Of a stretch of 64,000 nt of DNA, positions 1 to 64,000 are shown one piece after another (positions within the stretch are counted from its first letter, which is position 1; each line of letters opens with the position of its first letter). The stretch covers positions 1,612,001 to 1,676,000 of the forward strand of contig NZ_LR215979.1 in NCBI RefSeq assembly GCF_900683735.1. Reading direction: 5' to 3'. The stretch comes from Fusobacterium ulcerans ATCC 49185. Its GTDB lineage: Bacteria > Fusobacteriota > Fusobacteriia > Fusobacteriales > Fusobacteriaceae. The translations under genes and the position numbers were made by a program. The notes below the pieces were generated by a model. That model searched no databases, was not told the origin of the DNA, and worked only from the letters and a program-made list of their open reading frames with translations.

Positions 1-1008
1 TATTGCTTTCACAGCATTTAAGTAAATCTTTTTATCTGGATCAGAATCTGGAAGGTATTTTACCATTTCGAGAATTCCACATACTGCAATTACAGCTGAT
101 GATGTATCTCTTTCTTCCCCAGAAGCTTCATCAAAAATCAAATCCCAGCAACAAATATTATCTTCTGGTAAATGATTTAAAAAATAGTTAGTAACGCTTT
201 TAAATAAATCTATAAATTTTTCATCTTTTAAGTAGCTATATGCCAGCGGAAATCCATATATTCCCCAAGCTTGCCCTCTTGCCCAAGCTGAATTATCCGA
301 AGCTCCTTGTGCTGTAATCCCTTTTACTGGCTTTCCTGTTTCTGGATCAAAATAGAAAGTGTGATGTGTTGAACTGTCTTCTCTTACTACAACACTTGCT
401 GCTGTATAAAGATGTTTTGTTGCTATCTCTCTATATTTAAGATCTCCTGTTACTTCTGTTGCCCAAAATAATAAAGGTACATTTAAGTTACAGTCTATTA
501 TTAATCTATATGCTGTTGGGTCATCTAAGTCCCCCCAAGCTTGGATGAACTCTCCTTTTTCTTTATATCTTTTAATTAAATGATCTGCTGCTTTTAATCC
601 TATATTTTTAGCTCTTTCATTTCCTGTAATTTTATATCCTGCCACTACTGAAGGAGTATATAAAAATCCTAAATCATGATGGTTAACTGCTACTTTATTT
701 GTTATTCTTTCATCATAGCTTTTTATCTGAAAAAACGCTGTCTTTCTATACCTTTCCTCTCCAGTTATTTCATACGCAAGCCATAACATTCCTGTCCAGA
801 ATCCACTTGTCCAATCATCCCATTCTCCACCATTAAGTACTCCTGGATATATATAATTTGTACTACATGCTCTTGGAAAAGTATTTATAAAAGTCCTTGT
901 ATTAGCGTCTATTTTCTTTAATGCTTCATGTAATGCTCCATATAATATTTCTTTAGGAAGATCTATTTTTTGTGAAAATCTTTCTCTAATTTCTTTTTTT
1001 AATTCCAT
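1..1008 (-). CDS. Unsaturated glucuronyl hydrolase, GH88 family (3' end outside window)
   Basis: The frame is open from an ATG at 1008 down to base 1, giving 336 residues of a protein usually about 370-400 long, so only the C-terminus is missing. An AAGGAG ribosome site lies just upstream of the ATG. The chain has the (alpha/alpha)6-barrel look of GH88: NHHDLGF with Asp112 and IIDCNLN with Asp172. These match in position and spacing the two catalytic aspartates of streptococcal UGL. No signal peptide is visible, so it should act in the cytoplasm. The family hydrates the 4,5-unsaturated uronate at the non-reducing end of lyase-made glycosaminoglycan disaccharides and releases free unsaturated uronate. 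It follows the sulfatase gene 30 bp away and is probably cotranscribed. Confidence 0.9.
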   Translation of the reverse strand, partial: MELKKEIRERFSQKIDLPKEILYGALHEALKKIDANTRTFINTFPRACSTNYIYPGVLNGGEWDDWTSGFWTGMLWLAYEITGEERYRKTAFFQIKSYDERITNKVAVNHHDLGFLYTPSVVAGYKITGNERAKNIGLKAADHLIKRYKEKGEFIQAWGDLDDPTAYRLIIDCNLNVPLLFWATEVTGDLKYREIATKHLYTAASVVVREDSSTHHTFYFDPETGKPVKGITAQGASDNSAWARGQAWGIYGFPLAYSYLKDEKFIDLFKSVTNYFLNHLPEDNICCWDLIFDEASGEERDTSSAVIAVCGILEMVKYLPDSDPDKKIYLNAVKAI

Positions 1009-1038
1009 TTTTTCTCCTTATCAATTTATTTTATATTC

Positions 1039-2451
1039 TTAAAATTCAAACTTATCTTTATATTTAATAGCCCATTCTTTTAATTTAGCTTCTAGTTCTG
1101 TTGCTATTTCATTTTCTGAACAATTATTTAATTTTATAGGATTCATTTGATATGGGTCATTTATATTGTCATATAATAATCTCTCTATTCCATGAGCTAT
1201 TGTATATCCTCTATTTATTACATAAGTATGTTGTTTCGTTCTAATAGCTCTCCATCCAAAAGCTGTATTATCTTTACCATAGCTTTTAAATTCTTCTATT
1301 GCTCTTATTTGCCCTGGATATCCAGCCATAATAGCATAGTTTTCTATATCATTTCCATTTAAGATAACTTCTTTTAAATCTATTCCCTGTATGCTTTCTG
1401 GAATAGGAAGATTCATAAGGGATAAAATTGTTGGCATAATATCAACACCATTTAATACTACATTTGTATTTCCTCTTATGAATCTATCTCCATATTTAAT
1501 CAAGAATGGTATTCCTACTGATTCTTCAAACCATACATGTTTACTCCAAAGTCTGTGACTACATAACATTTCTCCATGATCTGCTGTCAATACAATTATA
1601 GTGTCATCATATATTCCATTATCTTTTAAGTTTTGTAAAAGTCTTCCAAAATTTTCATCTATTCCAGTTACAGCAGCAAAATATTTTCTCATTACATCCT
1701 GATATTGCTCATCTGTAAAATTAAGTTTAGGATTTACACATTCTGTATGATCTGTTACATCTGTCAATAGTACATTTGGATTAATTTTAAATTTTTTATT
1801 TTTATACATATCTACATATTTTTGTGGAACCAGATCTAAAGGTGTATGTGGTGGATTCCATGATAAAATTAATGAAAAAACTTCATCTTTATTATTATTA
1901 ATAAATTCTATTGCTTTATCTGTTTCATGTTCAACTGACCATTGTTCTATATTTATCATTTTATTGTCATTATGCCAATAATGTGGTTTTAGATGTTGAT
2001 CACAAGTTCCATATGAATACCAATAATCAATTCCATGCCTTCTTTTTCCAGGTGGAGTAAATGCATCCCAATCTCTAGCTCCTGAAATAGGTTCATGATT
2101 AAAGTTTATTTCTGGACTGTCTAAATGCCATTTTCCAATATAGCCTGTTTTATATCCATTTTTCTTTAATATATCCATAAGAGTTATATCTGTTTCTCTT
2201 AGTTCCAGCTTAGATAACCCAGGCTTGCAGTTTGTCCATACTCCATGAGTTACAGGATAAGTCCCTGTAAATATTGTTGCTCTATTTGGTGAACACAATG
2301 GACATGCACTTACAGCATTATCAAAGCTTAAAGACTCTTTTGAGAACTTATCTATATTTGGTGTAATTACTTCATCTTTTCCCAAAAACCCCATAGCATC
2401 TCTACGCCATTGATCTGCAAAAACAAACAATAAGTTTGGCTTTTTATTCAT
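1039..2451 (-). CDS. Sulfatase, Cys-type formylglycine family (S1)
   Basis: This is a 470-residue alkaline-phosphatase-fold sulfatase. N-terminal FADQ (Asp13, Gln14) gives metal ligands. The maturation motif is C53-S-P-N-R57 followed by ATIFTG, so Cys53 should be converted to formylglycine; in an anaerobe the likely maturase is a radical-SAM anSME encoded elsewhere. The later LTADHGEM motif supplies further metal ligands. No signal peptide is present, so it should desulfate sugars after import. Adjacent GH88 and nearby kduI/kduD point to sulfated unsaturated glycosaminoglycan disaccharides as substrate. The exact S1 subfamily and the sulfate position attacked cannot be told from sequence alone. 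A strong AGGAGG-type site precedes ATG 2451. Confidence 0.88.
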   Translation of the reverse strand: MNKKPNLLFVFADQWRRDAMGFLGKDEVITPNIDKFSKESLSFDNAVSACPLCSPNRATIFTGTYPVTHGVWTNCKPGLSKLELRETDITLMDILKKNGYKTGYIGKWHLDSPEINFNHEPISGARDWDAFTPPGKRRHGIDYWYSYGTCDQHLKPHYWHNDNKMINIEQWSVEHETDKAIEFINNNKDEVFSLILSWNPPHTPLDLVPQKYVDMYKNKKFKINPNVLLTDVTDHTECVNPKLNFTDEQYQDVMRKYFAAVTGIDENFGRLLQNLKDNGIYDDTIIVLTADHGEMLCSHRLWSKHVWFEESVGIPFLIKYGDRFIRGNTNVVLNGVDIMPTILSLMNLPIPESIQGIDLKEVILNGNDIENYAIMAGYPGQIRAIEEFKSYGKDNTAFGWRAIRTKQHTYVINRGYTIAHGIERLLYDNINDPYQMNPIKLNNCSENEIATELEAKLKEWAIKYKDKFEF

Positions 2452-2544
2452 AAATCATTTCCTCCTTTGAGTTTTAGTTTTTTGTTATTATTCTTGCACT
2501 TTCATCAAAATTCTTTCTATATTTCTCATTTTCTTACACCATGG

Positions 2545-2572
2545 AGTATATCAGAATTAAAAAAAATGTAAA
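2545..2572 (-). promoter_or_regulatory. Candidate promoter of sulfatase/GH88 unit
   Basis: On the minus strand TTTACA (2572-2567) and TATACT (2550-2545) are 16 bp apart, about 95 bp upstream of the sulfatase ATG. The -35 is embedded in TGAAGATTTAC, which recurs with the same spacing in front of kduD. Confidence 0.55.
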
Positions 2573-2810
2573 TCTTCACTATTCAACTAGAATTGTGGTT
2601 ATATTTTTTTTACTATTTTTTATTTTATAATACTTATTTTTTAATATTTTTTTATTATATTTTTTTGTAAAAAAATATTTATAAGATTTAAAAAACATTT
2701 TTATTTGAGTCTGGTATAAAAAAGGATTTATTTTTTATTTCTATCCCAATTTTTATTGTGATATGTGAATCTAGAAAATAATATATTATTAAACTTTTTT
2801 GTTAAATAAA
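2573..2810. other. AT-rich non-coding stretch upstream of sulfatase promoter
   Basis: No coding sequence was seen. It carries T-rich tracts, including a block around 2601-2628 (TTTACTATTTTTTATTT) that is repeated almost exactly at 6334-6358, upstream of the kduD promoter. This may be upstream promoter sequence or chance in low-complexity DNA. Confidence 0.4.
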
Positions 2811-2842
2811 AAATGGTTCCTAAACTAATTTAGAAACCATTT
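2811..2842 (-). terminator. Rho-independent terminator after the solute-binding protein gene
   Basis: Two 14-base arms (2811-2824 and 2829-2842, one mismatch) flank a 4-base loop. On the minus strand they are followed by a T-rich run. It lies 8 bp past the stop of the lipoprotein gene and separates the kduD-kduI-SBP unit from the sulfatase unit. Confidence 0.85.
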
Positions 2843-2849
2843 TTTTATT

Positions 2850-4412
2850 TTATCTGCTCATAAATCTTTCATATGCTTGTTTTTGAATCTTAGTAGCTTT
2901 CCCTAACCCTGCTTTATTTAATCTATACATATAATTCTGCCAATCTTTATCTACATCTGATACTCCTAATATCCAAATTTGAGCCATTTCTTCTGTTATT
3001 GCATTAAGTTGTATCTCTATCTGCGATAATTCTTCTATTTCTTCTTTGGTATATTTTAATTTAGGCATTGGCTCTTTAACAACCCCTGATTTTATATATA
3101 AGTCTATGTCTTTTACTGTTTGTGGATCTGCCCACTGCCTTTCATTATTTCCATCTTGGAACATTCCTAGCCTATACTGTGCCCCAGTTTCCCTTATAAC
3201 TGCTAAAGGAGTCCGCCCTTGTGAGTCTTTTAAAATCTTGTCTGTAAATTGTGGATTTCCATCTATTAAAGTATAATCCTCTCCTTCAATTCCAAAATTC
3301 CATAATCTTCTTCCTTCTTTACTATACCAAAAATCAAAATATTTTATTATAGTTACAGGATCTTTTGCCATAGAAGTTATGGACCATCCTCCCAGATAAT
3401 TTGGCCTTGCAAATGAAGTTGTCCTTTTTCCACGAAATTCAGGAGGTAAGATCACTGAAAATTCAAAATCTTGAATAACTTTTTCAAGTCGACTATTATA
3501 GTTTCCAGTACTTGAAAACCAGTCACAAGTAAATCCTCCAATATTATTATTTAAAATATAATCTCTTGAAGCTACACTTCTTGTAAATGCTTCTTGATCT
3601 ATTAAACCTTCTTTAAACCATTTCGATATCTCTTTTATTGCTTCTTTGTATTCTTGTTGTGCTGGTCCAAAAACAGGGATTTTCTTATCATCAACATACC
3701 AAGTAAATTCAGCTTTAAATATATCTATTAATGATTTTACCACTTTATTTATTGTATTTCCTCTAACAAAAAATGGGATTTCATCTTTTACCCCATTGTT
3801 ATTAGGATCTCTATCTCTAAAAGCAATCAATACCTCATATAACTCATCAATTGTTTTAGGCTCTTTCAATTCTAATTTTTTTAGCCAATCTTTCCTTATA
3901 TAATATCCTTGTGATGTTCTTATTTTTTTATAATCATTATAATTAGGTATCATATAAATATGCCCATCAGCTGCCAATGCATCTTTTTTATATTCTGGAT
4001 TTTCTTCAAACATTTTTTTGATATTTGGAGCATATTCATCTATTAAATTTTCTAAAGGAATAACTTTCTTTTCTGCTCCTAATTTTTCTAACTCCTCTGG
4101 AAATTCATATCCTATAATATCAGGAATATTTCCTGTTATCAACATAAGATTAAATGCTTGAACTTCATCACTTTGATTTCTAGACGCCACCCCTTTTAAT
4201 TTTATATTTGTTAATTCTGCAGCTTTTTTATAAACTGGTAAATCTCCATTAAAAGCTTTTCCTATATGTATAGCAAAAATAGTAAATTCTTTTGGTTCTT
4301 TTGAAAGAATAAATTTATTTTTATTTTTTATTTCATTTTCATTCTTGCCTTTTGTACAACCTAGAATTAAAAATAAAAAAGTAACCATTATATATAAGCT
4401 TTTTCTTTTCAA
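2850..4412 (-). CDS. Extracellular solute-binding lipoprotein of an ABC sugar importer (family 1, LplA-like)
   Basis: This is a 520-residue substrate-binding protein. From the TTG at 4412 the N-terminus is a short basic stretch, a hydrophobic helix and the lipobox LILGC, then a Lys/Asn-rich linker. The TTG has AGGAGG four bases upstream. An in-frame ATG at 4451 has no ribosome site and would bury the signal peptide, so TTG is preferred. The body is typical of large LplA/AlgQ-like binding proteins. A related protein in Streptobacillus moniliformis (also Fusobacteriota) binds unsaturated chondroitin disaccharides, and the kdu/GH88/sulfatase context makes the same ligand likely here. The cognate permeases and ATPase are not in the window. 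Confidence 0.82.
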   Translation of the reverse strand: MKRKSLYIMVTFLFLILGCTKGKNENEIKNKNKFILSKEPKEFTIFAIHIGKAFNGDLPVYKKAAELTNIKLKGVASRNQSDEVQAFNLMLITGNIPDIIGYEFPEELEKLGAEKKVIPLENLIDEYAPNIKKMFEENPEYKKDALAADGHIYMIPNYNDYKKIRTSQGYYIRKDWLKKLELKEPKTIDELYEVLIAFRDRDPNNNGVKDEIPFFVRGNTINKVVKSLIDIFKAEFTWYVDDKKIPVFGPAQQEYKEAIKEISKWFKEGLIDQEAFTRSVASRDYILNNNIGGFTCDWFSSTGNYNSRLEKVIQDFEFSVILPPEFRGKRTTSFARPNYLGGWSITSMAKDPVTIIKYFDFWYSKEGRRLWNFGIEGEDYTLIDGNPQFTDKILKDSQGRTPLAVIRETGAQYRLGMFQDGNNERQWADPQTVKDIDLYIKSGVVKEPMPKLKYTKEEIEELSQIEIQLNAITEEMAQIWILGVSDVDKDWQNYMYRLNKAGLGKATKIQKQAYERFMSR

Positions 4413-4504
4413 TCTTCCTCCTAAAATGCCATAGCAATCTAATTTTCTCATAAATTATAACATTTAAATAATTTATTACAAAATTAATTTAATATATTTA
4501 TTAA

Positions 4505-5341
4505 CTATCTTAAATCTCCCATTGCTATATGGTCCATATCTGTAAATGTTTGATTCTCTCCAACCATTCCCCAGATAAATGTATAGTTACTTGTTCCTAC
4601 TCCTGAGTGAATTGACCAAGATGGAGAAATCACTCCTTGCTCATTAGCCATAATGATATGTCTTGTTTCTGTAGGTTCTCCCATTAAGTGAAAAACTCTT
4701 GTTTCTGGGTCCATATTGAAATAAAAATATACTTCCATCCTTCTTTCATGAGTATGACAAGGCATTGTATTCCACATATTATTTGGTTCTAATACTGTCA
4801 TTCCCATTAGTAATTGGCAAGATTTACATACAGCTGGATGCACATACTGAAATATTGTTCTTTCATTTGAGTTTGCTATGCTTCCTAATTTTACTGGATT
4901 AGCTTTTTCTATATCTATTTTTACAATAGGATAAGTCATATGTGCTGGAGCTGAATTTATATAAAATTTAGCTGGATTAAGTGAATCTTCTGATATAAAT
5001 ACTAATTCTTTTGAACCCATTCCTATATAAAGTCCATCTTTTGAATTCATTTTATATTCTACTCCATCTACTGTTATTTTCCCTGCTCCACCAATATTAA
5101 TTACTCCTAATTCTCTTCTTTCTAAGAAAAATTCAGAACCAAGTTCCTTACTTCCTTCTAATCTTACTTCTTTAGTTACTGGCATAATTCCTCCAGCAAT
5201 TATCCTGTCTACATGAGAATAAGTTAAAGCTGCTTCATCTGTTCTAAATATAGTTCCTATAAAATAATGTTTTCTTAATTCTTCTGTTGTATAATGTTTA
5301 GAATCCTCTGGATGATTTGCATATCTTACATCTAATTTCAT
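4505..5341 (-). CDS. kduI: 5-dehydro-4-deoxy-D-glucuronate isomerase
   Basis: At 278 residues it has exactly the length of E. coli KduI. The zinc ligands are in the same numbered positions: His196 and His198 in PCHTHERR, Glu203, and His245 in WSIHSG. The cupin-fold enzyme converts 4-deoxy-L-threo-5-hexosulose uronate, the open-chain product of unsaturated uronate, to 3-deoxy-D-glycero-2,5-hexodiulosonate, the substrate of KduD. It sits 46 bp after kduD and 92 bp before the binding-protein gene on the same strand, so the three probably form one operon. The start at 5341 has a good GGAG site. Confidence 0.95.
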
Positions 5342-5387
5342 TTTTATCTCTCCTTATTTACCACAATATATTTTTATAGTCTTAAAA

Positions 5388-6167
5388 TTATCTAACCAGC
5401 CATCCACCATCTACTGCCAGTATGTGTCCATTTATATAATCTGATGCTTTACTTGCTAAAAACACTACTGCTCCCATTAAATCAGATGGGTCAGCCCATC
5501 TTTCAGCTGGTATTCTTCCTAATATTTCTGCATTTCTTTTTTCATCTGCTCTTATTGGTGCTGTATTTGCTGTTTTTATATATCCTGGTGCTATTGCGTT
5601 TATTTGAATATTTTTATTTGCTAATTCATTTGCAAATGCTTTTGTTATTCCTGCTACTGCATGTTTACTTGCTGTATAAGGGGGTACAAATTTTCCTCCT
5701 TGAAATGATAACATTGATGCTATATTTATTATTTTTCCTGATCCTTGATTTATCATTATTTTTGCTGTATCTTGACTTAAGTGATATACTGAATCTATAT
5801 TTATTGCCATTACTGCATCCCAATCTGAATCTTTATATTCTAATAGTGGAGCTCTTCTTATTGTTCCTGCATTATTTACTAATATATCAATTTTTCCATA
5901 TACTTTTATACACTCTTCTACACATGATGTTACTTGTGTTCTATCTGTTAAATCTGCTTGAAAAAAGTAAATTTTTCTTCCCTGTTTTTCTACCAATTCT
6001 CTTGTTTCATCCCATGTTCTATCATATGTCACCACAAATAAATCTGCTCCTGCTTTTGCCAATGCTGCTACATATGCCTGTCCTAATCCTGTATTCCCTC
6101 CAGTTACAATTGCTGTTTTTCCTTCTAATGAAAAGAAATTCATTGAAAACTGTTCTAATTGCTTCAT
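5388..6167 (-). CDS. kduD: 2-dehydro-3-deoxy-D-gluconate 5-dehydrogenase (KduD, SDR family)
   Basis: This is a 259-residue classical short-chain dehydrogenase: TGGNTGLG (22-29) for the dinucleotide, NNAG (98-101), Ser151, and the catalytic Tyr164/Lys168 in YTASK. It reduces the diketo product of KduI to 2-keto-3-deoxygluconate with NAD(P)H. Assignment to KduD rather than another SDR rests on overall similarity and on direct adjacency to kduI. The start at 6167 has GGAGGA nine bases upstream; Met9 is a weaker alternative. It is the first gene of the kduD-kduI-SBP unit. Confidence 0.9.
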   Translation of the reverse strand: MKQLEQFSMNFFSLEGKTAIVTGGNTGLGQAYVAALAKAGADLFVVTYDRTWDETRELVEKQGRKIYFFQADLTDRTQVTSCVEECIKVYGKIDILVNNAGTIRRAPLLEYKDSDWDAVMAINIDSVYHLSQDTAKIMINQGSGKIINIASMLSFQGGKFVPPYTASKHAVAGITKAFANELANKNIQINAIAPGYIKTANTAPIRADEKRNAEILGRIPAERWADPSDLMGAVVFLASKASDYINGHILAVDGGWLVR

Positions 6168-6215
6168 AGTTATAAATCCTCCTTTTTTAATTATATTTTA
6201 ATTTTTACGATTTAA

Positions 6216-6243
6216 TTATTACATGTTAAAAATTAAAAGTAAA
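6216..6243 (-). promoter_or_regulatory. Candidate promoter of kduD operon
   Basis: On the minus strand TTTACT (6243-6238) and TAATAA (6221-6216) are 16 bp apart. The -35 lies in TGAAGATTTAC (6249-6239), identical to the element at the sulfatase promoter (2578-2568). The shared sequence suggests a common regulator or promoter type for both glycosaminoglycan units. Confidence 0.45.
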
Positions 6244-6392
6244 TCTTCAATTTTACATTTACATTTTTCTATCTTTTTTATTTTTATTTTTCCTAATATT
6301 AAATATTACTTATAAATTTTTTTATAATTATTTCATATTTTTTTACTATTTTTTATTTAATATCATATACTATTTAGTATAAAATAATTTTA

Positions 6393-6434
6393 CAAAAAAA
6401 AGTGTCAGTACTTACTCAAGAAGTACCAACACTT
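6393..6434 (-). terminator. Rho-independent terminator of the TPR gene
   Basis: Arms 6400-6413 and 6421-6434 pair with two mismatches around a 7-base loop. On the minus strand they are followed by eight T. It lies 30 bp past the TPR gene stop. Confidence 0.88.
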
Positions 6435-6463
6435 ATAATTATACACTTGTTAACATTATTCTT

Positions 6464-8677
6464 TTAAGAAAATATTACTGGCATAGCATTTATCAGTGAT
6501 TTAACTATATTATAATCCTCTTTAACAGCATCAGAATTTATATCTAAATATTTCTCTACATTTTCAAGATATTCTTTTGCCACTTCTTTCTCATCTATTT
6601 CAGCATAGTTCCAAGCTAATTCTAAATCTGTCCACCCTTCATATCCACCTATTTCAGCTGATTTCTTTATATGTTCCATAGACTCAATATATTTTCCACA
6701 TTTTCTCAATACTCTTCCAAGATTATATTCTATCCAGCTGTCATAAGGATTAAGTGCAACTGCTTTTTTAAAGTTTTCTGAAGCTTCTTCATTTCTTCCT
6801 AACTTAGCAAGAGTCCATCCTATCTGTGAATAAATCCATTCATCATTTCTTCCCATTTCTATTACTTTTTCAAAATATTTTAACCCTTCCTCATATTTTT
6901 CTAAAGTTCCTAGATTCCAACCTATTTCTGAATACAACCAGATATCATCTCTTCCAGCTTTCTCTGCTTTATCCAAATAAACCAAAGCCTCTTCTGCTCT
7001 ATCAAGTCTTCCATAATTGTAAGCTATCTCTGAATACAACCAGTCATCTTCTCTTCCTAGCTCTTGAGCTTTGAATAATCTTGCTATAGCTTCCTCACTT
7101 TTTCCAGTTCTTCCTAGGCAGATAGCAAATTCACAATTCAACCAGACATCTTCTCTTCCTAACTTTTCTGTTGTTTCAAGATATGAAAGTGCCTCTTCAT
7201 ATTTTCCTATAATATCATATGACCAGGCTATTTCTGAATTCAACCAGATATCATTTCTTCCTAATTCTTTTGCTTTAAGATAATACTCTATTCCTTCTTC
7301 CACTTTTTGATTTCTTGAAAGGCTGTATCCTATTTCTGAATATATCCAAGAGTCATTTCTTCCAAGCTCAATAGCTTTTTGAAGATACTTTTCCCCTTCT
7401 TCAGTTCTTCCTAATGCATCAAGATTCCAACCCATTTCTGAGTACAACCAGATATCATTTCTTCCTAATTTTTCAACTATTTCTAAATATTTTAAAGCCT
7501 CTTCATTTTTATTCAGCTGTCCTAGATTCCATGCTATAGTAGAATAAAGACGGATGCTCTTATCTCCAGCTTCTTCTGCATTTTTTAATTCTACTAAGGC
7601 CTCTTCATTTTTTCCTAAATCTCCCAGAGATAATCCCATTTCTAAATGAAGCCATGCATCATCTCTTCCTAATTCTTTTGCTCTGTTTAAATATTCTAAT
7701 GCTTCTTCTGGTTTTGATATATTTCTCAAAGTCCATCCTATTTCAGACTCAAGCCATATATCATCTTCTGATATTTCCTTAGATTTATAAAGGTATTCTA
7801 ATTCCTCTTCAAATTTATCTAAAACTCCAAGATTCCACCCTAATTGATTATAAAGCCATGGGTCATTTCTTCCTAATTCTTCTGCCTTTTTAAAATAATT
7901 TACTGCTTCCTCATGCTTTTCCATTCTTGCCAGCTGCCATCCTAATTCAGAATTCAGCCATGCATCATTTCTTCCAAGCTCTTCTGCTTTTTTTAGATAT
8001 TCTACACCTTCTTCATATCTCTTTATAGCTCCAAGTGTCACTCCAATTTGTGATAAAAGCCAGATATTATCCTCTTCTCCCTCAAGAGCTCTCATATAAT
8101 AATCCAGTGCTTCTTCATCTCTGTCTAATTGATTTAAACTCCACCCTATATGAGTAAGTGTATAGTAGTCATCTCCACCTACTTCTTCTATCTTTTTATA
8201 ATATTCCAATGCCTTTTCATACTCTTCCAATTTCTCATATATATCTCCAATTTCAGTAAGAACAAAAGTATTTTCTGGTTCTAATTTCATAGCTTTTTTC
8301 AAAGCATCCAATGCTTCATCATTTTGCTCTATTCTTTGAAGATTCCATCCTAGTTCAAAATATGCCCAAACATACTCTGGATCTAAATTTTTGGATTTCT
8401 CAAAATATTCAGCAGCTTTCTCATAATTTTCTAAGCCACTGTAAGCATACCCAACTCTATAATTCCATTTTGCATCTTTTTTTCCCTCTTTTTCAATAGA
8501 AAAAAGTATTTCCAAAGCTTTTTCATAATTTCCTAAATTATTTTCTGCTCTTCCCCATTCAGATATAATTTCAAAATCTCTTTCTTCTTCTTTTGTTGCA
8601 AGAACCATATCTACAATTTCCTGATATTTATCCTCATCATTAAGAAGTGCTATTTTCTCTTTTAATTCTTTATTCAT
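6464..8677 (-). CDS. Tetratricopeptide repeat protein, about 20 tandem TPRs
   Basis: This 737-residue protein is almost entirely TPR units of 34 residues, about 20 by eye. Most carry an unusually uniform core: LGRND-x-WLYSEIGW-x-LG-x-L-x-KYEEAL. There is no signal peptide or membrane helix, so it should be a soluble cytoplasmic solenoid. Such proteins act as binding scaffolds; no catalytic domain is present and no partner can be named. The ORF ends with a short non-repeat tail. The start at 8677 has AAGGAGG at ideal spacing. A terminator follows, and a 121-bp gap separates it from the upstream YitT gene, so it may be transcribed alone. Overlapping opposite-strand ORFs are shadows of the repeats. 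Confidence 0.9.
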   Translation of the reverse strand: MNKELKEKIALLNDEDKYQEIVDMVLATKEEERDFEIISEWGRAENNLGNYEKALEILFSIEKEGKKDAKWNYRVGYAYSGLENYEKAAEYFEKSKNLDPEYVWAYFELGWNLQRIEQNDEALDALKKAMKLEPENTFVLTEIGDIYEKLEEYEKALEYYKKIEEVGGDDYYTLTHIGWSLNQLDRDEEALDYYMRALEGEEDNIWLLSQIGVTLGAIKRYEEGVEYLKKAEELGRNDAWLNSELGWQLARMEKHEEAVNYFKKAEELGRNDPWLYNQLGWNLGVLDKFEEELEYLYKSKEISEDDIWLESEIGWTLRNISKPEEALEYLNRAKELGRDDAWLHLEMGLSLGDLGKNEEALVELKNAEEAGDKSIRLYSTIAWNLGQLNKNEEALKYLEIVEKLGRNDIWLYSEMGWNLDALGRTEEGEKYLQKAIELGRNDSWIYSEIGYSLSRNQKVEEGIEYYLKAKELGRNDIWLNSEIAWSYDIIGKYEEALSYLETTEKLGREDVWLNCEFAICLGRTGKSEEAIARLFKAQELGREDDWLYSEIAYNYGRLDRAEEALVYLDKAEKAGRDDIWLYSEIGWNLGTLEKYEEGLKYFEKVIEMGRNDEWIYSQIGWTLAKLGRNEEASENFKKAVALNPYDSWIEYNLGRVLRKCGKYIESMEHIKKSAEIGGYEGWTDLELAWNYAEIDEKEVAKEYLENVEKYLDINSDAVKEDYNIVKSLINAMPVIFS

Positions 8678-8798
8678 CTAAATCCTCCTTGAATGAATTG
8701 TATTTAGTATTATATATTCTACCATAAACTATTCTTTATATACAATCAACTATACTTTTCATTATGTCAATTTTCAGGTGCAGATATGTTTTTACTCT

Positions 8799-9659
8799 CT
8801 ATTCCTTACCCAGTTCTTTAAATCCTTCTCCTAAAACTTCTGATACATCTGTTATTGTAAGAAAAGCTTCAGGATCTGTATCTCTTACTATTCTCTTTAA
8901 TTTTACTATCTGAAATTTACTTACAACACAATATATTATATTTAAAGAATCTCTTGTATATCCTCCTGACCCATCTATTATAGTTACTCCTCTTTCTGTT
9001 TCATCCATGAGTTTGATTCTTAATTCCTCTGATTTTTTTGAAATTATAGTCACAGCTTTTGCTTTATCAAGTCCTTCTTGTAAAAAATCTATAGTTTTAG
9101 TCAGTACCATAGCGGCTATCAAAGTATACATAAAGATTTCTTTTCCAAATAAAAATGCCACTGCTGAAAGAACCACCACATCTAAAATGAACATAGCTCT
9201 TCCTACTGATATGCCTCTATATTTTGTCATTATTCTTGCAATAACATCTGTTCCTCCAGTAGAACCTCCAGACATAAATATTATTCCCAGTCCAATTCCA
9301 CCTATAAAACCTCCATAAAGAGAAGCTAAAAGAACATCATCTGTAGCTCCGTTTAATCCTGATGTAAAATCCAGAGCAAAGGACATCATAGCTGTTCCAT
9401 AAAGAGTTTTTACTATAAAATCTTTCCCTAGTATTTTCCAACCAATTATCAATATTGGTATATTTATTATAAAATAAGTTGTTCCAACAGGAGTCTTAAA
9501 CAGATAGAAAACAATAAGAGCAATTCCTGTAACTCCCCCTTCAGCCAAATGGTTGCTTACATAAAAATAATTTACTGCAAAAGCATATAAAAAACAACCT
9601 AATGTTATAAAAAAATAATCTTTTAAAAATCTCAAAACTTTTTTTTCTATGTTACTCAC
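8799..9659 (-). CDS. YitT family membrane protein (DUF161 + DUF2179)
   Basis: This 286-residue protein has a hydrophobic N-terminal part of about five or six membrane segments to residue ~195, with glycine-rich motifs such as GGVTGIAL, GGSTGGTD and GGFIGGIGLG. A cytoplasmic DUF2179 domain follows (~205-280: ERGVTIIDGSGGY, then VVSKFQIVKLKR). This is the YitT/YvjA layout common in Firmicutes and Fusobacteria; the transported substrate is not established. It begins 7 bp after mscS and is probably cotranscribed with mscS and the WG-repeat gene. Confidence 0.88.
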   Translation of the reverse strand: MSNIEKKVLRFLKDYFFITLGCFLYAFAVNYFYVSNHLAEGGVTGIALIVFYLFKTPVGTTYFIINIPILIIGWKILGKDFIVKTLYGTAMMSFALDFTSGLNGATDDVLLASLYGGFIGGIGLGIIFMSGGSTGGTDVIARIMTKYRGISVGRAMFILDVVVLSAVAFLFGKEIFMYTLIAAMVLTKTIDFLQEGLDKAKAVTIISKKSEELRIKLMDETERGVTIIDGSGGYTRDSLNIIYCVVSKFQIVKLKRIVRDTDPEAFLTITDVSEVLGEGFKELGKE

Positions 9660-9666
9660 CCCTATT

Positions 9667-10509
9667 TTAATTTTTTAAATTCACTTCTAATTTATTGTAT
9701 GGAATTTCAATATTTTCATCATTGAAAACTTTTATAATATGTGCCATTAGTTTACTTCTCACACTATAATAGTGTTCTCTCCTTGTCCATACAATAAAAT
9801 AAATATTAACAGATGAATCTCCATAACTCATTATATTTATAAAGTTTTTTCTTTCTTTTTCCAATCCTTCAAATGTTTCACTTATATTCTTCAATACTTC
9901 CACAGCCCTATTTTGATCACATTCATAAGAAACTGGAACTACCAATTTTATTCTTCTGTAATCATTCACATCATGATTAATTACATTACTGTTTATCATA
10001 ACATTATTTGGAATTATTACTCTTTTACTGTCTAATGTATTTATATGAGTTGAAAATACATCTATTTTATATACTTCACCAAAAGCTCCATTTACTTCAA
10101 TATATTCTCCCACAGTAAAAGGTCTTGTAAATAAGATTACCACTCCTCCTGCAAAATTAGAAAGAAATCCTCTGAGCGAGATACCTACTCCAAGACCTAC
10201 TGCACTTATCATTGTTATGATAGATTGTTCCTTAAATCCAAATACAAGAAGCCCAAACAGAAAAAATATAATATATAATCCTAATTTAATAAAAGATTTG
10301 CTGAATTGTTTTGCTCCTTGATCAATCCTGTCTTTTGATACTTTATCAATATATTTTAGTACCACCCATGTAATTTTTTTTCCAATATAAATAATAAGTA
10401 AAAAAATAAGCAGTTTGACTAAAAAAATCAAAGCATCATTTAAAATAACTTTAAATATTTTTTCTCCATCGCTATTTTCTAAAGAAGTAATTACTGTAAA
10501 AAAGTTCAT
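9667..10509 (-). CDS. Small-conductance mechanosensitive channel, MscS family
   Basis: This 280-residue protein, close to E. coli MscS (286), has three N-terminal membrane helices. The pore-lining region around GVGISLRGFLSNFAGG is followed by the family signature RPFTVGEYIEVNGAFGEV and the beta-domain motif IPNNVMINSNVINH. It opens under membrane tension to release solutes during hypo-osmotic shock. It lies 40 bp after the WG-repeat gene and 7 bp before the YitT gene in the same direction, a likely small envelope operon. Confidence 0.93.
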   Translation of the reverse strand: MNFFTVITSLENSDGEKIFKVILNDALIFLVKLLIFLLIIYIGKKITWVVLKYIDKVSKDRIDQGAKQFSKSFIKLGLYIIFFLFGLLVFGFKEQSIITMISAVGLGVGISLRGFLSNFAGGVVILFTRPFTVGEYIEVNGAFGEVYKIDVFSTHINTLDSKRVIIPNNVMINSNVINHDVNDYRRIKLVVPVSYECDQNRAVEVLKNISETFEGLEKERKNFINIMSYGDSSVNIYFIVWTRREHYYSVRSKLMAHIIKVFNDENIEIPYNKLEVNLKN

Positions 10510-10549
10510 TTCAACATCTCCTTATATATTTTCCCCAAGATATTGTCTG

Positions 10550-11311
10550 TTATTTCTCTTTTATATTTTCACTCCATAAAGAAGATAACATATGTTTTAC
10601 ACTATAAAAAAATCCACTTACATTTTCTTTTATATTTCTAAAAAAACTTTTAATTACCTTTTTATTTCCATGTTTATTTATATAAAATTCTTTTCCATCT
10701 AATCTCACTAGAGCTTCTCCTTTTTGAAAAGAACTAGCACTTGAATATAGAAAATCTATAACTTTATCTCCATTTTTATTTATATATCCCCATTTACCAT
10801 TATATTTTACTGCTGCAAGTTCTTCAGAGAAGAAATTTACCTCATCATATATCATTGGTATCTGTACTTTTCCATCAAAATTCAGATATCCATAGAGAAA
10901 CTTTCTTCCATCTTTTTTATAAATTGTGATAAGATCTCTCTCAACTTCACTTTTTAACTCACTATACATCTGAGATTCCTTATCTTTATAATTATATACT
11001 CCCATATCTCCTATCCATTTTCCATCTTTAGTCATCATTCCTTCTTGATAGTTTATGTCAACAAGATATATATAATTGCTTTTTATAGCTATAAGCATAT
11101 TATTCGGCTTTGTAATAAAATTATTCTTTGAATCAATTATTCCATATAGTCCAATAGAAGCTCGATCTCCATCTATTACTCTGACTATCTTATGATTTTC
11201 CAATTTTCTTTTTATAGGAACTTCTTCAACAACAAAATTATCTATTTTGATAAAATCTCCTCCAAAAAGTGTTGTTGTTATCATTATCAAAGCAATAAGT
11301 AATTTAATCAT
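10550..11311 (-). CDS. Exported WG-repeat protein
   Basis: This 253-residue protein has an N-terminal signal peptide (short Lys tract, hydrophobic LLIALIMITTTLF, then GGD). The middle holds WG-type repeats: KYNGKWGYINKNGDKVID near 165-185, and weaker copies before and after it. WG repeats form beta-propeller-like or beta-rich folds of unknown specific function. It should be periplasmic or on the outer surface. It is probably the first gene of the WG-mscS-YitT unit; a GGGGGG-containing ribosome site precedes ATG 11311. Confidence 0.75.
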   Translation of the reverse strand: MIKLLIALIMITTTLFGGDFIKIDNFVVEEVPIKRKLENHKIVRVIDGDRASIGLYGIIDSKNNFITKPNNMLIAIKSNYIYLVDINYQEGMMTKDGKWIGDMGVYNYKDKESQMYSELKSEVERDLITIYKKDGRKFLYGYLNFDGKVQIPMIYDEVNFFSEELAAVKYNGKWGYINKNGDKVIDFLYSSASSFQKGEALVRLDGKEFYINKHGNKKVIKSFFRNIKENVSGFFYSVKHMLSSLWSENIKEK

Positions 11312-11372
11312 AATCTTACCCCCCTGTTTAGAAGTGTTCTGCCCTATAATATATTATAACTCTTATTTTCAG

Positions 11373-11412
11373 AAAAAAAAAGGGGCAATTAAAGTTTATT
11401 TTTAATCACCCC
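11373..11412 (-). terminator. Rho-independent terminator of the decarboxylase-arginase gene
   Basis: GGGG-start arm 11382-11393 pairs with 11401-11412 (two imperfect positions). On the minus strand a run of nine T follows. It lies 18 bp beyond the stop codon at 11430. Confidence 0.85.
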
Positions 11413-11429
11413 GTAAATTTACCAAATTA

Positions 11430-13778
11430 TTAGTCTGGATTTATTACATATTCAGTTAATTCATTTACAAATTTCAATGTTTTATCATTTTTATCATTTA
11501 CTGGATTAAATTCTACTATATCAACTGATGTTACAAAGTAGTTTTTAAACAAGTATTTAAATGTTTGGAATATTTCATCTGTAGTGAAACCATTTCTTAC
11601 TGGTGTACTTACCCCTGGAGCCATTTCAGGATTTACAGAGTCTACATCAAAACTTATATGAAGATTATCTATTTTCAAGTAATCTTTTATCTCTTCAAGA
11701 ATATTTTCTAATCCTTTTTGAAGAACTTCATCATGATATATAACTTTTACTCCAAGTTGATCTATTATCTCTCTTTCTTTGAAGTCCAAATCTCTAGCAC
11801 CAAGTATAACTACATTTTTGCTGTCAATTTTAGCTCCTTCATAGAAACAGTTTACTAAATCTCTATCCCCTGCTCCTTGTAAAAGTGCAAGAGGCATTCC
11901 ATGAATATTTCCTGTGATAGTTGATTCATCAGTATTCATATCTCCATGGGCATCTATCCATATTACTCCTATTTCTTTTTCTAATGATACTCCAGATATA
12001 CTTCCAAGCGCTATAGAGTGATCTCCCCCTATTACTATCGGTCTATATCCATCTCTTACTGCTTCATTTACTGAAGCTGCAAGTCTTTCACAAGTGTTAA
12101 GAATAGTATTTTTATATTTTAGATTCCATTCATTGAAATTTTCTTTTTGTTTTTCAACTTCTATGATTTCCATTTCATCAAATGTATCTGGATAGTATTC
12201 ACAAAGAGTATCTGGTCCAAATTCAATTCCAGCTTTGTTTGCTCCAAGATTCATTGGAACTCCAAACATCATGCTCTTCATTTTTTCTGTATATAAGTAA
12301 ATAGCATCTTCTTCTTCGATTACATTGATATTTATAAGTTCAGGGTCAGCCATTCCTTGTATATGAAGTTTAGCTTCTTTTAATTCTTTTATATAGTCAA
12401 TTATTTCTTCTGTGATTCTTTCTCCTGGAGTGATAATAGGGATTCCAGGTGGATAGGCCATTATCATTTCTCCACAGATTTTTCCAGCACTTTCTTCAAA
12501 AAGTATAGTGTTTTTATCACTGTAGAAAGCTTCCCTTGGTATCAGTACTTGCTCTGGAACAGCAGGCATTTTTATAAAGTTTCTTTTTACCTTTGTAACT
12601 TTTCCATAGAATCTTTCACTTATTGATTTCAAAGCAGCTATAAATTTATCTATACTTTCATCTGTATCTCCAATAGTAATAAGTCCTAATACATTGTAGA
12701 AGTCAGAAAGTTCTACTTGTATATTATAATCATCTACAAGAAGAGTTTCTAACTCAAATCCTGTAAGTCCTAATTCTTTTGCTGTAACAGTTACTTTAGT
12801 AGGATCAAAAGCAAAAATTCCTTCTCTTCCTACTATTTCATCACCAAAGCAGAACATTCCAGGTATTCTATTTACTTCATTTCTGAATCTTTTAGCAAGT
12901 TTTATAGTTCTGTCTAAAAGCTCATACCCTTCTATTGCTATTTGTCTTCTAGCACAATCTAATGACGCCATAAGTGGATATGAAGGTGATGTTGTATGTA
13001 AAAGACTTAGTATTTGCTGTACTCTATTTGTATCAATTCTATCTGAATTTACATGTAAAAGTGACATTTGAGTCATTGCACCAATTATTTTATGCGTACT
13101 TTGAGTACAAATATCTGCTCCTGCATCTACTGCTGATAAAGGAAGTTCATCATGGAAATGAAGATGTGGCCCATGTGCTTCATCTACTATAAGAGGTATA
13201 TCATAGCTATGAACTATGTCAGCTATTTTCTTTATATCAGTAGCTACTCCATAATATGTAGGATTTATAATTAATACTGCTTTTATATCTGGATGCTGTT
13301 TCAGCATATTTTCTACAGTTTGGGGTCTGACACCATGGGCTATTCCTAACTCCTCATCAACCTCTGGATTCATATAAATTGGTTCAGAACCACTTAATAT
13401 GATACCAGCAGAAACTGATTTATGTACATTTCTTGGTACTAATATCTTATCTCCAGCTTTCATTACAGACATAATCATTGCTTGAATAGCACCAGAAGTT
13501 CCATTCACTGCAAAAAAGCTTTTCTTAACACCATAAGCATCTGCTGCTAATTCCTGAGCTTCTTTTATACAGCTTTTCGGCTGATGTAGTCCATCTACCA
13601 TTTTAAAAATAGTTACATCTATGGAGAAAGGTCCATTCCCCATGAAATCATAAAATTCTTTGTCTACTCCTTTTCCTCTCTTGTGACCAGGCACATGAAA
13701 TGGAAGAATATCCCTTCCAACATATTCATCTTTCAACACAGAGAATAGTGGAGTCTTATTTTGGTCTAGCTTTGACAT
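11430..13778 (-). CDS. Fusion protein: Orn/Lys/Arg decarboxylase (PLP) + arginase-family ureohydrolase
   Basis: The 782-residue chain joins two enzymes. Residues 1-490 are a fold-type I PLP decarboxylase of the short SpeA/YaaO class: FHVPGHKRG (27-35), NGTSGA, DEAHG (199-203), and STHK with Lys230 as the PLP lysine. Residues 500-782 are a ureohydrolase with all six Mn ligands: His587 (GGDHS), Asp609/His611/Asp613 (DAHGD) and Asp711/Asp713 (DVDSV). FGVPMNLG and GNIHGMPLA look more like arginase (RocF) than agmatinase. Two routes would fit: arginase then ornithine decarboxylation, or arginine decarboxylation then agmatine hydrolysis. Both give putrescine, urea and CO2. The frame is unbroken, with an AAAGGAGG site before ATG 13778. 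It is monocistronic, with its own terminator. Confidence 0.92.
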   Translation of the reverse strand: MSKLDQNKTPLFSVLKDEYVGRDILPFHVPGHKRGKGVDKEFYDFMGNGPFSIDVTIFKMVDGLHQPKSCIKEAQELAADAYGVKKSFFAVNGTSGAIQAMIMSVMKAGDKILVPRNVHKSVSAGIILSGSEPIYMNPEVDEELGIAHGVRPQTVENMLKQHPDIKAVLIINPTYYGVATDIKKIADIVHSYDIPLIVDEAHGPHLHFHDELPLSAVDAGADICTQSTHKIIGAMTQMSLLHVNSDRIDTNRVQQILSLLHTTSPSYPLMASLDCARRQIAIEGYELLDRTIKLAKRFRNEVNRIPGMFCFGDEIVGREGIFAFDPTKVTVTAKELGLTGFELETLLVDDYNIQVELSDFYNVLGLITIGDTDESIDKFIAALKSISERFYGKVTKVKRNFIKMPAVPEQVLIPREAFYSDKNTILFEESAGKICGEMIMAYPPGIPIITPGERITEEIIDYIKELKEAKLHIQGMADPELININVIEEEDAIYLYTEKMKSMMFGVPMNLGANKAGIEFGPDTLCEYYPDTFDEMEIIEVEKQKENFNEWNLKYKNTILNTCERLAASVNEAVRDGYRPIVIGGDHSIALGSISGVSLEKEIGVIWIDAHGDMNTDESTITGNIHGMPLALLQGAGDRDLVNCFYEGAKIDSKNVVILGARDLDFKEREIIDQLGVKVIYHDEVLQKGLENILEEIKDYLKIDNLHISFDVDSVNPEMAPGVSTPVRNGFTTDEIFQTFKYLFKNYFVTSVDIVEFNPVNDKNDKTLKFVNELTEYVINPD

Positions 13779-13932
13779 CTTACCTCCTTTAGTAATTTTT
13801 TTGTTATAGATATTTATTTCTTTTTATAATATAATGTTGAAAATAACATATTTATATAAAAAGTTAAATACGATGTATTGTAAAGCTTTTTATCTAATTA
13901 GTCAATAAAATTTATTTTTTTAGGAGAAAATT

Positions 13933-14520
13933 ATGAAAAATATACTCTTACTCATTTCACAAGGTGTTGAAATTCTTGAAGTATCTCCATTTATCGACGT
14001 TTTTGGCTGGAATATGGTTGTAGGAAAAAAGGACACTCTTGTTACCACTTGCAGCTTCCATAATATAATCAATTGTACATGGAATATTAGTATTTTACCA
14101 GAAATAAATTTAAAAAATACAAAATTAAATTTAGGAATATACGATGCTTTAGTAATCCCTGGCGGATTTGGTAAAGCAGGTTTTTTCAATGACATGAAAA
14201 ATGAAGAGTTTCATAATATTATTCAAAATTTTCATAGTCAAAATAAAATAATACTTGGTGTATGCACTGGAGTCATTCCACTAGGAGAAAGTGGTATTCT
14301 TAAAAATAGAAAAGCTACTACTTATCTTTTAGATAATGAAAGATATTTCAGACAGCTTTCAAATTATGGAGCAATCCCTGTAAGAGAAGAAATTGTAATT
14401 GATGGCAATATAATTACATCTTCTGCTCCTAAAAATGCTTTGGAAACAGCATTTATTTTACTTGAAAAATTAACTTCCAAAGAGAATATGGAAAATGTAA
14501 AATACAACATGGGATTTTAA
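13933..14520 (+). CDS. DJ-1/PfpI family protein
   Basis: This 195-residue member of the DJ-1/PfpI (class I glutamine-amidotransferase-like) family starts with a beta-strand, then GVEILEVSPFIDVF, which supplies the conserved Glu, then LVIPGGFG (73-80). The nucleophile elbow is GVCTGV with Cys111. Family members include deglycase, chaperone and protease-like activities; the specific role cannot be assigned. It is divergent from the decarboxylase-arginase gene, and 'TTTAGGAG' precedes ATG 13933. A weak A/T hairpin at 14552-14581 may terminate it. Confidence 0.88.
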   Translation: MKNILLLISQGVEILEVSPFIDVFGWNMVVGKKDTLVTTCSFHNIINCTWNISILPEINLKNTKLNLGIYDALVIPGGFGKAGFFNDMKNEEFHNIIQNFHSQNKIILGVCTGVIPLGESGILKNRKATTYLLDNERYFRQLSNYGAIPVREEIVIDGNIITSSAPKNALETAFILLEKLTSKENMENVKYNMGF

Positions 14521-14551
14521 ATGTTCCAATACTTGTAACCTACCAAATTAT

Positions 14552-14581
14552 AAATAGAAATCCTTTAAATATTTTCTATTT
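14552..14581 (+). terminator. Weak possible terminator after PfpI gene
   Basis: AAATAGAAA (14552-14560) pairs with TTTCTATTT (14573-14581), followed by TTAATAT. The stem is almost all A/T and the T run is short, so support is limited. Confidence 0.3.
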
Positions 14582-14735
14582 TAATATATTTTTCTTTTAT
14601 TTTTGGTTCTAATACTATTCTGTTCTATATTATTTTATTATTTTAAAAAAAGTTGATGAAATTTATTAGAAATTATGGTATTCTTATTTATATGAAGATT
14701 TTTAGAAAAAACTATTTTAAAGAGGTGAATTTTTT

Positions 14736-15221
14736 ATGAAAATTGCTGAAAGCAATGTAGTAACATTAGAATTTAAAGTTTATGATAACGATACAAATGA
14801 ACTTTTAGAGGATACAAAAGAAGTTGGACCATTTTTCTATATCCATGGATTAGGAAATTTTGTCCCAAAAATTGAAGAAACTTTAGAAGGGCAAGAAAAA
14901 GGATTTAAAACTATTATGACTCTTACTCCTGAAGAAGGATATGGAGAATATGATCCAGATCTTGTTGAAGAAATGGCTAAAGCTGATTTTGAAGAATTTG
15001 AAGATATTTATGAAGGACTTGAATTCATTGCTGATATGGATGATGGAACTGAACAGCAATATGTTATTACTGCTATTGAAGATGATATTGTAACTGCTGA
15101 TGGAAACCATCCATTTGCTGGAAAAAATATCAGATTTGAAGTTGAAGTAACTGGTGTAAGAGAAGCTACTGAAAAAGAATTAGAACATGGACACCCTCAC
15201 TTTGAAGGTTTTGAAGACTAA
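14736..15221 (+). CDS. slyD: FKBP-type peptidyl-prolyl isomerase, SlyD-like
   Basis: This 161-residue SlyD-type isomerase has an N-terminal FKBP half (VVTLEFKVYD, then YIHGLGNFVPKIEETLEG). An insert-in-flap chaperone domain follows at ~65-125. Then come NHPFAGKNIRFEVEVTGVREATEKELEHGH, characteristic of SlyD, and a short His/acid tail. It catalyses prolyl isomerisation and assists folding in the cytoplasm. The long metal-binding tail of E. coli SlyD is absent; the tail here is only HGHPHFEGFED. An AGAGGTG ribosome site precedes ATG 14736, and a strong terminator follows. Confidence 0.92.
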   Translation: MKIAESNVVTLEFKVYDNDTNELLEDTKEVGPFFYIHGLGNFVPKIEETLEGQEKGFKTIMTLTPEEGYGEYDPDLVEEMAKADFEEFEDIYEGLEFIADMDDGTEQQYVITAIEDDIVTADGNHPFAGKNIRFEVEVTGVREATEKELEHGHPHFEGFED

Positions 15222-15235
15222 TCAATAGCAATACC

Positions 15236-15280
15236 ACAGGCTGACTAAAAGTGAGATTTTTGCCAGCCTGTTCTTTTGTA
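15236..15280 (+). terminator. Rho-independent terminator of slyD
   Basis: ACAGGCTG (15236-15243) pairs with CAGCCTGT (15264-15271). An inner AAAA/TTTT pairing extends the stem, and TTCTTTTG follows. Confidence 0.82.
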
Positions 15281-15313
15281 CTTTAATTTTAAAAATTTGG
15301 AGGCGTAATAATT

Positions 15314-15745
15314 ATGAAAATTGCTTTAGGTGCAGATCATGGTGGATTTGAGCTAAAAGAAAAAGTAAAAACACATCTTATAAAAAAAGGATATGAAGTA
15401 TTGGATCTTGGAACTAATTCAACTGACTCTGTAGATTATCCTGAATTTGGTCATACAGTAGGTCATGCTGTTGTTGATAAAAAAGCTGAATTTGGAATAG
15501 TTGTTTGTGGAACTGGAATAGGTATCTCTATTGCTGCCAACAAAGTTCCTGGTGTGAGAGCAGCTCTTTGCACTAATACTACTATGGCAAGATTGACTAG
15601 AGAACATAATAATGCTAATATTCTTGCAATGGGTGGCAGAATTGTTGGAGATGTTCTTGCTCTTGAAATGGTAGATATTTTCCTTACTACTGAATTTCAA
15701 GGTGGAAGACATGAGAATAGAATCAATAAAATAGAAAATATTTAA
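15314..15745 (+). CDS. rpiB: Ribose-5-phosphate isomerase B
   Basis: The 143-residue length fits RpiB/LacAB. Signatures are GADHGG (Asp8, His9), VVCGTGIGISIAANK with catalytic Cys65, and TREHNNANILAMGGR with His99. It interconverts ribose 5-phosphate and ribulose 5-phosphate in the pentose-phosphate pathway; some members act on allose 6-phosphate. A TGGAGG site precedes ATG 15314. The HIT-family gene follows after 41 bp and is probably cotranscribed. Confidence 0.93.
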   Translation: MKIALGADHGGFELKEKVKTHLIKKGYEVLDLGTNSTDSVDYPEFGHTVGHAVVDKKAEFGIVVCGTGIGISIAANKVPGVRAALCTNTTMARLTREHNNANILAMGGRIVGDVLALEMVDIFLTTEFQGGRHENRINKIENI

Positions 15746-15786
15746 TTTAATTTTATAAGACTTATATTAAATTAGGAGATGATTTT

Positions 15787-16128
15787 ATGGCTACTCTTTT
15801 TACAAAAATAATAAATAGAGAAATTCCAGCAGCTATTGTCTATGAAACAGATAGTGTTCTAGCTTTCAAAGATATTAATCCTGCCGCACCTATACATATT
15901 TTAGTAGTACCTAAAAAAGAAATTCCTACAGTAAATGATATAGCCCCTGAAGATAAAGAAATAATAGGAGATATGTATCTGGCTATCAGTAAAATAGCTA
16001 AAGATTTAGGAATAGATGAAGAAGGTTACAGAGTTATAACTAACTGTAATGAATATGGTGGTCAGGAAGTGTTCCATCTTCATTTCCATCTTCTTGGAGG
16101 GAAAAAATTAGGTCCTCTGCTATCATAA
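15787..16128 (+). CDS. HIT family nucleotide hydrolase (HinT-like)
   Basis: This 113-residue histidine-triad protein starts with TLFTKIINREIPAAIVYETD, the usual HinT opening, and ends with the triad FHLHFHLLGG near the C-terminus. Hint proteins hydrolyse phosphoramidates such as AMP-lysine. It lies directly after rpiB, with an AGGAGATGA site. A terminator follows within 25 bp. Confidence 0.92.
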   Translation: MATLFTKIINREIPAAIVYETDSVLAFKDINPAAPIHILVVPKKEIPTVNDIAPEDKEIIGDMYLAISKIAKDLGIDEEGYRVITNCNEYGGQEVFHLHFHLLGGKKLGPLLS

Positions 16129-16150
16129 ATATTAATTCTAAATTAAAATA

Positions 16151-16183
16151 AGGCTGTTTCTATTTATGAAACAGTCTTTTTCT
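16151..16183 (+). terminator. Rho-independent terminator of rpiB-HIT unit
   Basis: AGGCTGTTTC (16151-16160) pairs with GAAACAGTCT (16168-16177), followed by TTTTTCTTTTTT. Confidence 0.88.
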
Positions 16184-16482
16184 TTTTTCAACTATCTGTT
16201 CAAAATTATAAAGATATTTCCTACTGCTAAAAATATAACCTTATATCTTTTTATTGAAAAGCTTTTTAATAATTTTCTTTATAATTATTTTTTATCCTTC
16301 AAAACTTCCTTTAATTTTCTATTCTTTTCTTATTTATTCTAAAATTTTAATATAATTATTTTCATTTTTAACTTTTTTAGAAAAATATGTATCATTTTTA
16401 TAAAAATTTATTTTCTTTTTTCGCTTAAATAACATTATGATTTTTATCAGTTTATTTTTTAAAAACTTTTTCATTTTTACAA
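16184..16482. other. AT-rich intergenic stretch
   Basis: About 300 bp of T-rich DNA lies between the HIT-gene terminator and the promoter of the first AbgT gene. No coding sequence, tRNA or convincing structured RNA was seen. Confidence 0.5.
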
Positions 16483-16511
16483 TTGACTTTATATATATTT
16501 TGTAGTAATAT
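16483..16511 (+). promoter_or_regulatory. Promoter of first AbgT gene
   Basis: TTGACT (16483-16488), a 17-bp spacer and TATAAT-like TAATAT (16506-16511). Predicted transcription start near 16518 rules out a long upstream coding extension. Confidence 0.75.
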
Positions 16512-16565
16512 TGTACAAAAGAATTTTATATGAATCAATGTATTTTACAAAAGGGGGAATTTTTA

Positions 16566-18167
16566 ATGGAATCTACTGCTAAAAAAACTGGTATTGCTGC
16601 TAAGTGTATTAAATTTATTGAAAGGGCTGGTAATAAACTGCCCCATCCTTTTATTTTATTTGGAATCTTTATTTTATTTACTCTTCTAATTTCTTTTGTT
16701 TTATCTAAATTAGGTTTTGAAGCTACATATCTTGATGAAGGTAAAAAAATTGGAGATGCTTCAAAAATGGTTACAGTAAAGGTTATAAATCTCCTTACTT
16801 TTGATAATATGAGAAAACTTATTGTTAATCTCCCAGATACTTATGTCAGATTTCCATCTTTAAAAATAGTTTTAATTGTTATGATGGCAATTGGAGTAGT
16901 TGAGGAAACTGGATTTTTCAACGTACTTATGAGAAAATACCTTTTAAAAGCTCCAAAAAGCCTTATCACAGCTGTTCTTGTATTTGTATGTGTAAACTCT
17001 AATATTATGTCAGGAGCTGGAGTAATTCTTGCATTTACTATTGGAGGAGTTCTTTATGCTTCAATAGGAAGAAATCCAAAGCTTGGTATTATACTTGGAT
17101 TTGCTGCCTGTAGTGGAGGTTATACTTCAAATATTCTTATTTCTGGTACTGATGCTCTTCTTGCTGGAATTACAGAACAGGCTGCTTCAAGTGTAGGAGT
17201 AAATATTACAATTACACCCCTTTGTAATTATTATTTCATGGCTGTTTCTACAATTTTTCTAACTTTGACACTTACATGGGTTACAGAAAAATTTATGGTA
17301 AAAATAACTGGAGGAGAAAATTTCGGTCTTGGAGATACTGAAGCTCTTGATCAGTATAAGCTTACTGCAGATGAAGAAAAAGGATTAAAATATTCATTTT
17401 ATGGATTTCTAGTTTTTGCAGTAATAATGGCTGCCCTTACTTTTCCAGCAAATGCTTTTTTTAAAAATGATAAAGGAGCTTTTTTGCCTAACTCCCCATT
17501 ACTTTCTTCTCTTGTTCCAATAATATTCTTCCTCTTTGTTTCAGTTGGAATTGGATTTGGAATTGGAGTTAAGAAAATAACATCTTCAAGAGATGTTCCT
17601 AAATATCTTCAAAAAGGAGTTGCAAAAGCAGTTCCATTGTTAGTTACAATTTTAAGTTCATCATTATTTATTGAACTTCTAAATAGAAGTAATATTTTTA
17701 AAATTATGGCTATAAAAGGTTCATTTATATTAAAAAATGCTAATGTAGGTCCTCTTCCATTACTTATATTGGTAGCTACTATTACTGCCTTTATAAATCC
17801 TTTTATGGTATCAGGTTCTACTAAATGGGTACTTCTATCTCCTATGATAGTTCCAATGCTTGCATTTTTAAATATTTCTCCTGCTTTTGCTCAGCTTGCA
17901 TTCAGAATAGGAGATTCTGCAACTAATATAATTTCACCATTGAGATCTGACATCCCTGTTATTTTAGGATTAATGGCTCAATATGATGAAGAAAGAAGAA
18001 AAAGAGGAATTACAGTTTCAAAAGAAGAAGAAGCAGGATTTGGTACAATCTTCTCTCTTACTCTTCCTTATTCAATAGTTATTTTTGTTACACTGGTAGG
18101 ATTAATGATAATCTGGTATTTCTTAGGACTGCCTATTGGACCTGGAGAATACCTATTCATAAAATAA
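16566..18167 (+). CDS. AbgT family transporter (module 1)
   Basis: This 533-residue AbgT-family membrane protein has about 10-12 hydrophobic segments. The opening FIERAGNKLPHPFILFGIFIL and the late motif FRIGDSATNIISPLRSDIPVILGL are both family hallmarks. E. coli AbgT imports p-aminobenzoyl-glutamate; some members export sulfonamides. ATG 16566 is chosen because AAAGGGGGAA stands nine bases upstream and paralogues start the same way; an in-frame ATG at 16530 lies about 12 bases from the predicted transcript start without a ribosome site. A metal-dependent amidohydrolase gene follows after 25 bp. The pair resembles the two downstream AbgT-M20 pairs in layout. Confidence 0.93.
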   Translation: MESTAKKTGIAAKCIKFIERAGNKLPHPFILFGIFILFTLLISFVLSKLGFEATYLDEGKKIGDASKMVTVKVINLLTFDNMRKLIVNLPDTYVRFPSLKIVLIVMMAIGVVEETGFFNVLMRKYLLKAPKSLITAVLVFVCVNSNIMSGAGVILAFTIGGVLYASIGRNPKLGIILGFAACSGGYTSNILISGTDALLAGITEQAASSVGVNITITPLCNYYFMAVSTIFLTLTLTWVTEKFMVKITGGENFGLGDTEALDQYKLTADEEKGLKYSFYGFLVFAVIMAALTFPANAFFKNDKGAFLPNSPLLSSLVPIIFFLFVSVGIGFGIGVKKITSSRDVPKYLQKGVAKAVPLLVTILSSSLFIELLNRSNIFKIMAIKGSFILKNANVGPLPLLILVATITAFINPFMVSGSTKWVLLSPMIVPMLAFLNISPAFAQLAFRIGDSATNIISPLRSDIPVILGLMAQYDEERRKRGITVSKEEEAGFGTIFSLTLPYSIVIFVTLVGLMIIWYFLGLPIGPGEYLFIK

Positions 18168-18192
18168 AATTTAAATTAAATGGAGGTATAAA

Positions 18193-19353
18193 ATGGAAAC
18201 TAATGGAATCTTATTAATTAAAAATGCAACTATCTTGGATGTAGAAGAAAAAAAAGAGATTGAAGCTGATATTTTAGTAAAGGATGGTAAAATAGCTGCA
18301 ATAGAAAAAACTATTGATGTTCCTGCTGATAAAGTTATTGATGCTGGAAAAAGATATGTAACTTCTGGATTGGTAGACTGTCATACACACTTGGGATTAA
18401 AAGGGGATAGTCAAGGTTTTGAAGGAATCGACCACAATGAAAAAAATGACCCTGTTACTCCTCAAATGAGAGGATTGGATGGAATAAATCCTCTTGATGT
18501 AACTGTTAATGAAGCTCTTGCTCATGGGGTAACTACTGTTGGAAGCGGTCCTGGTTCTACAAATGTATTTGGAGGTACTTTTGCTTGTATAAAAACGTAT
18601 GGAGAATGTGTTGATGATATGCTTTTAAGTGATTCTGTTGCTATGAAGTCTGCCTTTGGAGAAAATGTAAAGAGAACATATAATGATAAGAAAAAAACTC
18701 CTATGACAAGAATGGGAATTGCTGCTTTATTCAGAGAATATATTTTAAAAACAAAAGAATATTTAAGAGATAAAGAAGCTGGAAAAAATCCTAAATTTGA
18801 TATGAAACTGGAAGCCCTTATTCCAGTAATAAAAAAAGAAATTCCTGTAAAAGCCCATGTACATAGAGCAGATGATATTATGACAGCCATCAGACTTGCT
18901 AAAGAATTAGATTTAGATATGACGCTTGATCACTGTACTTGTGCTAAAGATGTATTTAATTCTCTTATGAAAGTTGATTATCCTATGATTATGGGTCCTT
19001 CTCTTGGGCATAGAGGAAAAATAGAATTACAAGGAAAAGGATTTGAATCTGTAGCTTTATTCAGCAATGCTGGGAAAAAAATAGCTATTACTACTGATGC
19101 CCCAGTGGTTCCATTGCAGTATTTGAATGTCTGTGCTGGACTTGCTGTAAGAGCCGGAATGGATAAATGGGAAGCTTTGAGAGCTATATCTCTATATCCT
19201 GCTTCATTTATGAAGCAAGATCACAGAGTTGGAAGTATCAAAGTTGGAAAAGATGCTGATATAGTTGTGTGGAGTGACTATCCTTTATCTAATTTTGCTC
19301 TTCCTAATTATGTTTTAGTAGATGGAGAGCTTGTAGAAGGAATAGATAAATAA
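18193..19353 (+). CDS. Amidohydrolase-superfamily metal-dependent hydrolase
   Basis: This 386-residue TIM-barrel amidohydrolase has HxH in VDCHTHLGLK, then KAHVHRADD, LDHCTCAKD, and the metal Asp in ITTDAPVVP. A typical C-terminal beta-domain ends IKVGKDADIVVW. It is closest in style to imidazolonepropionase-like or prolidase-type members of the family. Coupling to an AbgT transporter suggests it hydrolyses the imported N-acyl amino acid or related amide, but the substrate is inferred only from context. TGGAGG site, 25 bp after the transporter; a strong terminator follows. Confidence 0.85.
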   Translation: METNGILLIKNATILDVEEKKEIEADILVKDGKIAAIEKTIDVPADKVIDAGKRYVTSGLVDCHTHLGLKGDSQGFEGIDHNEKNDPVTPQMRGLDGINPLDVTVNEALAHGVTTVGSGPGSTNVFGGTFACIKTYGECVDDMLLSDSVAMKSAFGENVKRTYNDKKKTPMTRMGIAALFREYILKTKEYLRDKEAGKNPKFDMKLEALIPVIKKEIPVKAHVHRADDIMTAIRLAKELDLDMTLDHCTCAKDVFNSLMKVDYPMIMGPSLGHRGKIELQGKGFESVALFSNAGKKIAITTDAPVVPLQYLNVCAGLAVRAGMDKWEALRAISLYPASFMKQDHRVGSIKVGKDADIVVWSDYPLSNFALPNYVLVDGELVEGIDK

Positions 19354-19372
19354 TTTAAAAAAATTTTTTCAC

Positions 19373-19409
19373 AAGAGAGCAGAAAAATGTTTTTCTGCTC
19401 TCTTTATTT
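19373..19409 (+). terminator. Rho-independent terminator of module 1
   Basis: Perfect 15-base arms (19373-19387 and 19390-19404) are followed by TTATTTT. The ideal loop is only two bases, so the last A-T pairs probably open. Confidence 0.9.
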
Positions 19410-19437
19410 TCAATTTTATAGATTATTATAAAACATA

Positions 19438-19466
19438 TTGACTTTTTTTTATTTTTAGTGTATAAC
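19438..19466 (+). promoter_or_regulatory. Promoter of second AbgT gene
   Basis: TTGACT (19438-19443), 17-bp spacer and TATAAC (19461-19466). The 5' leader starts near 19473. It carries the small palindrome GACAAGTTGTC and GTCTGAAAATAT (19486-19497), the latter also in the leader of the third AbgT gene. Confidence 0.72.
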
Positions 19467-19525
19467 TTTTTAACAAGGACAAGTTGTCTGAAAATATGTC
19501 TTAAAATATTTAAAGGGGGATTTAT

Positions 19526-21091
19526 ATGGCTAATTCAACAACGAAAAAAACTGGGATCATCAATATTTTTATTGAGATTATTGAATCTTTAGGAAATAAA
19601 CTGCCTCATCCTTTCTGGTTATTTGTTTTCCTATGCGTTATCACATTAGTTGCTTCATCTATTTTTTCTTACTTTGATGTGTCTGTAGAATATATGTCTG
19701 CACAAGCAACAGGTGCTGCAATGACTACTGTTAAAGTAGAAAATCTTTTATCTTATCCTGAAATGAGAAATTTTCTTTCTAATCTTGTAAAAACTTATAT
19801 TACATTCCCACCATTAGGTTTGGTTTTAGTTATGATGATGGGGGTAGGTCTTATTGAACAGACTGGGCTTCTTTCTTCTCTAATAAGAAAGATGATTTTA
19901 CAGGCACCACCTTTTGTGGTAACTGCTGTTCTAATGTTTGTTGGAATCAATTCAAGTATTGCCTCTGATGCAGGTATACTTTTTACTCCAACTATTGGAG
20001 CTGCTGTTTTTAAGGCTCTTGGAAGAAATCCATGGCTAGGAGTTATTGCAGGTTATGCTGCTGCTTCTGGTGGATTAAGTGCAAGCCTTTTCATATCAGG
20101 AAGTGATGTTGTTCTGGCTGGTATAACTGAAAGTGCTGCCAAATCTATGAATATAACTGGTTCTACTTCTCCAGTTATAAACTGGTATTTCATGTCTGCT
20201 ATGACTATTATCCTTACTGTTGTTCTTACAATTGTTACTGAAAAAGTTCTGGCAAAATTAGTTGATGATAATCAAATTGAAATGAAAGAACATGAAAAAT
20301 CACAATATGAATTAACTCAAGATGAAAAAAAAGGTCTTTTATACTCTGGTATTGCTGTAGTAATAGCTATAGCTGTTCTCTTATTTTTATCTCTTCCAGA
20401 AAATTCTTTTTTCAGAAACGACAATGGGCAATTTCTTCCGAAATCTCCACTTATGTCTTCTGTGCTTCCAATAATATTTTCAGTATTCTTTGTTACTGGT
20501 ACTGCATATGGAGTTGGAGCTAAAGTAATTACAAAGCTTGAAGATATTCCTAAACTTATGCAAAAGGAATTATTGGGTATGACTTCAATATTTGTTACTA
20601 TGTTCCCTGCTTCTATGTTTGTTTATCTTTTTGGAAGAAGTAAACTTGCTACTATAGTTGCAGTAAAAGGTGCAGACAGAATAAAAGATTTGGATATTGG
20701 AGCTATTCCACTGCTTGTTTTATTAATATGTCTTTGTACAGTATTGAATCTTTTAATGGGAAGCTCTTCAGCTAAATGGCTGATCTTGGCTCCTATATTT
20801 ATTCCTATGTTTTCAATGGTTGGTTTTTCTCCAGCACTTACACAAGCTGCATATCGTATAGGAGATGGTTCCACAAATATTATTTCACCTATTGCTGGGG
20901 CTGTTCCTGTAATTTTAGGACTTTTAGAGCAATATAAGCCTGATAATTACAATAAAAAAATCGGTGTTGGAACTATGATTTCACTTGAACTTCCTTTTAC
21001 GGTTACTCTTTTAGTAGTTCAAACAATTGCTATTATTATATGGTTTACATTTAATATTCCATTAGGACCAGGAGCTAGTGTTTTTTGTTAA
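19526..21091 (+). CDS. AbgT family transporter (module 2)
   Basis: This 521-residue paralogue of module 1 shares the opening (IESLGNKLPHPFWLFVF), ISGSDVVLAGITESAAKS in the middle and the late YRIGDGSTNIISPIAGAVPV motif. It is a polytopic inner-membrane protein. The start at 19526 has AAAGGGGGATTTAT upstream. An M20 peptidase-like hydrolase gene follows after 22 bp, so the transporter probably imports an N-acylated or peptide-linked amino acid cleaved by that enzyme. The true substrate is unknown. Confidence 0.93.
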   Translation: MANSTTKKTGIINIFIEIIESLGNKLPHPFWLFVFLCVITLVASSIFSYFDVSVEYMSAQATGAAMTTVKVENLLSYPEMRNFLSNLVKTYITFPPLGLVLVMMMGVGLIEQTGLLSSLIRKMILQAPPFVVTAVLMFVGINSSIASDAGILFTPTIGAAVFKALGRNPWLGVIAGYAAASGGLSASLFISGSDVVLAGITESAAKSMNITGSTSPVINWYFMSAMTIILTVVLTIVTEKVLAKLVDDNQIEMKEHEKSQYELTQDEKKGLLYSGIAVVIAIAVLLFLSLPENSFFRNDNGQFLPKSPLMSSVLPIIFSVFFVTGTAYGVGAKVITKLEDIPKLMQKELLGMTSIFVTMFPASMFVYLFGRSKLATIVAVKGADRIKDLDIGAIPLLVLLICLCTVLNLLMGSSSAKWLILAPIFIPMFSMVGFSPALTQAAYRIGDGSTNIISPIAGAVPVILGLLEQYKPDNYNKKIGVGTMISLELPFTVTLLVVQTIAIIIWFTFNIPLGPGASVFC

Positions 21092-21113
21092 ATAATTAAT
21101 TAGGAGGATTATT

Positions 21114-22295
21114 ATGTTAAATTTAGATATTATAAAAAATGAAATAAAAAACTTTGAGAGTGAACTTATAAAAATCAGAAGGCATATACATCAAAATCCA
21201 GAATTATCCATGGTTGAATATCAAACTTCTGAATTTATAATTGAAAAATTAAAATCTTTTGGAATAACAGATATAAAAAAAGCTGGAGAAACAGGTGTAA
21301 TTGCTTTAATTAAGGGTAATGGAACACGTTGTTTGGCAATAAGAGCTGATATGGATGCTCTTCCATTTCAAGAAGATACTCCTGTTCCTTTTACATCAAA
21401 AAATGATGGAGCTGCTCATGCATGTGGGCATGATATACATACAACTTGTTTATTAGGATGTGCTTATATTTTAAATAAACATAAAAATGATTTTGATGGC
21501 ACTGTTAAACTCCTATTCCAACCTGGAGAAGAAAAGGGATTAGGAGCTAAATCAATGATAGCAAATGGAGCTTTGGAAAATCCTGTTCCTGAAGCTATAT
21601 TTGGTCTTCATTGCTGGCCTGATACAAAAGCTGGAACTATCTTTCACCGTTCAGGTAAAATGAGTGCTTCTTCTGACACCTTTAAAATTATTATTGAAGG
21701 AAGTCAGGGACATGCTGCTCATCCATATAAAGCTGTAGACCCTATAATGATTGCAGGTAATATTATTTGTGGAGTTCAGAATATTCTTTCAAGGGAAGTA
21801 TCTCCATTGGAATCTGGTGTTATCACATTAGCAGCTATCAATGGTGGAAATGCTGCTAATGTTATTCCTAAAACTGTTGAAATAATTGGAAGCATCAGAT
21901 CACTTTCTCCTGAAATAAGAAATTTTCTTCACCAGAGATTAACAGAAATAGCTGAAGGAACCGCTAAAACTTTCAGAGGAAAAGCATTTGTTGAAATTAA
22001 TAAGGGAACTCCTGTTGTCATAAATGATGAAAAAATATCTAATTTGATAAAAGACACATGTGAAAATATTTTAGGAAAAGAAAATGTTATCTACAATCCT
22101 TATCCTTCCATGGGATCAGAAGATTTTGCCTGTTACCTAGAACAAATTCCAGGAGCAATGTATAGATTGGGGTGTGGATTTGAAAATGAAAAAAATCATC
22201 CTCTGCATTCCAATTGTTTTAATCCTAATGAAGATTCTATAGCTGTTGGTGTTTTCACTTTAGTTGCAATAGCAGATAATTTTTTTAAAAAGTAA
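21114..22295 (+). CDS. M20 family metallohydrolase (amidohydrolase / AbgB-like)
   Basis: This 393-residue M20D-type enzyme has HIHQNPELS, RADMDALPF, HACGHDIHTT, FQPGEEKG and MGSEDFACYL, which together give the dinuclear zinc site. The dimerisation (lid) domain lies at about 180-290. Family members cleave N-acyl amino acids, hippurate or aminobenzoyl-glutamate. It follows its AbgT partner by 22 bp with a TAGGAGG site. No clear terminator follows, but a new promoter begins about 110 bp downstream. Confidence 0.92.
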   Translation: MLNLDIIKNEIKNFESELIKIRRHIHQNPELSMVEYQTSEFIIEKLKSFGITDIKKAGETGVIALIKGNGTRCLAIRADMDALPFQEDTPVPFTSKNDGAAHACGHDIHTTCLLGCAYILNKHKNDFDGTVKLLFQPGEEKGLGAKSMIANGALENPVPEAIFGLHCWPDTKAGTIFHRSGKMSASSDTFKIIIEGSQGHAAHPYKAVDPIMIAGNIICGVQNILSREVSPLESGVITLAAINGGNAANVIPKTVEIIGSIRSLSPEIRNFLHQRLTEIAEGTAKTFRGKAFVEINKGTPVVINDEKISNLIKDTCENILGKENVIYNPYPSMGSEDFACYLEQIPGAMYRLGCGFENEKNHPLHSNCFNPNEDSIAVGVFTLVAIADNFFKK

Positions 22296-22403
22296 GTTAG
22301 TCTTGTAAAATCGATATTCATCTTATTTTCTGTTTCATTTCACCGATATATACAAAATAAATTTAAAAATATCTTTTTTATATATTGTTTTAATATAAAA
22401 AAG

Positions 22404-22431
22404 TTGCTTTTTTTCAAATATAATATATAAT
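22404..22431 (+). promoter_or_regulatory. Promoter of third AbgT gene
   Basis: TTGCTT (22404-22409), 16-bp spacer and perfect TATAAT (22426-22431). The transcript would start near 22438. Its ~65-nt leader holds GTCTaaaaAGAC and GTCTGAAAATAT (22460-22471). Confidence 0.75.
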
Positions 22432-22502
22432 AAGATAATATATCCGTGTCTAAAAAGACGTCTGAAAATATCGGAACATTGTTTACTAAGGGAGGTTTTA
22501 TT

Positions 22503-24020
22503 ATGGCAGATGCAAATGCAAAAAAACATGGTTTTCTGGATTGGGTAGAACGAGTAGGAAATAAAATACCTCATCCTTTTATTCTTTTCTGCTGCTTAGC
22601 TGCTGCAATTATTATTGTTTCAGCAGTATGTACAATATTTGATATACAGGTAATCGACCCTGTTACTAACAAAGTAGTAGTAGCAAAAAGTCTTTTATCA
22701 GCAGAAGGAATAAACTTTATGCTCCAAAGTATGGTTAAAAACTTTACTGGGTTCTCTCCATTAGGTCTTGTACTTGTTATGACACTTGGTATTGGACTTG
22801 CTGAACATGTTGGACTTGTTTCATCTTTCATGAGAAACAGTATCCTTACATTAAAAGATTATCCTAGAATAATAACTTTCATGATAATGATAATTGGTAT
22901 ATGTGGAAACTTAGCTTCTGATGCTGCTATTGTTGTTATTCCAGTTATATCAGCTTTTATTTTCCTTTCTTTAGGAAAACACCCTCTAGCAGGTATTGCA
23001 GTAGGTTATGCTGCTACTACAGCAGGATTCAGTGCTAACCTTTTAGTTGCTGGAACAGATGCACTTTTAGCTGGTATTACTACAGAAGCTGTTAAGATAG
23101 TAAATCCTAATTTCCAAGTTTCAGTAGTATGTAACTGGTACTTTATGGCTGCTTCTACTTTTCTTCTTGCAATAGTAGGTACTATTGTTACAGAAAGAAT
23201 AATTGAACCAAGACTTGGAAAGTACAATGGTAAAAAAATAATAACACAGGAAGAAGTTTCTCCTTTGGAGAAAAAAGCTTTGAGAAAATCTGGAATAGCT
23301 AGTGCTATTTATTTAATAATTCTATTTGTAGCAGTTTTTCCTCAAAATAGTTTCCTTAGAAATGCAAAAACTGGTTCTTTACTAGACTCACCACTTTTAA
23401 AAGCTATCATCCCTATACTTTTAATACTTTTCTTAGTAGCTGGTATCACTTATGGTATTACTATGGGAAAAATTAAATCTGCTGGAGATGTTCCTAAATA
23501 TATGACTATTGCAATGAGAGATATGTCTTCATATATCGTTCTGGTATTCATTATTGGACAATTCGTTGCTTACTTCAACTGGAGCAAACTTGGATATATA
23601 CTTGCTGTTAATGGAGCAGAAATGCTTACCTCAATGAACTTGAAAGGAATTCCTCTTTTCATAATGTTTATCTTACTTACTGCATTTATTAACCTATTCA
23701 TAGGAAGTGGATCTGCAAAATGGGCTTTACTAGCTCCTATATTCGTTCCTATGTTCTATATGCTTGGATATGCTCCATCTCTTACTCAAATGCTTTACAG
23801 AATAGGAGATTCTACTACTAATATAATTTCTCCATTATTTCCATATATGCCTATTATCTTAGGATTAGCACAAGAGTATGATGAAGAATATGGAATGGGT
23901 ACTGTTATTTCTACTATGATTCCATATACAGTAGCAATGCTTATTATGTGGATAATCATGGCTATTATATGGATATCTTTAGGTATCCCTTTAGGACCAG
24001 GAGAAGTACTTTATCTTTAA
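22503..24020 (+). CDS. AbgT family transporter (module 3)
   Basis: This 505-residue third AbgT paralogue has WVERVGNKIPHPFILFCCL at the start, VAGTDALLAGITTEAVK in the middle and YRIGDSTTNIISPLFPYMPI late. ATG 22503 has AAGGGAGG at good spacing. A GTG 57 bases upstream is in frame but lies only a few bases from the predicted transcript start and would add a non-family N-terminus. It is paired with an M20 hydrolase 43 bp downstream. Confidence 0.92.
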   Translation: MADANAKKHGFLDWVERVGNKIPHPFILFCCLAAAIIIVSAVCTIFDIQVIDPVTNKVVVAKSLLSAEGINFMLQSMVKNFTGFSPLGLVLVMTLGIGLAEHVGLVSSFMRNSILTLKDYPRIITFMIMIIGICGNLASDAAIVVIPVISAFIFLSLGKHPLAGIAVGYAATTAGFSANLLVAGTDALLAGITTEAVKIVNPNFQVSVVCNWYFMAASTFLLAIVGTIVTERIIEPRLGKYNGKKIITQEEVSPLEKKALRKSGIASAIYLIILFVAVFPQNSFLRNAKTGSLLDSPLLKAIIPILLILFLVAGITYGITMGKIKSAGDVPKYMTIAMRDMSSYIVLVFIIGQFVAYFNWSKLGYILAVNGAEMLTSMNLKGIPLFIMFILLTAFINLFIGSGSAKWALLAPIFVPMFYMLGYAPSLTQMLYRIGDSTTNIISPLFPYMPIILGLAQEYDEEYGMGTVISTMIPYTVAMLIMWIIMAIIWISLGIPLGPGEVLYL

Positions 24021-24063
24021 TTAATCTTAATTAATAAATAATTTATGACTGGAGGCTTACTGC

Positions 24064-25257
24064 ATGAAATTTTCTGATATAGAAAATGTAATAGACAAAC
24101 ATATAGATGAAATAATTGCCTTTAGAAGAGATCTTCATGAACATCCTGAACTTGGTGGAAATGAAGTCAGAACCTCTGCTAAAGTTGCTGAACAATTAAA
24201 AAAACTTCCTGTAAAAATAAGGGAAAACGTAGGTGGACATGGTGTAATTGCTGACCTTACAGGAATTGAAGGAGGAAAAACTATCTTATTAAGAGGAGAT
24301 ATGGATGCTCTTCCTATTAATGAAACTAATACTCTTTCTTTTTCTTCAAAAGTTCCTGATGTAATGCATGCATGTGGACATGACATGCATACTTCAATAG
24401 TTCTTGGAACTGCCATTGTATTAAGTGAACTAAAAGATAAAATAAAAGGAAATGTAAAATTTATGTTTCAGCCTAATGAAGAATCTGCACCAGTTGGTGG
24501 TTCAAGAGCTATGATGGATGATGGACTTTTAGAAAATCCAAAAGTAGATGAAGCTTATGCTCTTCATGTTTTTGGCAATCCTACAGGTACTGTTGCTTTT
24601 AGACCTGGAGTAGCAAATTCCAGATCAGACAGAATAACTATAGAAATTAAAGGAAAAAGCAGTCATGGTTCTCTTCCTGGTGAAGGAAGAGATGCTATTG
24701 TCACAGCTGCAAATGTCATATCTTCTATTCAAACAATTATCAGTAGAAATATGGGGCCTGGCGAAAATGCTGTAGTTACTATAGGAAAAATAACTGGTGG
24801 AAGCAGATATAATGTTGTTTCTGATCATGTGAAATTAGAAGGAACAGTTAGAACTTTTGATACTGGTACTGCTGAACTTATAAAGAAAAGGCTTAGTAGA
24901 ATAGTTATGGATATTTCTGATGCTTATGAATGTATAGGAACATTAGACTATCAAGATGGATATGATTTTATGTTTAATGATTTAGCTCTTTCTGAAGAGG
25001 TTATAAAATCTTTAAATCCTCTATTGGGAAAAGATAATATCATTATTCAGCCTAATCCTCTACCAGCAGGAGAAGATTTCTCATTTGTGACTAAAAAAGT
25101 TCCTTCTGTGTTTTTATGGCTTGGAACAGAAACCGATTTTAACAAAGGAAAATGTATTCTTCATAATCCTGAATTTATGGCTGATGAAAATTCACTAAAA
25201 GTAGGAATAAAAATTTTATGTAAACTTGTATTAGACAGATTAAACTCTTTGGAATAA
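24064..25257 (+). CDS. M20 family metallohydrolase (amidohydrolase)
   Basis: This 397-residue M20D enzyme has DLHEHPELGGNE, RGDMDALPI, HACGHDMHTS, FQPNEESAP and AGEDFSFV. It is recognisably homologous to the hydrolase at 21114 but clearly diverged, consistent with a different acyl or amino acid specificity. It should cleave what the adjacent AbgT transporter brings in. The start at 24064 has CTGGAGG upstream, and a terminator follows at 25269-25307. Confidence 0.92.
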   Translation: MKFSDIENVIDKHIDEIIAFRRDLHEHPELGGNEVRTSAKVAEQLKKLPVKIRENVGGHGVIADLTGIEGGKTILLRGDMDALPINETNTLSFSSKVPDVMHACGHDMHTSIVLGTAIVLSELKDKIKGNVKFMFQPNEESAPVGGSRAMMDDGLLENPKVDEAYALHVFGNPTGTVAFRPGVANSRSDRITIEIKGKSSHGSLPGEGRDAIVTAANVISSIQTIISRNMGPGENAVVTIGKITGGSRYNVVSDHVKLEGTVRTFDTGTAELIKKRLSRIVMDISDAYECIGTLDYQDGYDFMFNDLALSEEVIKSLNPLLGKDNIIIQPNPLPAGEDFSFVTKKVPSVFLWLGTETDFNKGKCILHNPEFMADENSLKVGIKILCKLVLDRLNSLE

Positions 25258-25268
25258 ATGATACCTAA

Positions 25269-25310
25269 AAAACAGAAGGTGCTACAGTATATAGTACCTT
25301 TTGTTTTTTA
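25269..25310 (+). terminator. Rho-independent terminator of module 3
   Basis: 16-base arms 25269-25284 and 25292-25307 pair with two G-U-type mismatches. They are flanked by A-rich and T-rich runs, so it may work on both strands. Confidence 0.8.
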
Positions 25311-25324
25311 CAATTTACAAAAAT

Positions 25325-25386
25325 CAGAGAGAAATATTATTATTTCAATCTTATCTCTAAGATTTTAAATATAATATTTCTCTCTG
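25325..25386 (-). terminator. Long two-tier hairpin downstream of the HU-like remnant
   Basis: Perfect 15-base arms (25325-25339 and 25372-25386, CAGAGAGAAATATTA and its complement) enclose a second perfect 7-base hairpin (25347-25353/25358-25364). On the minus strand ATTTTTG follows. It is placed as the terminator of the decayed HU-like gene. Confidence 0.6.
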
Positions 25387-25398
25387 CCTTTTAATTAA

Positions 25399-25555
25399 CT
25401 ATTTCATTTTTTTAGATATTCTAAATCTTACTATTTTCTTTGGATAGATTTTCATAGGTTTTTTTGTTACTAGATTTGATATTATTCTTGGTTTTCTTTC
25501 CAATATTTCAAATATTTCTCTTTTTATAAAATTTTACAAACTCCCCTTCTATCAT
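25399..25555 (-). pseudogene. Decayed HU-family DNA-binding protein gene
   Basis: Reading the minus strand, AAAGGAG and an ATG (25555) begin MIEGEFVKFYKKRN, which stops at 25508-25510. A second frame, open to a TAG at 25399-25401, reads IFEILERKPR and then PKKIVRFRISKKMK. Both pieces align with the intact HU-like protein at 62853-63134 (DFIKVYKEERN at its start; GIFEIK and LVFRQGKILK near its end). About 40 middle residues are missing and the frame is shifted by one. This looks like a gene killed by an internal deletion. The ribosome site and downstream hairpin survive, so a short peptide might still be made. Confidence 0.7.
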
Positions 25556-25588
25556 AACTTCTCCTTTAAAATATCGTAATTATTTGTT

Positions 25589-25619
25589 GAAAGGCTGATT
25601 ATCTATCAGCCAGCCTTTC
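25589..25619 (-). terminator. Possible terminator of the autotransporter gene
   Basis: GAAAGGCTG (25589-25597) pairs with CAGCCTTTC (25611-25619). An alternative inner pairing GGCTGAT/ATCAGCC exists. The T run on the minus strand is poor, so strength is uncertain. Confidence 0.5.
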
Positions 25620-25631
25620 ACTTTATAATCT

Positions 25632-28600
25632 TTAGAACTTATATCCTAATCCTGCTCCTACTATCCATTCACCTTTAGTCTTGTTTTTTCCTGCCCTGTT
25701 ATGTGAATCTCTTTCTACTGCATAAGTTCCTTTTACATCAAATAGTACTCCATTTTCAAGTTCCAGTGCATATTTGGCATTTACTCCTATACTATGCTCA
25801 TTTTTATGAGCAACCAATATATCAAAGTCCCTTCCACCTTTAAATCTTCCTGTGATAAACTTCTCATCTGCTCCATCAAGTATTCTTGTGTAGCTTACTC
25901 CTGCTGAAAGTGTACTTTTTCCTTTTTCATGAGGTATAACTTTCTTCAAGTCTAACCCTGCTTTTCCCACTGTATAGTCAAATGATTTTGAATCTGTTTC
26001 TATTGCTAGAGTTTGATTTCCTTCATCTGCACCATCTTGATCTATATAGGTATATGACAATGTTCCATACGGTTCTAAGAATAGGTTATCTCCAATATTA
26101 TGTGAGTATCTTCCATTTAAGTAGATGTCATAAGTTATATCATTGTAATTTGAACTATAGCTTCTTGTTTCTGTAATTCCTCTTCCTAGCGCCATTCTAT
26201 CTGCATCATAATCTCCATATTGAAATCCTGCTCCTGCTGTTACTTTTAAATTCCCTACATACTTCTTAGCATAAGCTCCCAGATACAGCGCGCTTCCATC
26301 AACTTTAGAGCCATTAGACAAGTCAGATTTAAGTTTATTTCCTCCTATCACTACTCCAGAAGTAAGTGTATCAGATACTCCATATTCTCCCAGCATATAT
26401 GCTCCAGTTATCTTAGTATCTGCATCCATATCAGAACTTCCTATATCATAAGCATAGTAGCCTTTTCCATAGTAAGTATCTTTTGTTCCTCCATCTACAT
26501 GAGTAAGTCCTCCATATATAATCCATTTATTTGCTTCTGGCTTAAAAATGTTTTCTGTTACTATATCTCTGAACATTCCAGTAGATTTTCTTGATAATTC
26601 AGAACTATAAGAATATGGATTTCCTGCATAAATATCATTTAAATATCCTAAGAATGTTGATAATTTTTCATCATCATCTACATTAAAGTTTCCTATTAAA
26701 TCTTCAACAGATACAATACCTTGATATATTTTATTCAACTGTTGGTATTCTAAATAATTAGGCAGATCCCATCTAGCTGTAACTGCTACTTCTTTATTAT
26801 TTAGCTTTTCTACAGTATGAAGTTTTGATGTTGTATCAAGAGTTTTCCTATCTAATCCATCCCCTAAAGTAGTAGTTCCAAAGCTTATTATACTTTCATT
26901 TCCCGCTCCATTTAGTGCCAGCAGCAGTTTTCCTCCTTCTGAAGATATAGTTCCATTATTTTCATAGAGTGCATGACCTATAATCTTATCTATTCCACCT
27001 AAATTAGCTGTCTTAGTTGAATCTATTCTTAAAGTTAAAGTTCCTTCTGTTTTTATATTTATTACTTCTGCATCTGATATTTTTAAGTCATCCATTGTTT
27101 TTCCATCTGTACCAATAGTTTTTTCATAGACTGTAATATTTGTACCTATATTCATATTTTCAAATCCTGATATATTATGAAAAATTTTTATTTCATCATT
27201 ATTTGAAGCTCTCATTACTGCTGGATTAAAATTAAGAACATCATTATCTGTTCCTCCATCAAGAGTTCCATTTATTCTTCCTCCACTAACAATATCAAGA
27301 ACATCATTTCCATCTCCCATTTTCACAGTTCCATTAACTATTACTCCAGAATTCAGAGAAAGATTATCCACCTCAGCTCCCATGTTTATATTTCCATTGA
27401 TTATACTTGCATCTTCCAGTATTAAAGTATCTGAATTACTGCCTCCTACTACTACATCACTTCCATCTGCTCCACCATTTACTGTTGTTCCTGATAGAGT
27501 AAGTTTTCCCTCAGCAGCAGCAGCAAATTTTACTGCTGTCTTATAGGCATTGATTATACTATTATTTAATCTATTCCCCTCATTTGCTCCAATAACTTTA
27601 AGAGTATCTTCTATTCCATTTAAAATATATTGCTTATTTGAAGAAAAACTACTTATTTCACCACCAGTAGTATCACCAGCATTAGAATACAGCTTTCCAT
27701 CTTTTATACCCAGGCTCTTCCAATTTGTTATTTCTTTAGAACTACCATCTACATCTGCTCCAATATTTATGATATCATACTGAACTCCAGCAATATCTTC
27801 ATCTAAATATATTGCTCCAAAATTACTGGGACTATTATCATAATTCTTATAGTCACCAGAACCTGTATCTGCAAAGGCTAATCCATAGTTTTTTATTTTA
27901 TTTTCACCACCAGAATCATTATGAGCCGCTATTGTTAAGCCATCAACCACACTACCAGAACTATTACCTGATGCAAGTATTCCATAGTTATTAAAATTAG
28001 TTATTGTTCCACCATTTTTTACAGCATTAGTTTTTCCATAAATTACTCCATTATTTATTAAATTATTTACTGTAGAGCCACTAAGATACCCTCCATTCTT
28101 TATTCCATTATCCCCTTTTATTGTTCCAATATTTTTTAAAGCTCCTGCTAAAGTTGCAGAATCAATTCTTATTCCAGAACATTCATTATAACCACGAAGA
28201 TATCCGCTTATTAGCCCATTATTTGTTATATTTGTTACAGCTACTGTTCCTCCATAATAGCCAATAGTTATTGCATAACTATCCACAGAGGTCTCATTTA
28301 TCAGTCCATTATTTATCAATTCACTTAACGTTCCAGAAACACTTATTCCAGTCCCAGTTGAAGCTCCTCCAGGCATATAGGTATTTATTAATCCATTATT
28401 TATTAATTTCCCTACTTGCACTGAGTTTCCAATACTTATTCCATAAACAGAAGGTTCATTACTAGAATCCCTGCTATTACCAATTATTAATCCATCATTT
28501 GTTATATTATCTACTCCTATACTACCAGTTACTCCATATTCTAAAGATACTTTTATTCCATAACTATAAATACGACTCCCACTAATAGTCTCTGCATTTA

Positions 28601-29078
28601 TTAATCCATCATTTGTAATACTTTCCATTTTTACATTACCATTTTGTGAAAGTGAAATATTTATTCCATAGGCCTTAGCATCATAAAATGTATTGCTTAC
28701 TTTAGCATATCCATTTATTATCCCTTTATTTACAATCTTACTTATTCCTTCTCCAGCGATACCTACATTCAAGCCATAAGAATTAATATAATCAGAATCA
28801 GTAATTTCTTCAGATATTGTAGAGTTATTTGTATAAGTTTTTGTACTTTCATCCCAACTGTTGTCAATATATGGATCCCCTTCCTCTCCTGGTGTAAATG
28901 AAATATTGTCTTTACTAAATTCTATTCCTCCATTTGTTGTTATGTTTAGCCCTGTTCCTTCTACTGCTCCCATTACTATTGTACATGACAATAAAAATCC
29001 TACTACTGCTCCTATTGTTATATTTCTTCCCCTTTTTTTACTCCCACTTTTTACTGCTTTCATAATCTTTTCTATCAT
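25632..29078 (-). CDS. Type Va autotransporter (surface protein)
   Basis: This 1148-residue autotransporter has a long basic N-terminus (KKRGRN) and a hydrophobic signal helix ending near VMGA at 38. The passenger extends to about 850 and is made of short repeats based on ITNNGLINGY and LINNGLIN, with DGSxxxDxLxLxxG turns, as in right-handed beta-helices. The C-terminal beta-barrel (about 870-1148) ends in GAGLGYKF with the terminal Phe expected for outer-membrane assembly. It should be exported by Sec, inserted by Bam and displayed on the surface. The ligand is unknown; fusobacterial relatives include adhesins. GGAGGG precedes ATG 29078. Confidence 0.92.
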   Translation of the reverse strand: MIEKIMKAVKSGSKKRGRNITIGAVVGFLLSCTIVMGAVEGTGLNITTNGGIEFSKDNISFTPGEEGDPYIDNSWDESTKTYTNNSTISEEITDSDYINSYGLNVGIAGEGISKIVNKGIINGYAKVSNTFYDAKAYGINISLSQNGNVKMESITNDGLINAETISGSRIYSYGIKVSLEYGVTGSIGVDNITNDGLIIGNSRDSSNEPSVYGISIGNSVQVGKLINNGLINTYMPGGASTGTGISVSGTLSELINNGLINETSVDSYAITIGYYGGTVAVTNITNNGLISGYLRGYNECSGIRIDSATLAGALKNIGTIKGDNGIKNGGYLSGSTVNNLINNGVIYGKTNAVKNGGTITNFNNYGILASGNSSGSVVDGLTIAAHNDSGGENKIKNYGLAFADTGSGDYKNYDNSPSNFGAIYLDEDIAGVQYDIINIGADVDGSSKEITNWKSLGIKDGKLYSNAGDTTGGEISSFSSNKQYILNGIEDTLKVIGANEGNRLNNSIINAYKTAVKFAAAAEGKLTLSGTTVNGGADGSDVVVGGSNSDTLILEDASIINGNINMGAEVDNLSLNSGVIVNGTVKMGDGNDVLDIVSGGRINGTLDGGTDNDVLNFNPAVMRASNNDEIKIFHNISGFENMNIGTNITVYEKTIGTDGKTMDDLKISDAEVINIKTEGTLTLRIDSTKTANLGGIDKIIGHALYENNGTISSEGGKLLLALNGAGNESIISFGTTTLGDGLDRKTLDTTSKLHTVEKLNNKEVAVTARWDLPNYLEYQQLNKIYQGIVSVEDLIGNFNVDDDEKLSTFLGYLNDIYAGNPYSYSSELSRKSTGMFRDIVTENIFKPEANKWIIYGGLTHVDGGTKDTYYGKGYYAYDIGSSDMDADTKITGAYMLGEYGVSDTLTSGVVIGGNKLKSDLSNGSKVDGSALYLGAYAKKYVGNLKVTAGAGFQYGDYDADRMALGRGITETRSYSSNYNDITYDIYLNGRYSHNIGDNLFLEPYGTLSYTYIDQDGADEGNQTLAIETDSKSFDYTVGKAGLDLKKVIPHEKGKSTLSAGVSYTRILDGADEKFITGRFKGGRDFDILVAHKNEHSIGVNAKYALELENGVLFDVKGTYAVERDSHNRAGKNKTKGEWIVGAGLGYKF

Positions 29079-29246
29079 CTTTTCCCTCCATGAAATTTAA
29101 TTCAATTTTTTCAAAAACACCTGTATAATTTTCTTAAATCCGTATAAAATTTTTATAATTACATTCAATAAATGTTCGTATTTATACATAAAGGTGAACT
29201 TGCTAATATTTATCAATTTTAAAGAATATTATTTACAGATTAAACA
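29079..29246. other. Upstream region of the autotransporter
   Basis: No gene is seen. On the minus strand TTGAAT and TATACG, 16 bp apart (around 29170-29145), are a possible promoter for the autotransporter; support is weak. Confidence 0.35.
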
Positions 29247-29275
29247 TTGACTTTTTATTAAATTTAAGGTATTAT
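29247..29275 (+). promoter_or_regulatory. Promoter of a candidate small RNA
   Basis: TTGACT (29247-29252), 17-bp spacer and TATTAT (29270-29275) on the plus strand. It is followed about 70 bp later by a strong terminator with no ORF in between. Confidence 0.65.
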
Positions 29276-29281
29276 CTATTA

Positions 29282-29376
29282 TAAATATCAAGTATTTAAA
29301 GCATGGGTTAAAGGTTTTTTTAGCAACAAATAAGCAGTTAGTGTTCTCTTTTATGTATAAAAGAGAACTTTTTTTA
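29282..29376 (+). ncRNA. Candidate small RNA (about 95 nt)
   Basis: This interval lies between a good promoter and a perfect intrinsic terminator (stem 29343-29354/29357-29368, then seven T). It contains no ribosome site or ORF longer than two codons. The next gene starts 270 bp downstream with its own promoter (29555-29583), so this is more likely a free RNA than a leader. I could not match it to a known riboswitch family by eye. Confidence 0.5.
29343..29376 (+). terminator. Strong intrinsic terminator of the candidate small RNA
   Basis: A 12-base perfect stem GTTCTCTTTTAT / ATAAAAGAGAAC with a 2-base central loop, followed by TTTTTTTAT. Confidence 0.88.
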
Positions 29377-29554
29377 TTTTTTTTCTTCTCCTGAATTCTC
29401 TATAATTTCAGTTTCAAAGGTAAATATCACAAAAAGTTTTCATAAATGATTATCTAAAAAAATTTTAATACAAAAAAATACAGAGATTTTGCTCACTGTA
29501 CTTTTTTATTTATCTATTTTATTTTTAGGATATAAATGTGAATAAATAGTGTCA

Positions 29555-29583
29555 TAGACATTTATTTTATGGCATGATATAAT
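29555..29583 (+). promoter_or_regulatory. Promoter of DUF1989 gene
   Basis: TAGACA (29555-29560), 17-bp spacer and perfect TATAAT (29578-29583), 60 bp before the start codon. Confidence 0.7.
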
Positions 29584-29645
29584 ATTTCCCACAAGATAAT
29601 TTTATATTGATAGATAAATAAATTAGAATTTGGGAGGCAAATGCA

Positions 29646-30224
29646 ATGGGTAAAGAGTATATAATTCCAGCCTGTTCTGGAATAAAAATTGATGTTAAGC
29701 AAGGTCAAAGTATTACAGTGATTGATATTGAAGGTGGTCAAGTGGTAGATTTTTTTGCTGAAGTGAATGGAAATGCAAATGAATTTCTTTCAACTGGAGT
29801 GACGATTGACTGTAACGAATCTTTGAAATTAAATATTGGAGATATTATCTATACAAACCTATACCATCCCATGATGCAGGTGCTTTCTGATGATGTTGGA
29901 GAACATGATCTGCTCCATCCATGTTGCAGAACTGAAATGTATGACTTCTTCTACCATAACGGCGAAGAACACCCAAACTGCTTTGATAATATCAATAAGG
30001 CTCTTGAAAAACAACATGCTATTATTACACCTGTCAACTTGTTCATGCACACAAAAATCAATACCAATGGTAAAATCTCAGTAGAAGAACCCATTTCCAA
30101 AGCAGGTGACAAGATTGTATTAAAAGCACTAATGGATATTACATTAGGAGTTGCTGCTTGTAGTGTTTCTGAAAGTAAGTGCAATAGTGGAAAGTGTTCT
30201 CCTATCAAAATTATTGTTGATTAA
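29646..30224 (+). CDS. DUF1989 / urea carboxylase-associated family protein
   Basis: This 192-residue protein has DUF1989 features: GIKIDVKQGQSITVIDIEGGQVVDFFA, TNLYHPMMQVLSDDVGEHDLLHPCCRTEMYDF, and PVNLFMH. Conserved His/Cys residues probably bind a metal. Relatives occur with urea carboxylase, guanidine or aminomethyltransferase genes, but no such partner is here. The ribosome site is GGGAGG. By eye, codon choice is a little less AT-biased than that of the neighbours, and the 3' flank also looks foreign, so horizontal origin is possible. The molecular function is not established. Confidence 0.82.
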   Translation: MGKEYIIPACSGIKIDVKQGQSITVIDIEGGQVVDFFAEVNGNANEFLSTGVTIDCNESLKLNIGDIIYTNLYHPMMQVLSDDVGEHDLLHPCCRTEMYDFFYHNGEEHPNCFDNINKALEKQHAIITPVNLFMHTKINTNGKISVEEPISKAGDKIVLKALMDITLGVAACSVSESKCNSGKCSPIKIIVD

Positions 30225-30297
30225 AATAATTCCAGTTTATGAAACTGAATAAACAAGGCTTTTTTTACTCCTATTGTGCAATTATGAAAGTATAAAA

Positions 30298-30341
30298 AAG
30301 CGGTATTCCTGTTTTCCTACTTGGAACAGGTAATGCCGCTT
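30298..30341 (-). terminator. Rho-independent terminator, minus strand
   Basis: AAGCGG...CCGCTT outer arms (30298-30303/30336-30341) continue inward with CCTGTT/AACAGG. On the minus strand six T follow. It lies 171 bp past the stop of the regulator gene at 30512. The sequence between them has no intact ORF. Confidence 0.75.
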
Positions 30342-30511
30342 GTATGATGGTATGTTGTGCTTCTCTCTTTAATTATTTTCAAATAATGGTATGGGATCTA
30401 TCTTCAAAAGGATTTCAGCAGCATATCAAAGCTAGCTTCATAAATAGTTAATTGCTAGGTACCCCTTTGGAAATTCCTGTAAATTAAAGATATTTTCCTG
30501 ATAAATTATTA
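30342..30511. other. Non-coding stretch between regulator stop and its distal terminator
   Basis: No intact gene. The minus strand contains short open pieces (for example AAEILLKIDPIPLFENN, about 30428-30375) that look like the tail of a coding region, but no family can be assigned. Base composition is somewhat higher in GC than the surroundings. Confidence 0.35.
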
Positions 30512-31711
30512 TTAAAACATAAATTTATATACTTTTTTAGGGCGTCCTCTTGTTATCTTCTCAATAGAATAATCTGCCATCTTATTCTCTTCAAGTTTAA
30601 GAAGTATTCTACTTGTTGTTCTCTCAGTAGTATTAAGATATTTTGCCAATTTATCTATTGTTACTTCTTCTCCTCTTTTATATAATTCTATAAGCTCTCT
30701 TGCCTTTTCTCCAGATATATTTATCTCTTTTAATCTCTCTATTATATCTAAATCTTTTTTACTCTCTTCTGAAGTCCCAGTGAGGATTGTAGTCCCACCA
30801 GCTTCAGTCAGACACAGCACTTCCCCATTAGATTCCACATTTTTTTTATATGATTCATCAGCATAAAATCTAGCTTCACTAATACTAGAGCCACCACCCC
30901 AGCCAATATTTACTTTTGATTTATACTCTTTTTTGATTATTTCTTTAGGATTAATATTAATAAATTCTTTTTTCAACATAAATATTTCTACATAATCATC
31001 TACTTTTTGAGTGATGAAGTTTTTAAAATCATATCCAAGCCTGTTTTTCAATTCATTTATATCTCCATCAGAAGTTATTTTTCCCATTACTATCTCTTTA
31101 CTGTCAGCTTTTGAAGCTTTAATATCCCTTATAGCAAATTCAACAGTTTCTTTTATAGTATTCTTAGATGGAAACAGAAATATATGAGGCACATCTAAAG
31201 TATCTAAAAATGAAAGCATATTGCTTATCCTTGTTAAAATTAAATCAATCTTATTCTCAGCTATCAGTCTAAGATACTTCTCTTTGAAATTTTCATATAA
31301 TTTCACATCACTATAGTCTAATGGAAGAAATATTGGTTCTTTTCCTTTTGTAAAAGTATCTTCCAGCCAATATTCTTTTTCATCCTCAGACACAAAGTCT
31401 ATATAGACTCTTGAAAAATCTATTCCTGGATTCTCTGATAATACCTGAAATAGACATTTATATAATTCATATTTTGCAATTTCTATATAATACACAGGTG
31501 TGGTTATTTTTGTATTTTTCCTTATAATCTCAAAACCAATAGGCCCACTGGTAACTACTCCATCAAATTTATGAGCATTTTCTCTATATATATCCTTTAA
31601 TTGGTTAAGATTATCATAAAAAATATATTCCTTTTCTCCTTCGACATCCTTTAAAGCATCTCTTACATATGAATAAGAATTTTTAGGAGTTAAAATTGCT
31701 ATTTTTACCAT
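30512..31711 (-). CDS. Probable transcriptional regulator: sensor, GGDEF-like domain and C-terminal winged helix
   Basis: This 399-residue protein has an N-terminal alpha/beta part (VKIAILTPKNSYSYVRDAL, VVTSGPIGFEIIRKN) resembling a PrpR-type sensory domain. The middle contains VNIGWGGGSSISEARFYADESYKKN, similar to the degenerate GGDEF-like domain of CdaR/PucR regulators. The C-terminus is a winged helix (VTIDKLAKYLNTTERTTSRILLKLEE, then GRPKKVYKF). It is transcribed divergently from the AbrB-family permease 137 bp away and is a plausible regulator of it. The ligand is unknown. Domain calls are by eye; the overall type (regulator) is more secure than the subfamily. Confidence 0.65.
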   Translation of the reverse strand: MVKIAILTPKNSYSYVRDALKDVEGEKEYIFYDNLNQLKDIYRENAHKFDGVVTSGPIGFEIIRKNTKITTPVYYIEIAKYELYKCLFQVLSENPGIDFSRVYIDFVSEDEKEYWLEDTFTKGKEPIFLPLDYSDVKLYENFKEKYLRLIAENKIDLILTRISNMLSFLDTLDVPHIFLFPSKNTIKETVEFAIRDIKASKADSKEIVMGKITSDGDINELKNRLGYDFKNFITQKVDDYVEIFMLKKEFININPKEIIKKEYKSKVNIGWGGGSSISEARFYADESYKKNVESNGEVLCLTEAGGTTILTGTSEESKKDLDIIERLKEINISGEKARELIELYKRGEEVTIDKLAKYLNTTERTTSRILLKLEENKMADYSIEKITRGRPKKVYKFMF

Positions 31712-31848
31712 AAACTTTTCCTTTCATTCATTATCGTTTACATCAATTATATCATATTTTTAGAAAATTTTTGATTTTGATTTTATTTATATTAATTTTA
31801 AGATATAATATATCCATAAGTTTATTTAAATAAAAGGGGGAGAGTATT

Positions 31849-32922
31849 TTGTGGTTTTTTATCACTTTTTTCATTGGTTTAATTGGAGCTGGAATTGCTT
31901 TAAAATATAAGGTTCCTGCTGGAGCTATGATAGGTTCTCTATTTGCAGTTGCTATTTTCAGTATTGTTACAGGAAAAGCTTATCTTCCTCAAAGCTATAA
32001 AGTTATTGCTCAGATATCTACTGGTGCATTTATAGGGGCCCGAATAAAATACAATGATATTATTGAATTAAAAAAAGTTTTTAAACCTGCTGTTATAATG
32101 GTAGTTATTATGGCTCTCATCAATTTTATAATGGGATACTTCCTTTATAAATCATCTGATATGGATATGAAAACGGCTCTTTTCTGTACTGCTCCAGGAG
32201 GAATAATGGATATGACTCTGATAGCTTATGATTTTGGTGCTGATACATCTAAAGTTGCTGTTATGCAGATGATGCGTCTGATTTCTGTTATGTGTCTTAT
32301 TCCTGTTCTTATAAAAGGAGTTATCAGATATTACAAGTCTAAATCTCCTGCTGATAATATTGATATAATAAGAACAGTTGAAGAGAAATTTATCAAAAAT
32401 GAAAAGGAAAAAACTCCTTTTATGATAGATTTGAAAAAGATAGTTATAACAATGGTGATTGGAATTATCTCTGGTTTTATTGGATATTTTGCTGGAATCC
32501 CTGCTGGAGCTATGAGTGTATCTATGGCTGGAGTAGCAGCATATAATATAAAAAGCAATAAAGCTTTTATGCCAATAAAATTAAGACAGTTTATTCAAGT
32601 ATTAGGAGGAGCTTTAATAGGAGCTAAAATGACAATGGGTGACCTTCTTGGTTTAAAAACAATTGCAGTTCCTGTAATCATAGTTATCAGTGGTTTCTGC
32701 CTTATGAACCTTATCCTTGGTATAATGGTATACAAGATAAGCGATTTTAATATCCCTACATCTATGTTCTCAGCTGCTCCTGGAGGAATATCAGATATAG
32801 CTATTATTGCTGGCGAGTTAGGTGCTGATACTCCTAAAGTTGCTGTTATGCAGTTTATCAGATTAGTATCTGTTATTGCTTTTTATCCTATTCTGATTAA
32901 AATTATAATTCAATATTTCTAA
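31849..32922 (+). CDS. AbrB family membrane permease
   Basis: This 357-residue protein is made of two homologous halves, each with PAGAM (residues ~24 and ~219), ISTGAFIGARI or VLGGALIGAKM, and a TAPGGIMDMTLIA or AAPGGISDIAIIAGELGAD motif. This is the duplicated AbrB-type integral membrane domain; about 10 helices are visible. The family name comes from AbrB-linked E. coli genes; a transport role is likely, with substrate unknown. The start is TTG at 31849 with AAGGGGGAG eight bases upstream; no better start is visible. Divergent from a probable regulator. Confidence 0.87.
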   Translation: MWFFITFFIGLIGAGIALKYKVPAGAMIGSLFAVAIFSIVTGKAYLPQSYKVIAQISTGAFIGARIKYNDIIELKKVFKPAVIMVVIMALINFIMGYFLYKSSDMDMKTALFCTAPGGIMDMTLIAYDFGADTSKVAVMQMMRLISVMCLIPVLIKGVIRYYKSKSPADNIDIIRTVEEKFIKNEKEKTPFMIDLKKIVITMVIGIISGFIGYFAGIPAGAMSVSMAGVAAYNIKSNKAFMPIKLRQFIQVLGGALIGAKMTMGDLLGLKTIAVPVIIVISGFCLMNLILGIMVYKISDFNIPTSMFSAAPGGISDIAIIAGELGADTPKVAVMQFIRLVSVIAFYPILIKIIIQYF

Positions 32923-32937
32923 TATACACTCAAAATA

Positions 32938-32961
32938 AAAGGAGATCTTTTGATCTCCTTT
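32938..32961. terminator. Bidirectional terminator between convergent genes
   Basis: AAAGGAGATC (32938-32947) and GATCTCCTTT (32952-32961) form a perfect 10-bp stem with a T4 loop. T-rich sequence follows on the plus strand and T (as A) on the minus strand. Confidence 0.85.
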
Positions 32962-32966
32962 CTCTT

Positions 32967-33857
32967 TTAACTTTCTATATATTTTTTATTAAAAAATTTC
33001 AACTCTGTTTCTGCTATGACAACTGAAGCAAATATCAGCAGTCCTCCCATAACAGTCTTTATTGTCACTGGATCTCCCAAAAGAATAACAGAAGTTATAG
33101 CTCCAAAAAGTATCTCTGTGGATAATATAAGAGAAGCAGTTGAAGATTCTACATATTTTTGAGCTGTTGTCTGAACTAAATATGCTATTAAAGTATTAAA
33201 TAGTATCAAAAACCCTACTGCTATGACTTGTATACTTGTAAGTTTTGTAGTTACAATAGAAAAATTTTCATAAGTTATATTTAATAAAAGAGTAAGCAGC
33301 CCTCCACTGAACATCTGAAAAGCATTTATGACAACTGGATTCATATTTCCTATCTTTGCTCCTATAATAGATATCTGAAGAGCAAAAAAGAAAGCACAAA
33401 TCAATGTTAATACATCTCCATAATTCATTGATAAATCTCCATCTAAAGATAAAAATCCTATCCCTGCAAAACATATTATTGAAGAAATATAAGTTATCAA
33501 TTTAGGTCGTTTTTTAGTAAGTATCCACAGCATAAATGGCACACATACCACATATGCTCCAGTTATAAAAGCATTTTTTGAAGAAGTTGTATGCATAAGT
33601 CCTACTGTCTGCAATGAAAAAGCAGCTCCTAACACTAATCCAGCCCCTAGTCCAAGTTTCATTTCTTCTTTTGTTATCTTCACTTTTTTTATAAAAAGGA
33701 ATAAAAATATGAGAAGAGAAGCTATTAAAAATCTAAGACTCATAATAGCATTTGGTGCCATTCCACTGTCTAAAGCTATTTTAGTTATAGGAAATCCTCC
33801 ACCCCATGTTGCTGCTACACACACCAACGCAATTTTACATACAGTCTTTTTCTGCAC
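32967..33857 (-). CDS. EamA/DMT superfamily transporter
   Basis: This protein of about 296 residues has ten predicted helices in two EamA halves: AATWGGGFPITKIALDSG and MSLRFLIASLLIFLFLF in the first, LILSTEILFGAITSVILLGDPV in the second. It exports or imports small metabolites; the substrate is unknown. GTG 33857 is preferred because AAGGAG stands eight bases upstream; the GTG at 33866 overlaps that ribosome site. It converges with the AbrB gene at the shared terminator. Confidence 0.88.
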   Translation of the reverse strand: MQKKTVCKIALVCVAATWGGGFPITKIALDSGMAPNAIMSLRFLIASLLIFLFLFIKKVKITKEEMKLGLGAGLVLGAAFSLQTVGLMHTTSSKNAFITGAYVVCVPFMLWILTKKRPKLITYISSIICFAGIGFLSLDGDLSMNYGDVLTLICAFFFALQISIIGAKIGNMNPVVINAFQMFSGGLLTLLLNITYENFSIVTTKLTSIQVIAVGFLILFNTLIAYLVQTTAQKYVESSTASLILSTEILFGAITSVILLGDPVTIKTVMGGLLIFASVVIAETELKFFNKKYIES

Positions 33858-33940
33858 AGTTATCACTCCTTACATCTATTCTGCTCTTATATCATACTAT
33901 ATATTTCAAATAAAATCAATTTTAAATAATATTATATCTC

Positions 33941-34801
33941 TTAAAGAGTGATTTCCATTTCATCTTCTGATATTATTATTCCTGATTTTTCTACTTTTTC
34001 TTTCAATTCTTTATTAGTAAATAAAAGGTTAGTATGGTTAAAATGAGTCAGTATAACCTTTTTATTTTTTAAATCCCAATTATTTTCCTCTATAAATTTC
34101 ATTGTTTCTTCCACAGTAGGATGAGGTATCTCTTTAAAATTTCTTCCTCTTATATTTCCTATTTCTTCTTTTGTGTAAAAAGTAGCATCTACTGCCAGAT
34201 AATCACATTGTTTAAAAATATCATTTAGTTGATCTTCAAATCCTTCCCAGCTGTCTATATCAGGAACAAAGAAAAAACTTTTCTCACTCTTTACTATAAA
34301 TCCATGTGTATCAGCAAATTCATTTCTATGAGGAACTTCTACAGGCATTATTTTTATATCATTATCTAAAGCTAATTCTTTTCCACTTTCAAATTCTACT
34401 AATTCCATATTTTTAAGCTTTACCAACTGACTCCATGGAGCATTATTTCTTAAAAATTCTGCCATTTTTTTGCTCACATATACTTTCGTTTCTTTTGAAT
34501 TGAGAGCTTCTTTTCCTAGATACATCAATCCTGTATAATGTCCCATATGTGCATGGGTTAAAAATATCCCATCTAAACTTCCATTTTTATCCGCTATAAA
34601 ACTTTGATATTGTTTAGAAAAATTAGGGGTTGCCTCTATCATATATCTATTTCCTGTTTCAGTATTTTCTATCCCAACTGCTGCCTGCAATATCTCTTTT
34701 CTTTTTCCTGTCCTTATATCAGTACACATTTCACATTTACATCCAACTTGTGGGATTCCTCCATCCTGTGCTGTCCCCAAGAATTTTACTATTACACTCA
34801 T
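33941..34801 (-). CDS. PqqB-like metallo-beta-lactamase-fold protein
   Basis: This 286-residue protein has an N-terminus of PqqB type: FLGTAQDGGIPQVGCKCEMC, a Cys-rich knuckle. LTHAHMGHYTGL, VEVPHRNEFADTHGF, FVPDIDSW and ILTHFNHTNLL follow. The metal motif reads HAHMGH, with Gly where the classic HxHxDH has Asp, so the metal site is modified. PQQ synthesis is not expected in fusobacteria and no pqq gene is nearby, so this is a paralogue with another role, perhaps a hydrolase or oxygenase-like enzyme. It is transcribed alone; AGGAGG precedes ATG 34801. Confidence 0.8.
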   Translation of the reverse strand: MSVIVKFLGTAQDGGIPQVGCKCEMCTDIRTGKRKEILQAAVGIENTETGNRYMIEATPNFSKQYQSFIADKNGSLDGIFLTHAHMGHYTGLMYLGKEALNSKETKVYVSKKMAEFLRNNAPWSQLVKLKNMELVEFESGKELALDNDIKIMPVEVPHRNEFADTHGFIVKSEKSFFFVPDIDSWEGFEDQLNDIFKQCDYLAVDATFYTKEEIGNIRGRNFKEIPHPTVEETMKFIEENNWDLKNKKVILTHFNHTNLLFTNKELKEKVEKSGIIISEDEMEITL

Positions 34802-34976
34802 TATTTCCTCCTGCTTTATATTCTCTGTCTATATATTATCTAATAAACTGTTTTTATACAAGTTATTTTAATAACGAAAACTTTTTTTCGAATACTTTAT
34901 ATTCATTTATGGATTATTTTTTAATCATATTTATATAAAAAATATTTTTCATATAAACTATGAATTGATTAAAAGA
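34802..34976. other. AT-rich intergenic stretch
   Basis: Very AT-rich. It probably holds the promoter of the PqqB-like gene (minus strand) and leads into the plus-strand promoter at 34977. No gene was seen; longer open frames here are artefacts of base composition. Confidence 0.5.
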
Positions 34977-35005
34977 TTGACTATACAATTATAGTGTGAT
35001 ATCAT
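34977..35005 (+). promoter_or_regulatory. Promoter of an orphan leader-like RNA
   Basis: TTGACT (34977-34982), 17-bp spacer and TATCAT (35000-35005). This places the start near 35012, within AAGGAGG (35006-35012). A second overlapping pair (TTGATT 34965-34970, TATAGT 34990-34995, 19 bp apart) would start upstream of it. Confidence 0.55.
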
Positions 35006-35011
35006 AAGGAG

Positions 35012-35262
35012 GTAGAACAATGACAGTTTGTTTCTAATACCCATAGTTCACTCATGTGAACAACCCATATAACCCTGACTTACATAGGTTGGGGTTTCCC
35101 TTATTAATAAACAAAATATATTTTAAATAAATATTTTTGTTTAATTTATGACCAAAAATAAGCTTTGTGATTGGGGCTTATTTATATAAACCATACAATT
35201 TTAGGATATTCCTAATCCTAAAGAAAGAGATCATAGTTTAATGCTACTGATCTCTTTTTTTA
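35012..35262 (+). ncRNA. Orphan structured leader-like RNA with a 5-codon ORF
   Basis: The stretch has AAGGAGG followed by ATG and a 5-codon reading frame MTVCF (35020-35037). A perfect GTTCACtcatGTGAAC hairpin comes next (about 35047-35062), then AACCC...GGGTT pairing, AAATAAGC...GCTTATTT, TTTAGGAT...ATCCTAAA, and finally a terminator (35225-35258 plus T run). This is the layout of an attenuation leader for a resistance or transport gene. However, no plus-strand gene follows: the next gene (HAD) is on the other strand. It may be an independent RNA or a leader left behind after loss of its gene. Confidence 0.45.
35225..35262. terminator. Terminator shared by leader-like RNA and HAD gene
   Basis: AAAGAGATC (35225-35233) pairs with GATCTCTTT (35250-35258). 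A run of seven T follows on the plus strand; a weaker T run follows on the minus strand, where it sits at the HAD stop codon. Confidence 0.75.
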
Positions 35263-35955
35263 TTAAATTATACCTATCAGCCTTCTTAATTCTAAAAGAT
35301 CTTTTATTTCATAATCAGGTCTTATACTTTCCATACCTGCTTCACCATTTGGATTATACCAGCATGTTCTTATTCCAGCATTTTTTCCACCTTGTATATC
35401 AGCAGTAAGAGAATCCCCAACTATCATTATCTTCTCTTTTTGTATATTTCCTATTTTTTGAAATATATACTCAAAATATTCTTTGTAAGGTTTATTATAC
35501 CCTATTTCTTCTGATACAAACATATAATCAAGATATTTATCCAGTCCTATTTTTTTTATTCTTCTTATTTGAATATCATTTCCTCCATTAGAAGCTACTC
35601 CTAATTTTATCTTATTTTCATAAAGCTCATGACATATCTCCATGGCATTATTTAAAAGATAGGCACCTTCCTTTAGTCTATCTCTATATTTAAAATTAAA
35701 TATTTCTATATCAGTTTCTATTCCATATTCTGAAAATAACTGCTCATATCTTTTATATGCCAGCTGCTTTTTATCAATAAGACCCTTTTCCAGCTGCTTC
35801 CAATAAAAAATATTTACCTCATGATATCTATTTAAAATCTCATCATTGCAAATAAAATTATATTCTTTTAATGTTTCAGCCAGTGCATTCCTTTCAGCTA
35901 AATCAAAGTCAAGAAGTGTTCCATCTATATCAAATAGTATTAAATCAAATTTCAT
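35263..35955 (-). CDS. HAD-superfamily hydrolase, YjjG-like 5'-nucleotidase
   Basis: This 230-residue HAD IA phosphatase has motif I FDIDGTLLDFD (Asp9, Asp11), motif II ASNGG, a Lys in YNKPYKEYFEYIF, and motif III/IV VGDSLTADIQGGKNAG. The helical cap lies between residues ~16 and ~90. It is closest in pattern to YjjG/YfnB nucleotidases, which dephosphorylate non-canonical pyrimidine nucleotides. Substrate is inferred from family only. It appears monocistronic, with GGAGAAG upstream of ATG 35955. Confidence 0.88.
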   Translation of the reverse strand: MKFDLILFDIDGTLLDFDLAERNALAETLKEYNFICNDEILNRYHEVNIFYWKQLEKGLIDKKQLAYKRYEQLFSEYGIETDIEIFNFKYRDRLKEGAYLLNNAMEICHELYENKIKLGVASNGGNDIQIRRIKKIGLDKYLDYMFVSEEIGYNKPYKEYFEYIFQKIGNIQKEKIMIVGDSLTADIQGGKNAGIRTCWYNPNGEAGMESIRPDYEIKDLLELRRLIGII

Positions 35956-36098
35956 CTCTTCTCCTCACATTATAAGTCTATAGTATAATTATATCATATA
36001 TAACCCCTAAAAACATATTCAAAGTATTTATTTAAGTGGAAAAATCTTATTAAAAATGTTAAAATTTATTGAAATATTTTTTATAATTGGGAGGAGAA

Positions 36099-37025
36099 AT
36101 GGCTGTTTATACAGTTCTTAATATAGAGGACATCACTACTATCTTAGCTAAATATAATCTTACCCCTCTGCATTACGAAGGTATAAAAGATGGGATATTA
36201 AATACTAATTACCTTATTTTTACTTCTGAAGGAAAATTTGTATTAAGAGTACTAGAAGGTCACCGCAGTTATGAAGCAGAAAAAGAGGAATTAGATTTTC
36301 TTCTGGAACTAAATACAATAATTCCATGCTCTGTTCCCTGTAGTACTATAGATGGTGAAGTGTTAATAAAATATAATGGAAGAATGATGAGCCTTTTTTA
36401 TTTTATTGAAGGAGAGAAACTTACTGAAATAAATGAAAATTTTTTGACTCAAATAGGGAATTTACTTGGAAAAATGCATCTTTTTTCTAAAAATAAAATA
36501 TTAAACAGAAAAACAAGAATAGATGAAAAGTATTATTTTTCAAAAATAAATATGAAACAGATTCCAATAACAGAAGAAGAGAAAAAAACTCTTTTATCTC
36601 TTTACGAAAAAATTTCTATGACAGATTTTTCTTCTCTTCCCTGTGGTATAATTCATAATGATATTTTTCCAGATAATATTTTTGTTAAAGATGGAGTTGT
36701 TTCTGGAATTATTGATTTTAATGATTCTACATATGCACCTTTTATTTTTGATCTTGGAATAGTTATAAATTACTGGATAAGAATTAATAATTTCCCTCTA
36801 GAGATCGAAAAAAAATATGTTGATGTATTTTTAGATTCTTATGAAAGTGTGAGAAAACTTTCTCCAGAAGAGAAATCTCTTTTGGATATGGGAATATTAA
36901 AAATGGCTCTTGCCTTTATTTTTCTGAGAATAAATAAATTCTCTGTAGAAGATAATCAAAATATTTTAATAGAAGATAAAACTTATTATGAACTTTTGCC
37001 ACTTTTAAAATACTATCATATATAA
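36099..37025 (+). CDS. thrB: Homoserine kinase, APH-fold type (ThrB)
   Basis: This is a 308-residue aminoglycoside-phosphotransferase-fold kinase. The N-lobe has EGIKDGILNTNYLIFTSEGKFVLRVLE. The catalytic loop is IIHNDIFPDNIFVKDG, and the metal Asp lies in SGIIDFNDST. These match the ThrB type found in Pseudomonas and others, which phosphorylates L-homoserine for threonine synthesis. ATG 36099 is chosen because GGGAGGAG directly precedes it; an in-frame TTG at 36087 would place the ribosome site inside the gene. It is not linked to other thr genes here, so another small-molecule substrate is possible. Confidence 0.8.
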   Translation: MAVYTVLNIEDITTILAKYNLTPLHYEGIKDGILNTNYLIFTSEGKFVLRVLEGHRSYEAEKEELDFLLELNTIIPCSVPCSTIDGEVLIKYNGRMMSLFYFIEGEKLTEINENFLTQIGNLLGKMHLFSKNKILNRKTRIDEKYYFSKINMKQIPITEEEKKTLLSLYEKISMTDFSSLPCGIIHNDIFPDNIFVKDGVVSGIIDFNDSTYAPFIFDLGIVINYWIRINNFPLEIEKKYVDVFLDSYESVRKLSPEEKSLLDMGILKMALAFIFLRINKFSVEDNQNILIEDKTYYELLPLLKYYHI

Positions 37026-37052
37026 AAAATATAGAATTATAGTAAAAAATAA

Positions 37053-37081
37053 TTGACACTTATTCTATTTTATGATACCAT
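37053..37081 (+). promoter_or_regulatory. Promoter of tRNA-Glu
   Basis: Perfect TTGACA (37053-37058), 17-bp spacer and TACCAT (37076-37081). It starts transcription about 8 bases before the mature tRNA. Confidence 0.75.
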
Positions 37082-37095
37082 ATCTTAGTTCAAAA

Positions 37096-37170
37096 GCCCC
37101 GTTCGTTCAGTGGTAAGGACATCAGATTTTCACTCTGGCAACAGGGGTTCGATTCCCCTACGGGGTACCA
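37096..37170 (+). tRNA. tRNA-Glu (anticodon TTC)
   Basis: A 75-nt cloverleaf with acceptor GCCCCGT/ACGGGGT (a terminal G-U pair), D arm with TTCAGTGGT, anticodon stem TCAGA/TCTGG with loop TTTTCAC (anticodon TTC), and T arm CAGGGGTTCGATTCCCCTA. CCA is encoded. It stands alone with its own promoter and terminator. Confidence 0.97.
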
Positions 37171-37182
37171 CTATGTACATTA

Positions 37183-37212
37183 ACTCAAAACTAATTGTTT
37201 TGAGTTTTTTTA
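37183..37212 (+). terminator. Terminator of tRNA-Glu
   Basis: ACTCAAAAC (37183-37191) pairs with GTTTTGAGT (37197-37205), followed by a T run. Confidence 0.88.
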
Positions 37213-37362
37213 TTTATCTTCTTTATTTTCTATTTTATAGAAATAATGAAATATATATCCATTAGCGTTGATAAATTTTCTAAATCACTATCTTTTATTT
37301 CTCTCAAATATAATCTATCCGTTTCTAATACCATTCCTATCTCCTCACATTTAATTAATTTT
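37213..37362. other. Short AT-rich gap between tRNA-Glu terminator and MATE gene
   Basis: No gene seen. It includes the 3' flank of the MATE gene on the minus strand. Confidence 0.4.
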
Positions 37363-38712
37363 TTATAATATTTCAATTTTATCTTTCCAATTTCCCCTTT
37401 TATAATACAGCCATCCTATTACTGCTGGAATTATAGGTGAAACTGCCTGACTCACATATAAGCTGTTTACCCCATATGAAAGAAAATAAGTAAAAAGAAA
37501 GCTTAAAAATAACTTTATAATTATTGAATCAAGAAAAGAATTTAGCATTGCTAAAAAAGAATTCCCTACACCTATTGCAAAAGAATCATAAATATACATT
37601 GCTGAATATATCAAACTATTTACTGAACAGCAGATTCTCAGATATTTTACTCCTTCTGTTATTATGGACTGATTTTCTTTTTCAAATATCATTATTAACC
37701 ACTCTGCTGTTAATTGAACAAATATAACTGTCACTATTGTTAATAAAAATCCTATTTTTATTCCAGTTCTCACTACTTCTTTAACTCTTTTTAATTTACC
37801 AGCCCCCATATTCTGCCCTACCATAGCTGTAACTGTCTGTCCCACTGCCCAGCATGGCATTCCTGCAAAAGTATTTATTTTCAATCCAATCCCTGATGCA
37901 GCTGATATTACCATTCCATATCCGTTAAATAATCCAGTCATTACCAAATATGCTATATTAATTATAATCATTTGCAAAGCTGCTGATATACCAATTTTTA
38001 AAATGTCCTTTATCTTTTCTTTTTTTATGTGCTTAAAAGAAAATTCAAATATATTTTCATATCTTTTTAAATATAATATTGCTAATAAAAAAGATACTCC
38101 TTGAGAAATAACTGTAGCAACTGCTGCCCCTTTGGTTCCCATATTCATACTTCCTACCAGAAAAAAATCCAATCCTATATTCAAGATTGCTGCTATTAAA
38201 ACAAAGTATAATGGTTTTTGTGAATCACCTATTCCCTTCATTACTGAACTCACACTATTATAACCAAAAACAAAAATACTTCCCAGATAAATTATATTCA
38301 TATATTCTATGGATTCCTGTAACGCTTCCTCAGGGACTCTAAGTAAAACAAATACATGTCTGCATGTCAGTACTCCTAGTACTGTAACTGCTATTGATAT
38401 AATTATTATAAGAAAAAATATTGAATTTATAACTTCTTTGCAGCTTTCATTATTCTTTTTCCCTCTATATTGTGCTATTAATACAGTTCCACCTAAAGTT
38501 ATTCCTATACATATAGAATTTATTATAAAACACAGCATTGAAGTATTACTTATAGCTATGACACCTCTGCTTCCTATTATTCTTCCTACTATTACCATAT
38601 CTGCAATATTATAAAATGCCTGCAGTAAATTTGCTATAAATAATGGTATGGCAAATTTTATCAATTGTACAGATACATTTCCTGTTGTTAGATCCATTTT
38701 TGTATTTTTCAT
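37363..38712 (-). CDS. MATE family efflux transporter
   Basis: This 449-residue protein has 12 helices in two MatE halves; the opening KFAIPLFIANLLQAFYNIADMVIVGRIIG and the second half motif AGMPCWAVGQTVTAMVGQNMGAG are diagnostic. It is of the DinF/NorM-like prokaryotic type, driving drug or metabolite export with Na+ or H+. It has AAGGAG before ATG 38712. Upstream on the same strand lie a terminator, mutually exclusive stems, a 33-codon ORF and a perfect-consensus promoter, which suggests expression is controlled by premature termination. The substrate is unknown. Confidence 0.93.
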   Translation of the reverse strand: MKNTKMDLTTGNVSVQLIKFAIPLFIANLLQAFYNIADMVIVGRIIGSRGVIAISNTSMLCFIINSICIGITLGGTVLIAQYRGKKNNESCKEVINSIFFLIIIISIAVTVLGVLTCRHVFVLLRVPEEALQESIEYMNIIYLGSIFVFGYNSVSSVMKGIGDSQKPLYFVLIAAILNIGLDFFLVGSMNMGTKGAAVATVISQGVSFLLAILYLKRYENIFEFSFKHIKKEKIKDILKIGISAALQMIIINIAYLVMTGLFNGYGMVISAASGIGLKINTFAGMPCWAVGQTVTAMVGQNMGAGKLKRVKEVVRTGIKIGFLLTIVTVIFVQLTAEWLIMIFEKENQSIITEGVKYLRICCSVNSLIYSAMYIYDSFAIGVGNSFLAMLNSFLDSIIIKLFLSFLFTYFLSYGVNSLYVSQAVSPIIPAVIGWLYYKRGNWKDKIEIL

Positions 38713-38740
38713 TTGATATCTCCTTAACTCTAAATTTTAC

Positions 38741-38772
38741 AAAAAATAAAAAAACAGAAGCTATTCCTTCTG
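38741..38772 (-). terminator. Attenuator terminator before the MATE gene
   Basis: On the minus strand CAGAAGG (38772-38766), a 5-base loop, CTTCTG (38760-38755), then TTTTTTTATTTTTT. It stands between the leader and the MATE ribosome site, so read-through would be needed for expression from the upstream promoter. Confidence 0.78.
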
Positions 38773-38818
38773 CTCAAGTTTTTTGTAACAAAAGGCTTTG
38801 GAAACATCTGCCCAGCCT
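38766..38818 (-). promoter_or_regulatory. Candidate antiterminator / anti-antiterminator stems of the MATE leader
   Basis: On the minus strand AGGCT (38818-38814) can pair with AGCCT (38797-38793). Alternatively CCTTTTG (38795-38789) can pair with CAGAAGG (38772-38766), which is the 5' arm of the terminator. The two pairings exclude each other, the usual logic of a transcription attenuator or riboswitch expression platform. The signal sensed is unknown. Confidence 0.5.
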
Positions 38819-38873
38819 CTATATTTTCAAAAACATATCAAAATAAAACATATAAATTCTATGTTTTTAATGA

Positions 38874-38975
38874 TTATTTTTGATGAATAATAAGAACAGC
38901 TCTGCACAATGTTTCATCTATCCAATTGTCAGAGCTTATTGATATACAAAACTTCCCTAATAACATTTCAAACAT
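38874..38975 (-). CDS. Small ORF (33 codons) in the MATE leader
   Basis: ATG 38975 has AAGGAG eight bases upstream and lies about 23 bases after the predicted transcript start. The frame encodes 33 residues beginning MFEMLLGKFC and ending RAVLIIHQK, stop TAA at 38874. It resembles no family I recognise. It is placed like a regulatory leader peptide: promoter, uORF, alternative stems, terminator, exporter. It could instead be an independent small protein whose terminator is the one at 38741. Confidence 0.6.
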   Translation of the reverse strand: MFEMLLGKFCISISSDNWIDETLCRAVLIIHQK

Positions 38976-39004
38976 AAAGCACTCTCCTTATGCAATATAT
39001 TTTA

Positions 39005-39033
39005 ATTATACATTTTCTTTTTCCCCATGTCAA
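39005..39033 (-). promoter_or_regulatory. Perfect-consensus promoter of MATE leader
   Basis: On the minus strand TTGACA (39033-39028), exactly 17 bp, then TATAAT (39010-39005). It begins immediately after the pcp terminator and reads towards the MATE gene. Confidence 0.88.
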
Positions 39034-39035
39034 TT

Positions 39036-39072
39036 TAAAAAGAGGTCAGCAAATGTACTGACCTCTTTTTTA
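39036..39072 (-). terminator. Rho-independent terminator of the DUF969-DUF979-pcp operon
   Basis: AAAAAGAGGTCAG (39037-39049) pairs with CTGACCTCTTTTT (39058-39070) around an 8-base loop; T-rich on both sides. It lies 9 bp past the pcp stop. Confidence 0.9.
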
Positions 39073-39080
39073 TTTTTTAA

Positions 39081-39725
39081 TTAGAATTCTTTTCCACCAG
39101 ATACAACTATATCTTTTTGATAAGTTTTAACTGCTTTTATTGATACTTCCAGAGCTTTTGTAATTCTTGATAATTCCATATATGGTGTATTTTTCTTATC
39201 TATTACTTGTTCAGGTATATATGGAACATGGATAAATCCACCTCTGATATTATCTAATTTATTTTTATTTAAATAATATAGCAGAGAGTACATAATATGG
39301 TTGCACACATATGTTCCTGCTGTATTTGATACTGCTGCTGGAATAGAAGCTTTTTTCAATTCTTCTACCATTCCTTTTATTGGAAGAGAAGTAAAATATG
39401 CTGTATCTCCATCTTCAAATACAGGAGTATCTACAGGTTGGTATCCCTCATTATCAGGTATTCTTCCATCATCTAAATTTATAGCTACTCTCTCTACACA
39501 AAATTCATATCTTCCTCCTGCCTGACCTACACATATTACCACATCAGGTTTTACAGAATCTATATTTTCAAATAATTTTTTTGCTGATTTTTTAAATACA
39601 GTTGGAATTTGAAGTTTTATCACTTCTATTCCATCAATATTATCAGGTAAAGCTCTTACTGCCTCCCATGCAGGATTTACTTTTTCTCCTCCAAATGGAT
39701 CAAAACCAGTTATTAATACTTTCAT
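39081..39725 (-). CDS. pcp: Pyroglutamyl-peptidase I
   Basis: This 214-residue C15 peptidase has the catalytic triad Glu79 ([13 protein letters not shown]), Cys141 ([14 protein letters not shown]) and His166 ([11 protein letters not shown]). It removes N-terminal pyroglutamate from peptides in the cytoplasm. It is the last gene after DUF969 and DUF979, a gene trio seen in other bacteria. That suggests the two membrane proteins bring in pyroglutamyl peptides or handle the product. GGAGG-type site before ATG 39725. Confidence 0.96.
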
Positions 39726-39768
39726 ATATTACCTCCTCAGTTTTTCTTTACTCTATTTAAATTGCCAA

Positions 39769-40692
39769 TTAGAAAGCAAATAAATACATTATAATAATAT
39801 GGATTATAAGCATTACTATAGCTATTGGTGCCTGAACAAATATAACACTGTTTTTATTTTCCATTTCCAAAATAGAAGCTGGAACAATATTAAAGTTAGC
39901 TGCCATAGGTGTCATTAAAGTTCCACAGTATCCTGCTGTCAATCCTAATGCTCCAACTAATGCTGGATTAGCTCCTAAATTAATAACAAATGGAACTCCT
40001 ATTCCTGCTGTAATAACTGCAAAAGCTGCAAAGGCATTTCCCATTATCATTGTAAATACTGCCATAGCCACACAGTATCCTATTACCCCAAATAATCTAT
40101 TTCCATCTGGAATAACTCCTCCCATCAATGAAGCAATAACTTCTCCTACTCCAGCTTTGGCAAATACAGATCCCAATGCTCCAAGAAGTTGTGGTAAAAT
40201 AACTGTTGCTCCCATTTGTTGTAATATTCTTGAAGACTCATGAGGTATCATAGCAGGTGATTCTTTAGTTACTATTAGCGATATAGCAAGAGCAGCTAAT
40301 GCCCCTCCTCCAAGTCCAACAAGACCACCTAATGGAGTGAACTGAGCTATTGCAAAAGCTACTATTCCTATTGATAAGGCAGGAAAAAATATAAGATTTC
40401 CTAATTTTGCTGCTTGCTTTTCTCTAAATTCTTCACTGCTGTTTGCCAGTGAACCTATTTTTATATTTTTAGTAGCTGTAATTAACCCCATTACAAGAAG
40501 AGAAGCTCCAACTATAACTGGATTTATATATGGTCCTAATATAAATACAAGTCCAAAGATTATCCAGAATGCTGCACTTCCAATTCTTTTATCATTTTTT
40601 TGATCTCTCAAAGCATATATTCCACATAGTATAGAGATTACTCCACAGATAACATACATTATTTCTAAAATTAAATTTATAGTTTCTTTCAT
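39769..40692 (-). CDS. DUF979 family membrane protein
   Basis: This 307-residue protein has about 9-10 helices and matches the DUF979 pattern: GGLVGLGGGALAALAISLIVTKESPAMIPHESSRILQQMGATVILPQLLGALG, and GNAFAAFAVITAGIGVPFVI later. DUF969 and DUF979 are usually encoded together and are thought to form one permease, with CitMHS-like transporter character. Located 14 bp after DUF969 and 43 bp before pcp. A transport role is an inference from fold and context. Confidence 0.85.
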   Translation of the reverse strand: MKETINLILEIMYVICGVISILCGIYALRDQKNDKRIGSAAFWIIFGLVFILGPYINPVIVGASLLVMGLITATKNIKIGSLANSSEEFREKQAAKLGNLIFFPALSIGIVAFAIAQFTPLGGLVGLGGGALAALAISLIVTKESPAMIPHESSRILQQMGATVILPQLLGALGSVFAKAGVGEVIASLMGGVIPDGNRLFGVIGYCVAMAVFTMIMGNAFAAFAVITAGIGVPFVINLGANPALVGALGLTAGYCGTLMTPMAANFNIVPASILEMENKNSVIFVQAPIAIVMLIIHIIIMYLFAF

Positions 40693-40706
40693 TTAGCTCT
40701 CCCCCA

Positions 40707-41369
40707 TTATCTCTTAGTATTTCTCAAACTCTTATCAAACATATAGTTTCTTATAATAGAAACAACTATTGAAATTACTGCAACTGGAATACTGCATTTT
40801 GCTACAGCATAAGGTTCAACATTTGTTATTCCTAATTCTTTTAGAGTTCCAACTATTAATAATACTCCTGATGAAGCTATAAACACATTCTGTCCATAGA
40901 AGTTTCCGTAGTTTTCCATACTTGTAGCAAGAGCTTTTAATTTTTCATCAGTTTTAGCATCTACTGTTCCTTCTTTTTCTGCTGCTCCTTTTACCATTGG
41001 ATAAACAAGAGGTCTGATGAACTGCACATGACCGCTCAATCTAAGTGAAAATGCTGCAGCGATTGTTCTTACAATAACATAAATACTTAAAACTTTTCCA
41101 CATGTAGCACCTTTTAATTCAGAAATACATTTTGCTGCTCTTTCTCTAAGTCCATTTCTTTCCAAAATCCCTACTACTGCTAGTGTTAAAAGAAGAAGAG
41201 TCATATATCTTGTACTCACAAAGGCTTTTCCAAGCACTTCAAGAATTTCAATAAATCCCATATCTGCAACTAAACCTGTTGCAACTCCAGCTATAAGTAC
41301 AACAGCTATAGTATCAAACTTTAATACAAATCCTAAAAGTATTATCAATACTCCTATCAACTTAATCAT
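40707..41369 (-). CDS. DUF969 family membrane protein
   Basis: This 220-residue protein has about five or six helices. The DUF969 hallmark region includes STRYMTLLLLTLAVVGILERNGLRERAAKCI and RLSGHVQFIRPLVYPM. It is the likely partner of the DUF979 protein encoded 14 bp downstream and the first gene of the DUF969-DUF979-pcp operon. GGAGG precedes ATG 41369. Confidence 0.85.
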   Translation of the reverse strand: MIKLIGVLIILLGFVLKFDTIAVVLIAGVATGLVADMGFIEILEVLGKAFVSTRYMTLLLLTLAVVGILERNGLRERAAKCISELKGATCGKVLSIYVIVRTIAAAFSLRLSGHVQFIRPLVYPMVKGAAEKEGTVDAKTDEKLKALATSMENYGNFYGQNVFIASSGVLLIVGTLKELGITNVEPYAVAKCSIPVAVISIVVSIIRNYMFDKSLRNTKR

Positions 41370-42006
41370 AATTTCCTCCTTGAATATTTTAATTATATAA
41401 ATATCATTAACCTATTTTATAGCATATTTTATTTAAATTTAAAAGTAAATTTTTCTTTAAATGCCTCATAATTCCTATTTAAAATATTAGTTTTCAAAAA
41501 ATTAAAAAATGAAATTTTTTTTCCTAGAGAATTTTTCAGCTTAATAATATTTAAAAAACTATTTTATTTTTTATGGTAAATAAATAATCAAAACTATATT
41601 TAGGTTAATTAATTTACTCTAAAAGTAAAATTCATCATTAATAATTTTTTTATTTATTTTTTTAATTCTTCACTATAAAAGAATTGCTTCCCTACAAACT
41701 ATAGGAATCAATTTTTATTAATTTATAGAGCAGACTATCTAATATATTCTCTTCATTCCCTCCTATTCTTTTATTATTTTTTACATTTTCTTTTCTTTCT
41801 TTAATACAATTATTATTGAAATAAAATATAAATAACAAGACTGTACAGTATATAAAACCTTATCAACTTTTAAATATAAAAAATATAGAATTTAGTATAT
41901 TTACAACTAAAATTATATGGGCTTAAAAAATTTCTATATCTAAATATACAATAAATATAATTTAGTTTTTATTTTTACTAAAGCATTTTTCCGAAATTAT
42001 AAAAAT
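41370..42006. other. Long AT-rich intergenic region (about 640 bp)
   Basis: It must hold the promoter of the DUF969 operon near its left end. The rest has only A/T-rich low-complexity sequence. A minus-strand stretch of about 55 open codons around 41840-41690 lacks a start codon and is not convincing. No RNA gene or mobile element remains were recognised. Confidence 0.5.
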
Positions 42007-42043
42007 AGGATAAGTAATAAAAAAATTCCCTATTACTTATCCT
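42007..42043 (-). terminator. Terminator of the MORN-like gene
   Basis: Perfect 13-base arms AGGATAAGTAATA (42007-42019) and its complement (42031-42043). On the minus strand ATTTTTAT follows. It lies 6 bp after the stop codon. Confidence 0.78.
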
Positions 42044-42048
42044 TAATT

Positions 42049-42444
42049 TTAATTATTTTCTACTATCATTCCATTTTTATATTTCTCTATTTTTTCAAGA
42101 AAGCCATTCTTAGAATAAAATTTCCATTCACCATCAAGAAGCCCATTTTTATAAAAACCATCACTTGCGACTGCCCCATTTTCATAAAATGATACATAAC
42201 TCCCATTTAACTTAAAATCATTGTAATTTCCTATAGTAGAAATTTGTCCATTTTCATAGTATATTTTAAATTCCCCCTTTTTATTTAAATTATACAGATT
42301 TTCTAATTTTATTTTTTCTTCTGAATTATTCAAAGAAACTTTTTTCTTAAAATTCACTAAGTTAAAAACTGCAAAAAAAACTAAAATCACTATTCCTATT
42401 TTCAAATTTATCCCCGCTTTCATTTTAATCTTTAACATTATCAT
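42049..42444 (-). CDS. Membrane-anchored MORN-variant repeat protein
   Basis: This 131-residue protein has an N-terminal hydrophobic helix (GIVILVFFAVFNLV, about 17-30), then three repeats of about 23 residues: GEFKIYYENGQISTIGNY, GSYVSFYENGAVASDGFY, GEWKFYSKNGFLEKIEKY. These are the YwqK/MORN_2-type repeats common in fusobacterial genomes. Function is unknown; it is probably anchored with repeats outside the cytoplasm. The start is uncertain: ATG 42444 has no ribosome site, and Met8 (42423) or Met3 are alternatives. Confidence 0.7.
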   Translation of the reverse strand: MIMLKIKMKAGINLKIGIVILVFFAVFNLVNFKKKVSLNNSEEKIKLENLYNLNKKGEFKIYYENGQISTIGNYNDFKLNGSYVSFYENGAVASDGFYKNGLLDGEWKFYSKNGFLEKIEKYKNGMIVENN

Positions 42445-42591
42445 TTATAATATTTTACATGATAAACTGAACTTATTCAAATATTTTTATTCAGTTTTTT
42501 TAATCTCAGCCTTTATTTACGTAATAATTAACTATAAAAAATATTCAAAATTTTCATTTTTCATTTTTTGAACAACTACCAATCTACTTCA

Positions 42592-42620
42592 TTGTAATTC
42601 ACATAAAAAAATGGTAGAAT
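42592..42620 (+). promoter_or_regulatory. Promoter of the 329-residue hypothetical gene
   Basis: TTGTAA (42592-42597), 17-bp spacer and TAGAAT (42615-42620), 38 bp before the ATG. Confidence 0.6.
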
Positions 42621-42658
42621 AATTTTATCATAATTAATTCTAAAATTGAGGTCACTTT

Positions 42659-43648
42659 ATGGAAAAAAATTCCACTTTTCTTAAATCTAAAAAAATAATA
42701 TTGGTAGATAAAACAAATTTTGAATCTTCTATAGCCCTCATTTTGAGAGCCTCAGATATAAATTATTTGATATTTTTAGTTTTCAAAAATAATATTGAAG
42801 AAAATCTCGAACTTCTTAAGGAGCTCAAAAGATACTTTTTTAATCCTTCTAAATGTGAATATCTTTCTAATACAATAATATTTACTGAAAGAGAATATCT
42901 TGCAAATGATATGGGAGTAAAAGCTGTAATAACAGCTAAAAATATCCAGCAGTTTGATATTAACTCCTTAAGTTTATTATATGAAAAATACAATTTTTCA
43001 GAAAAAACATTAGAAAATTTTCTTGTAGAAAATTCAGCAGAATTTTCATACAAAATAGATATATATGATGAAAAGGATCCATGGATTACCTCTGTCAATG
43101 GTACTGGACTTCTTTTTATCAGTGATACTACTTATGATAAAATTATGTGTAATTATCATAAAGTCAAAAATCTTTATCCAGATATCACTATAATAACTTT
43201 TAAGGGAAAAGATGACAGCAAACCTCTTGGTTTGCTTAAAATGATTGGAGCAGATGCACATATCACTTTAGGTATTACAAGTATAAAGCATATTGAATAT
43301 ACTAAACGTATAGATGCTTTAGTCTATAATAGAAGTCCTTATTTTGAAACCAATCTTAAAAAATTTGTAATGGAAATGCTGAGAGAAAAAAGTTGTAAAA
43401 ATAATTTATTCTTTTTTAGGGATTTTCTTGGAATTCCAGAGAAAAATTTTGATGCTGATTTATTTTATGATGAAGAGGAAGAAATAAGTAAAAAAGAGGA
43501 AAAATATTTTAGATTGAAAGTAATTACTGTAAATAAAGAAGATAATCCCAAAACTTTTATAGAAAAAGATTGTATCTATTTGTGCAGAGAAAAAGAGAAA
43601 AATAAGAATGAGATATATCATTTTGAAAGAATTGAAAAAATTGATTAA
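42659..43648 (+). CDS. Hypothetical protein, 329 residues
   Basis: I do not recognise this protein. It is soluble, without signal peptide or membrane helix. Two successive alpha/beta segments can be seen: KKIILVDKTNFESSIALIL to about residue 100, and GTGLLFISDTTYDKIM to about 225, with hydrophobic strands such as ITIITFKGKD. A lysine- and glutamate-rich tail follows. The first half is vaguely like a receiver domain but lacks the acidic pocket. Codon use matches the neighbours, and it has a promoter, a GAGG ribosome site and a strong terminator, so it is a real single-gene unit. Confidence 0.75.
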   Translation: MEKNSTFLKSKKIILVDKTNFESSIALILRASDINYLIFLVFKNNIEENLELLKELKRYFFNPSKCEYLSNTIIFTEREYLANDMGVKAVITAKNIQQFDINSLSLLYEKYNFSEKTLENFLVENSAEFSYKIDIYDEKDPWITSVNGTGLLFISDTTYDKIMCNYHKVKNLYPDITIITFKGKDDSKPLGLLKMIGADAHITLGITSIKHIEYTKRIDALVYNRSPYFETNLKKFVMEMLREKSCKNNLFFFRDFLGIPEKNFDADLFYDEEEEISKKEEKYFRLKVITVNKEDNPKTFIEKDCIYLCREKEKNKNEIYHFERIEKID

Positions 43649-43660
43649 TTCTACATGTTA

Positions 43661-43693
43661 AAAATCCTCCTAAAAAATTAGGAGGATTTTTTA
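43661..43693 (+). terminator. Rho-independent terminator
   Basis: AAAATCCTCCTAA (43661-43673) pairs with TTAGGAGGATTTT (43678-43690), then TT. It ends the 329-residue gene. Confidence 0.9.
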
Positions 43694-43796
43694 TAAAACA
43701 TCTTGGGGAAAGATTTTATGTGTTTAATATATCATTCTTTTGTGACAACTTTGTGGCGAAAACTCTTTATTTTTTTATTTTTTAAAAAAATATTAT

Positions 43797-43824
43797 CATA
43801 AAAAAAACAACTTCTCATGTTGTT
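43797..43824 (-). terminator. Terminator of the cobalamin operon
   Basis: AACAAC (43806-43811) pairs with GTTGTT (43819-43824). On the minus strand a run of eight or nine T follows. It lies 24 bp past the cbiJ stop. Confidence 0.78.
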
Positions 43825-43847
43825 ACACATAAAAAGCTGCTTTAATT

Positions 43848-44594
43848 TTATAATTTAATATTTTTTATCAAGTCATCTATATTTCTATAGCAGTTAGGAT
43901 ATTGAATTTTAGGTTTCTCCAAAAGTATTACTTCTATTTCTTTTTCATTACAAGCATCTATTTTTTCCCTTTCTCCTCCTGTATCTCCACCTTTTTTAGT
44001 CACTAAATATTTTATATTCAGCTGTTCTATCATGGCTTTGTTCATATTCAAAGAAAAAGGCCCCTGCATGGCTATTATATTTTTGGGAAGTATACCATTG
44101 TCTTCACATTTCTTTACCATATCCCATTTAGGAAGTATCCTGAAATAAAATTTTTCTAGGTTTTTTAGCTTAGAAAAATGTTCTATATTATTACTTCCAA
44201 GTGTTACAAGAATATTCCCATCCAATTTATCACAATACTCTAACAAATCATTTATATTTTGAAATTCACTGAATCTATCAGGAATAATATGTATTTCCTC
44301 TCTTTCAAATCTATAATAAGCTATAGAAAATTCTTCAGCAACTTTCATTGCATTTTTAGAAACCTCAAAAGCATATGGATGACTTATATCTACAATGGTT
44401 TTTATAGAGTTTTTTTCTACAAACTCTCTCATTAACTCCAAAGGCAGTCTTTTTGATACTACTTTCACGGGAAGTCCCTCTAAAAGTTTTCCTCCATACT
44501 CAGTAGCTGTTGAAACTACAATATTCTTATCAGCAGATGCAAATTTCTCTAGGAATATTCTTGAATCTTTTGTTCCGCCAATAATCCAAATCAT
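43848..44594 (-). CDS. cbiJ: Cobalt-precorrin-6A reductase
   Basis: This 248-residue CbiJ/CobK-type reductase has an N-terminal IWIIGGTKDSRIFLEKF, then TATEYGGKLLEGL. The middle VDISHPYAFEVSKNAMKVAEE and the ALLVTKKGGDTGG-like YLVTKKGGDTGGEREKIDAC are characteristic. It reduces the macrocycle of cobalt-precorrin-6A with NADH. It is the last gene of the operon; its ATG overlaps the cbiH stop by four bases. Confidence 0.93.
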   Translation of the reverse strand: MIWIIGGTKDSRIFLEKFASADKNIVVSTATEYGGKLLEGLPVKVVSKRLPLELMREFVEKNSIKTIVDISHPYAFEVSKNAMKVAEEFSIAYYRFEREEIHIIPDRFSEFQNINDLLEYCDKLDGNILVTLGSNNIEHFSKLKNLEKFYFRILPKWDMVKKCEDNGILPKNIIAMQGPFSLNMNKAMIEQLNIKYLVTKKGGDTGGEREKIDACNEKEIEVILLEKPKIQYPNCYRNIDDLIKNIKL

Positions 44595-45325
44595 AACTTA
44601 TACCCTCTAGGTGTAATCATTTTATTATCTTTTATATAAGATTTTGAATTTCCTATTATAACCACTGTAAACATATCTATTTCATGGTCTAGGAAATGTT
44701 CAAGATCAGTTAATGTATAGTTCTGATCCTCTCTCCCTACATGTCTTAATAAAGCTACTGGAGTAGTTGGAGCTTTATGTTTCATCATTATTTCTCTTGC
44801 TTCAACAATTTGTGTAGTTCTTCCATTACTTTTAGGATTATATAGAGAAATTACAAAATCTCCCTCACTTGCTCTGTCTATTCTCTTAGTAATTACATCC
44901 CAGTCAGTTAAAAGGTCACTCAAACTGATAACAGCCTGATCGTGCATTATAGGAGCCCCTACAAGAGCTGCTCCTGCTACTGATGCAGTTATCCCTGGTA
45001 TTACTTCTACTTCTATTCCACTGTCAGCAGCTACCTCTATCATGATTCCTGCCATCCCATAAATTCCAGCATCTCCACTGCTGATTAATGCAACTGTTTT
45101 ACCTTCTTTTGCCAGTTCAAGAACTTTTTCGCATCTATCTATTTCTTTTTTCATTCCTGATACATAAAACTCTTTATCTTTAAATTCATCTTTTACTAAA
45201 TCTACATAAGTTGTATATCCTGCGATTATATCAACATTTTTAAGTATATTATAAGCTCTTACACTGATATCTTCCATATTTCCAGGACCTATTCCTACTA
45301 CATATATTTTTCCTTTATTCATCAT
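44591..45325 (-). CDS. cbiH: Cobalt-precorrin-3B C17-methyltransferase
   Basis: This protein of about 244 residues belongs to the tetrapyrrole SAM methyltransferase family: YVVGIGPGNMEDISVRAYN, SSGDAGIYGMAG, PGITASVAGAALVGAPIMHD, LYNPKSNGR and HVGRE. These are CbiH/CobJ features. It methylates C17 and drives ring contraction. ATG 45325 is chosen because AGGAG stands seven bases upstream; the longer frame to 45340 adds non-family residues. The start overlaps the 3' end of cbiG. Confidence 0.94.
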   Translation of the reverse strand: MMNKGKIYVVGIGPGNMEDISVRAYNILKNVDIIAGYTTYVDLVKDEFKDKEFYVSGMKKEIDRCEKVLELAKEGKTVALISSGDAGIYGMAGIMIEVAADSGIEVEVIPGITASVAGAALVGAPIMHDQAVISLSDLLTDWDVITKRIDRASEGDFVISLYNPKSNGRTTQIVEAREIMMKHKAPTTPVALLRHVGREDQNYTLTDLEHFLDHEIDMFTVVIIGNSKSYIKDNKMITPRGYKL

Positions 45326-46301
45326 TAAAACTCTCCTCATAAATAGACACTGTCATTCCATTATAAATAAATTTATTTTCAATAAATTTCCCTTTTCCAT
45401 TTGAAGCTAAAAGTGCACAAGGTTCAGATACACAAGATACCCCTATTTGTTTTTTTACAAATTCTGAACCTTCAAACCTATCTTCAACTTTTTTTATATC
45501 TTCTCTGGAAATTATAACCAATTCTTTTTTCAATAATTTACTGCTTTCTATTATCCCTATCTCATCAGCTTTCAAATCAACAGTAGCTATTTTTTTTATA
45601 CTTTTAACAGAAAGATTATGAGCTTCCATAGCTTTTTTTATTCCTTCCATTATCACTTCTGTTTCTATACCTCTTCTGCATCCTATCCCAAGAATCAGAT
45701 TTTTAGGATATATTCTTACTGTTTCTATTTTTTCTCTATTAGAAACTACTATTATTCCCTCTTCATTTGCGTCACTGTTAAATTTTACATTTTTAGGAAG
45801 AAGAATATTTACCTCTTTTCCATCAACTATAAGGGAAGTAACATTTTTTGCCTTTTCAAGACTTTCCAATTCTCCCTGCATTTTTTGAGAAAGAGTATCC
45901 ACAGCTATCTTTCCTGTTACATCTGAGCTGGTAGTGATTATAGGGAAAAGTCCAAGTTTTTCAGCAGCTTCATTTGCAAGTTCATTAGCTCCTCCTAAAT
46001 GCCCAGAAAGAAGAGAAATAATAAAATTCTCTCCTTCATCTGCAACTAATACTGCAGGATCTACATCTTTACTTTTTATCAGAGAAGCTATTTTTCTGAT
46101 AACTATCCCAGTAGCCATAATAAATATATGTCCATCGTATTTATTGAACTTTTCATTTAAAGTACTCGTAAAATCTTCCATTTGCAATGTATTTTCTATC
46201 TGAAATTTTTTCAGTGTGAAAATATCAGCTTTTAATATCTCTCCATATTTTTTTCCTAAATGACCTGCTCCTCTTGTAACAGTCCACACAGCCAGTTTCA
46301 T
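45315..46301 (-). CDS. cbiG: Cobalt-precorrin-5A hydrolase
   Basis: This 328-residue CbiG has an N-terminal domain AVWTVTRGAGHLGKKYGEIL, and IMATGIVIRKIASLIKSKDVDPAVLVADEGENFIISLLSGHLGGANELA in the central part. The C-terminal GIGCRRGIETEVIMEGIKKA and VSCVSEPCALLASNGK follow. It opens the delta-lactone of cobalt-precorrin-5A and releases acetaldehyde. It starts just after the cbiF stop. Confidence 0.95.
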   Translation of the reverse strand: MKLAVWTVTRGAGHLGKKYGEILKADIFTLKKFQIENTLQMEDFTSTLNEKFNKYDGHIFIMATGIVIRKIASLIKSKDVDPAVLVADEGENFIISLLSGHLGGANELANEAAEKLGLFPIITTSSDVTGKIAVDTLSQKMQGELESLEKAKNVTSLIVDGKEVNILLPKNVKFNSDANEEGIIVVSNREKIETVRIYPKNLILGIGCRRGIETEVIMEGIKKAMEAHNLSVKSIKKIATVDLKADEIGIIESSKLLKKELVIISREDIKKVEDRFEGSEFVKKQIGVSCVSEPCALLASNGKGKFIENKFIYNGMTVSIYEESFNDE

Positions 46302-46302
46302 T

Positions 46303-47061
46303 TTACTCTATCCCTTTTCTGAATTCATGTGTAAAAGTTTTATCATACAGTTTAGATTTTTCATATTCATTTCCTAAGAAATCTCCAACCAATATTTGAG
46401 CAGTTTTAGATATTCCTGCTTCTTTCACAAGTTCCTCTATTGTTTCCAATGTTCCCATTACTACTTTCTGATCTTCCCAAGTAGCTCTTTGCACTACTGC
46501 AATAGGAGTAGTCATTGGATAAGAAGTAGCAAGTCTTTTTACTACATCTCCTATCATATGTACAGAAAGGAATATTGCCATAGATGCTCTGTGAGCTGCA
46601 AGGCTTTCCAATGATTCTTTTTCTGGAACTGGTGTTCTTCCTTCTAATCTTGTACAGATTACTGTCTGTGATACAGATGGAAGTGTAAATTCTTTTTTTA
46701 CTGCTGCTGCTGAAGCAAGGAATGAGCTTACTCCTGGAATAACTTCATACTCTATTCCATTTTCATCTAATACATCCATTTGTTCTCTGTGTGCACCAAA
46801 TATAGCAGGATCTCCAGTATGTACTCTGGCAACTTTTTTTCCAGCTTTTATTCCTTTTACAGTTACATCCATAACCTCTTCCAATGTCATAGAAGCTGAG
46901 TTATATATTTCTGCTCCCTCTTTATGACATTCTATTACCTCTCTTGGTACTAAAGAACCAGCATATATAATGATATCTGCTTCTTTTACTATTCTTTGCC
47001 CTTTTATAGTTATTAGTTCAGGATCTCCAGGTCCTGCTCCTATGAAATAAACTTTTTCCAT
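46303..47061 (-). CDS. cbiF: Cobalt-precorrin-4 C11-methyltransferase
   Basis: This 252-residue SAM methyltransferase starts VYFIGAGPGDPELITIKGQ. YAGSLVPREVI, VARVHTGDPAIFGAHREQMD, PGVSSFLASAAAVKKEFTLP and TRLEGRTPVPE are CbiF/CobM signatures. AAGGAGG precedes ATG 47061, which lies inside the 3' end of cbiL (22-base overlap), so translation is probably coupled. Confidence 0.96.
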   Translation of the reverse strand: MEKVYFIGAGPGDPELITIKGQRIVKEADIIIYAGSLVPREVIECHKEGAEIYNSASMTLEEVMDVTVKGIKAGKKVARVHTGDPAIFGAHREQMDVLDENGIEYEVIPGVSSFLASAAAVKKEFTLPSVSQTVICTRLEGRTPVPEKESLESLAAHRASMAIFLSVHMIGDVVKRLATSYPMTTPIAVVQRATWEDQKVVMGTLETIEELVKEAGISKTAQILVGDFLGNEYEKSKLYDKTFTHEFRKGIE

Positions 47062-47762
47062 TGTTCAATTCCTCCTTTTTTTAATAACATTGTAGAGAAA
47101 TAATGAATATCATCTTTTTCCAAGTGAGAAATATCAAAATATACTTCCTGATTTTCCTTTCCACAGTTAGAAACCAGTATTACATTTTCCATATTTCCTG
47201 TTTTTTCCAGAGCAGCTTTTAATCTATCAAAGTTTCTGCTGACTTTCATAAATACAAGGTTATCACTTCCTTCTATCTCTTTTTCTATATCAGTAGTTTC
47301 ACTCAAACCAATTATTTTCAATGATTCATCTCCCATTACTATTGGCAGATTAAATCTTGAAGATATATCAGCAAATGAAGAGATTCCTGGAATAGTTTCC
47401 ACTTCATATTTTTTATCAAGATGCTCTAATATATATACATATGTACTGTATGTCATAGTATCACCTATAGTAAGGAATCCTACATTTTTACCTTCATCAA
47501 GTAATTTTTCTACAATTCTTGTATTAGCTTTTCTTCCCTCTACTCTGTCTAAAGGATTTTTCAGCATTGGAAATTCCATAAATATAAGTTCTACATCCTC
47601 TTTCAAATATTCTTTAGCTATTGAATAAGCTGTACTCCCCATATCTTTCTTTGCTTCTGGTAATATTACTACATCTAATTTCTTTAACGTCTTTATTGCT
47701 TTTAATGTGATTTGGTCAGAGTCTCCTACTCCCACTCCAATCCCATAAAATTTGTTATTCAT
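47040..47762 (-). CDS. cbiL: Cobalt-precorrin-2 C20-methyltransferase
   Basis: This 240-residue tetrapyrrole methylase starts KFYGIGVGVGDSDQITLKAI. FMEFPM, TIGDTMTYSTYVYILEHL and PGISSFADISSRFNLPIV identify the CbiL/CobI branch. It adds the C20 methyl group to cobalt-factor II. ATG 47762 overlaps the cbiT stop and uses GGAGG within the end of cbiT. Confidence 0.95.
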   Translation of the reverse strand: MNNKFYGIGVGVGDSDQITLKAIKTLKKLDVVILPEAKKDMGSTAYSIAKEYLKEDVELIFMEFPMLKNPLDRVEGRKANTRIVEKLLDEGKNVGFLTIGDTMTYSTYVYILEHLDKKYEVETIPGISSFADISSRFNLPIVMGDESLKIIGLSETTDIEKEIEGSDNLVFMKVSRNFDRLKAALEKTGNMENVILVSNCGKENQEVYFDISHLEKDDIHYFSTMLLKKGGIEQWKKFIS

Positions 47763-48333
47763 TTACAATTTCCTCCTTCACAGCTGTTATTATATAGATC
47801 GGATTTTCTCCATACATCATAGTATATGGACCGACTTTCCTTCCTCTTGATACTGACATATTTACAACTTCTATATTATTAAAACCTTTTTCTTTCAATA
47901 TAATCATAGCACTATTTAATGTTTCAAGTGTTATTGCATTTATTACCAATCTTGAATCAGGTTTAGAATACTTTATAAAATGTTCTACTATCTCTTTCAT
48001 TCCACCAGTAGAACCTCCTATGAACATTCTGTCATAGTTTGTTTCTGGAATATCCTGTGGTGCTCTTCCATGTATTAGATAATAATTTTCCAGATTGAAT
48101 TTTTTTACATTTGCTCTTATTACTTCAAGACCTTTTTCTTCTTTTTCTATTCCTATTACCTTACCATCTTTTAAATATGTAGCTGCTTCTATTCCAATAG
48201 TACCTGTTCCAGCTCCCACATCTATCAATACAGAATCTTCTTTTAATCTAAGTTTAGCAATTGATACTGCTCTCACTTCCTGCTTAGTCATTGGAAGTTC
48301 TCCATGTACAAATTCATCATCATAGATGTGCAT
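47755..48333 (-). CDS. cbiT: Cobalt-precorrin-6B C15-methyltransferase (decarboxylating)
   Basis: This 192-residue Rossmann methyltransferase has IYDDEFVHGELPMTKQEVRA and VLIDVGAGTGTIGIEAATYL, the SAM loop, both typical of CbiT. The acting MFIGGSTGGMKEIVEHF motif follows. With CbiE it methylates C5 and C15 and decarboxylates the acetate side chain; here the two domains are separate genes rather than a CobL fusion. The start at 48333 has AAGGAG and overlaps the cbiE end by 14 bases. Confidence 0.95.
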   Translation of the reverse strand: MHIYDDEFVHGELPMTKQEVRAVSIAKLRLKEDSVLIDVGAGTGTIGIEAATYLKDGKVIGIEKEEKGLEVIRANVKKFNLENYYLIHGRAPQDIPETNYDRMFIGGSTGGMKEIVEHFIKYSKPDSRLVINAITLETLNSAMIILKEKGFNNIEVVNMSVSRGRKVGPYTMMYGENPIYIITAVKEEIVNE

Positions 48334-48964
48334 AATTTTCTCCTTTTTTCAATATTACAATATTCATCTTAAATTCTCTGTTCAGTTCTTCAAATTTTTC
48401 TATATTTACTCTTGTTACCATTTCGTCAGGATAAGAAAGTCTTTCTCCCACTATTATCTCTACCCCTCTTATTCCAGATTCATAGACATTTTTTCCAATA
48501 GTATAAGGAGTATTTTTTTCATCTGTAAGGAGTACTACTCCATCTTTTTCATCCATTGCCTTTACATAGTCAAAATCTCTTCCATGAGCACTTGCCAGAA
48601 TAAAATTCTGCCAGCATTCTCCTATTCTTGAAAACATATATTGATAAGAGGAAATTCCGGGAATCACTTCCAGTTCTTCATTTGAAAAATATTTCTTCAA
48701 AAATGGAAGAAGGCTGTAAAACCCTGTATCTCCTGATACAACTACTGTTATTTTCTTTTCTCTATTATTTTTTATATAATCAATTAGTTCCAGAAGTTTT
48801 CCTAAGGTATATCTCTCACAATTTTCTGATAAAAGTACATCTATTTCTTCCAGCTGTCTTTTTCCTCCAACGGCGATTTCACACTCTTTTATAGCTCTTA
48901 CTCCAGCTCCAGTAAGATAATCTAAATTTCCTGGTCCTAATCCTACTACCTTTATTTTATTCAG
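48320..48964 (-). CDS. cbiE: Cobalt-precorrin-7 C5-methyltransferase, probable CTG start
   Basis: The CbiE reading frame runs from 48320 upstream to 48964, where an in-frame TAG precedes it. The N-terminal part reads IKVVGLGPGNLDYLTGAG and VVVSGDTGFYSLLPFLKK, the SAM-methylase core expected of CbiE. The full frame gives 214 residues, the usual CbiE length. No ATG, GTG or TTG exists before this core. The best start is CTG at 48964 (giving MNKIKVVG), which overlaps the cbiD stop (CTGAATAA) and follows AGGTGAGG. Starting at the first ATG (48700) would delete the active-site half, so it is rejected. Confidence 0.85.
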   Translation of the reverse strand: MNKIKVVGLGPGNLDYLTGAGVRAIKECEIAVGGKRQLEEIDVLLSENCERYTLGKLLELIDYIKNNREKKITVVVSGDTGFYSLLPFLKKYFSNEELEVIPGISSYQYMFSRIGECWQNFILASAHGRDFDYVKAMDEKDGVVLLTDEKNTPYTIGKNVYESGIRGVEIIVGERLSYPDEMVTRVNIEKFEELNREFKMNIVILKKGENYAHL

Positions 48965-50078
48965 CTACCTCACCTGCCAATTCGTAAAATCCATCACTAT
49001 ATCCCAAAGTATCTCCCTTAAATGAAAATATTAGGGATTCACATCTTAAATCATCTGTTCTGCTGTATTCCATAACTTTTTTCTTTACTTTTTCTGCTAT
49101 TACTGTAAAAAGTTCTTTTTTTTCTACATAATCACAGGCTTCTTCTACTGTATTAGCTTCCAGTATTTTTCTTATATTTTCATAGCTTTCTCCAACAAGA
49201 AAAGCATTTGCTCCCATTATTTCCATTCTCGCATCTGCCACTCTACTGTGAGTATTAAATATTCCTCCAGCTATTTTTACAGCTTTTCCTATATGTCCTA
49301 GAAGTATTATTCTTTTAAACCCTAGCTTAACAGCAGAGTCTACCATGAATCCCACAAAGTTACTTATAACAATCATCTGTTCCAAGTCTAATCCTAGTCT
49401 TTCACAATAGTTTTTACCATAATTTCCAAAGGCAAAAACTACCCAATCTCTGTCTTTATCCATTCTCAATACTTTCAATTCTGCATACATAGAATCTTTT
49501 AAGGCTTCCTCACTCATAGGCTTTACTATTCCAGTAGAACCTAGTATAGAGATACCTCCTTTTATTCCCAGTTTAGGATTAAAAGTTTTTTGAGATTTCG
49601 CTTTTCCTTCTGGAACATAAATTGTAACTATAGCTTTTATTTCTTTATCTTCTAGCAATTCATTGACCACTTCTGATATCATCTTTTGCGGCCCAGGATT
49701 TATTGCTGATTTTCCCAAAGGTACTTGTACTCCTTTTTTTGTTACTATACCTACTCCCCTTCCACCTACAAGAACAAATTTATCAAAATAATATCCTTTT
49801 TCTATTTGAGGAAGTTCTTTTACTAGCTCCACCTTTGCACATATTCTAATACCATTAGTTACATCTGGATCATCTCCAGCAAATTTTACTATGGCACAAG
49901 TTGCAAAATTGTTTCTTACTCTTAGCTTGAACACAGGAATAGTAAGATCAACTCCATTGAGAGTAGTTATATCTATTTCAGAAGCTTTCTTTCCATAAAG
50001 AAGAGCTTCTAGAGCTACTTTTGTTCCAGCTGCTGCACAAGTACCAGTAGTATAACCGCTTCTTAATTCTTCTGTCAT
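48957..50078 (-). CDS. cbiD: Cobalt-precorrin-5B C1-methyltransferase
   Basis: This 373-residue CbiD starts RSGYTTGTCAAAGTKVALEAL, the family signature. GRGVGIVTKKGVQVPLGKSAINPGPQKMI, ILGSTGIVKPMSEEALKDS, and the LGHIGKAVKIAGGIFNTHSRVADARMEI region follow. It methylates C1 in the anaerobic pathway. ATG 50078 overlaps the cbiC stop (TAATG). Confidence 0.97.
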   Translation of the reverse strand: MTEELRSGYTTGTCAAAGTKVALEALLYGKKASEIDITTLNGVDLTIPVFKLRVRNNFATCAIVKFAGDDPDVTNGIRICAKVELVKELPQIEKGYYFDKFVLVGGRGVGIVTKKGVQVPLGKSAINPGPQKMISEVVNELLEDKEIKAIVTIYVPEGKAKSQKTFNPKLGIKGGISILGSTGIVKPMSEEALKDSMYAELKVLRMDKDRDWVVFAFGNYGKNYCERLGLDLEQMIVISNFVGFMVDSAVKLGFKRIILLGHIGKAVKIAGGIFNTHSRVADARMEIMGANAFLVGESYENIRKILEANTVEEACDYVEKKELFTVIAEKVKKKVMEYSRTDDLRCESLIFSFKGDTLGYSDGFYELAGEVAE

Positions 50079-50725
50079 TAGAATCCCTCTCTTTGATACA
50101 TCTGATAAAGTATACCATGAAGAATAGAAACTGCTACTGTACTTCCTCCTTTTCTTCCATTTATCGTTATGTATGGAACTCCTAATGATTTAAAAGCCTC
50201 TTTTGACTCAGCAGCTCCAACAAATCCTACTGGAACTCCAACTACAAGAGCAGGTTTTTCTATTTCATTTCTTTCTATCATCTCTTTTAATTGATATAAA
50301 GCAGTAGGAGCATTTCCAATAAGAAATATTTTTGTAGAAGGATCTTTAGCTGCTTTTTCCATTCCTACTATTGATCTTGTAATCCCTCTCTCTTTTGCTT
50401 CTTTTGCTACTTCGCTGTCTGCTACAAGACAGTAAGCTTCACAGTTGAATTTAGAGAGCACCATTTTACTTGCTCCATTAACTATCATATTTGTGTCGCA
50501 GTATATTTTACACCCATTTTTAAGTGCTTCTTTTCCACTGTTTATTGCATCATTCTTAAATTCTATTAAGTCTGCATATTCAAAATCAGCAGTAGTATGT
50601 ATCACTCTTTTTATAACAGGAAGAGTTGTTTCATCAAATTTATTGATTTTATCTCCAAGTTCCTCTCCAATTATTTCAAAACTTCTTTTTTCTATATCTT
50701 GTGGTACTTTTATATAAGTATTCAT
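50078..50725 (-). CDS. cbiC: Cobalt-precorrin-8 methylmutase
   Basis: This 215-residue methylmutase has the catalytic His in VIHTTADFEYADL. Other family residues are IYCDTNMIVNGASKM, the AKERGITRSIVGME region, and NAPTALYQLKEMI. It moves the C11 methyl to C12 to give cobyrinate. It starts immediately after cbiA (TAAATG). Confidence 0.96.
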   Translation of the reverse strand: MNTYIKVPQDIEKRSFEIIGEELGDKINKFDETTLPVIKRVIHTTADFEYADLIEFKNDAINSGKEALKNGCKIYCDTNMIVNGASKMVLSKFNCEAYCLVADSEVAKEAKERGITRSIVGMEKAAKDPSTKIFLIGNAPTALYQLKEMIERNEIEKPALVVGVPVGFVGAAESKEAFKSLGVPYITINGRKGGSTVAVSILHGILYQMYQREGF

Positions 50726-52051
50726 TTATTTACCTTCCTTTTCTAATATATCTTTCAACAGATCAAAGCTTGTAAAGAAATGGATATGAGGATATCCTCC
50801 TTTTAATCCCTTTTCTTCAAATATACAGTTCCACTCTCTTCCATCTTTTTTTACAGCAGTATATTTTCTTGTATCATTTCCTATCTCTTTTATCTTTGAG
50901 TAATGAAATTCATGTCCTCTTCCAATAGCTTTATTTTCTTTCAATAGATTTATATAGCCAAATCTTGAGATATCAAGTCTGTTTCCCATTTTTATACTGC
51001 AATCTATTAAATTGCACATTGGAAATTTCAGTCCATCAAGCGTTTCTATCTCTTTTGATAAAAACATAAATCCTCCGCACTCACCGAATATCTTTCCATT
51101 GTTATGATAAAATTCTCTCACTGATTCTATCAAACCTCTATTTTCAGAAAGCTCCTTTGCAAAGTTTTCAGGATACCCTCCACCAAAATATAATATGTCT
51201 ATATTTTCAGGTATCTTTTTATCAGCCACAGGGGAAAAATATTCTATTTCTGCTCCTAAATATTCTAACAATTCTATGTTGTCATTGTAATAAAAGCTGA
51301 ATCCTCTATCCTTTGCTATCCCTATTTTCAATCCTTTATACTTATCTTTTTCATTCTTAAAAGGATTTTCTACAGGTTCTATTTCCACTTTAGATGCTAT
51401 TTCCAATATTCCATCTACATCTATTGTTTCTTTTAACACTTCAGCAAGAGATAATATCTTAGATTTCAAATCTCCAATTTCTTCTGCCTGCAATAGTCCT
51501 AAATGCCTGCTTCCTATATGAAGAGTTTCATCTTTAGGTACATACCCCAGACATTTTATATCTGTATACATCTCTATTGCTTCTTTGAAGATATCATAAG
51601 TTTTTTTGCTTGAAACTTTATTAATAATAACACCAGCTATATTTACTCTTTTATCTAATAATTGATACCCCAGTACCTGAGCAGCTATACTTGTACTTTT
51701 TCCCACTCCATCTACTACTAATATTACAGGAATTCCAAGAACTCTTGACAGATGTGCCGAACTGTTGTTATCTAGAGAATTATCTATTCCATCATACAGC
51801 CCCATTACCCCTTCTACTATTGATATATCTTTTTGATGTTTATAGAAACTATATTTTACTCCCTCTTCTCCCATCATAAATAAATCCAGATTGTAGCTTT
51901 TATTTCCTGTTACAAACTGATGAAATCCGGGATCTATATAGTCAGGTCCTGTTTTAAATGGTGATACGTTTTCAAAAAGAGACATAAGTCCCATAGAAAC
52001 TGTCGTTTTTCCTATCCCGCTGCTTATTCCTGCAAGCATAAAGGCATTCAT
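50726..52051 (-). CDS. cbiA: Cobyrinate a,c-diamide synthase
   Basis: This 441-residue two-domain enzyme has an N-terminal dethiobiotin-synthetase-like ATPase (AGISSGIGKTTVSMGLM, SIVEGVMGLYDG). A class I glutamine amidotransferase domain follows with FGECGGFMFLSKEI carrying the nucleophilic Cys, and FHYSKI late. It amidates the a and c side chains with glutamine and ATP. ATG 52051 overlaps the cobD stop (ATGA). Confidence 0.96.
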   Translation of the reverse strand: MNAFMLAGISSGIGKTTVSMGLMSLFENVSPFKTGPDYIDPGFHQFVTGNKSYNLDLFMMGEEGVKYSFYKHQKDISIVEGVMGLYDGIDNSLDNNSSAHLSRVLGIPVILVVDGVGKSTSIAAQVLGYQLLDKRVNIAGVIINKVSSKKTYDIFKEAIEMYTDIKCLGYVPKDETLHIGSRHLGLLQAEEIGDLKSKILSLAEVLKETIDVDGILEIASKVEIEPVENPFKNEKDKYKGLKIGIAKDRGFSFYYNDNIELLEYLGAEIEYFSPVADKKIPENIDILYFGGGYPENFAKELSENRGLIESVREFYHNNGKIFGECGGFMFLSKEIETLDGLKFPMCNLIDCSIKMGNRLDISRFGYINLLKENKAIGRGHEFHYSKIKEIGNDTRKYTAVKKDGREWNCIFEEKGLKGGYPHIHFFTSFDLLKDILEKEGK

Positions 52052-53106
52052 TCCATCACCTCTTTAAGAGCCTGTAACACTTTTATATTATTTTCTCTAC
52101 TTTTTATTGCAAGTCTTACATATTGATTATTTAAAAATTTAAAATTAGAAGCATCTCTTACAACTATACCTTTTTCTATCATTTCATCTCTTACAGTAGA
52201 TGAATTTTTTTTCAAAAGTTTTACCAAAATAAAATTTACATTCGTCTTAAAGATTTTTATATTTTTAATTTTACAGCTTTCTTCATAAAACCATTTTTTT
52301 TCTTCCTCTATCCAGTTTTCAGTTGCTTCTATATATTCTTTATCCCACAGCATAATTTTACCAGCTATATCAGCAAAACTATTCACACTCCATGGTTCTT
52401 TATATTTCTCCATTTTTTTCATTATCTCTTCATCATAAGTTATTCCATACCCTAATCTTACTCCTGGTACTGCAAAAAACTTAGTCAGTGCTCTCATTAT
52501 AAAAATATTTTTATCTTTTAAAAGTACACTTGTCATCTTTTCCCAGCCTCTTATAAATTCTATAAAAGCTTCATCTACAAACAACTTTATTCCTCTCTCA
52601 GATAAAACATCATTTATCTTTTTTATATTTTCCAAAGAAATAAAGCTTCCAGTAGGGTTATTTGGATTGCATATAACTACCAAATCACATTGAGGTACTT
52701 CTTTTAGAAAATTTTCTATATCTAAGTTATAATTATTTTCTTCCAATAATGGGTAATAAATTATTTCACTTCCTACACTTTCTAATGCTCTTTTATACTC
52801 AGCAAAACTTGGAGATACTATTAAAGTTTTTTTAGGCTGCATAGCTTTCATATATAGAAACAAAATTTCTGTTGCCCCATTTCCAGCTATTATATTTTTA
52901 ACATCAACCTTGTTATATCTTCCTATATTTTCTCTTAACTCTATGTAGTCAGGGTCTGGATACTTTTCAAGAATGTCAAAGTTTTCTATTATTGCTTTTT
53001 TGAAAGATTCAGGTACTCCCAGTGGATTTATATTAGAACTGTAATCTAATAGCTCTCCTTTTCCCTCTCTTTTCAATCTGTAGATATTTCCTCCATGCAA
53101 ATCCAT
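52048..53106 (-). CDS. cobD: L-threonine-O-3-phosphate decarboxylase (CobD type)
   Basis: This 352-residue fold-type I PLP enzyme of the HisC/CobD group starts HGGNIYRLKREGKGELLDYSSNINPLGVP. CNPNNPTGSFI and the PLP lysine in RALTKFFAVPGVRLGYG follow. Within a cbi operon, directly next to cbiB, CobD is the expected identity. It makes (R)-1-aminopropan-2-ol phosphate for the corrin side arm. HisC-like activity cannot be excluded by motif alone. Confidence 0.9.
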   Translation of the reverse strand: MDLHGGNIYRLKREGKGELLDYSSNINPLGVPESFKKAIIENFDILEKYPDPDYIELRENIGRYNKVDVKNIIAGNGATEILFLYMKAMQPKKTLIVSPSFAEYKRALESVGSEIIYYPLLEENNYNLDIENFLKEVPQCDLVVICNPNNPTGSFISLENIKKINDVLSERGIKLFVDEAFIEFIRGWEKMTSVLLKDKNIFIMRALTKFFAVPGVRLGYGITYDEEIMKKMEKYKEPWSVNSFADIAGKIMLWDKEYIEATENWIEEEKKWFYEESCKIKNIKIFKTNVNFILVKLLKKNSSTVRDEMIEKGIVVRDASNFKFLNNQYVRLAIKSRENNIKVLQALKEVME

Positions 53107-53118
53107 CTTCTTCTCCTT

Positions 53119-54087
53119 CTACATCTTTTTTAGTAATAAATCCATCAGATAAGTAATCATTGTAAAGAATACTATTCCCACCCATGAAGATACATATAAA
53201 AGCTTTATAGCCTTCATAATATCTCTCAAATCAAAACTTTTCTTTTTATCTCCAATAGTTGGCTTTTCATGTATTTTTCCAAAATAGCTTGTTTTTCCTC
53301 CAAACTGCACTCCTAATGCTCCAGCAAATGCTGCTTCTGAGTTCCCAGAATTAGGGCTTGAATGATTCAATCTATCTCTTGAAAATATTTTCCATGCACC
53401 TTTATAATCTAATCTCAATACCATTGCTGCCAGAGGTATGATGAATCCCCCTGCTATTCTTGCAGGTATAAAGTTAGCTACATCATCTGTTTTTGCAGAT
53501 ACCATTCCAAAATCCATATACTTATCATTTTTGTAACCTACCATAGAATCAAGAGTGTTTATTGCCTTATATCCCATGGCAAAAGGCAGGGCAAGAGAAA
53601 CTCCATCTATATGAATAAAACTTCCTAAAAAAGCAAAGAACATTGGTGCTATTACCCCATCTACACTATTTTCGCTTATTGTTTCAAGGACGCTTCTTGT
53701 AATCTGCCCAATATCCATATTTCCAGTATCTCTGCTTACAAGATAAGAAAGTTCTTTCTTGGCCTTTTCCAAATCTCCCTCTGTAAGTATTTTACATACT
53801 CTGAATCCTTCATCTGCCAGACTTTTTGTAGCAAGAGTAGTGTATAGAAAGAATATCTCTAAAATATATGAAATAGCTGATATATAGTAAGAAACAATAA
53901 ATGTAGCTCCCACTACCATTATAGTAAGAAATGCTCCTGATACTTTTTTATTAGAAGCTTTATATAATATTTTTTCTAAAAAACTGATAAACACTCCTAT
54001 AATTCTCACAGGATGTGGAAACCAGTGGGGATCTCCAAATATTAAATCCATTACATATGCAATTCCATATTTCATTATAAAATTCAT
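53119..54087 (-). CDS. cbiB: Adenosylcobinamide-phosphate synthase
   Basis: This 322-residue integral membrane protein has YVMDLIFGDPHWFPHPVRIIG at the start and SENSVDGVIAPMFFAFLG in the middle, then YKAINTLDSMVGYKNDKY and RLNHSSPNSGNSEAAFAGALGVQFGG. All are CbiB hallmarks. It attaches aminopropanol phosphate to adenosylcobyric acid. It lies 3 bp after cbiP and 12 bp before cobD. Confidence 0.96.
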   Translation of the reverse strand: MNFIMKYGIAYVMDLIFGDPHWFPHPVRIIGVFISFLEKILYKASNKKVSGAFLTIMVVGATFIVSYYISAISYILEIFFLYTTLATKSLADEGFRVCKILTEGDLEKAKKELSYLVSRDTGNMDIGQITRSVLETISENSVDGVIAPMFFAFLGSFIHIDGVSLALPFAMGYKAINTLDSMVGYKNDKYMDFGMVSAKTDDVANFIPARIAGGFIIPLAAMVLRLDYKGAWKIFSRDRLNHSSPNSGNSEAAFAGALGVQFGGKTSYFGKIHEKPTIGDKKKSFDLRDIMKAIKLLYVSSWVGIVFFTMITYLMDLLLKKM

Positions 54088-54090
54088 TTT

Positions 54091-55569
54091 CTACTCACCT
54101 AGTATTTCATATATTTTTTTCATATCTAAATTCTCTCTGAATATCTTCTCAAGTTTATCAAATTCCTGTTCTCTGTACTCGTCAAAAGTTATTCCAGCTT
54201 CCATTTTCTCCAAGCCTTTTTTCTCTCTTATCTTATTCAGTATATTTCTTGTTACCTCTTCATTATCAAATATTCCATGAAGATATGTTCCAAATACATT
54301 ATCTTTTACCACTGCAACTGTATGATCATCATCAGTTACTGCTTTTTCATTTCCAGCAGTGACTCCTTGGTGTATCTCATATCCTTTTATTTTTACTCCA
54401 TCTAGTCCTGAAATAATTCCAGTTGTATTTTTAAGCTCTCCAGAATACTGAGTAGTATTTTTTTCTTTTTCCATTATAGTTTCCATATCAAGTATACCAA
54501 GTCCTGGTATCTCTTTAATGTCACTTTCAATTCCATATGGATCTTTTACCCTCTCACCAAGCATTTGGAATCCACCACATATTCCTATTATTACAGTTCC
54601 TTTTCTTGAAGCTTTTATAATCTCAACAGCTATTCCTCTGTCTTTCAAATCTTTCAGATCATCTATTGTATTTTTAGAACCAGGTATGATAATTATATCC
54701 TCATCTCCCAGTTCATCTGCTGAAGTTACATAATTTATGCTTACATCTTCCTGTATACTTAGAGCATCTATATCAGTAAAGTTAGAAATATGTTTTAGTT
54801 TTATAACTGAAGCTTTTATTCCCTTAGTCTCTTTTGATTTTTTAAATTTATCTGTTAAGCTGTCTTCATCTTCTATATCTACATCGCTATATGGAAGTAC
54901 TCCTACTATTGGGACTCCTGTAAGTTCTTCTAGTTTTTTCAATCCCGGTTTTAGTATCTCTGCATCTCCCCTGAATTTATTTATTATTACACCTTTTACT
55001 CTGGCTCTTTCTTCTGGTGCCATAAGCATTATAGTTCCATATACAGAAGCAAATACTCCACCTCTATCTATATCTGCAACCAAAATTACAGGTGCATCTG
55101 CCATAGCAGCCATTCCCATATTAGCTATATCCTCTTCTTTAATATTAATTTCTACTGGACTTCCTGCTCCTTCTATCACACATATATCAAAGTTTTCTCT
55201 GATTTTATTGTATGAATTCATTATTTCTGGTTTCAAAGTAAGTTTAAATTTCCCATACTCCAATCCACTCATATTTCCAATAGATTTTCCATTTACTATA
55301 ACCTGTATTTTCTTAGCAGTTGTAGGTTTCAGTAAAATTGGATTCATAAAAGCTTGAGGTTCAATTTTTCCAGCCATAGCCTGGACTACCTGAGCTCTCC
55401 CCATTTCATCTCCATCTTTTGTTATAAATGAATTTAATGCCATATTCTGTGATTTGAAAGGAGCTACACTATATCCATCATTATAGAAAATTCTGCATAA
55501 TCCTGTTACAGTTATGCTTTTTCCAGCTCCTGATGATGTTCCAACTACCATTAGATTTCTATGTTTCAT
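54091..55569 (-). CDS. cbiP: Cobyric acid synthase
   Basis: This 492-residue CbiP/CobQ has an N-terminal ATPase (VVGTSSGAGKSITVTGLCRIF, SQNMALNSF). The C-terminal amidotransferase carries GICGGFQMLGERV with the Cys nucleophile, followed by YEIHQGVT and FGTYLHGIFDN. It amidates side chains b, d, e and g. First gene of the operon: GGGAG precedes ATG 55569. A B12 riboswitch with terminator lies upstream. Confidence 0.97.
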   Translation of the reverse strand: MKHRNLMVVGTSSGAGKSITVTGLCRIFYNDGYSVAPFKSQNMALNSFITKDGDEMGRAQVVQAMAGKIEPQAFMNPILLKPTTAKKIQVIVNGKSIGNMSGLEYGKFKLTLKPEIMNSYNKIRENFDICVIEGAGSPVEINIKEEDIANMGMAAMADAPVILVADIDRGGVFASVYGTIMLMAPEERARVKGVIINKFRGDAEILKPGLKKLEELTGVPIVGVLPYSDVDIEDEDSLTDKFKKSKETKGIKASVIKLKHISNFTDIDALSIQEDVSINYVTSADELGDEDIIIIPGSKNTIDDLKDLKDRGIAVEIIKASRKGTVIIGICGGFQMLGERVKDPYGIESDIKEIPGLGILDMETIMEKEKNTTQYSGELKNTTGIISGLDGVKIKGYEIHQGVTAGNEKAVTDDDHTVAVVKDNVFGTYLHGIFDNEEVTRNILNKIREKKGLEKMEAGITFDEYREQEFDKLEKIFRENLDMKKIYEILGE

Positions 55570-55598
55570 AACCTACTCCCTTATGAATATATTTATAC

Positions 55599-55629
55599 TA
55601 AAAAAAGTATCAATTAAAAAATTGATACT
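55599..55629 (-). terminator. Riboswitch-controlled terminator before cbiP
   Basis: On the minus strand AGTATCAATT, 4-base loop, AATTGATACT (55629-55606), then TTTTTTT. It lies 30-60 bp upstream of the cbiP start and downstream of the B12 aptamer. It is the expected off-switch of the leader. Confidence 0.88.
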
Positions 55630-55720
55630 GTAATCTTCAATATATTATTATCCATTATAAAATATTTGAACACTTTTTTCTCCTCCAAATTTAATACTGG
55701 AGAGAAGTATAGTAAATATA

Positions 55721-55905
55721 CACTTCCCGTCCCCGCAGGATAGTTTAAAATTTTTAAGGCAGGTCTCCTGACTCAGACTCATTCTACTAACAGCCCTTCC
55801 CGAAATATTTCAGTGGTTACTCTGTTTTCGTCATCTTCACAGTGGCGGGACCGTGTAAGTTTCTCACTTATCTTCCCTTTTAATCGCAAATATGCAAACC
55901 CTAAA
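55721..55905 (-). promoter_or_regulatory. Cobalamin (B12) riboswitch
   Basis: On the minus strand the aptamer contains AAAAGGGAAG, GCCACTG (55846-55840) and the B12 box AGTCAGGAGACCTGCC (55773-55758). It ends near CTGCGGGGACGGGAAG, which offers the loop for kissing-loop pairing. It precedes the terminator at 55629-55599, so adenosylcobalamin should stop transcription of the whole cbi operon. Confidence 0.96.
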
Positions 55906-56133
55906 AAATTTATTTTTCACATACCAATTATACAAATTATTAATACTTTAGTCAAGCTTTTTAAATGCTTAAATCAATAGGAACTATGCAGAAAATAACT
56001 GTACAGAAAGGTATTAATCTATTTTATTTATAACAGTATATTCAAAAAGTAAAAGTATCTTTTCATTCTTTTTTATGAAAATATCTTCATATTTTAAAAA
56101 TTAATTTTTTATATATTTCAATTAATTTTTATT
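55906..56133. other. Intergenic region upstream of riboswitch
   Basis: It should contain the promoter of the cbi operon on the minus strand and the 3' flank of the helicase gene. AT-rich, with no gene or clear terminator seen. Confidence 0.45.
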
Positions 56134-58113
56134 CTATATTTTTATTTTGTCCCCCTTTAAAAAAGAAGATTTTTTATCAAAATATCCAATTTTTTCATAA
56201 AAATACTTTGGATACAAAAGATATAGATAATTTTTTCCTCTGCTACAAGCTACATAGAATAACCTTTTTTCCTCTTCCAGATTTTTTTCTTCTCCAATAT
56301 TGCTTGGAAAAACTCCTTCTAATAAAGTTGGTATGAATACTGCTTCCCATTCCAGTCCTTTAGAGCTGTGGACAGAGAGCAATGACACTTTATTCTTTGT
56401 TATTTTCTCTCCCCTTACTAAAATATTTTTTAACTCTTTTATATACATTTCTAAATTTTCATTTTCCTTTATACTGCCTTTTACTTTTTGGAGCATCTCT
56501 ACTTCTTCAATAGTGAAAATTGTTTTTTCTTTAATTATCTCAAATACTAATTTTTCACATTTGTTTAATATTTCATTTAAAGAATAATCTGTTATTTTAT
56601 CACTTATTCTTATTATTTTACTTAGAACTTTATTTTCTGTATCTTTTCTTTTCATTATATTTAATACAGAATAGGAATAACTTCTTGGGAGTATCTTAAC
56701 CAATTCCTCCCACTTTAAAATATCATCTTTATCATTCCACACTTCCAATATTTTAAGATAAATATCAATAGGACTTCCAAAAGAAATTTCTCTTTCCTCT
56801 TGTAAATTAAAGGGTATATTTTTCTCTTTCATTATTTTTTTCAGTTTATAAACTATGTATTTATTGCGATAAAGAATTGCCATCTCTTCATAAGGAATTT
56901 CTTTTTCTTTCAATTCCACTATCTTTCTGCAAATAAACTCTCCTTGTTTTTCCTCATTAAGAAAACTGGCAGTATGAGGATTTTCCCCTCTTCTCTTAGT
57001 TCCTTTTACATTTTTATTATATTTCAAAAGAAAATCTTTAGATATTTTATTTGTATATTCTATTATTTCGTCACTGCTTCTATAGTTTTTTTCTAGTTTT
57101 ATCATTTGACTTCCAGGAAAATCTTTTCCAAATCGAAGTATATTTTCAAAATCTGCTCCCCTGAATCCATATATACTTTGATAGTCATCTCCCACTGCCA
57201 TTATATTTCCATTTGCTCCAATCAATATTTTTAATAGTTCCCTTTGTATAGAGTTAGTATCCTGATATTCATCTACTATTACATACTTATATTTCTCTCT
57301 CAATATCCCAAGAAATATTTTATCTGCTTTTAATTTTCTTAATACTTTTTCTACCAAATCTTCAAAATCATACATCTGAAACTCTTTTTTGAATCTCCTG
57401 TACTTTATTTTTAAAAATTCCAAATCTTCCAGATAAGCTTTTTCTTTTTCATTTAAAAATTCTGATATATCTTTTTTTCGGCTTCTTGCAGCTCCAAATA
57501 TTTCAACTACTCTTTTTTCAGAAAGAAAGTCACCTTTATTTTTATTTTTTAATGAATATTCACGAATAAGAAGACTTATAACAGTTCTATTTCTGTTTTC
57601 ATCTATTATATTTAGTTTATCTATTCCAAATATATTCTTATATTTAATAAGTAATTCAGCACAAAGAGAATGAAAAGTTGAAATTGTTACTTCTATTTCT
57701 CCTTTTTCAAGAATGTTTTCTAATCTTTTTTTCATTTCTAAAGCAGCTTTTTTAGTAAATGTAAGCATTAAAATATTTTCTTCTGCTATTCCCTTTTCTA
57801 TCATAAAAGCAGTCCTATAGACTACAGTTCTAGTCTTTCCTGATCCTGCCCCAGCTATTACCAAATACTGTCCTTTCAAAGAAGTCAATGCTCTTAATTG
57901 TTCTTCATTCAGTTCTTTCATATAATTTATTCTGTATTTCTCATTTAAGATGTCTTTATTAAAATCTTTTATCTCACACTTTTCCAGTTTTTTTATGAGA
58001 TATTTCAATTCCTCTTCTTTTTTGCTTTCCTTGCTATCTTCACCTTTTCTGAAAAATTTTATTTCTTCTTTTTCTTTTGACTTATGGAATCCCTTAAAAA
58101 ATGCTCCAAAAAT
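56134..58113 (-). CDS. UvrD/PcrA-type superfamily 1 DNA helicase, probable ATT start
   Basis: This SF1A helicase of about 659 residues has Q motif LNEEQLRAL, Walker A AGAGSGKT, motif Ia TFTKKAALEMKKR, motif II VDEYQDTN, motif III GDDYQSIYGFRGAD, motif IV LEKNYRSSDEII, and motif V/VI VHSSKGLEWEAVF and LFYVACSRGK. It unwinds DNA in repair or recombination; the C-terminal Tudor-like tail of PcrA is lacking. The frame is open upstream to the stop of the preceding gene. AGGAGG there is followed at eight bases by ATT (58113), giving a lysine-rich N-terminus before the helicase core. A TTG at 58008 is the only standard start near the beginning and has a poor site. Confidence 0.85.
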   Translation of the reverse strand: MFGAFFKGFHKSKEKEEIKFFRKGEDSKESKKEEELKYLIKKLEKCEIKDFNKDILNEKYRINYMKELNEEQLRALTSLKGQYLVIAGAGSGKTRTVVYRTAFMIEKGIAEENILMLTFTKKAALEMKKRLENILEKGEIEVTISTFHSLCAELLIKYKNIFGIDKLNIIDENRNRTVISLLIREYSLKNKNKGDFLSEKRVVEIFGAARSRKKDISEFLNEKEKAYLEDLEFLKIKYRRFKKEFQMYDFEDLVEKVLRKLKADKIFLGILREKYKYVIVDEYQDTNSIQRELLKILIGANGNIMAVGDDYQSIYGFRGADFENILRFGKDFPGSQMIKLEKNYRSSDEIIEYTNKISKDFLLKYNKNVKGTKRRGENPHTASFLNEEKQGEFICRKIVELKEKEIPYEEMAILYRNKYIVYKLKKIMKEKNIPFNLQEEREISFGSPIDIYLKILEVWNDKDDILKWEELVKILPRSYSYSVLNIMKRKDTENKVLSKIIRISDKITDYSLNEILNKCEKLVFEIIKEKTIFTIEEVEMLQKVKGSIKENENLEMYIKELKNILVRGEKITKNKVSLLSVHSSKGLEWEAVFIPTLLEGVFPSNIGEEKNLEEEKRLFYVACSRGKNYLYLLYPKYFYEKIGYFDKKSSFLKGDKIKI

Positions 58114-58125
58114 TTTACTCTCCTC

Positions 58126-59085
58126 CTAGTTTTTGTTAGCTAGATTTTCCATAATTTCAACTACTTTCCTTGAATTCTTATGGCTGTTTACATCAGATTC
58201 AAGTTTTCCTTTCTTAATGAGATTTATAAACTCCATTGCTTCATATACCATATCATTCTTATGAATATCTATCTCTATTTTCTCTTCTCTTCCATCTCTA
58301 TATACTATTTTTATATCATTTACAGTAGAAAGTTTTCCAATTATTATCGAACCCTTTTCCCCCTGTATTTCTGAAGGTGTTTTTGAGTCAGTTATTTTTG
58401 AATATGTAATACTTGCTATTTTATCACTATACTTTAAGATTATACTTCCATACCCATCTGCTCCGCTGCTTACCAGGTAGTTTTTTCCCATATATTCCTC
58501 TGGTATTCCAAACATACCAATAGTAAAATACAGTGGATAAACTCCTATATCATATAATGCCCCACCAGAAAATTTAGGATCAAATATATTTGTAAGCTCT
58601 CCTTTTTTCAGGTTATCGTATCTTGAAGAATACTGACAATAACTGGCTGATATTCCTCTCACTGGACCTATTTTCTCTAAACTCTCTTTTATTATATTAA
58701 AATTTGGATTTAATGTAGGTCTCATAGCTTCCATCAATACTACATTATTTTCCTTTGCAGTTTTTATCATCTCATCTAATTCTTTTACAGTTGGTGCAAT
58801 AGCTTTTTCACATATTACATGCTTTCCGCTTTTCATCATTTTTATAGCTTGTGATGGATGCAGCCCATTTGGAGAAGCAATATATACTGCATCTACTTTT
58901 TGACTTTCAGCCATTTCCTCCAAAGAAAGATATATTGTTTTTATATCATGTTTTGTAGCAAAATAGTCTCCTTTTTCTACACTTCTTGAATATACTGCTG
59001 TTACTTCACATTTTTTTATAGTTTTCAGTGCCTCTACAAATTTATCGCTTATTGAACTTGTTCCTATTATTCCAAATCTTACCAT
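58126..59085 (-). CDS. Gfo/Idh/MocA family oxidoreductase
   Basis: This 319-residue NAD(P)-dependent oxidoreductase has a Rossmann start FGIIGTSSISDKFVEALK, the VYIASPNGLHPSQAIKMMKSGKHVICEKAIAPT region with the catalytic Glu-Lys, and GGALYDIGVYPLYF with Asp. The substrate is probably a sugar or cyclitol, but cannot be named. GGAGGG precedes ATG 59085. It lies between the ABC permease and the helicase, whose ribosome site overlaps its stop codon. Confidence 0.9.
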   Translation of the reverse strand: MVRFGIIGTSSISDKFVEALKTIKKCEVTAVYSRSVEKGDYFATKHDIKTIYLSLEEMAESQKVDAVYIASPNGLHPSQAIKMMKSGKHVICEKAIAPTVKELDEMIKTAKENNVVLMEAMRPTLNPNFNIIKESLEKIGPVRGISASYCQYSSRYDNLKKGELTNIFDPKFSGGALYDIGVYPLYFTIGMFGIPEEYMGKNYLVSSGADGYGSIILKYSDKIASITYSKITDSKTPSEIQGEKGSIIIGKLSTVNDIKIVYRDGREEKIEIDIHKNDMVYEAMEFINLIKKGKLESDVNSHKNSRKVVEIMENLANKN

Positions 59086-59115
59086 CTTTTCCCTCCATGA
59101 ATTATATATTTGTTA

Positions 59116-60633
59116 TTAATCTCTATCTTTTAAATATTCACCTATAATAAATAATGAAAATACTATTAAAAGTATTATTGAACTGAAAGCTGCACTTTCC
59201 AGATATTTTTTATTAGATACCAGAGAATAGTTTACCAGTGAAGCAACAGGAACTATATCTCCTAACTGCATAGTGTATCCTATTGTAAATTCTCCAAATA
59301 CAATTGCAAATATTTGTAAAAATGCTGATAAAAAAATATTTTTTAAAATTGGAAACTCTATATATATAAATCTTTCGAATCCATTATTGCAATCCAGCAA
59401 TGAACTTTCAAGAAGATTTACAGGAAATTTTTTTATATATTGATACATAAAGGAGTACCCTATTGGAATACTTACCAAAATATATCCTATTCCTAAAAGC
59501 AGGAGCAGAGGAATATTGAAAAGCACATTGAGATAAAAAAGTGCCACTGCTAAGAAAGCTCCTGATATTCCAAGATTTGAAAAAATTATCACATCTGTTA
59601 TTCTGCTGTAGTTTTTTATTATAAAATAGATAGCTATTATTGAAATAAAGCTTACTGCTGCTGATATTCCAATAGAATTCATTATCCCTCTGATTACTTC
59701 ATAATCTTCATTAAAACTCTTTGAAAATATTCTCATATATGCTTTAATCGAAAATTCTCCAGTATAATAATTATAGAAAGAAAAAAGAAAGCTTGAAGCA
59801 ACAATTAAATATTGTAAAAGCAGATAAATTATTGAATATCCTCTAAAAAGTATATTCTGTTTTTTATACTCCTCTTCTCCTTCTAATTCATATTCTCTTA
59901 CAAATACTCCAGCGAAATTGAGTATAATCAATATAAAAAACTGAATTATTCCAAATATCATAGCTTTTGAAAAATTAAGCTCTCCCATGAGGGTAGAGGC
60001 TATCTCCACTTCTAAAGTAGAAAATCTTATTCCTCCAAGAGATAAAATTATTCCAAATCCTGTGAAGCAATATGTAAATACTAAGATAAACCCTCTGAAT
60101 ATTTGTGGGAGTATCAAAGGAAGCTGTCCTGAAAAAAATATCCTTATATTCCCTGCTCCTTCCATTTTTAATGCCTCTGTGAGTTCCTTAGGGACTCTTT
60201 TCAGCCCTTCGCTGATGTACTTGATAAATATAGGTGAGTTATAAAATACATTGGCTATTATGATAGCTTTAAGAGAATACAATATTCCCAACCCTTTAAA
60301 AAATTCCATATTAAAAATAATTGAAAATATTGTTACTGTAGATATTATAGGAAAAAAGAATGGGATAAAAAGAAGCCCATGAAGAAGCCTGCTTACTATC
60401 CCTTTTTCATAAGCCGCAAAATATGCTGGTATAATTGCTATAAGAAGAGCTGCTATTGTTGAATATAGTCCCTGCTTTATTGAAAATAAAATTATATCAA
60501 GAGTTTTCCTTTCAAAAAAAATCCCTGTATCTTCTATTTTAAAAAAATCTCTCATAAAAAAATATAAAGGTATAAACCATACCAAAGCATAAAATACATT
60601 TATATAAACTTTTGTTTTTTCTTTGTTTTTCAT
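59116..60633 (-). CDS. ABC transporter permease with two fused permease domains (iron/thiamine/polyamine type)
   Basis: This 505-residue protein has about 12 helices and two BPD_transp_1 domains. Each has an EAA-type coupling loop: EALKMEGAGNIRIFFSGQLPLI (~155-180) and ESSLLDCNNGFERFIYIEFPIL (~430-450). Fused double permeases are typical of FbpB/ThiP/PhnV-like importers for Fe(III), thiamine or phosphonates. No ATPase or binding protein is adjacent, so partners must be elsewhere. It is the first gene of the permease-oxidoreductase-helicase unit; the ribosome site is weak. Confidence 0.85.
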   Translation of the reverse strand: MKNKEKTKVYINVFYALVWFIPLYFFMRDFFKIEDTGIFFERKTLDIILFSIKQGLYSTIAALLIAIIPAYFAAYEKGIVSRLLHGLLFIPFFFPIISTVTIFSIIFNMEFFKGLGILYSLKAIIIANVFYNSPIFIKYISEGLKRVPKELTEALKMEGAGNIRIFFSGQLPLILPQIFRGFILVFTYCFTGFGIILSLGGIRFSTLEVEIASTLMGELNFSKAMIFGIIQFFILIILNFAGVFVREYELEGEEEYKKQNILFRGYSIIYLLLQYLIVASSFLFSFYNYYTGEFSIKAYMRIFSKSFNEDYEVIRGIMNSIGISAAVSFISIIAIYFIIKNYSRITDVIIFSNLGISGAFLAVALFYLNVLFNIPLLLLLGIGYILVSIPIGYSFMYQYIKKFPVNLLESSLLDCNNGFERFIYIEFPILKNIFLSAFLQIFAIVFGEFTIGYTMQLGDIVPVASLVNYSLVSNKKYLESAAFSSIILLIVFSLFIIGEYLKDRD

Positions 60634-60789
60634 TCTGTATTCCTTTCAAATTTCACTTTCTAATCTATTATAGCATTATATCAAGTTTCTCTCAATCTCT
60701 CTTTAATAATCCCTTTATAATCTTTTTTTCTTATGATATACTTAACTATATGATAAATTTTTAATACAACTCATTTCCAAGGAGGAAAA

Positions 60790-61782
60790 ATGCTTTATTT
60801 TTTACATGGTGACACTTCTCCTCTTCAAATAAAATATGAAGAGTTATTAAATAAAATTAAGAATGAATTTCCAAATATACCAGAAAAATATTTTGATGCT
60901 TCTCAAAAAGAAGATGAATTGTTTCTTCAAACTGTTTCTACAAACTCTATTTTCAATCCAAAAGAACTATTAATTTTGAGAAGAGCAGAGGAAATAAAAA
61001 ATATAGAAAGTTTTTTTAAATCTCTCAATCTTTTTAATCTTTCTCAAAAAGAGATCATCATAGTGTATGAAGAGTTTCTCAATGATTATGGAAAAATTAA
61101 AAATCCGTTATCCAAAAAAGTTATGGATTCTATTGGGGAAATAGCACAGGTAATCTGCTACAGAAAAGAAAATGAAAAGAAAGCTATTACTTTTTACTTA
61201 CAGCATGAATTAAATATATCAGAATATGAAGCTGAAAAATTTGTAGAAGTTATTGGAGATGACTTTTTTAAAATAAAAAATGAAGTTGAAAAGGTTAAGA
61301 ATTATTTAGATGGGGATACATTTAATCTTACTAAGATTATGCCTATACTTTCAATTACTAAAGAATATAATCTCAAAACTCTCATAGAAGATTTTCTCTA
61401 TAATAAAAATTCCGCTCCTCTTCTGGAATTTCTTCAAAAAGAAAAAGAGTATATGGGATTCCTTTATATAACTACAGAAGAACTTTTGCTTAATCTTAAG
61501 CTTAATTATCTTTCAAAAGAATCAATAATAACTAAAAATACCTCTTACAAAAAATTTAATGATTCTATTTTTGAAAATACAAAAAAATATTTTAAAAGAG
61601 ACAATGGATTTATTCATCCATATCAAATATTTCTAAAGTTTAAAAATATTGATATTTTTAAATCAGAATTTATAGAAAAAAAATTAGAAGAACTTTTATA
61701 TGCTGAATATAATATTAAAAGTGGAACATTGGATGATGAAATAGCAGTGGAAAGTCTTATTTTAAATTTTTTTACTGATTAA
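60790..61782 (+). CDS. holA: DNA polymerase III delta subunit (HolA)
   Basis: This 330-residue protein has an N-terminal LYFLHGDTSPLQIKYEELLNKI, FDASQ, VSTNSIFNPKELLILRRAEEI and IIIVYEEFLND, all in the DNA pol III delta pattern. The helical C-terminal collar follows. Delta opens the beta clamp within the clamp loader. It has an AAGGAGG site. Divergence from the classic sequence is typical for this rapidly evolving subunit. Confidence 0.82.
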   Translation: MLYFLHGDTSPLQIKYEELLNKIKNEFPNIPEKYFDASQKEDELFLQTVSTNSIFNPKELLILRRAEEIKNIESFFKSLNLFNLSQKEIIIVYEEFLNDYGKIKNPLSKKVMDSIGEIAQVICYRKENEKKAITFYLQHELNISEYEAEKFVEVIGDDFFKIKNEVEKVKNYLDGDTFNLTKIMPILSITKEYNLKTLIEDFLYNKNSAPLLEFLQKEKEYMGFLYITTEELLLNLKLNYLSKESIITKNTSYKKFNDSIFENTKKYFKRDNGFIHPYQIFLKFKNIDIFKSEFIEKKLEELLYAEYNIKSGTLDDEIAVESLILNFFTD

Positions 61783-61847
61783 AAAGGAAAATTCTATTAA
61801 ATTTGAATACCTAGATTAGACAAATAATTTTACTGGGAGGTAGTCTT

Positions 61848-62432
61848 ATGACTAATGAAAAGTTTTATATTGATATGTTTGATTTAGGAGGTTCTTTAAA
61901 AAAATTATGGTATTATTACCTAATTATTGGTATCCTTCTTGCAATAACAGGATTGATTGGAATATTTAATCCCCTTGGATTTTCTATTTCCCTTATTTAT
62001 GTATTAAGCTGGAGTTTCTTATTAATGGGGCTTCTTAATATTTATTATGCTTATCAGGGAAGAAAAAACAAGTATTTCCATTGGGGAATAGTATTGGTGA
62101 GTGGTATAATTGATATTCTTGCTGCTTTCTCAATATTTTATAATCCTTTTGAAAGTGCTGTAATACTTCTTATATATTTAGGTATACTCATGTTGTTCAG
62201 AGGTTTCTCTCTTATATTCACAAGAGGAAAAGCTGTTGCTGATGAAATACCAGAAGTACACAATATCAGATCAATTTTAATAATGAGAGGTATTCTAGAT
62301 ATTATCTTTGGTATTTTATTAGTAGTATGTCCACTTTTAATGGGATATATTCTGCCTATAATTATTGGCTTTTATCTTTTATTTATGGGAATATTATTTA
62401 TAATCTACAGTATTCAAGTAAAAAGAGCTTAA
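61848..62432 (+). CDS. HdeD/DUF308 family membrane protein
   Basis: This 194-residue protein has six hydrophobic helices in three pairs (LWYYYLIIGILLAITGLIGIF, VLSWSFLLMGLLNIYYAY and so on). It matches the HdeD/DUF308 pattern of acid-resistance and stress membrane proteins. Specific function in this organism is unknown. It lies 66 bp after holA with GGGAGG, possibly cotranscribed. Confidence 0.85.
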   Translation: MTNEKFYIDMFDLGGSLKKLWYYYLIIGILLAITGLIGIFNPLGFSISLIYVLSWSFLLMGLLNIYYAYQGRKNKYFHWGIVLVSGIIDILAAFSIFYNPFESAVILLIYLGILMLFRGFSLIFTRGKAVADEIPEVHNIRSILIMRGILDIIFGILLVVCPLLMGYILPIIIGFYLLFMGILFIIYSIQVKRA

Positions 62433-62440
62433 TTAATAAA

Positions 62441-62481
62441 AAAAGAGACAAATCTGATTTAATTTTCAGTTTGTCTCTTTT
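62441..62481 (+). terminator. Terminator of holA-HdeD unit
   Basis: AAAAGAGACAAATCTGA (62441-62457) pairs with TCAGTTTGTCTCTTTT (62466-62481), one mismatch. T-rich ends make it usable on both strands. Confidence 0.85.
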
Positions 62482-62558
62482 CAATTACATTACTTGTCTT
62501 AGAAATGCAATATATTTCTTATCTTTACCGTTAAACTCATAATTAGAGATAAAAAATA

Positions 62559-62843
62559 TTATTTTTTATCTTGTATTTTATCTTTTAACTTGAATGAAGC
62601 ATTAAATTTTACTTTCTTCATTTCAGTTGTTTGCATAAGCTCTCTTGTTTTTGGATTACTTATAGTTTTTGGTTTTATATTTCCAACAGTAAATACTCCT
62701 TTATTGAAGAATTGTACTTTACCATCTTTTTTTAAACCAGCTTCTATAATTTCTAGGATTGCTTCTACATCATCTTTTGCTTCTGCAATAGTTAAATTAT
62801 TTAATTTTTTTCTGTATAGTTTAATAAAATCTTTCTTATTCAT
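62559..62843 (-). CDS. HU-family DNA-binding protein (divergent)
   Basis: This 94-residue HU/IHF-fold protein has an N-terminal helix pair MNKKDFIKLYRKKLNNLT, then VQFFNKGVFTVGNIKPKT for the GxGxF-like strand. The arm region ISNPKTRELMQTTEMKKVKFNASFKLKDK follows. The canonical HU arm Pro is replaced by other residues, and the GFG motif is NKG. It should bind and bend DNA non-specifically; the divergence suggests a specialised role. It lies 9 bp after another HU-like gene. An A/T-only palindrome overlapping the stop codon may terminate it. Confidence 0.85.
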   Translation of the reverse strand: MNKKDFIKLYRKKLNNLTIAEAKDDVEAILEIIEAGLKKDGKVQFFNKGVFTVGNIKPKTISNPKTRELMQTTEMKKVKFNASFKLKDKIQDKK

Positions 62844-62852
62844 AGTACTCCT

Positions 62853-63134
62853 CTAGTCAACATTGATATTTTCTTTAAGTATTTTTCCCTGTCTGAAAAC
62901 CAATTTATTTTTTGGTAAAGTTTTCTTAATTTTCTTTATTCTAGGATCACAGTATTCTCTAGCTCTTACAGGTTTTATTTCAAATATCCCCCATCCTTTA
63001 AATACTAGTTTTTTATCTTCTTGTAATATTTCTTCTACAGTTTCCCAAAAAGTTGAAATTCTGTTTTGAGCTTCTTTCAAGTTCTTCAGATTTCTTTCTT
63101 CCTTGTAAACTTTTATAAAATCTTTCTCTTTCAT
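62853..63134 (-). CDS. HU-family DNA-binding protein (divergent)
   Basis: This 93-residue protein has the HU layout: MKEKDFIKVYKEERN, helix 2, LVFKGWGIFEIKPVRAREY, then CDPRIKKIKKTLPKNKLVFRQGKILK. It is a paralogue of the gene 9 bp downstream and the best relative of the decayed copy at 25399-25555. It starts by overlapping the stop of the membrane-anchored protein gene (shared A), so is likely cotranscribed with it. Confidence 0.85.
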   Translation of the reverse strand: MKEKDFIKVYKEERNLKNLKEAQNRISTFWETVEEILQEDKKLVFKGWGIFEIKPVRAREYCDPRIKKIKKTLPKNKLVFRQGKILKENINVD

Positions 63135-63562
63135 TATTCCCTCCCTAAGTCGTTTGTTTCGCTTTCTTTAGAAAAATCATCTTCTGCTAGTGTTCTAGGA
63201 AGAAATTCAATAAATTTTTTAAATCTTTGATCATTTAATCTTAAATTCTTAATTATTACTGTTTTACTTTTAGCTGAATAAATATTTACAATATTTTGTT
63301 CTTCTTTTTTCTCTAATAGTATTATTATATTTGAATTATTTTTATCATCTACTGCGTTTAAATATTTCATTTCTAAATATTTGCCCATAAGTATCTGTTC
63401 TTTCAGCCATTGTATATTTCCTAAGAATTTATAATAGAATCTCACTCCAACTTTATTACTCAAATTCCTTATTACCAAAGCAGTTTTTAATTTGATAAAG
63501 ATAAATACTGTTAAAAATATAACTACCAAATATAAAATCAATTTTGAGTCTAAATAATTCAT
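63134..63562 (-). CDS. Membrane-anchored protein of unknown function
   Basis: This 142-residue protein has an N-terminal transmembrane helix (LILYLVVIFLTVFIFI, about 9-24). A basic segment and a small alpha/beta domain follow (IIILLEKKEEQNIVNIYSAK, IIKNLRLNDQRFKKFIEFLP). I do not recognise the family. It is cotranscribed with two HU-like genes and sits after FadA; a cytoplasmic domain tethered to the membrane next to nucleoid proteins could link DNA to the envelope, but this is only a guess. Confidence 0.65.
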   Translation of the reverse strand: MNYLDSKLILYLVVIFLTVFIFIKLKTALVIRNLSNKVGVRFYYKFLGNIQWLKEQILMGKYLEMKYLNAVDDKNNSNIIILLEKKEEQNIVNIYSAKSKTVIIKNLRLNDQRFKKFIEFLPRTLAEDDFSKESETNDLGRE

Positions 63563-63596
63563 TTTTATATCTCACTTTCTCTATCTCTATTTAATC

Positions 63597-63668
63597 AATG
63601 AGAGAGAATTAAGAGTAAACTCTTAACTCCTCTCTCATTTAACTATACCTAAGAGAATATAGTTAAAC
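63597..63668 (-). terminator. Two consecutive hairpins downstream of the FadA gene
   Basis: First (minus-strand order) TTTAACTATA/TATAGTTAAA (63638-63668) right after the fadA stop. Then AATGAGAG/CTCTCATT with an inner TTAAGAGT/ACTCTTAA (63597-63639). A T run is lacking, but two strong stems would still limit read-through or stabilise the 3' end. Confidence 0.55.
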
Positions 63669-63671
63669 AAA

Positions 63672-64000
63672 TTACTCTGCTCTTAAACTTTTTAATTGAT
63701 TAAATTCGAATATTTTTCTTTCTTCTACTTTAGATTGTTTGTCAATTTCTGTAAGGAATCCTTGGTATTGTTTTAATAAGTTTTTCATTTCATTAGAATA
63801 AATGCTTCTTCCTTCCATAGAAGTCATATAGTTGATTCTTTCTCCACATTTATTTCTAAGATTTGTAAGTGCATTAAGATTATTTTGAGCTGATTTTGCA
63901 ATTTGCTCCTCTTCTTTAAATCTTTCATTTTCTTTTTGCTCAAGCATTTTTAATTCTGCCTCTAGTTGAGAAAATCTTGAATCTACTCCTGCTGCTGGTG
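63672..64000 (-). CDS. FadA-family adhesin (5' end outside window)
   Basis: The frame is open to base 64000, giving the last 109 residues. The pattern matches Fusobacterium FadA: an upstream LEAELKMLEQKENERFKEEE stretch, a continuous helical coiled coil, then a C-terminal IFEFNQLKSLRAE that parallels the FadA ending ISDFEKIQALRAGN. FadA forms antiparallel helical hairpins on the cell surface and mediates adhesion and invasion through host cadherins. The signal peptide lies outside the window. An internal Met at 63947 is only the first ATG seen and not the true start. Confidence 0.82.
   Translation of the reverse strand, partial: PAAGVDSRFSQLEAELKMLEQKENERFKEEEQIAKSAQNNLNALTNLRNKCGERINYMTSMEGRSIYSNEMKNLLKQYQGFLTEIDKQSKVEERKIFEFNQLKSLRAE

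Follow-up and report, generated by a model that had tools for sequence, protein, structure and literature searches.

A probable ribosome-operated attenuator, related to uup RNA, in the leader of a MATE exporter gene of Fusobacterium ulcerans

How is transcription of the MATE exporter gene of Fusobacterium ulcerans ATCC 49185 controlled by the leader that precedes it? The gene lies on the minus strand of the 64,000-nucleotide stretch analysed here (contig NZ_LR215979.1, positions 1,612,001 to 1,676,000; hereafter the window). An earlier reading, made from the sequence alone, had described a consensus promoter, an AAGGAG ribosome site, a 33-codon upstream open reading frame (uORF), two mutually exclusive stems and an intrinsic terminator directly before the ribosome site of the MATE gene, all of which we find at the places it gave (Table 1). 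It had proposed either drug-inducible attenuation or a riboswitch, perhaps an RNA of a class not yet recognised that binds a ligand, and had noted that the uORF stop precedes the first stem by about 56 nt (the distance is indeed 56 nt), so that simple masking by a ribosome would need another fold.

Table 1. Elements of the leader and the gene behind it, in window coordinates
Feature	Position	Strand	Basis or remark
Consensus promoter TTGACA-17-TATAAT	TTGACA 39033-39028, TATAAT 39010-39005	-	17-nt spacer, 12/12 match
uORF Shine-Dalgarno sequence AAGGAG	38984..38989	-	sequence; 8 nt 5' of ATG at 38975
uORF, 33 codons, MFEMLLGKFCISISSDNWIDETLCRAVLIIHQK	38874..38975	-	ATG at 38975
uup-like element by model R1	38870..38948	-	47.5 bits, E 4.9e-8
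Rfam RF03060 match	38944-38899	-	29.3 bits, E 7e-4
A: 5' arm of hairpin P1, GCTCTGACAA, within uORF	38926..38935	-	Rfam match and model R1
B: loop and 3' arm of P1, GATGAAACATTGTGCAGAGC	38899..38918	-	partner A, alternatively C
TTCATC, predicted partner of P1-loop GATGAA in H-type pseudoknot	38882..38887	-	
C: 5' arm and loop of hairpin T1	38800..38817	-	
D: 3' arm of T1 and tail, AAAGCCTTTTG	38789..38799	-	partner C or E
First stem (T1), AGGCT/AGCCT	38818-38814/38797-38793	-	
Antiterminator, CCTTTTG/CAGAAGG	38795-38789/38772-38766	-	
E: CAGAAGG, 5' arm of terminator T2	38766..38772	-	partner D or F
T2: intrinsic terminator (E:F) with U tract	38741..38775 (hairpin 38775-38752)	-	
MATE Shine-Dalgarno sequence AAGGAG	38720..38725	-	ATG at 38712
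MATE family exporter, 449 aa	37363..38712	-	PF01554; TIGR00797 206.8 bits, cut-off 147.4

Within the 4.5 kb scanned, the 12/12 promoter match is unique and terminator-like sites number 5 compared to 1.6 expected; the fold of the leader surpasses those of its dinucleotide shuffles (z -3.5, none of 200 as good). The MATE promoter is separated from the upstream pyroglutamyl-peptidase gene by a 13-pair terminator-like hairpin (39037-39070), and the leader is therefore probably a transcription unit of its own. The exporter belongs to the MATE family by its MatE domains and by a TIGR00797 score above cut-off. Among its neighbours are a DUF979 and DUF969 membrane protein pair adjoining the pyroglutamyl-peptidase gene (39769-41369, minus strand) and, just 3' of the MATE gene, a short ORF (37230-37376, minus strand) that begins like a GNAT acetyltransferase (LETDRLYLREIKDSDLENL), soon reaches a stop and looks like a remnant. 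The window also carries a cobalamin riboswitch (55741-55918, minus strand, 110 bits).

A permissive Rfam scan of the leader gave a single strong sub-threshold match, to uup RNA (RF03060), inside the uORF, and no Rfam match to a known riboswitch class. The match scores 29.3 bits, below the curated gathering cut-off of 36.8, and by score the leader thus falls outside the family; the alignment covers the full length of the model (1-48) with no broken pair, and the window has in common with uup RNA the hairpin with its pairing arms, the near-invariant GATGAARCATTGT block and a place upstream of resistance-type genes. The Rfam model is a 48-nt hairpin lacking a pseudoknot, a uORF or the cascade of T1 and T2 described below. 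A pattern scan of 84,980 genomes together with family searches in several bacterial groups yielded 70 distinct uup-type leaders including that of the window, or 44 once near-duplicates were removed; two pattern matches without a pairing hairpin (L047 and L057, in Arenicella and Saprospiraceae) were dropped. A covariance model, R1, built from 41 of these leaders with the window left out, recovers the window as its sole match at E<=0.1 in the 3.84 Mb genome. On sequence and statistics, then, the leader is homologous to the uup RNA family, though divergent, and in place of the unrecognised class once envisaged we have an RNA akin to a recognised, functionally orphan one. The family was reportedly described in a 2017 NAR survey. 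A 2024 review lists it as a riboswitch-like orphan for which there is no further evidence of riboswitch function (PMC11477304).

The element is sparsely distributed among the 98 Fusobacteriota genomes searched. R1 is convincing only in the genome of the window, in that of the sister species and in a single further species; weak matches in three genomes (G003, G049 and G053; E 0.006-0.03) were put down to chance, that of G003 lying within an ABC-F coding gene and that of G053 being a terminator-like hairpin. The RF03060 model finds one other genome above cut-off (G009, of the same genus) and at that threshold misses the window itself. In G009 the genes behind the uup RNA are a Mef-like MFS gene and, next to it, an ABC-F gene (L031:1470-2916), and its uORF stop overlaps the ATGA of the loop. 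A DNA search with the whole leader in 40 relatives gave a full-length match in the sister species only, the many short matches being discarded as they look like promoter or A+T-rich chance similarity.

The sequence-only reading had not noticed that the window's uORF contains a hairpin, P1, with a predicted pseudoknot (38935-38882, minus strand). The loop, GATGAAR, can pair with a downstream YTTCATC to form an H-type pseudoknot absent from the Rfam hairpin model, with a helix of six pairs in the window (GATGAA with TTCATC). TTCATC is present in 40 of the 44 leaders compared to 0.66 expected. P1 and the pseudoknot are 93.6% paired across 41 leaders, with 69 double-change cells where shuffles give 22.4 and sliding gives no more than 9, and one leader (L095) carries the compensating pair GGTGAA/TTCGCC. 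A 13-nt block is nearly invariant across leaders, and there is no invariant column without a pairing role, every invariant base having a partner in one of three competing helices.

The uORF recurs with the hairpin: a start codon (ATG or GTG) that has a ribosome site and lies 27-42 nt 5' of P1, its frame open into P1, was found in 34 of 42 leaders compared to 1.3 expected from shuffles. Codons 1-15 of the window uORF align with the leader peptides of related MATE genes (MFYLIYNKICIEVSS and MFYIIYNKVCIEICS versus MFEMLLGKFCISISS) and with that of poxtA (VLFGKFCIDFGS), the common motif being K-x-C-I...S, and this front part looks to be conserved as a peptide within the MATE/poxtA subgroup. Beyond codon 15 the frame is not kept, and one block of RNA gives MKHC, DETL or a stop depending on the leader; the hairpin is therefore conserved as RNA, and conservation of the 33-residue peptide, which had been raised as a question, appears to extend to its first 15 codons within the subgroup and no further.

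Genes found behind the other uup leaders encode ABC-F proteins, Mef-like MFS exporters, a Vat-like acetyltransferase, a GNAT acetyltransferase and MATE exporters. The window leader differs from the type in preceding a MATE gene and not an ABC-F (Uup-type) gene, and uup RNAs scoring above cut-off also precede MATE, Mef-like and Vat-like genes. It is improbable that the window leader is a small-molecule riboswitch in which a ligand, conceivably the drug, would bind to the pseudoknot and the uORF would have no part in control. H-type pseudoknots serve known small riboswitches, and both the near-invariant block and the cataloguing of uup RNA as a riboswitch-like motif would be in keeping with such a function; however, the three competing helices account for all invariant bases and would leave none for a binding pocket, the narrow spacing of ribosome site and start and the open frame recur far beyond expectation, and the controlled genes have in common the ribosome as a drug target, not a metabolite. 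Of the two possibilities first proposed, attenuation that relies on a uORF, a terminator and a pair of exclusive stems is thus supported and a ligand-binding riboswitch appears unlikely; the geometry points to the ribosome as the sensor.

Across the 44 leaders the pairing segments form a trp-like chain, comprising the A:B hairpin (P1), B:C, the first stem C:D (T1), the antiterminator D:E and the terminator E:F (T2). T1 is a family-conserved hairpin followed by TTTTGTT, and its 5' arm is able to pair with the uORF hairpin, which had also escaped the earlier reading: the best downstream partner of B is the 5' arm or loop of T1 in 35 of the 44 leaders, including the window, where GAAACAT (38915-38909) faces ATGTTTC (38807-38801). 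The additional fold that ribosome masking called for is thus supplied by the uup-like hairpin, through its 3' half. The antiterminator does occupy the 5' arm of the terminator as proposed, and its two sides co-evolve in relatives. When segments were swapped between leaders (5000 permutations), pairing energies were -14.0 kcal/mol for own compared to -11.5 for swapped D:E (no permutation as good) and -12.8 compared to -11.9 for B:C (27 as good), differences from which shared ancestry is not fully removed and which it inflates to an uncertain degree; both results hold after thinning to 16 dissimilar leaders, and with three very dissimilar leaders the test has no power. Conservation of stems and uORF in relatives, on which the sequence-only reading had let its proposal depend, is observed for both.

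Folding of the window with A masked gives B:C (10.2 pairs) and D:E (10.1) with no C:D, compared to A:B with a mixture of C:D and D:E before masking. In full-length equilibrium folds D:E and E:F are nearly balanced in the window whether or not A is masked, and E:F prevails in most relatives as soon as F has been made; as these folds display no clean switch, switching must be kinetic. T1 of the window is weak and its U tract is broken, and it would therefore hardly terminate transcription alone. Several enterococcal leaders carry a U tract on T1 itself, with no T2 found, and are a simpler form of the same switch. The window leader combines two features of a ribosome-mediated attenuator, in that a predicted translatable uORF overlaps the first exclusive stem, and an exclusive antiterminator and an intrinsic terminator precede the gene.

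Compared with the Dorea leader, that of the window has lost two single bases, which changed the uORF frame inside the hairpin, and the MATE gene is rare in Fusobacteriota; both could be taken to indicate a leaky or decayed element with an ordinary promoter, constitutive read-through of the terminator and a uORF without a role. We consider this very improbable, since the pairings are intact despite the frame change, as are the promoter, ribosome site and T2, and since the changes seen in the sister species preserve pairing: of three substitutions between the transcript start and the MATE gene, two fall within switch helices, where each leaves a G-U pair. The high conservation of the leader in the sister species (99%) was dropped as a sign of constraint, because the upstream gene is equally conserved. 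Classical amino-acid attenuation, with the ribosome stalled by an uncharged tRNA (e.g. for cysteine or isoleucine, from K-x-C-I), would suit the trp-like chain and the one cysteine and one isoleucine conserved in uORFs before MATE genes and poxtA, yet is barely credible given that the uORF comparison found no residue common to all uup leader peptides and that the controlled genes confer resistance and are not biosynthetic.

We therefore judge it likely that the window leader, as a divergent relative of uup RNA, is a ribosome-operated transcription attenuator for the MATE gene. The uORF would be translated, and behind freely running ribosomes the pseudoknotted A:B hairpin would re-form, followed by C:D (T1) and E:F (T2), so that transcription would stop before the MATE gene. 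A ribosome-targeting antibiotic would stall the ribosome at about codons 7-13 of the uORF and A would be covered; B would then be free to pair with C and D with E, T2 could not form, and the exporter gene would be transcribed, presumably for export of the drugs concerned. A starts about 38-40 nt past the start codon, beyond the reach of an initiating ribosome, and the stall must therefore occur in elongation; the range of codons is what we infer from a footprint of ~15 nt downstream of the P site. Judging from the genes regulated by such leaders, the acting drugs are probably inhibitors of the peptidyl-transferase centre and the exit tunnel.

The E. coli trp attenuator follows the same logic, a chain of mutually exclusive pairings being read by the ribosome on the leader, although the trp chain is shorter and its signal is tRNA charging. 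The leader of poxtA, a transferable oxazolidinone/phenicol resistance gene of enterococcal plasmids (L061:1323-1660, plasmid CP066214.1), resembles that of the window in having a uORF (GTG start) with GKFCI, a hairpin with CATTGT and both T1 and T2, but its loop is without GATGAA and hence forms no pseudoknot, and it controls an ABC-F gene; judged by these elements it is a degenerate form of the uup-type element. The attenuators of the ABC-F genes vmlR, cplR and lsaA likewise have a uORF and antiterminator/terminator logic, and for vmlR and cplR induction by ribosome-targeting drugs has been shown (PMC9226507, PMC10201436). Their uORFs comprise 3-4 codons and stalling is thought to take place at initiation (PMC9226507, PMC10201436), whereas the window hairpin lies ~38 nt past the start and would need elongation arrest; we noticed no sequence relation. 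The bmrB leader of bmrCD, as described in an excerpt of its report (PMC4191407), is also a leader-peptide RNA with alternative stems that places a drug exporter under transcription attenuation, but the exporter is of the ABC type, the leader has 53 codons and the excerpt mentions no pseudoknot.

MATEs that follow uup leaders in Enterococcus avium/raffinosus and Dorea share 52-56% identity with the window MATE, and one that follows a uup leader in Bacilliculturomica shares 45%, compared to 37% for the next MATE within the window's genus; leader and gene have therefore probably travelled together. There were no plasmid copies of the window MATE at E<=1e-80. A second MATE subfamily (MepA-like; L120, L121, L122, L131 and L134), ~25% identical to the window MATE, also has a uup leader, and this suggests that the uup module was recruited to MATE genes more than once.

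For the family as a whole we lean towards viewing uup RNA not as a riboswitch but as a portable, pseudoknotted sensor of ribosome stalling embedded in a uORF, placed in Bacillota and Fusobacteriota before at least five kinds of resistance genes (ABC-F, Mef-like and MATE efflux, Vat-like and GNAT acetylation) and, in degenerate form, before poxtA. That would give an orphan RNA a specific and testable mechanism that includes its own uORF, a chain of pairings and a pseudoknot missing from the Rfam model. It is predicted that poxtA is inducible through its related leader, and that MATE genes behind uup leaders respond to ribosome-targeting drugs, which would help to assign substrates to uncharacterised exporters.
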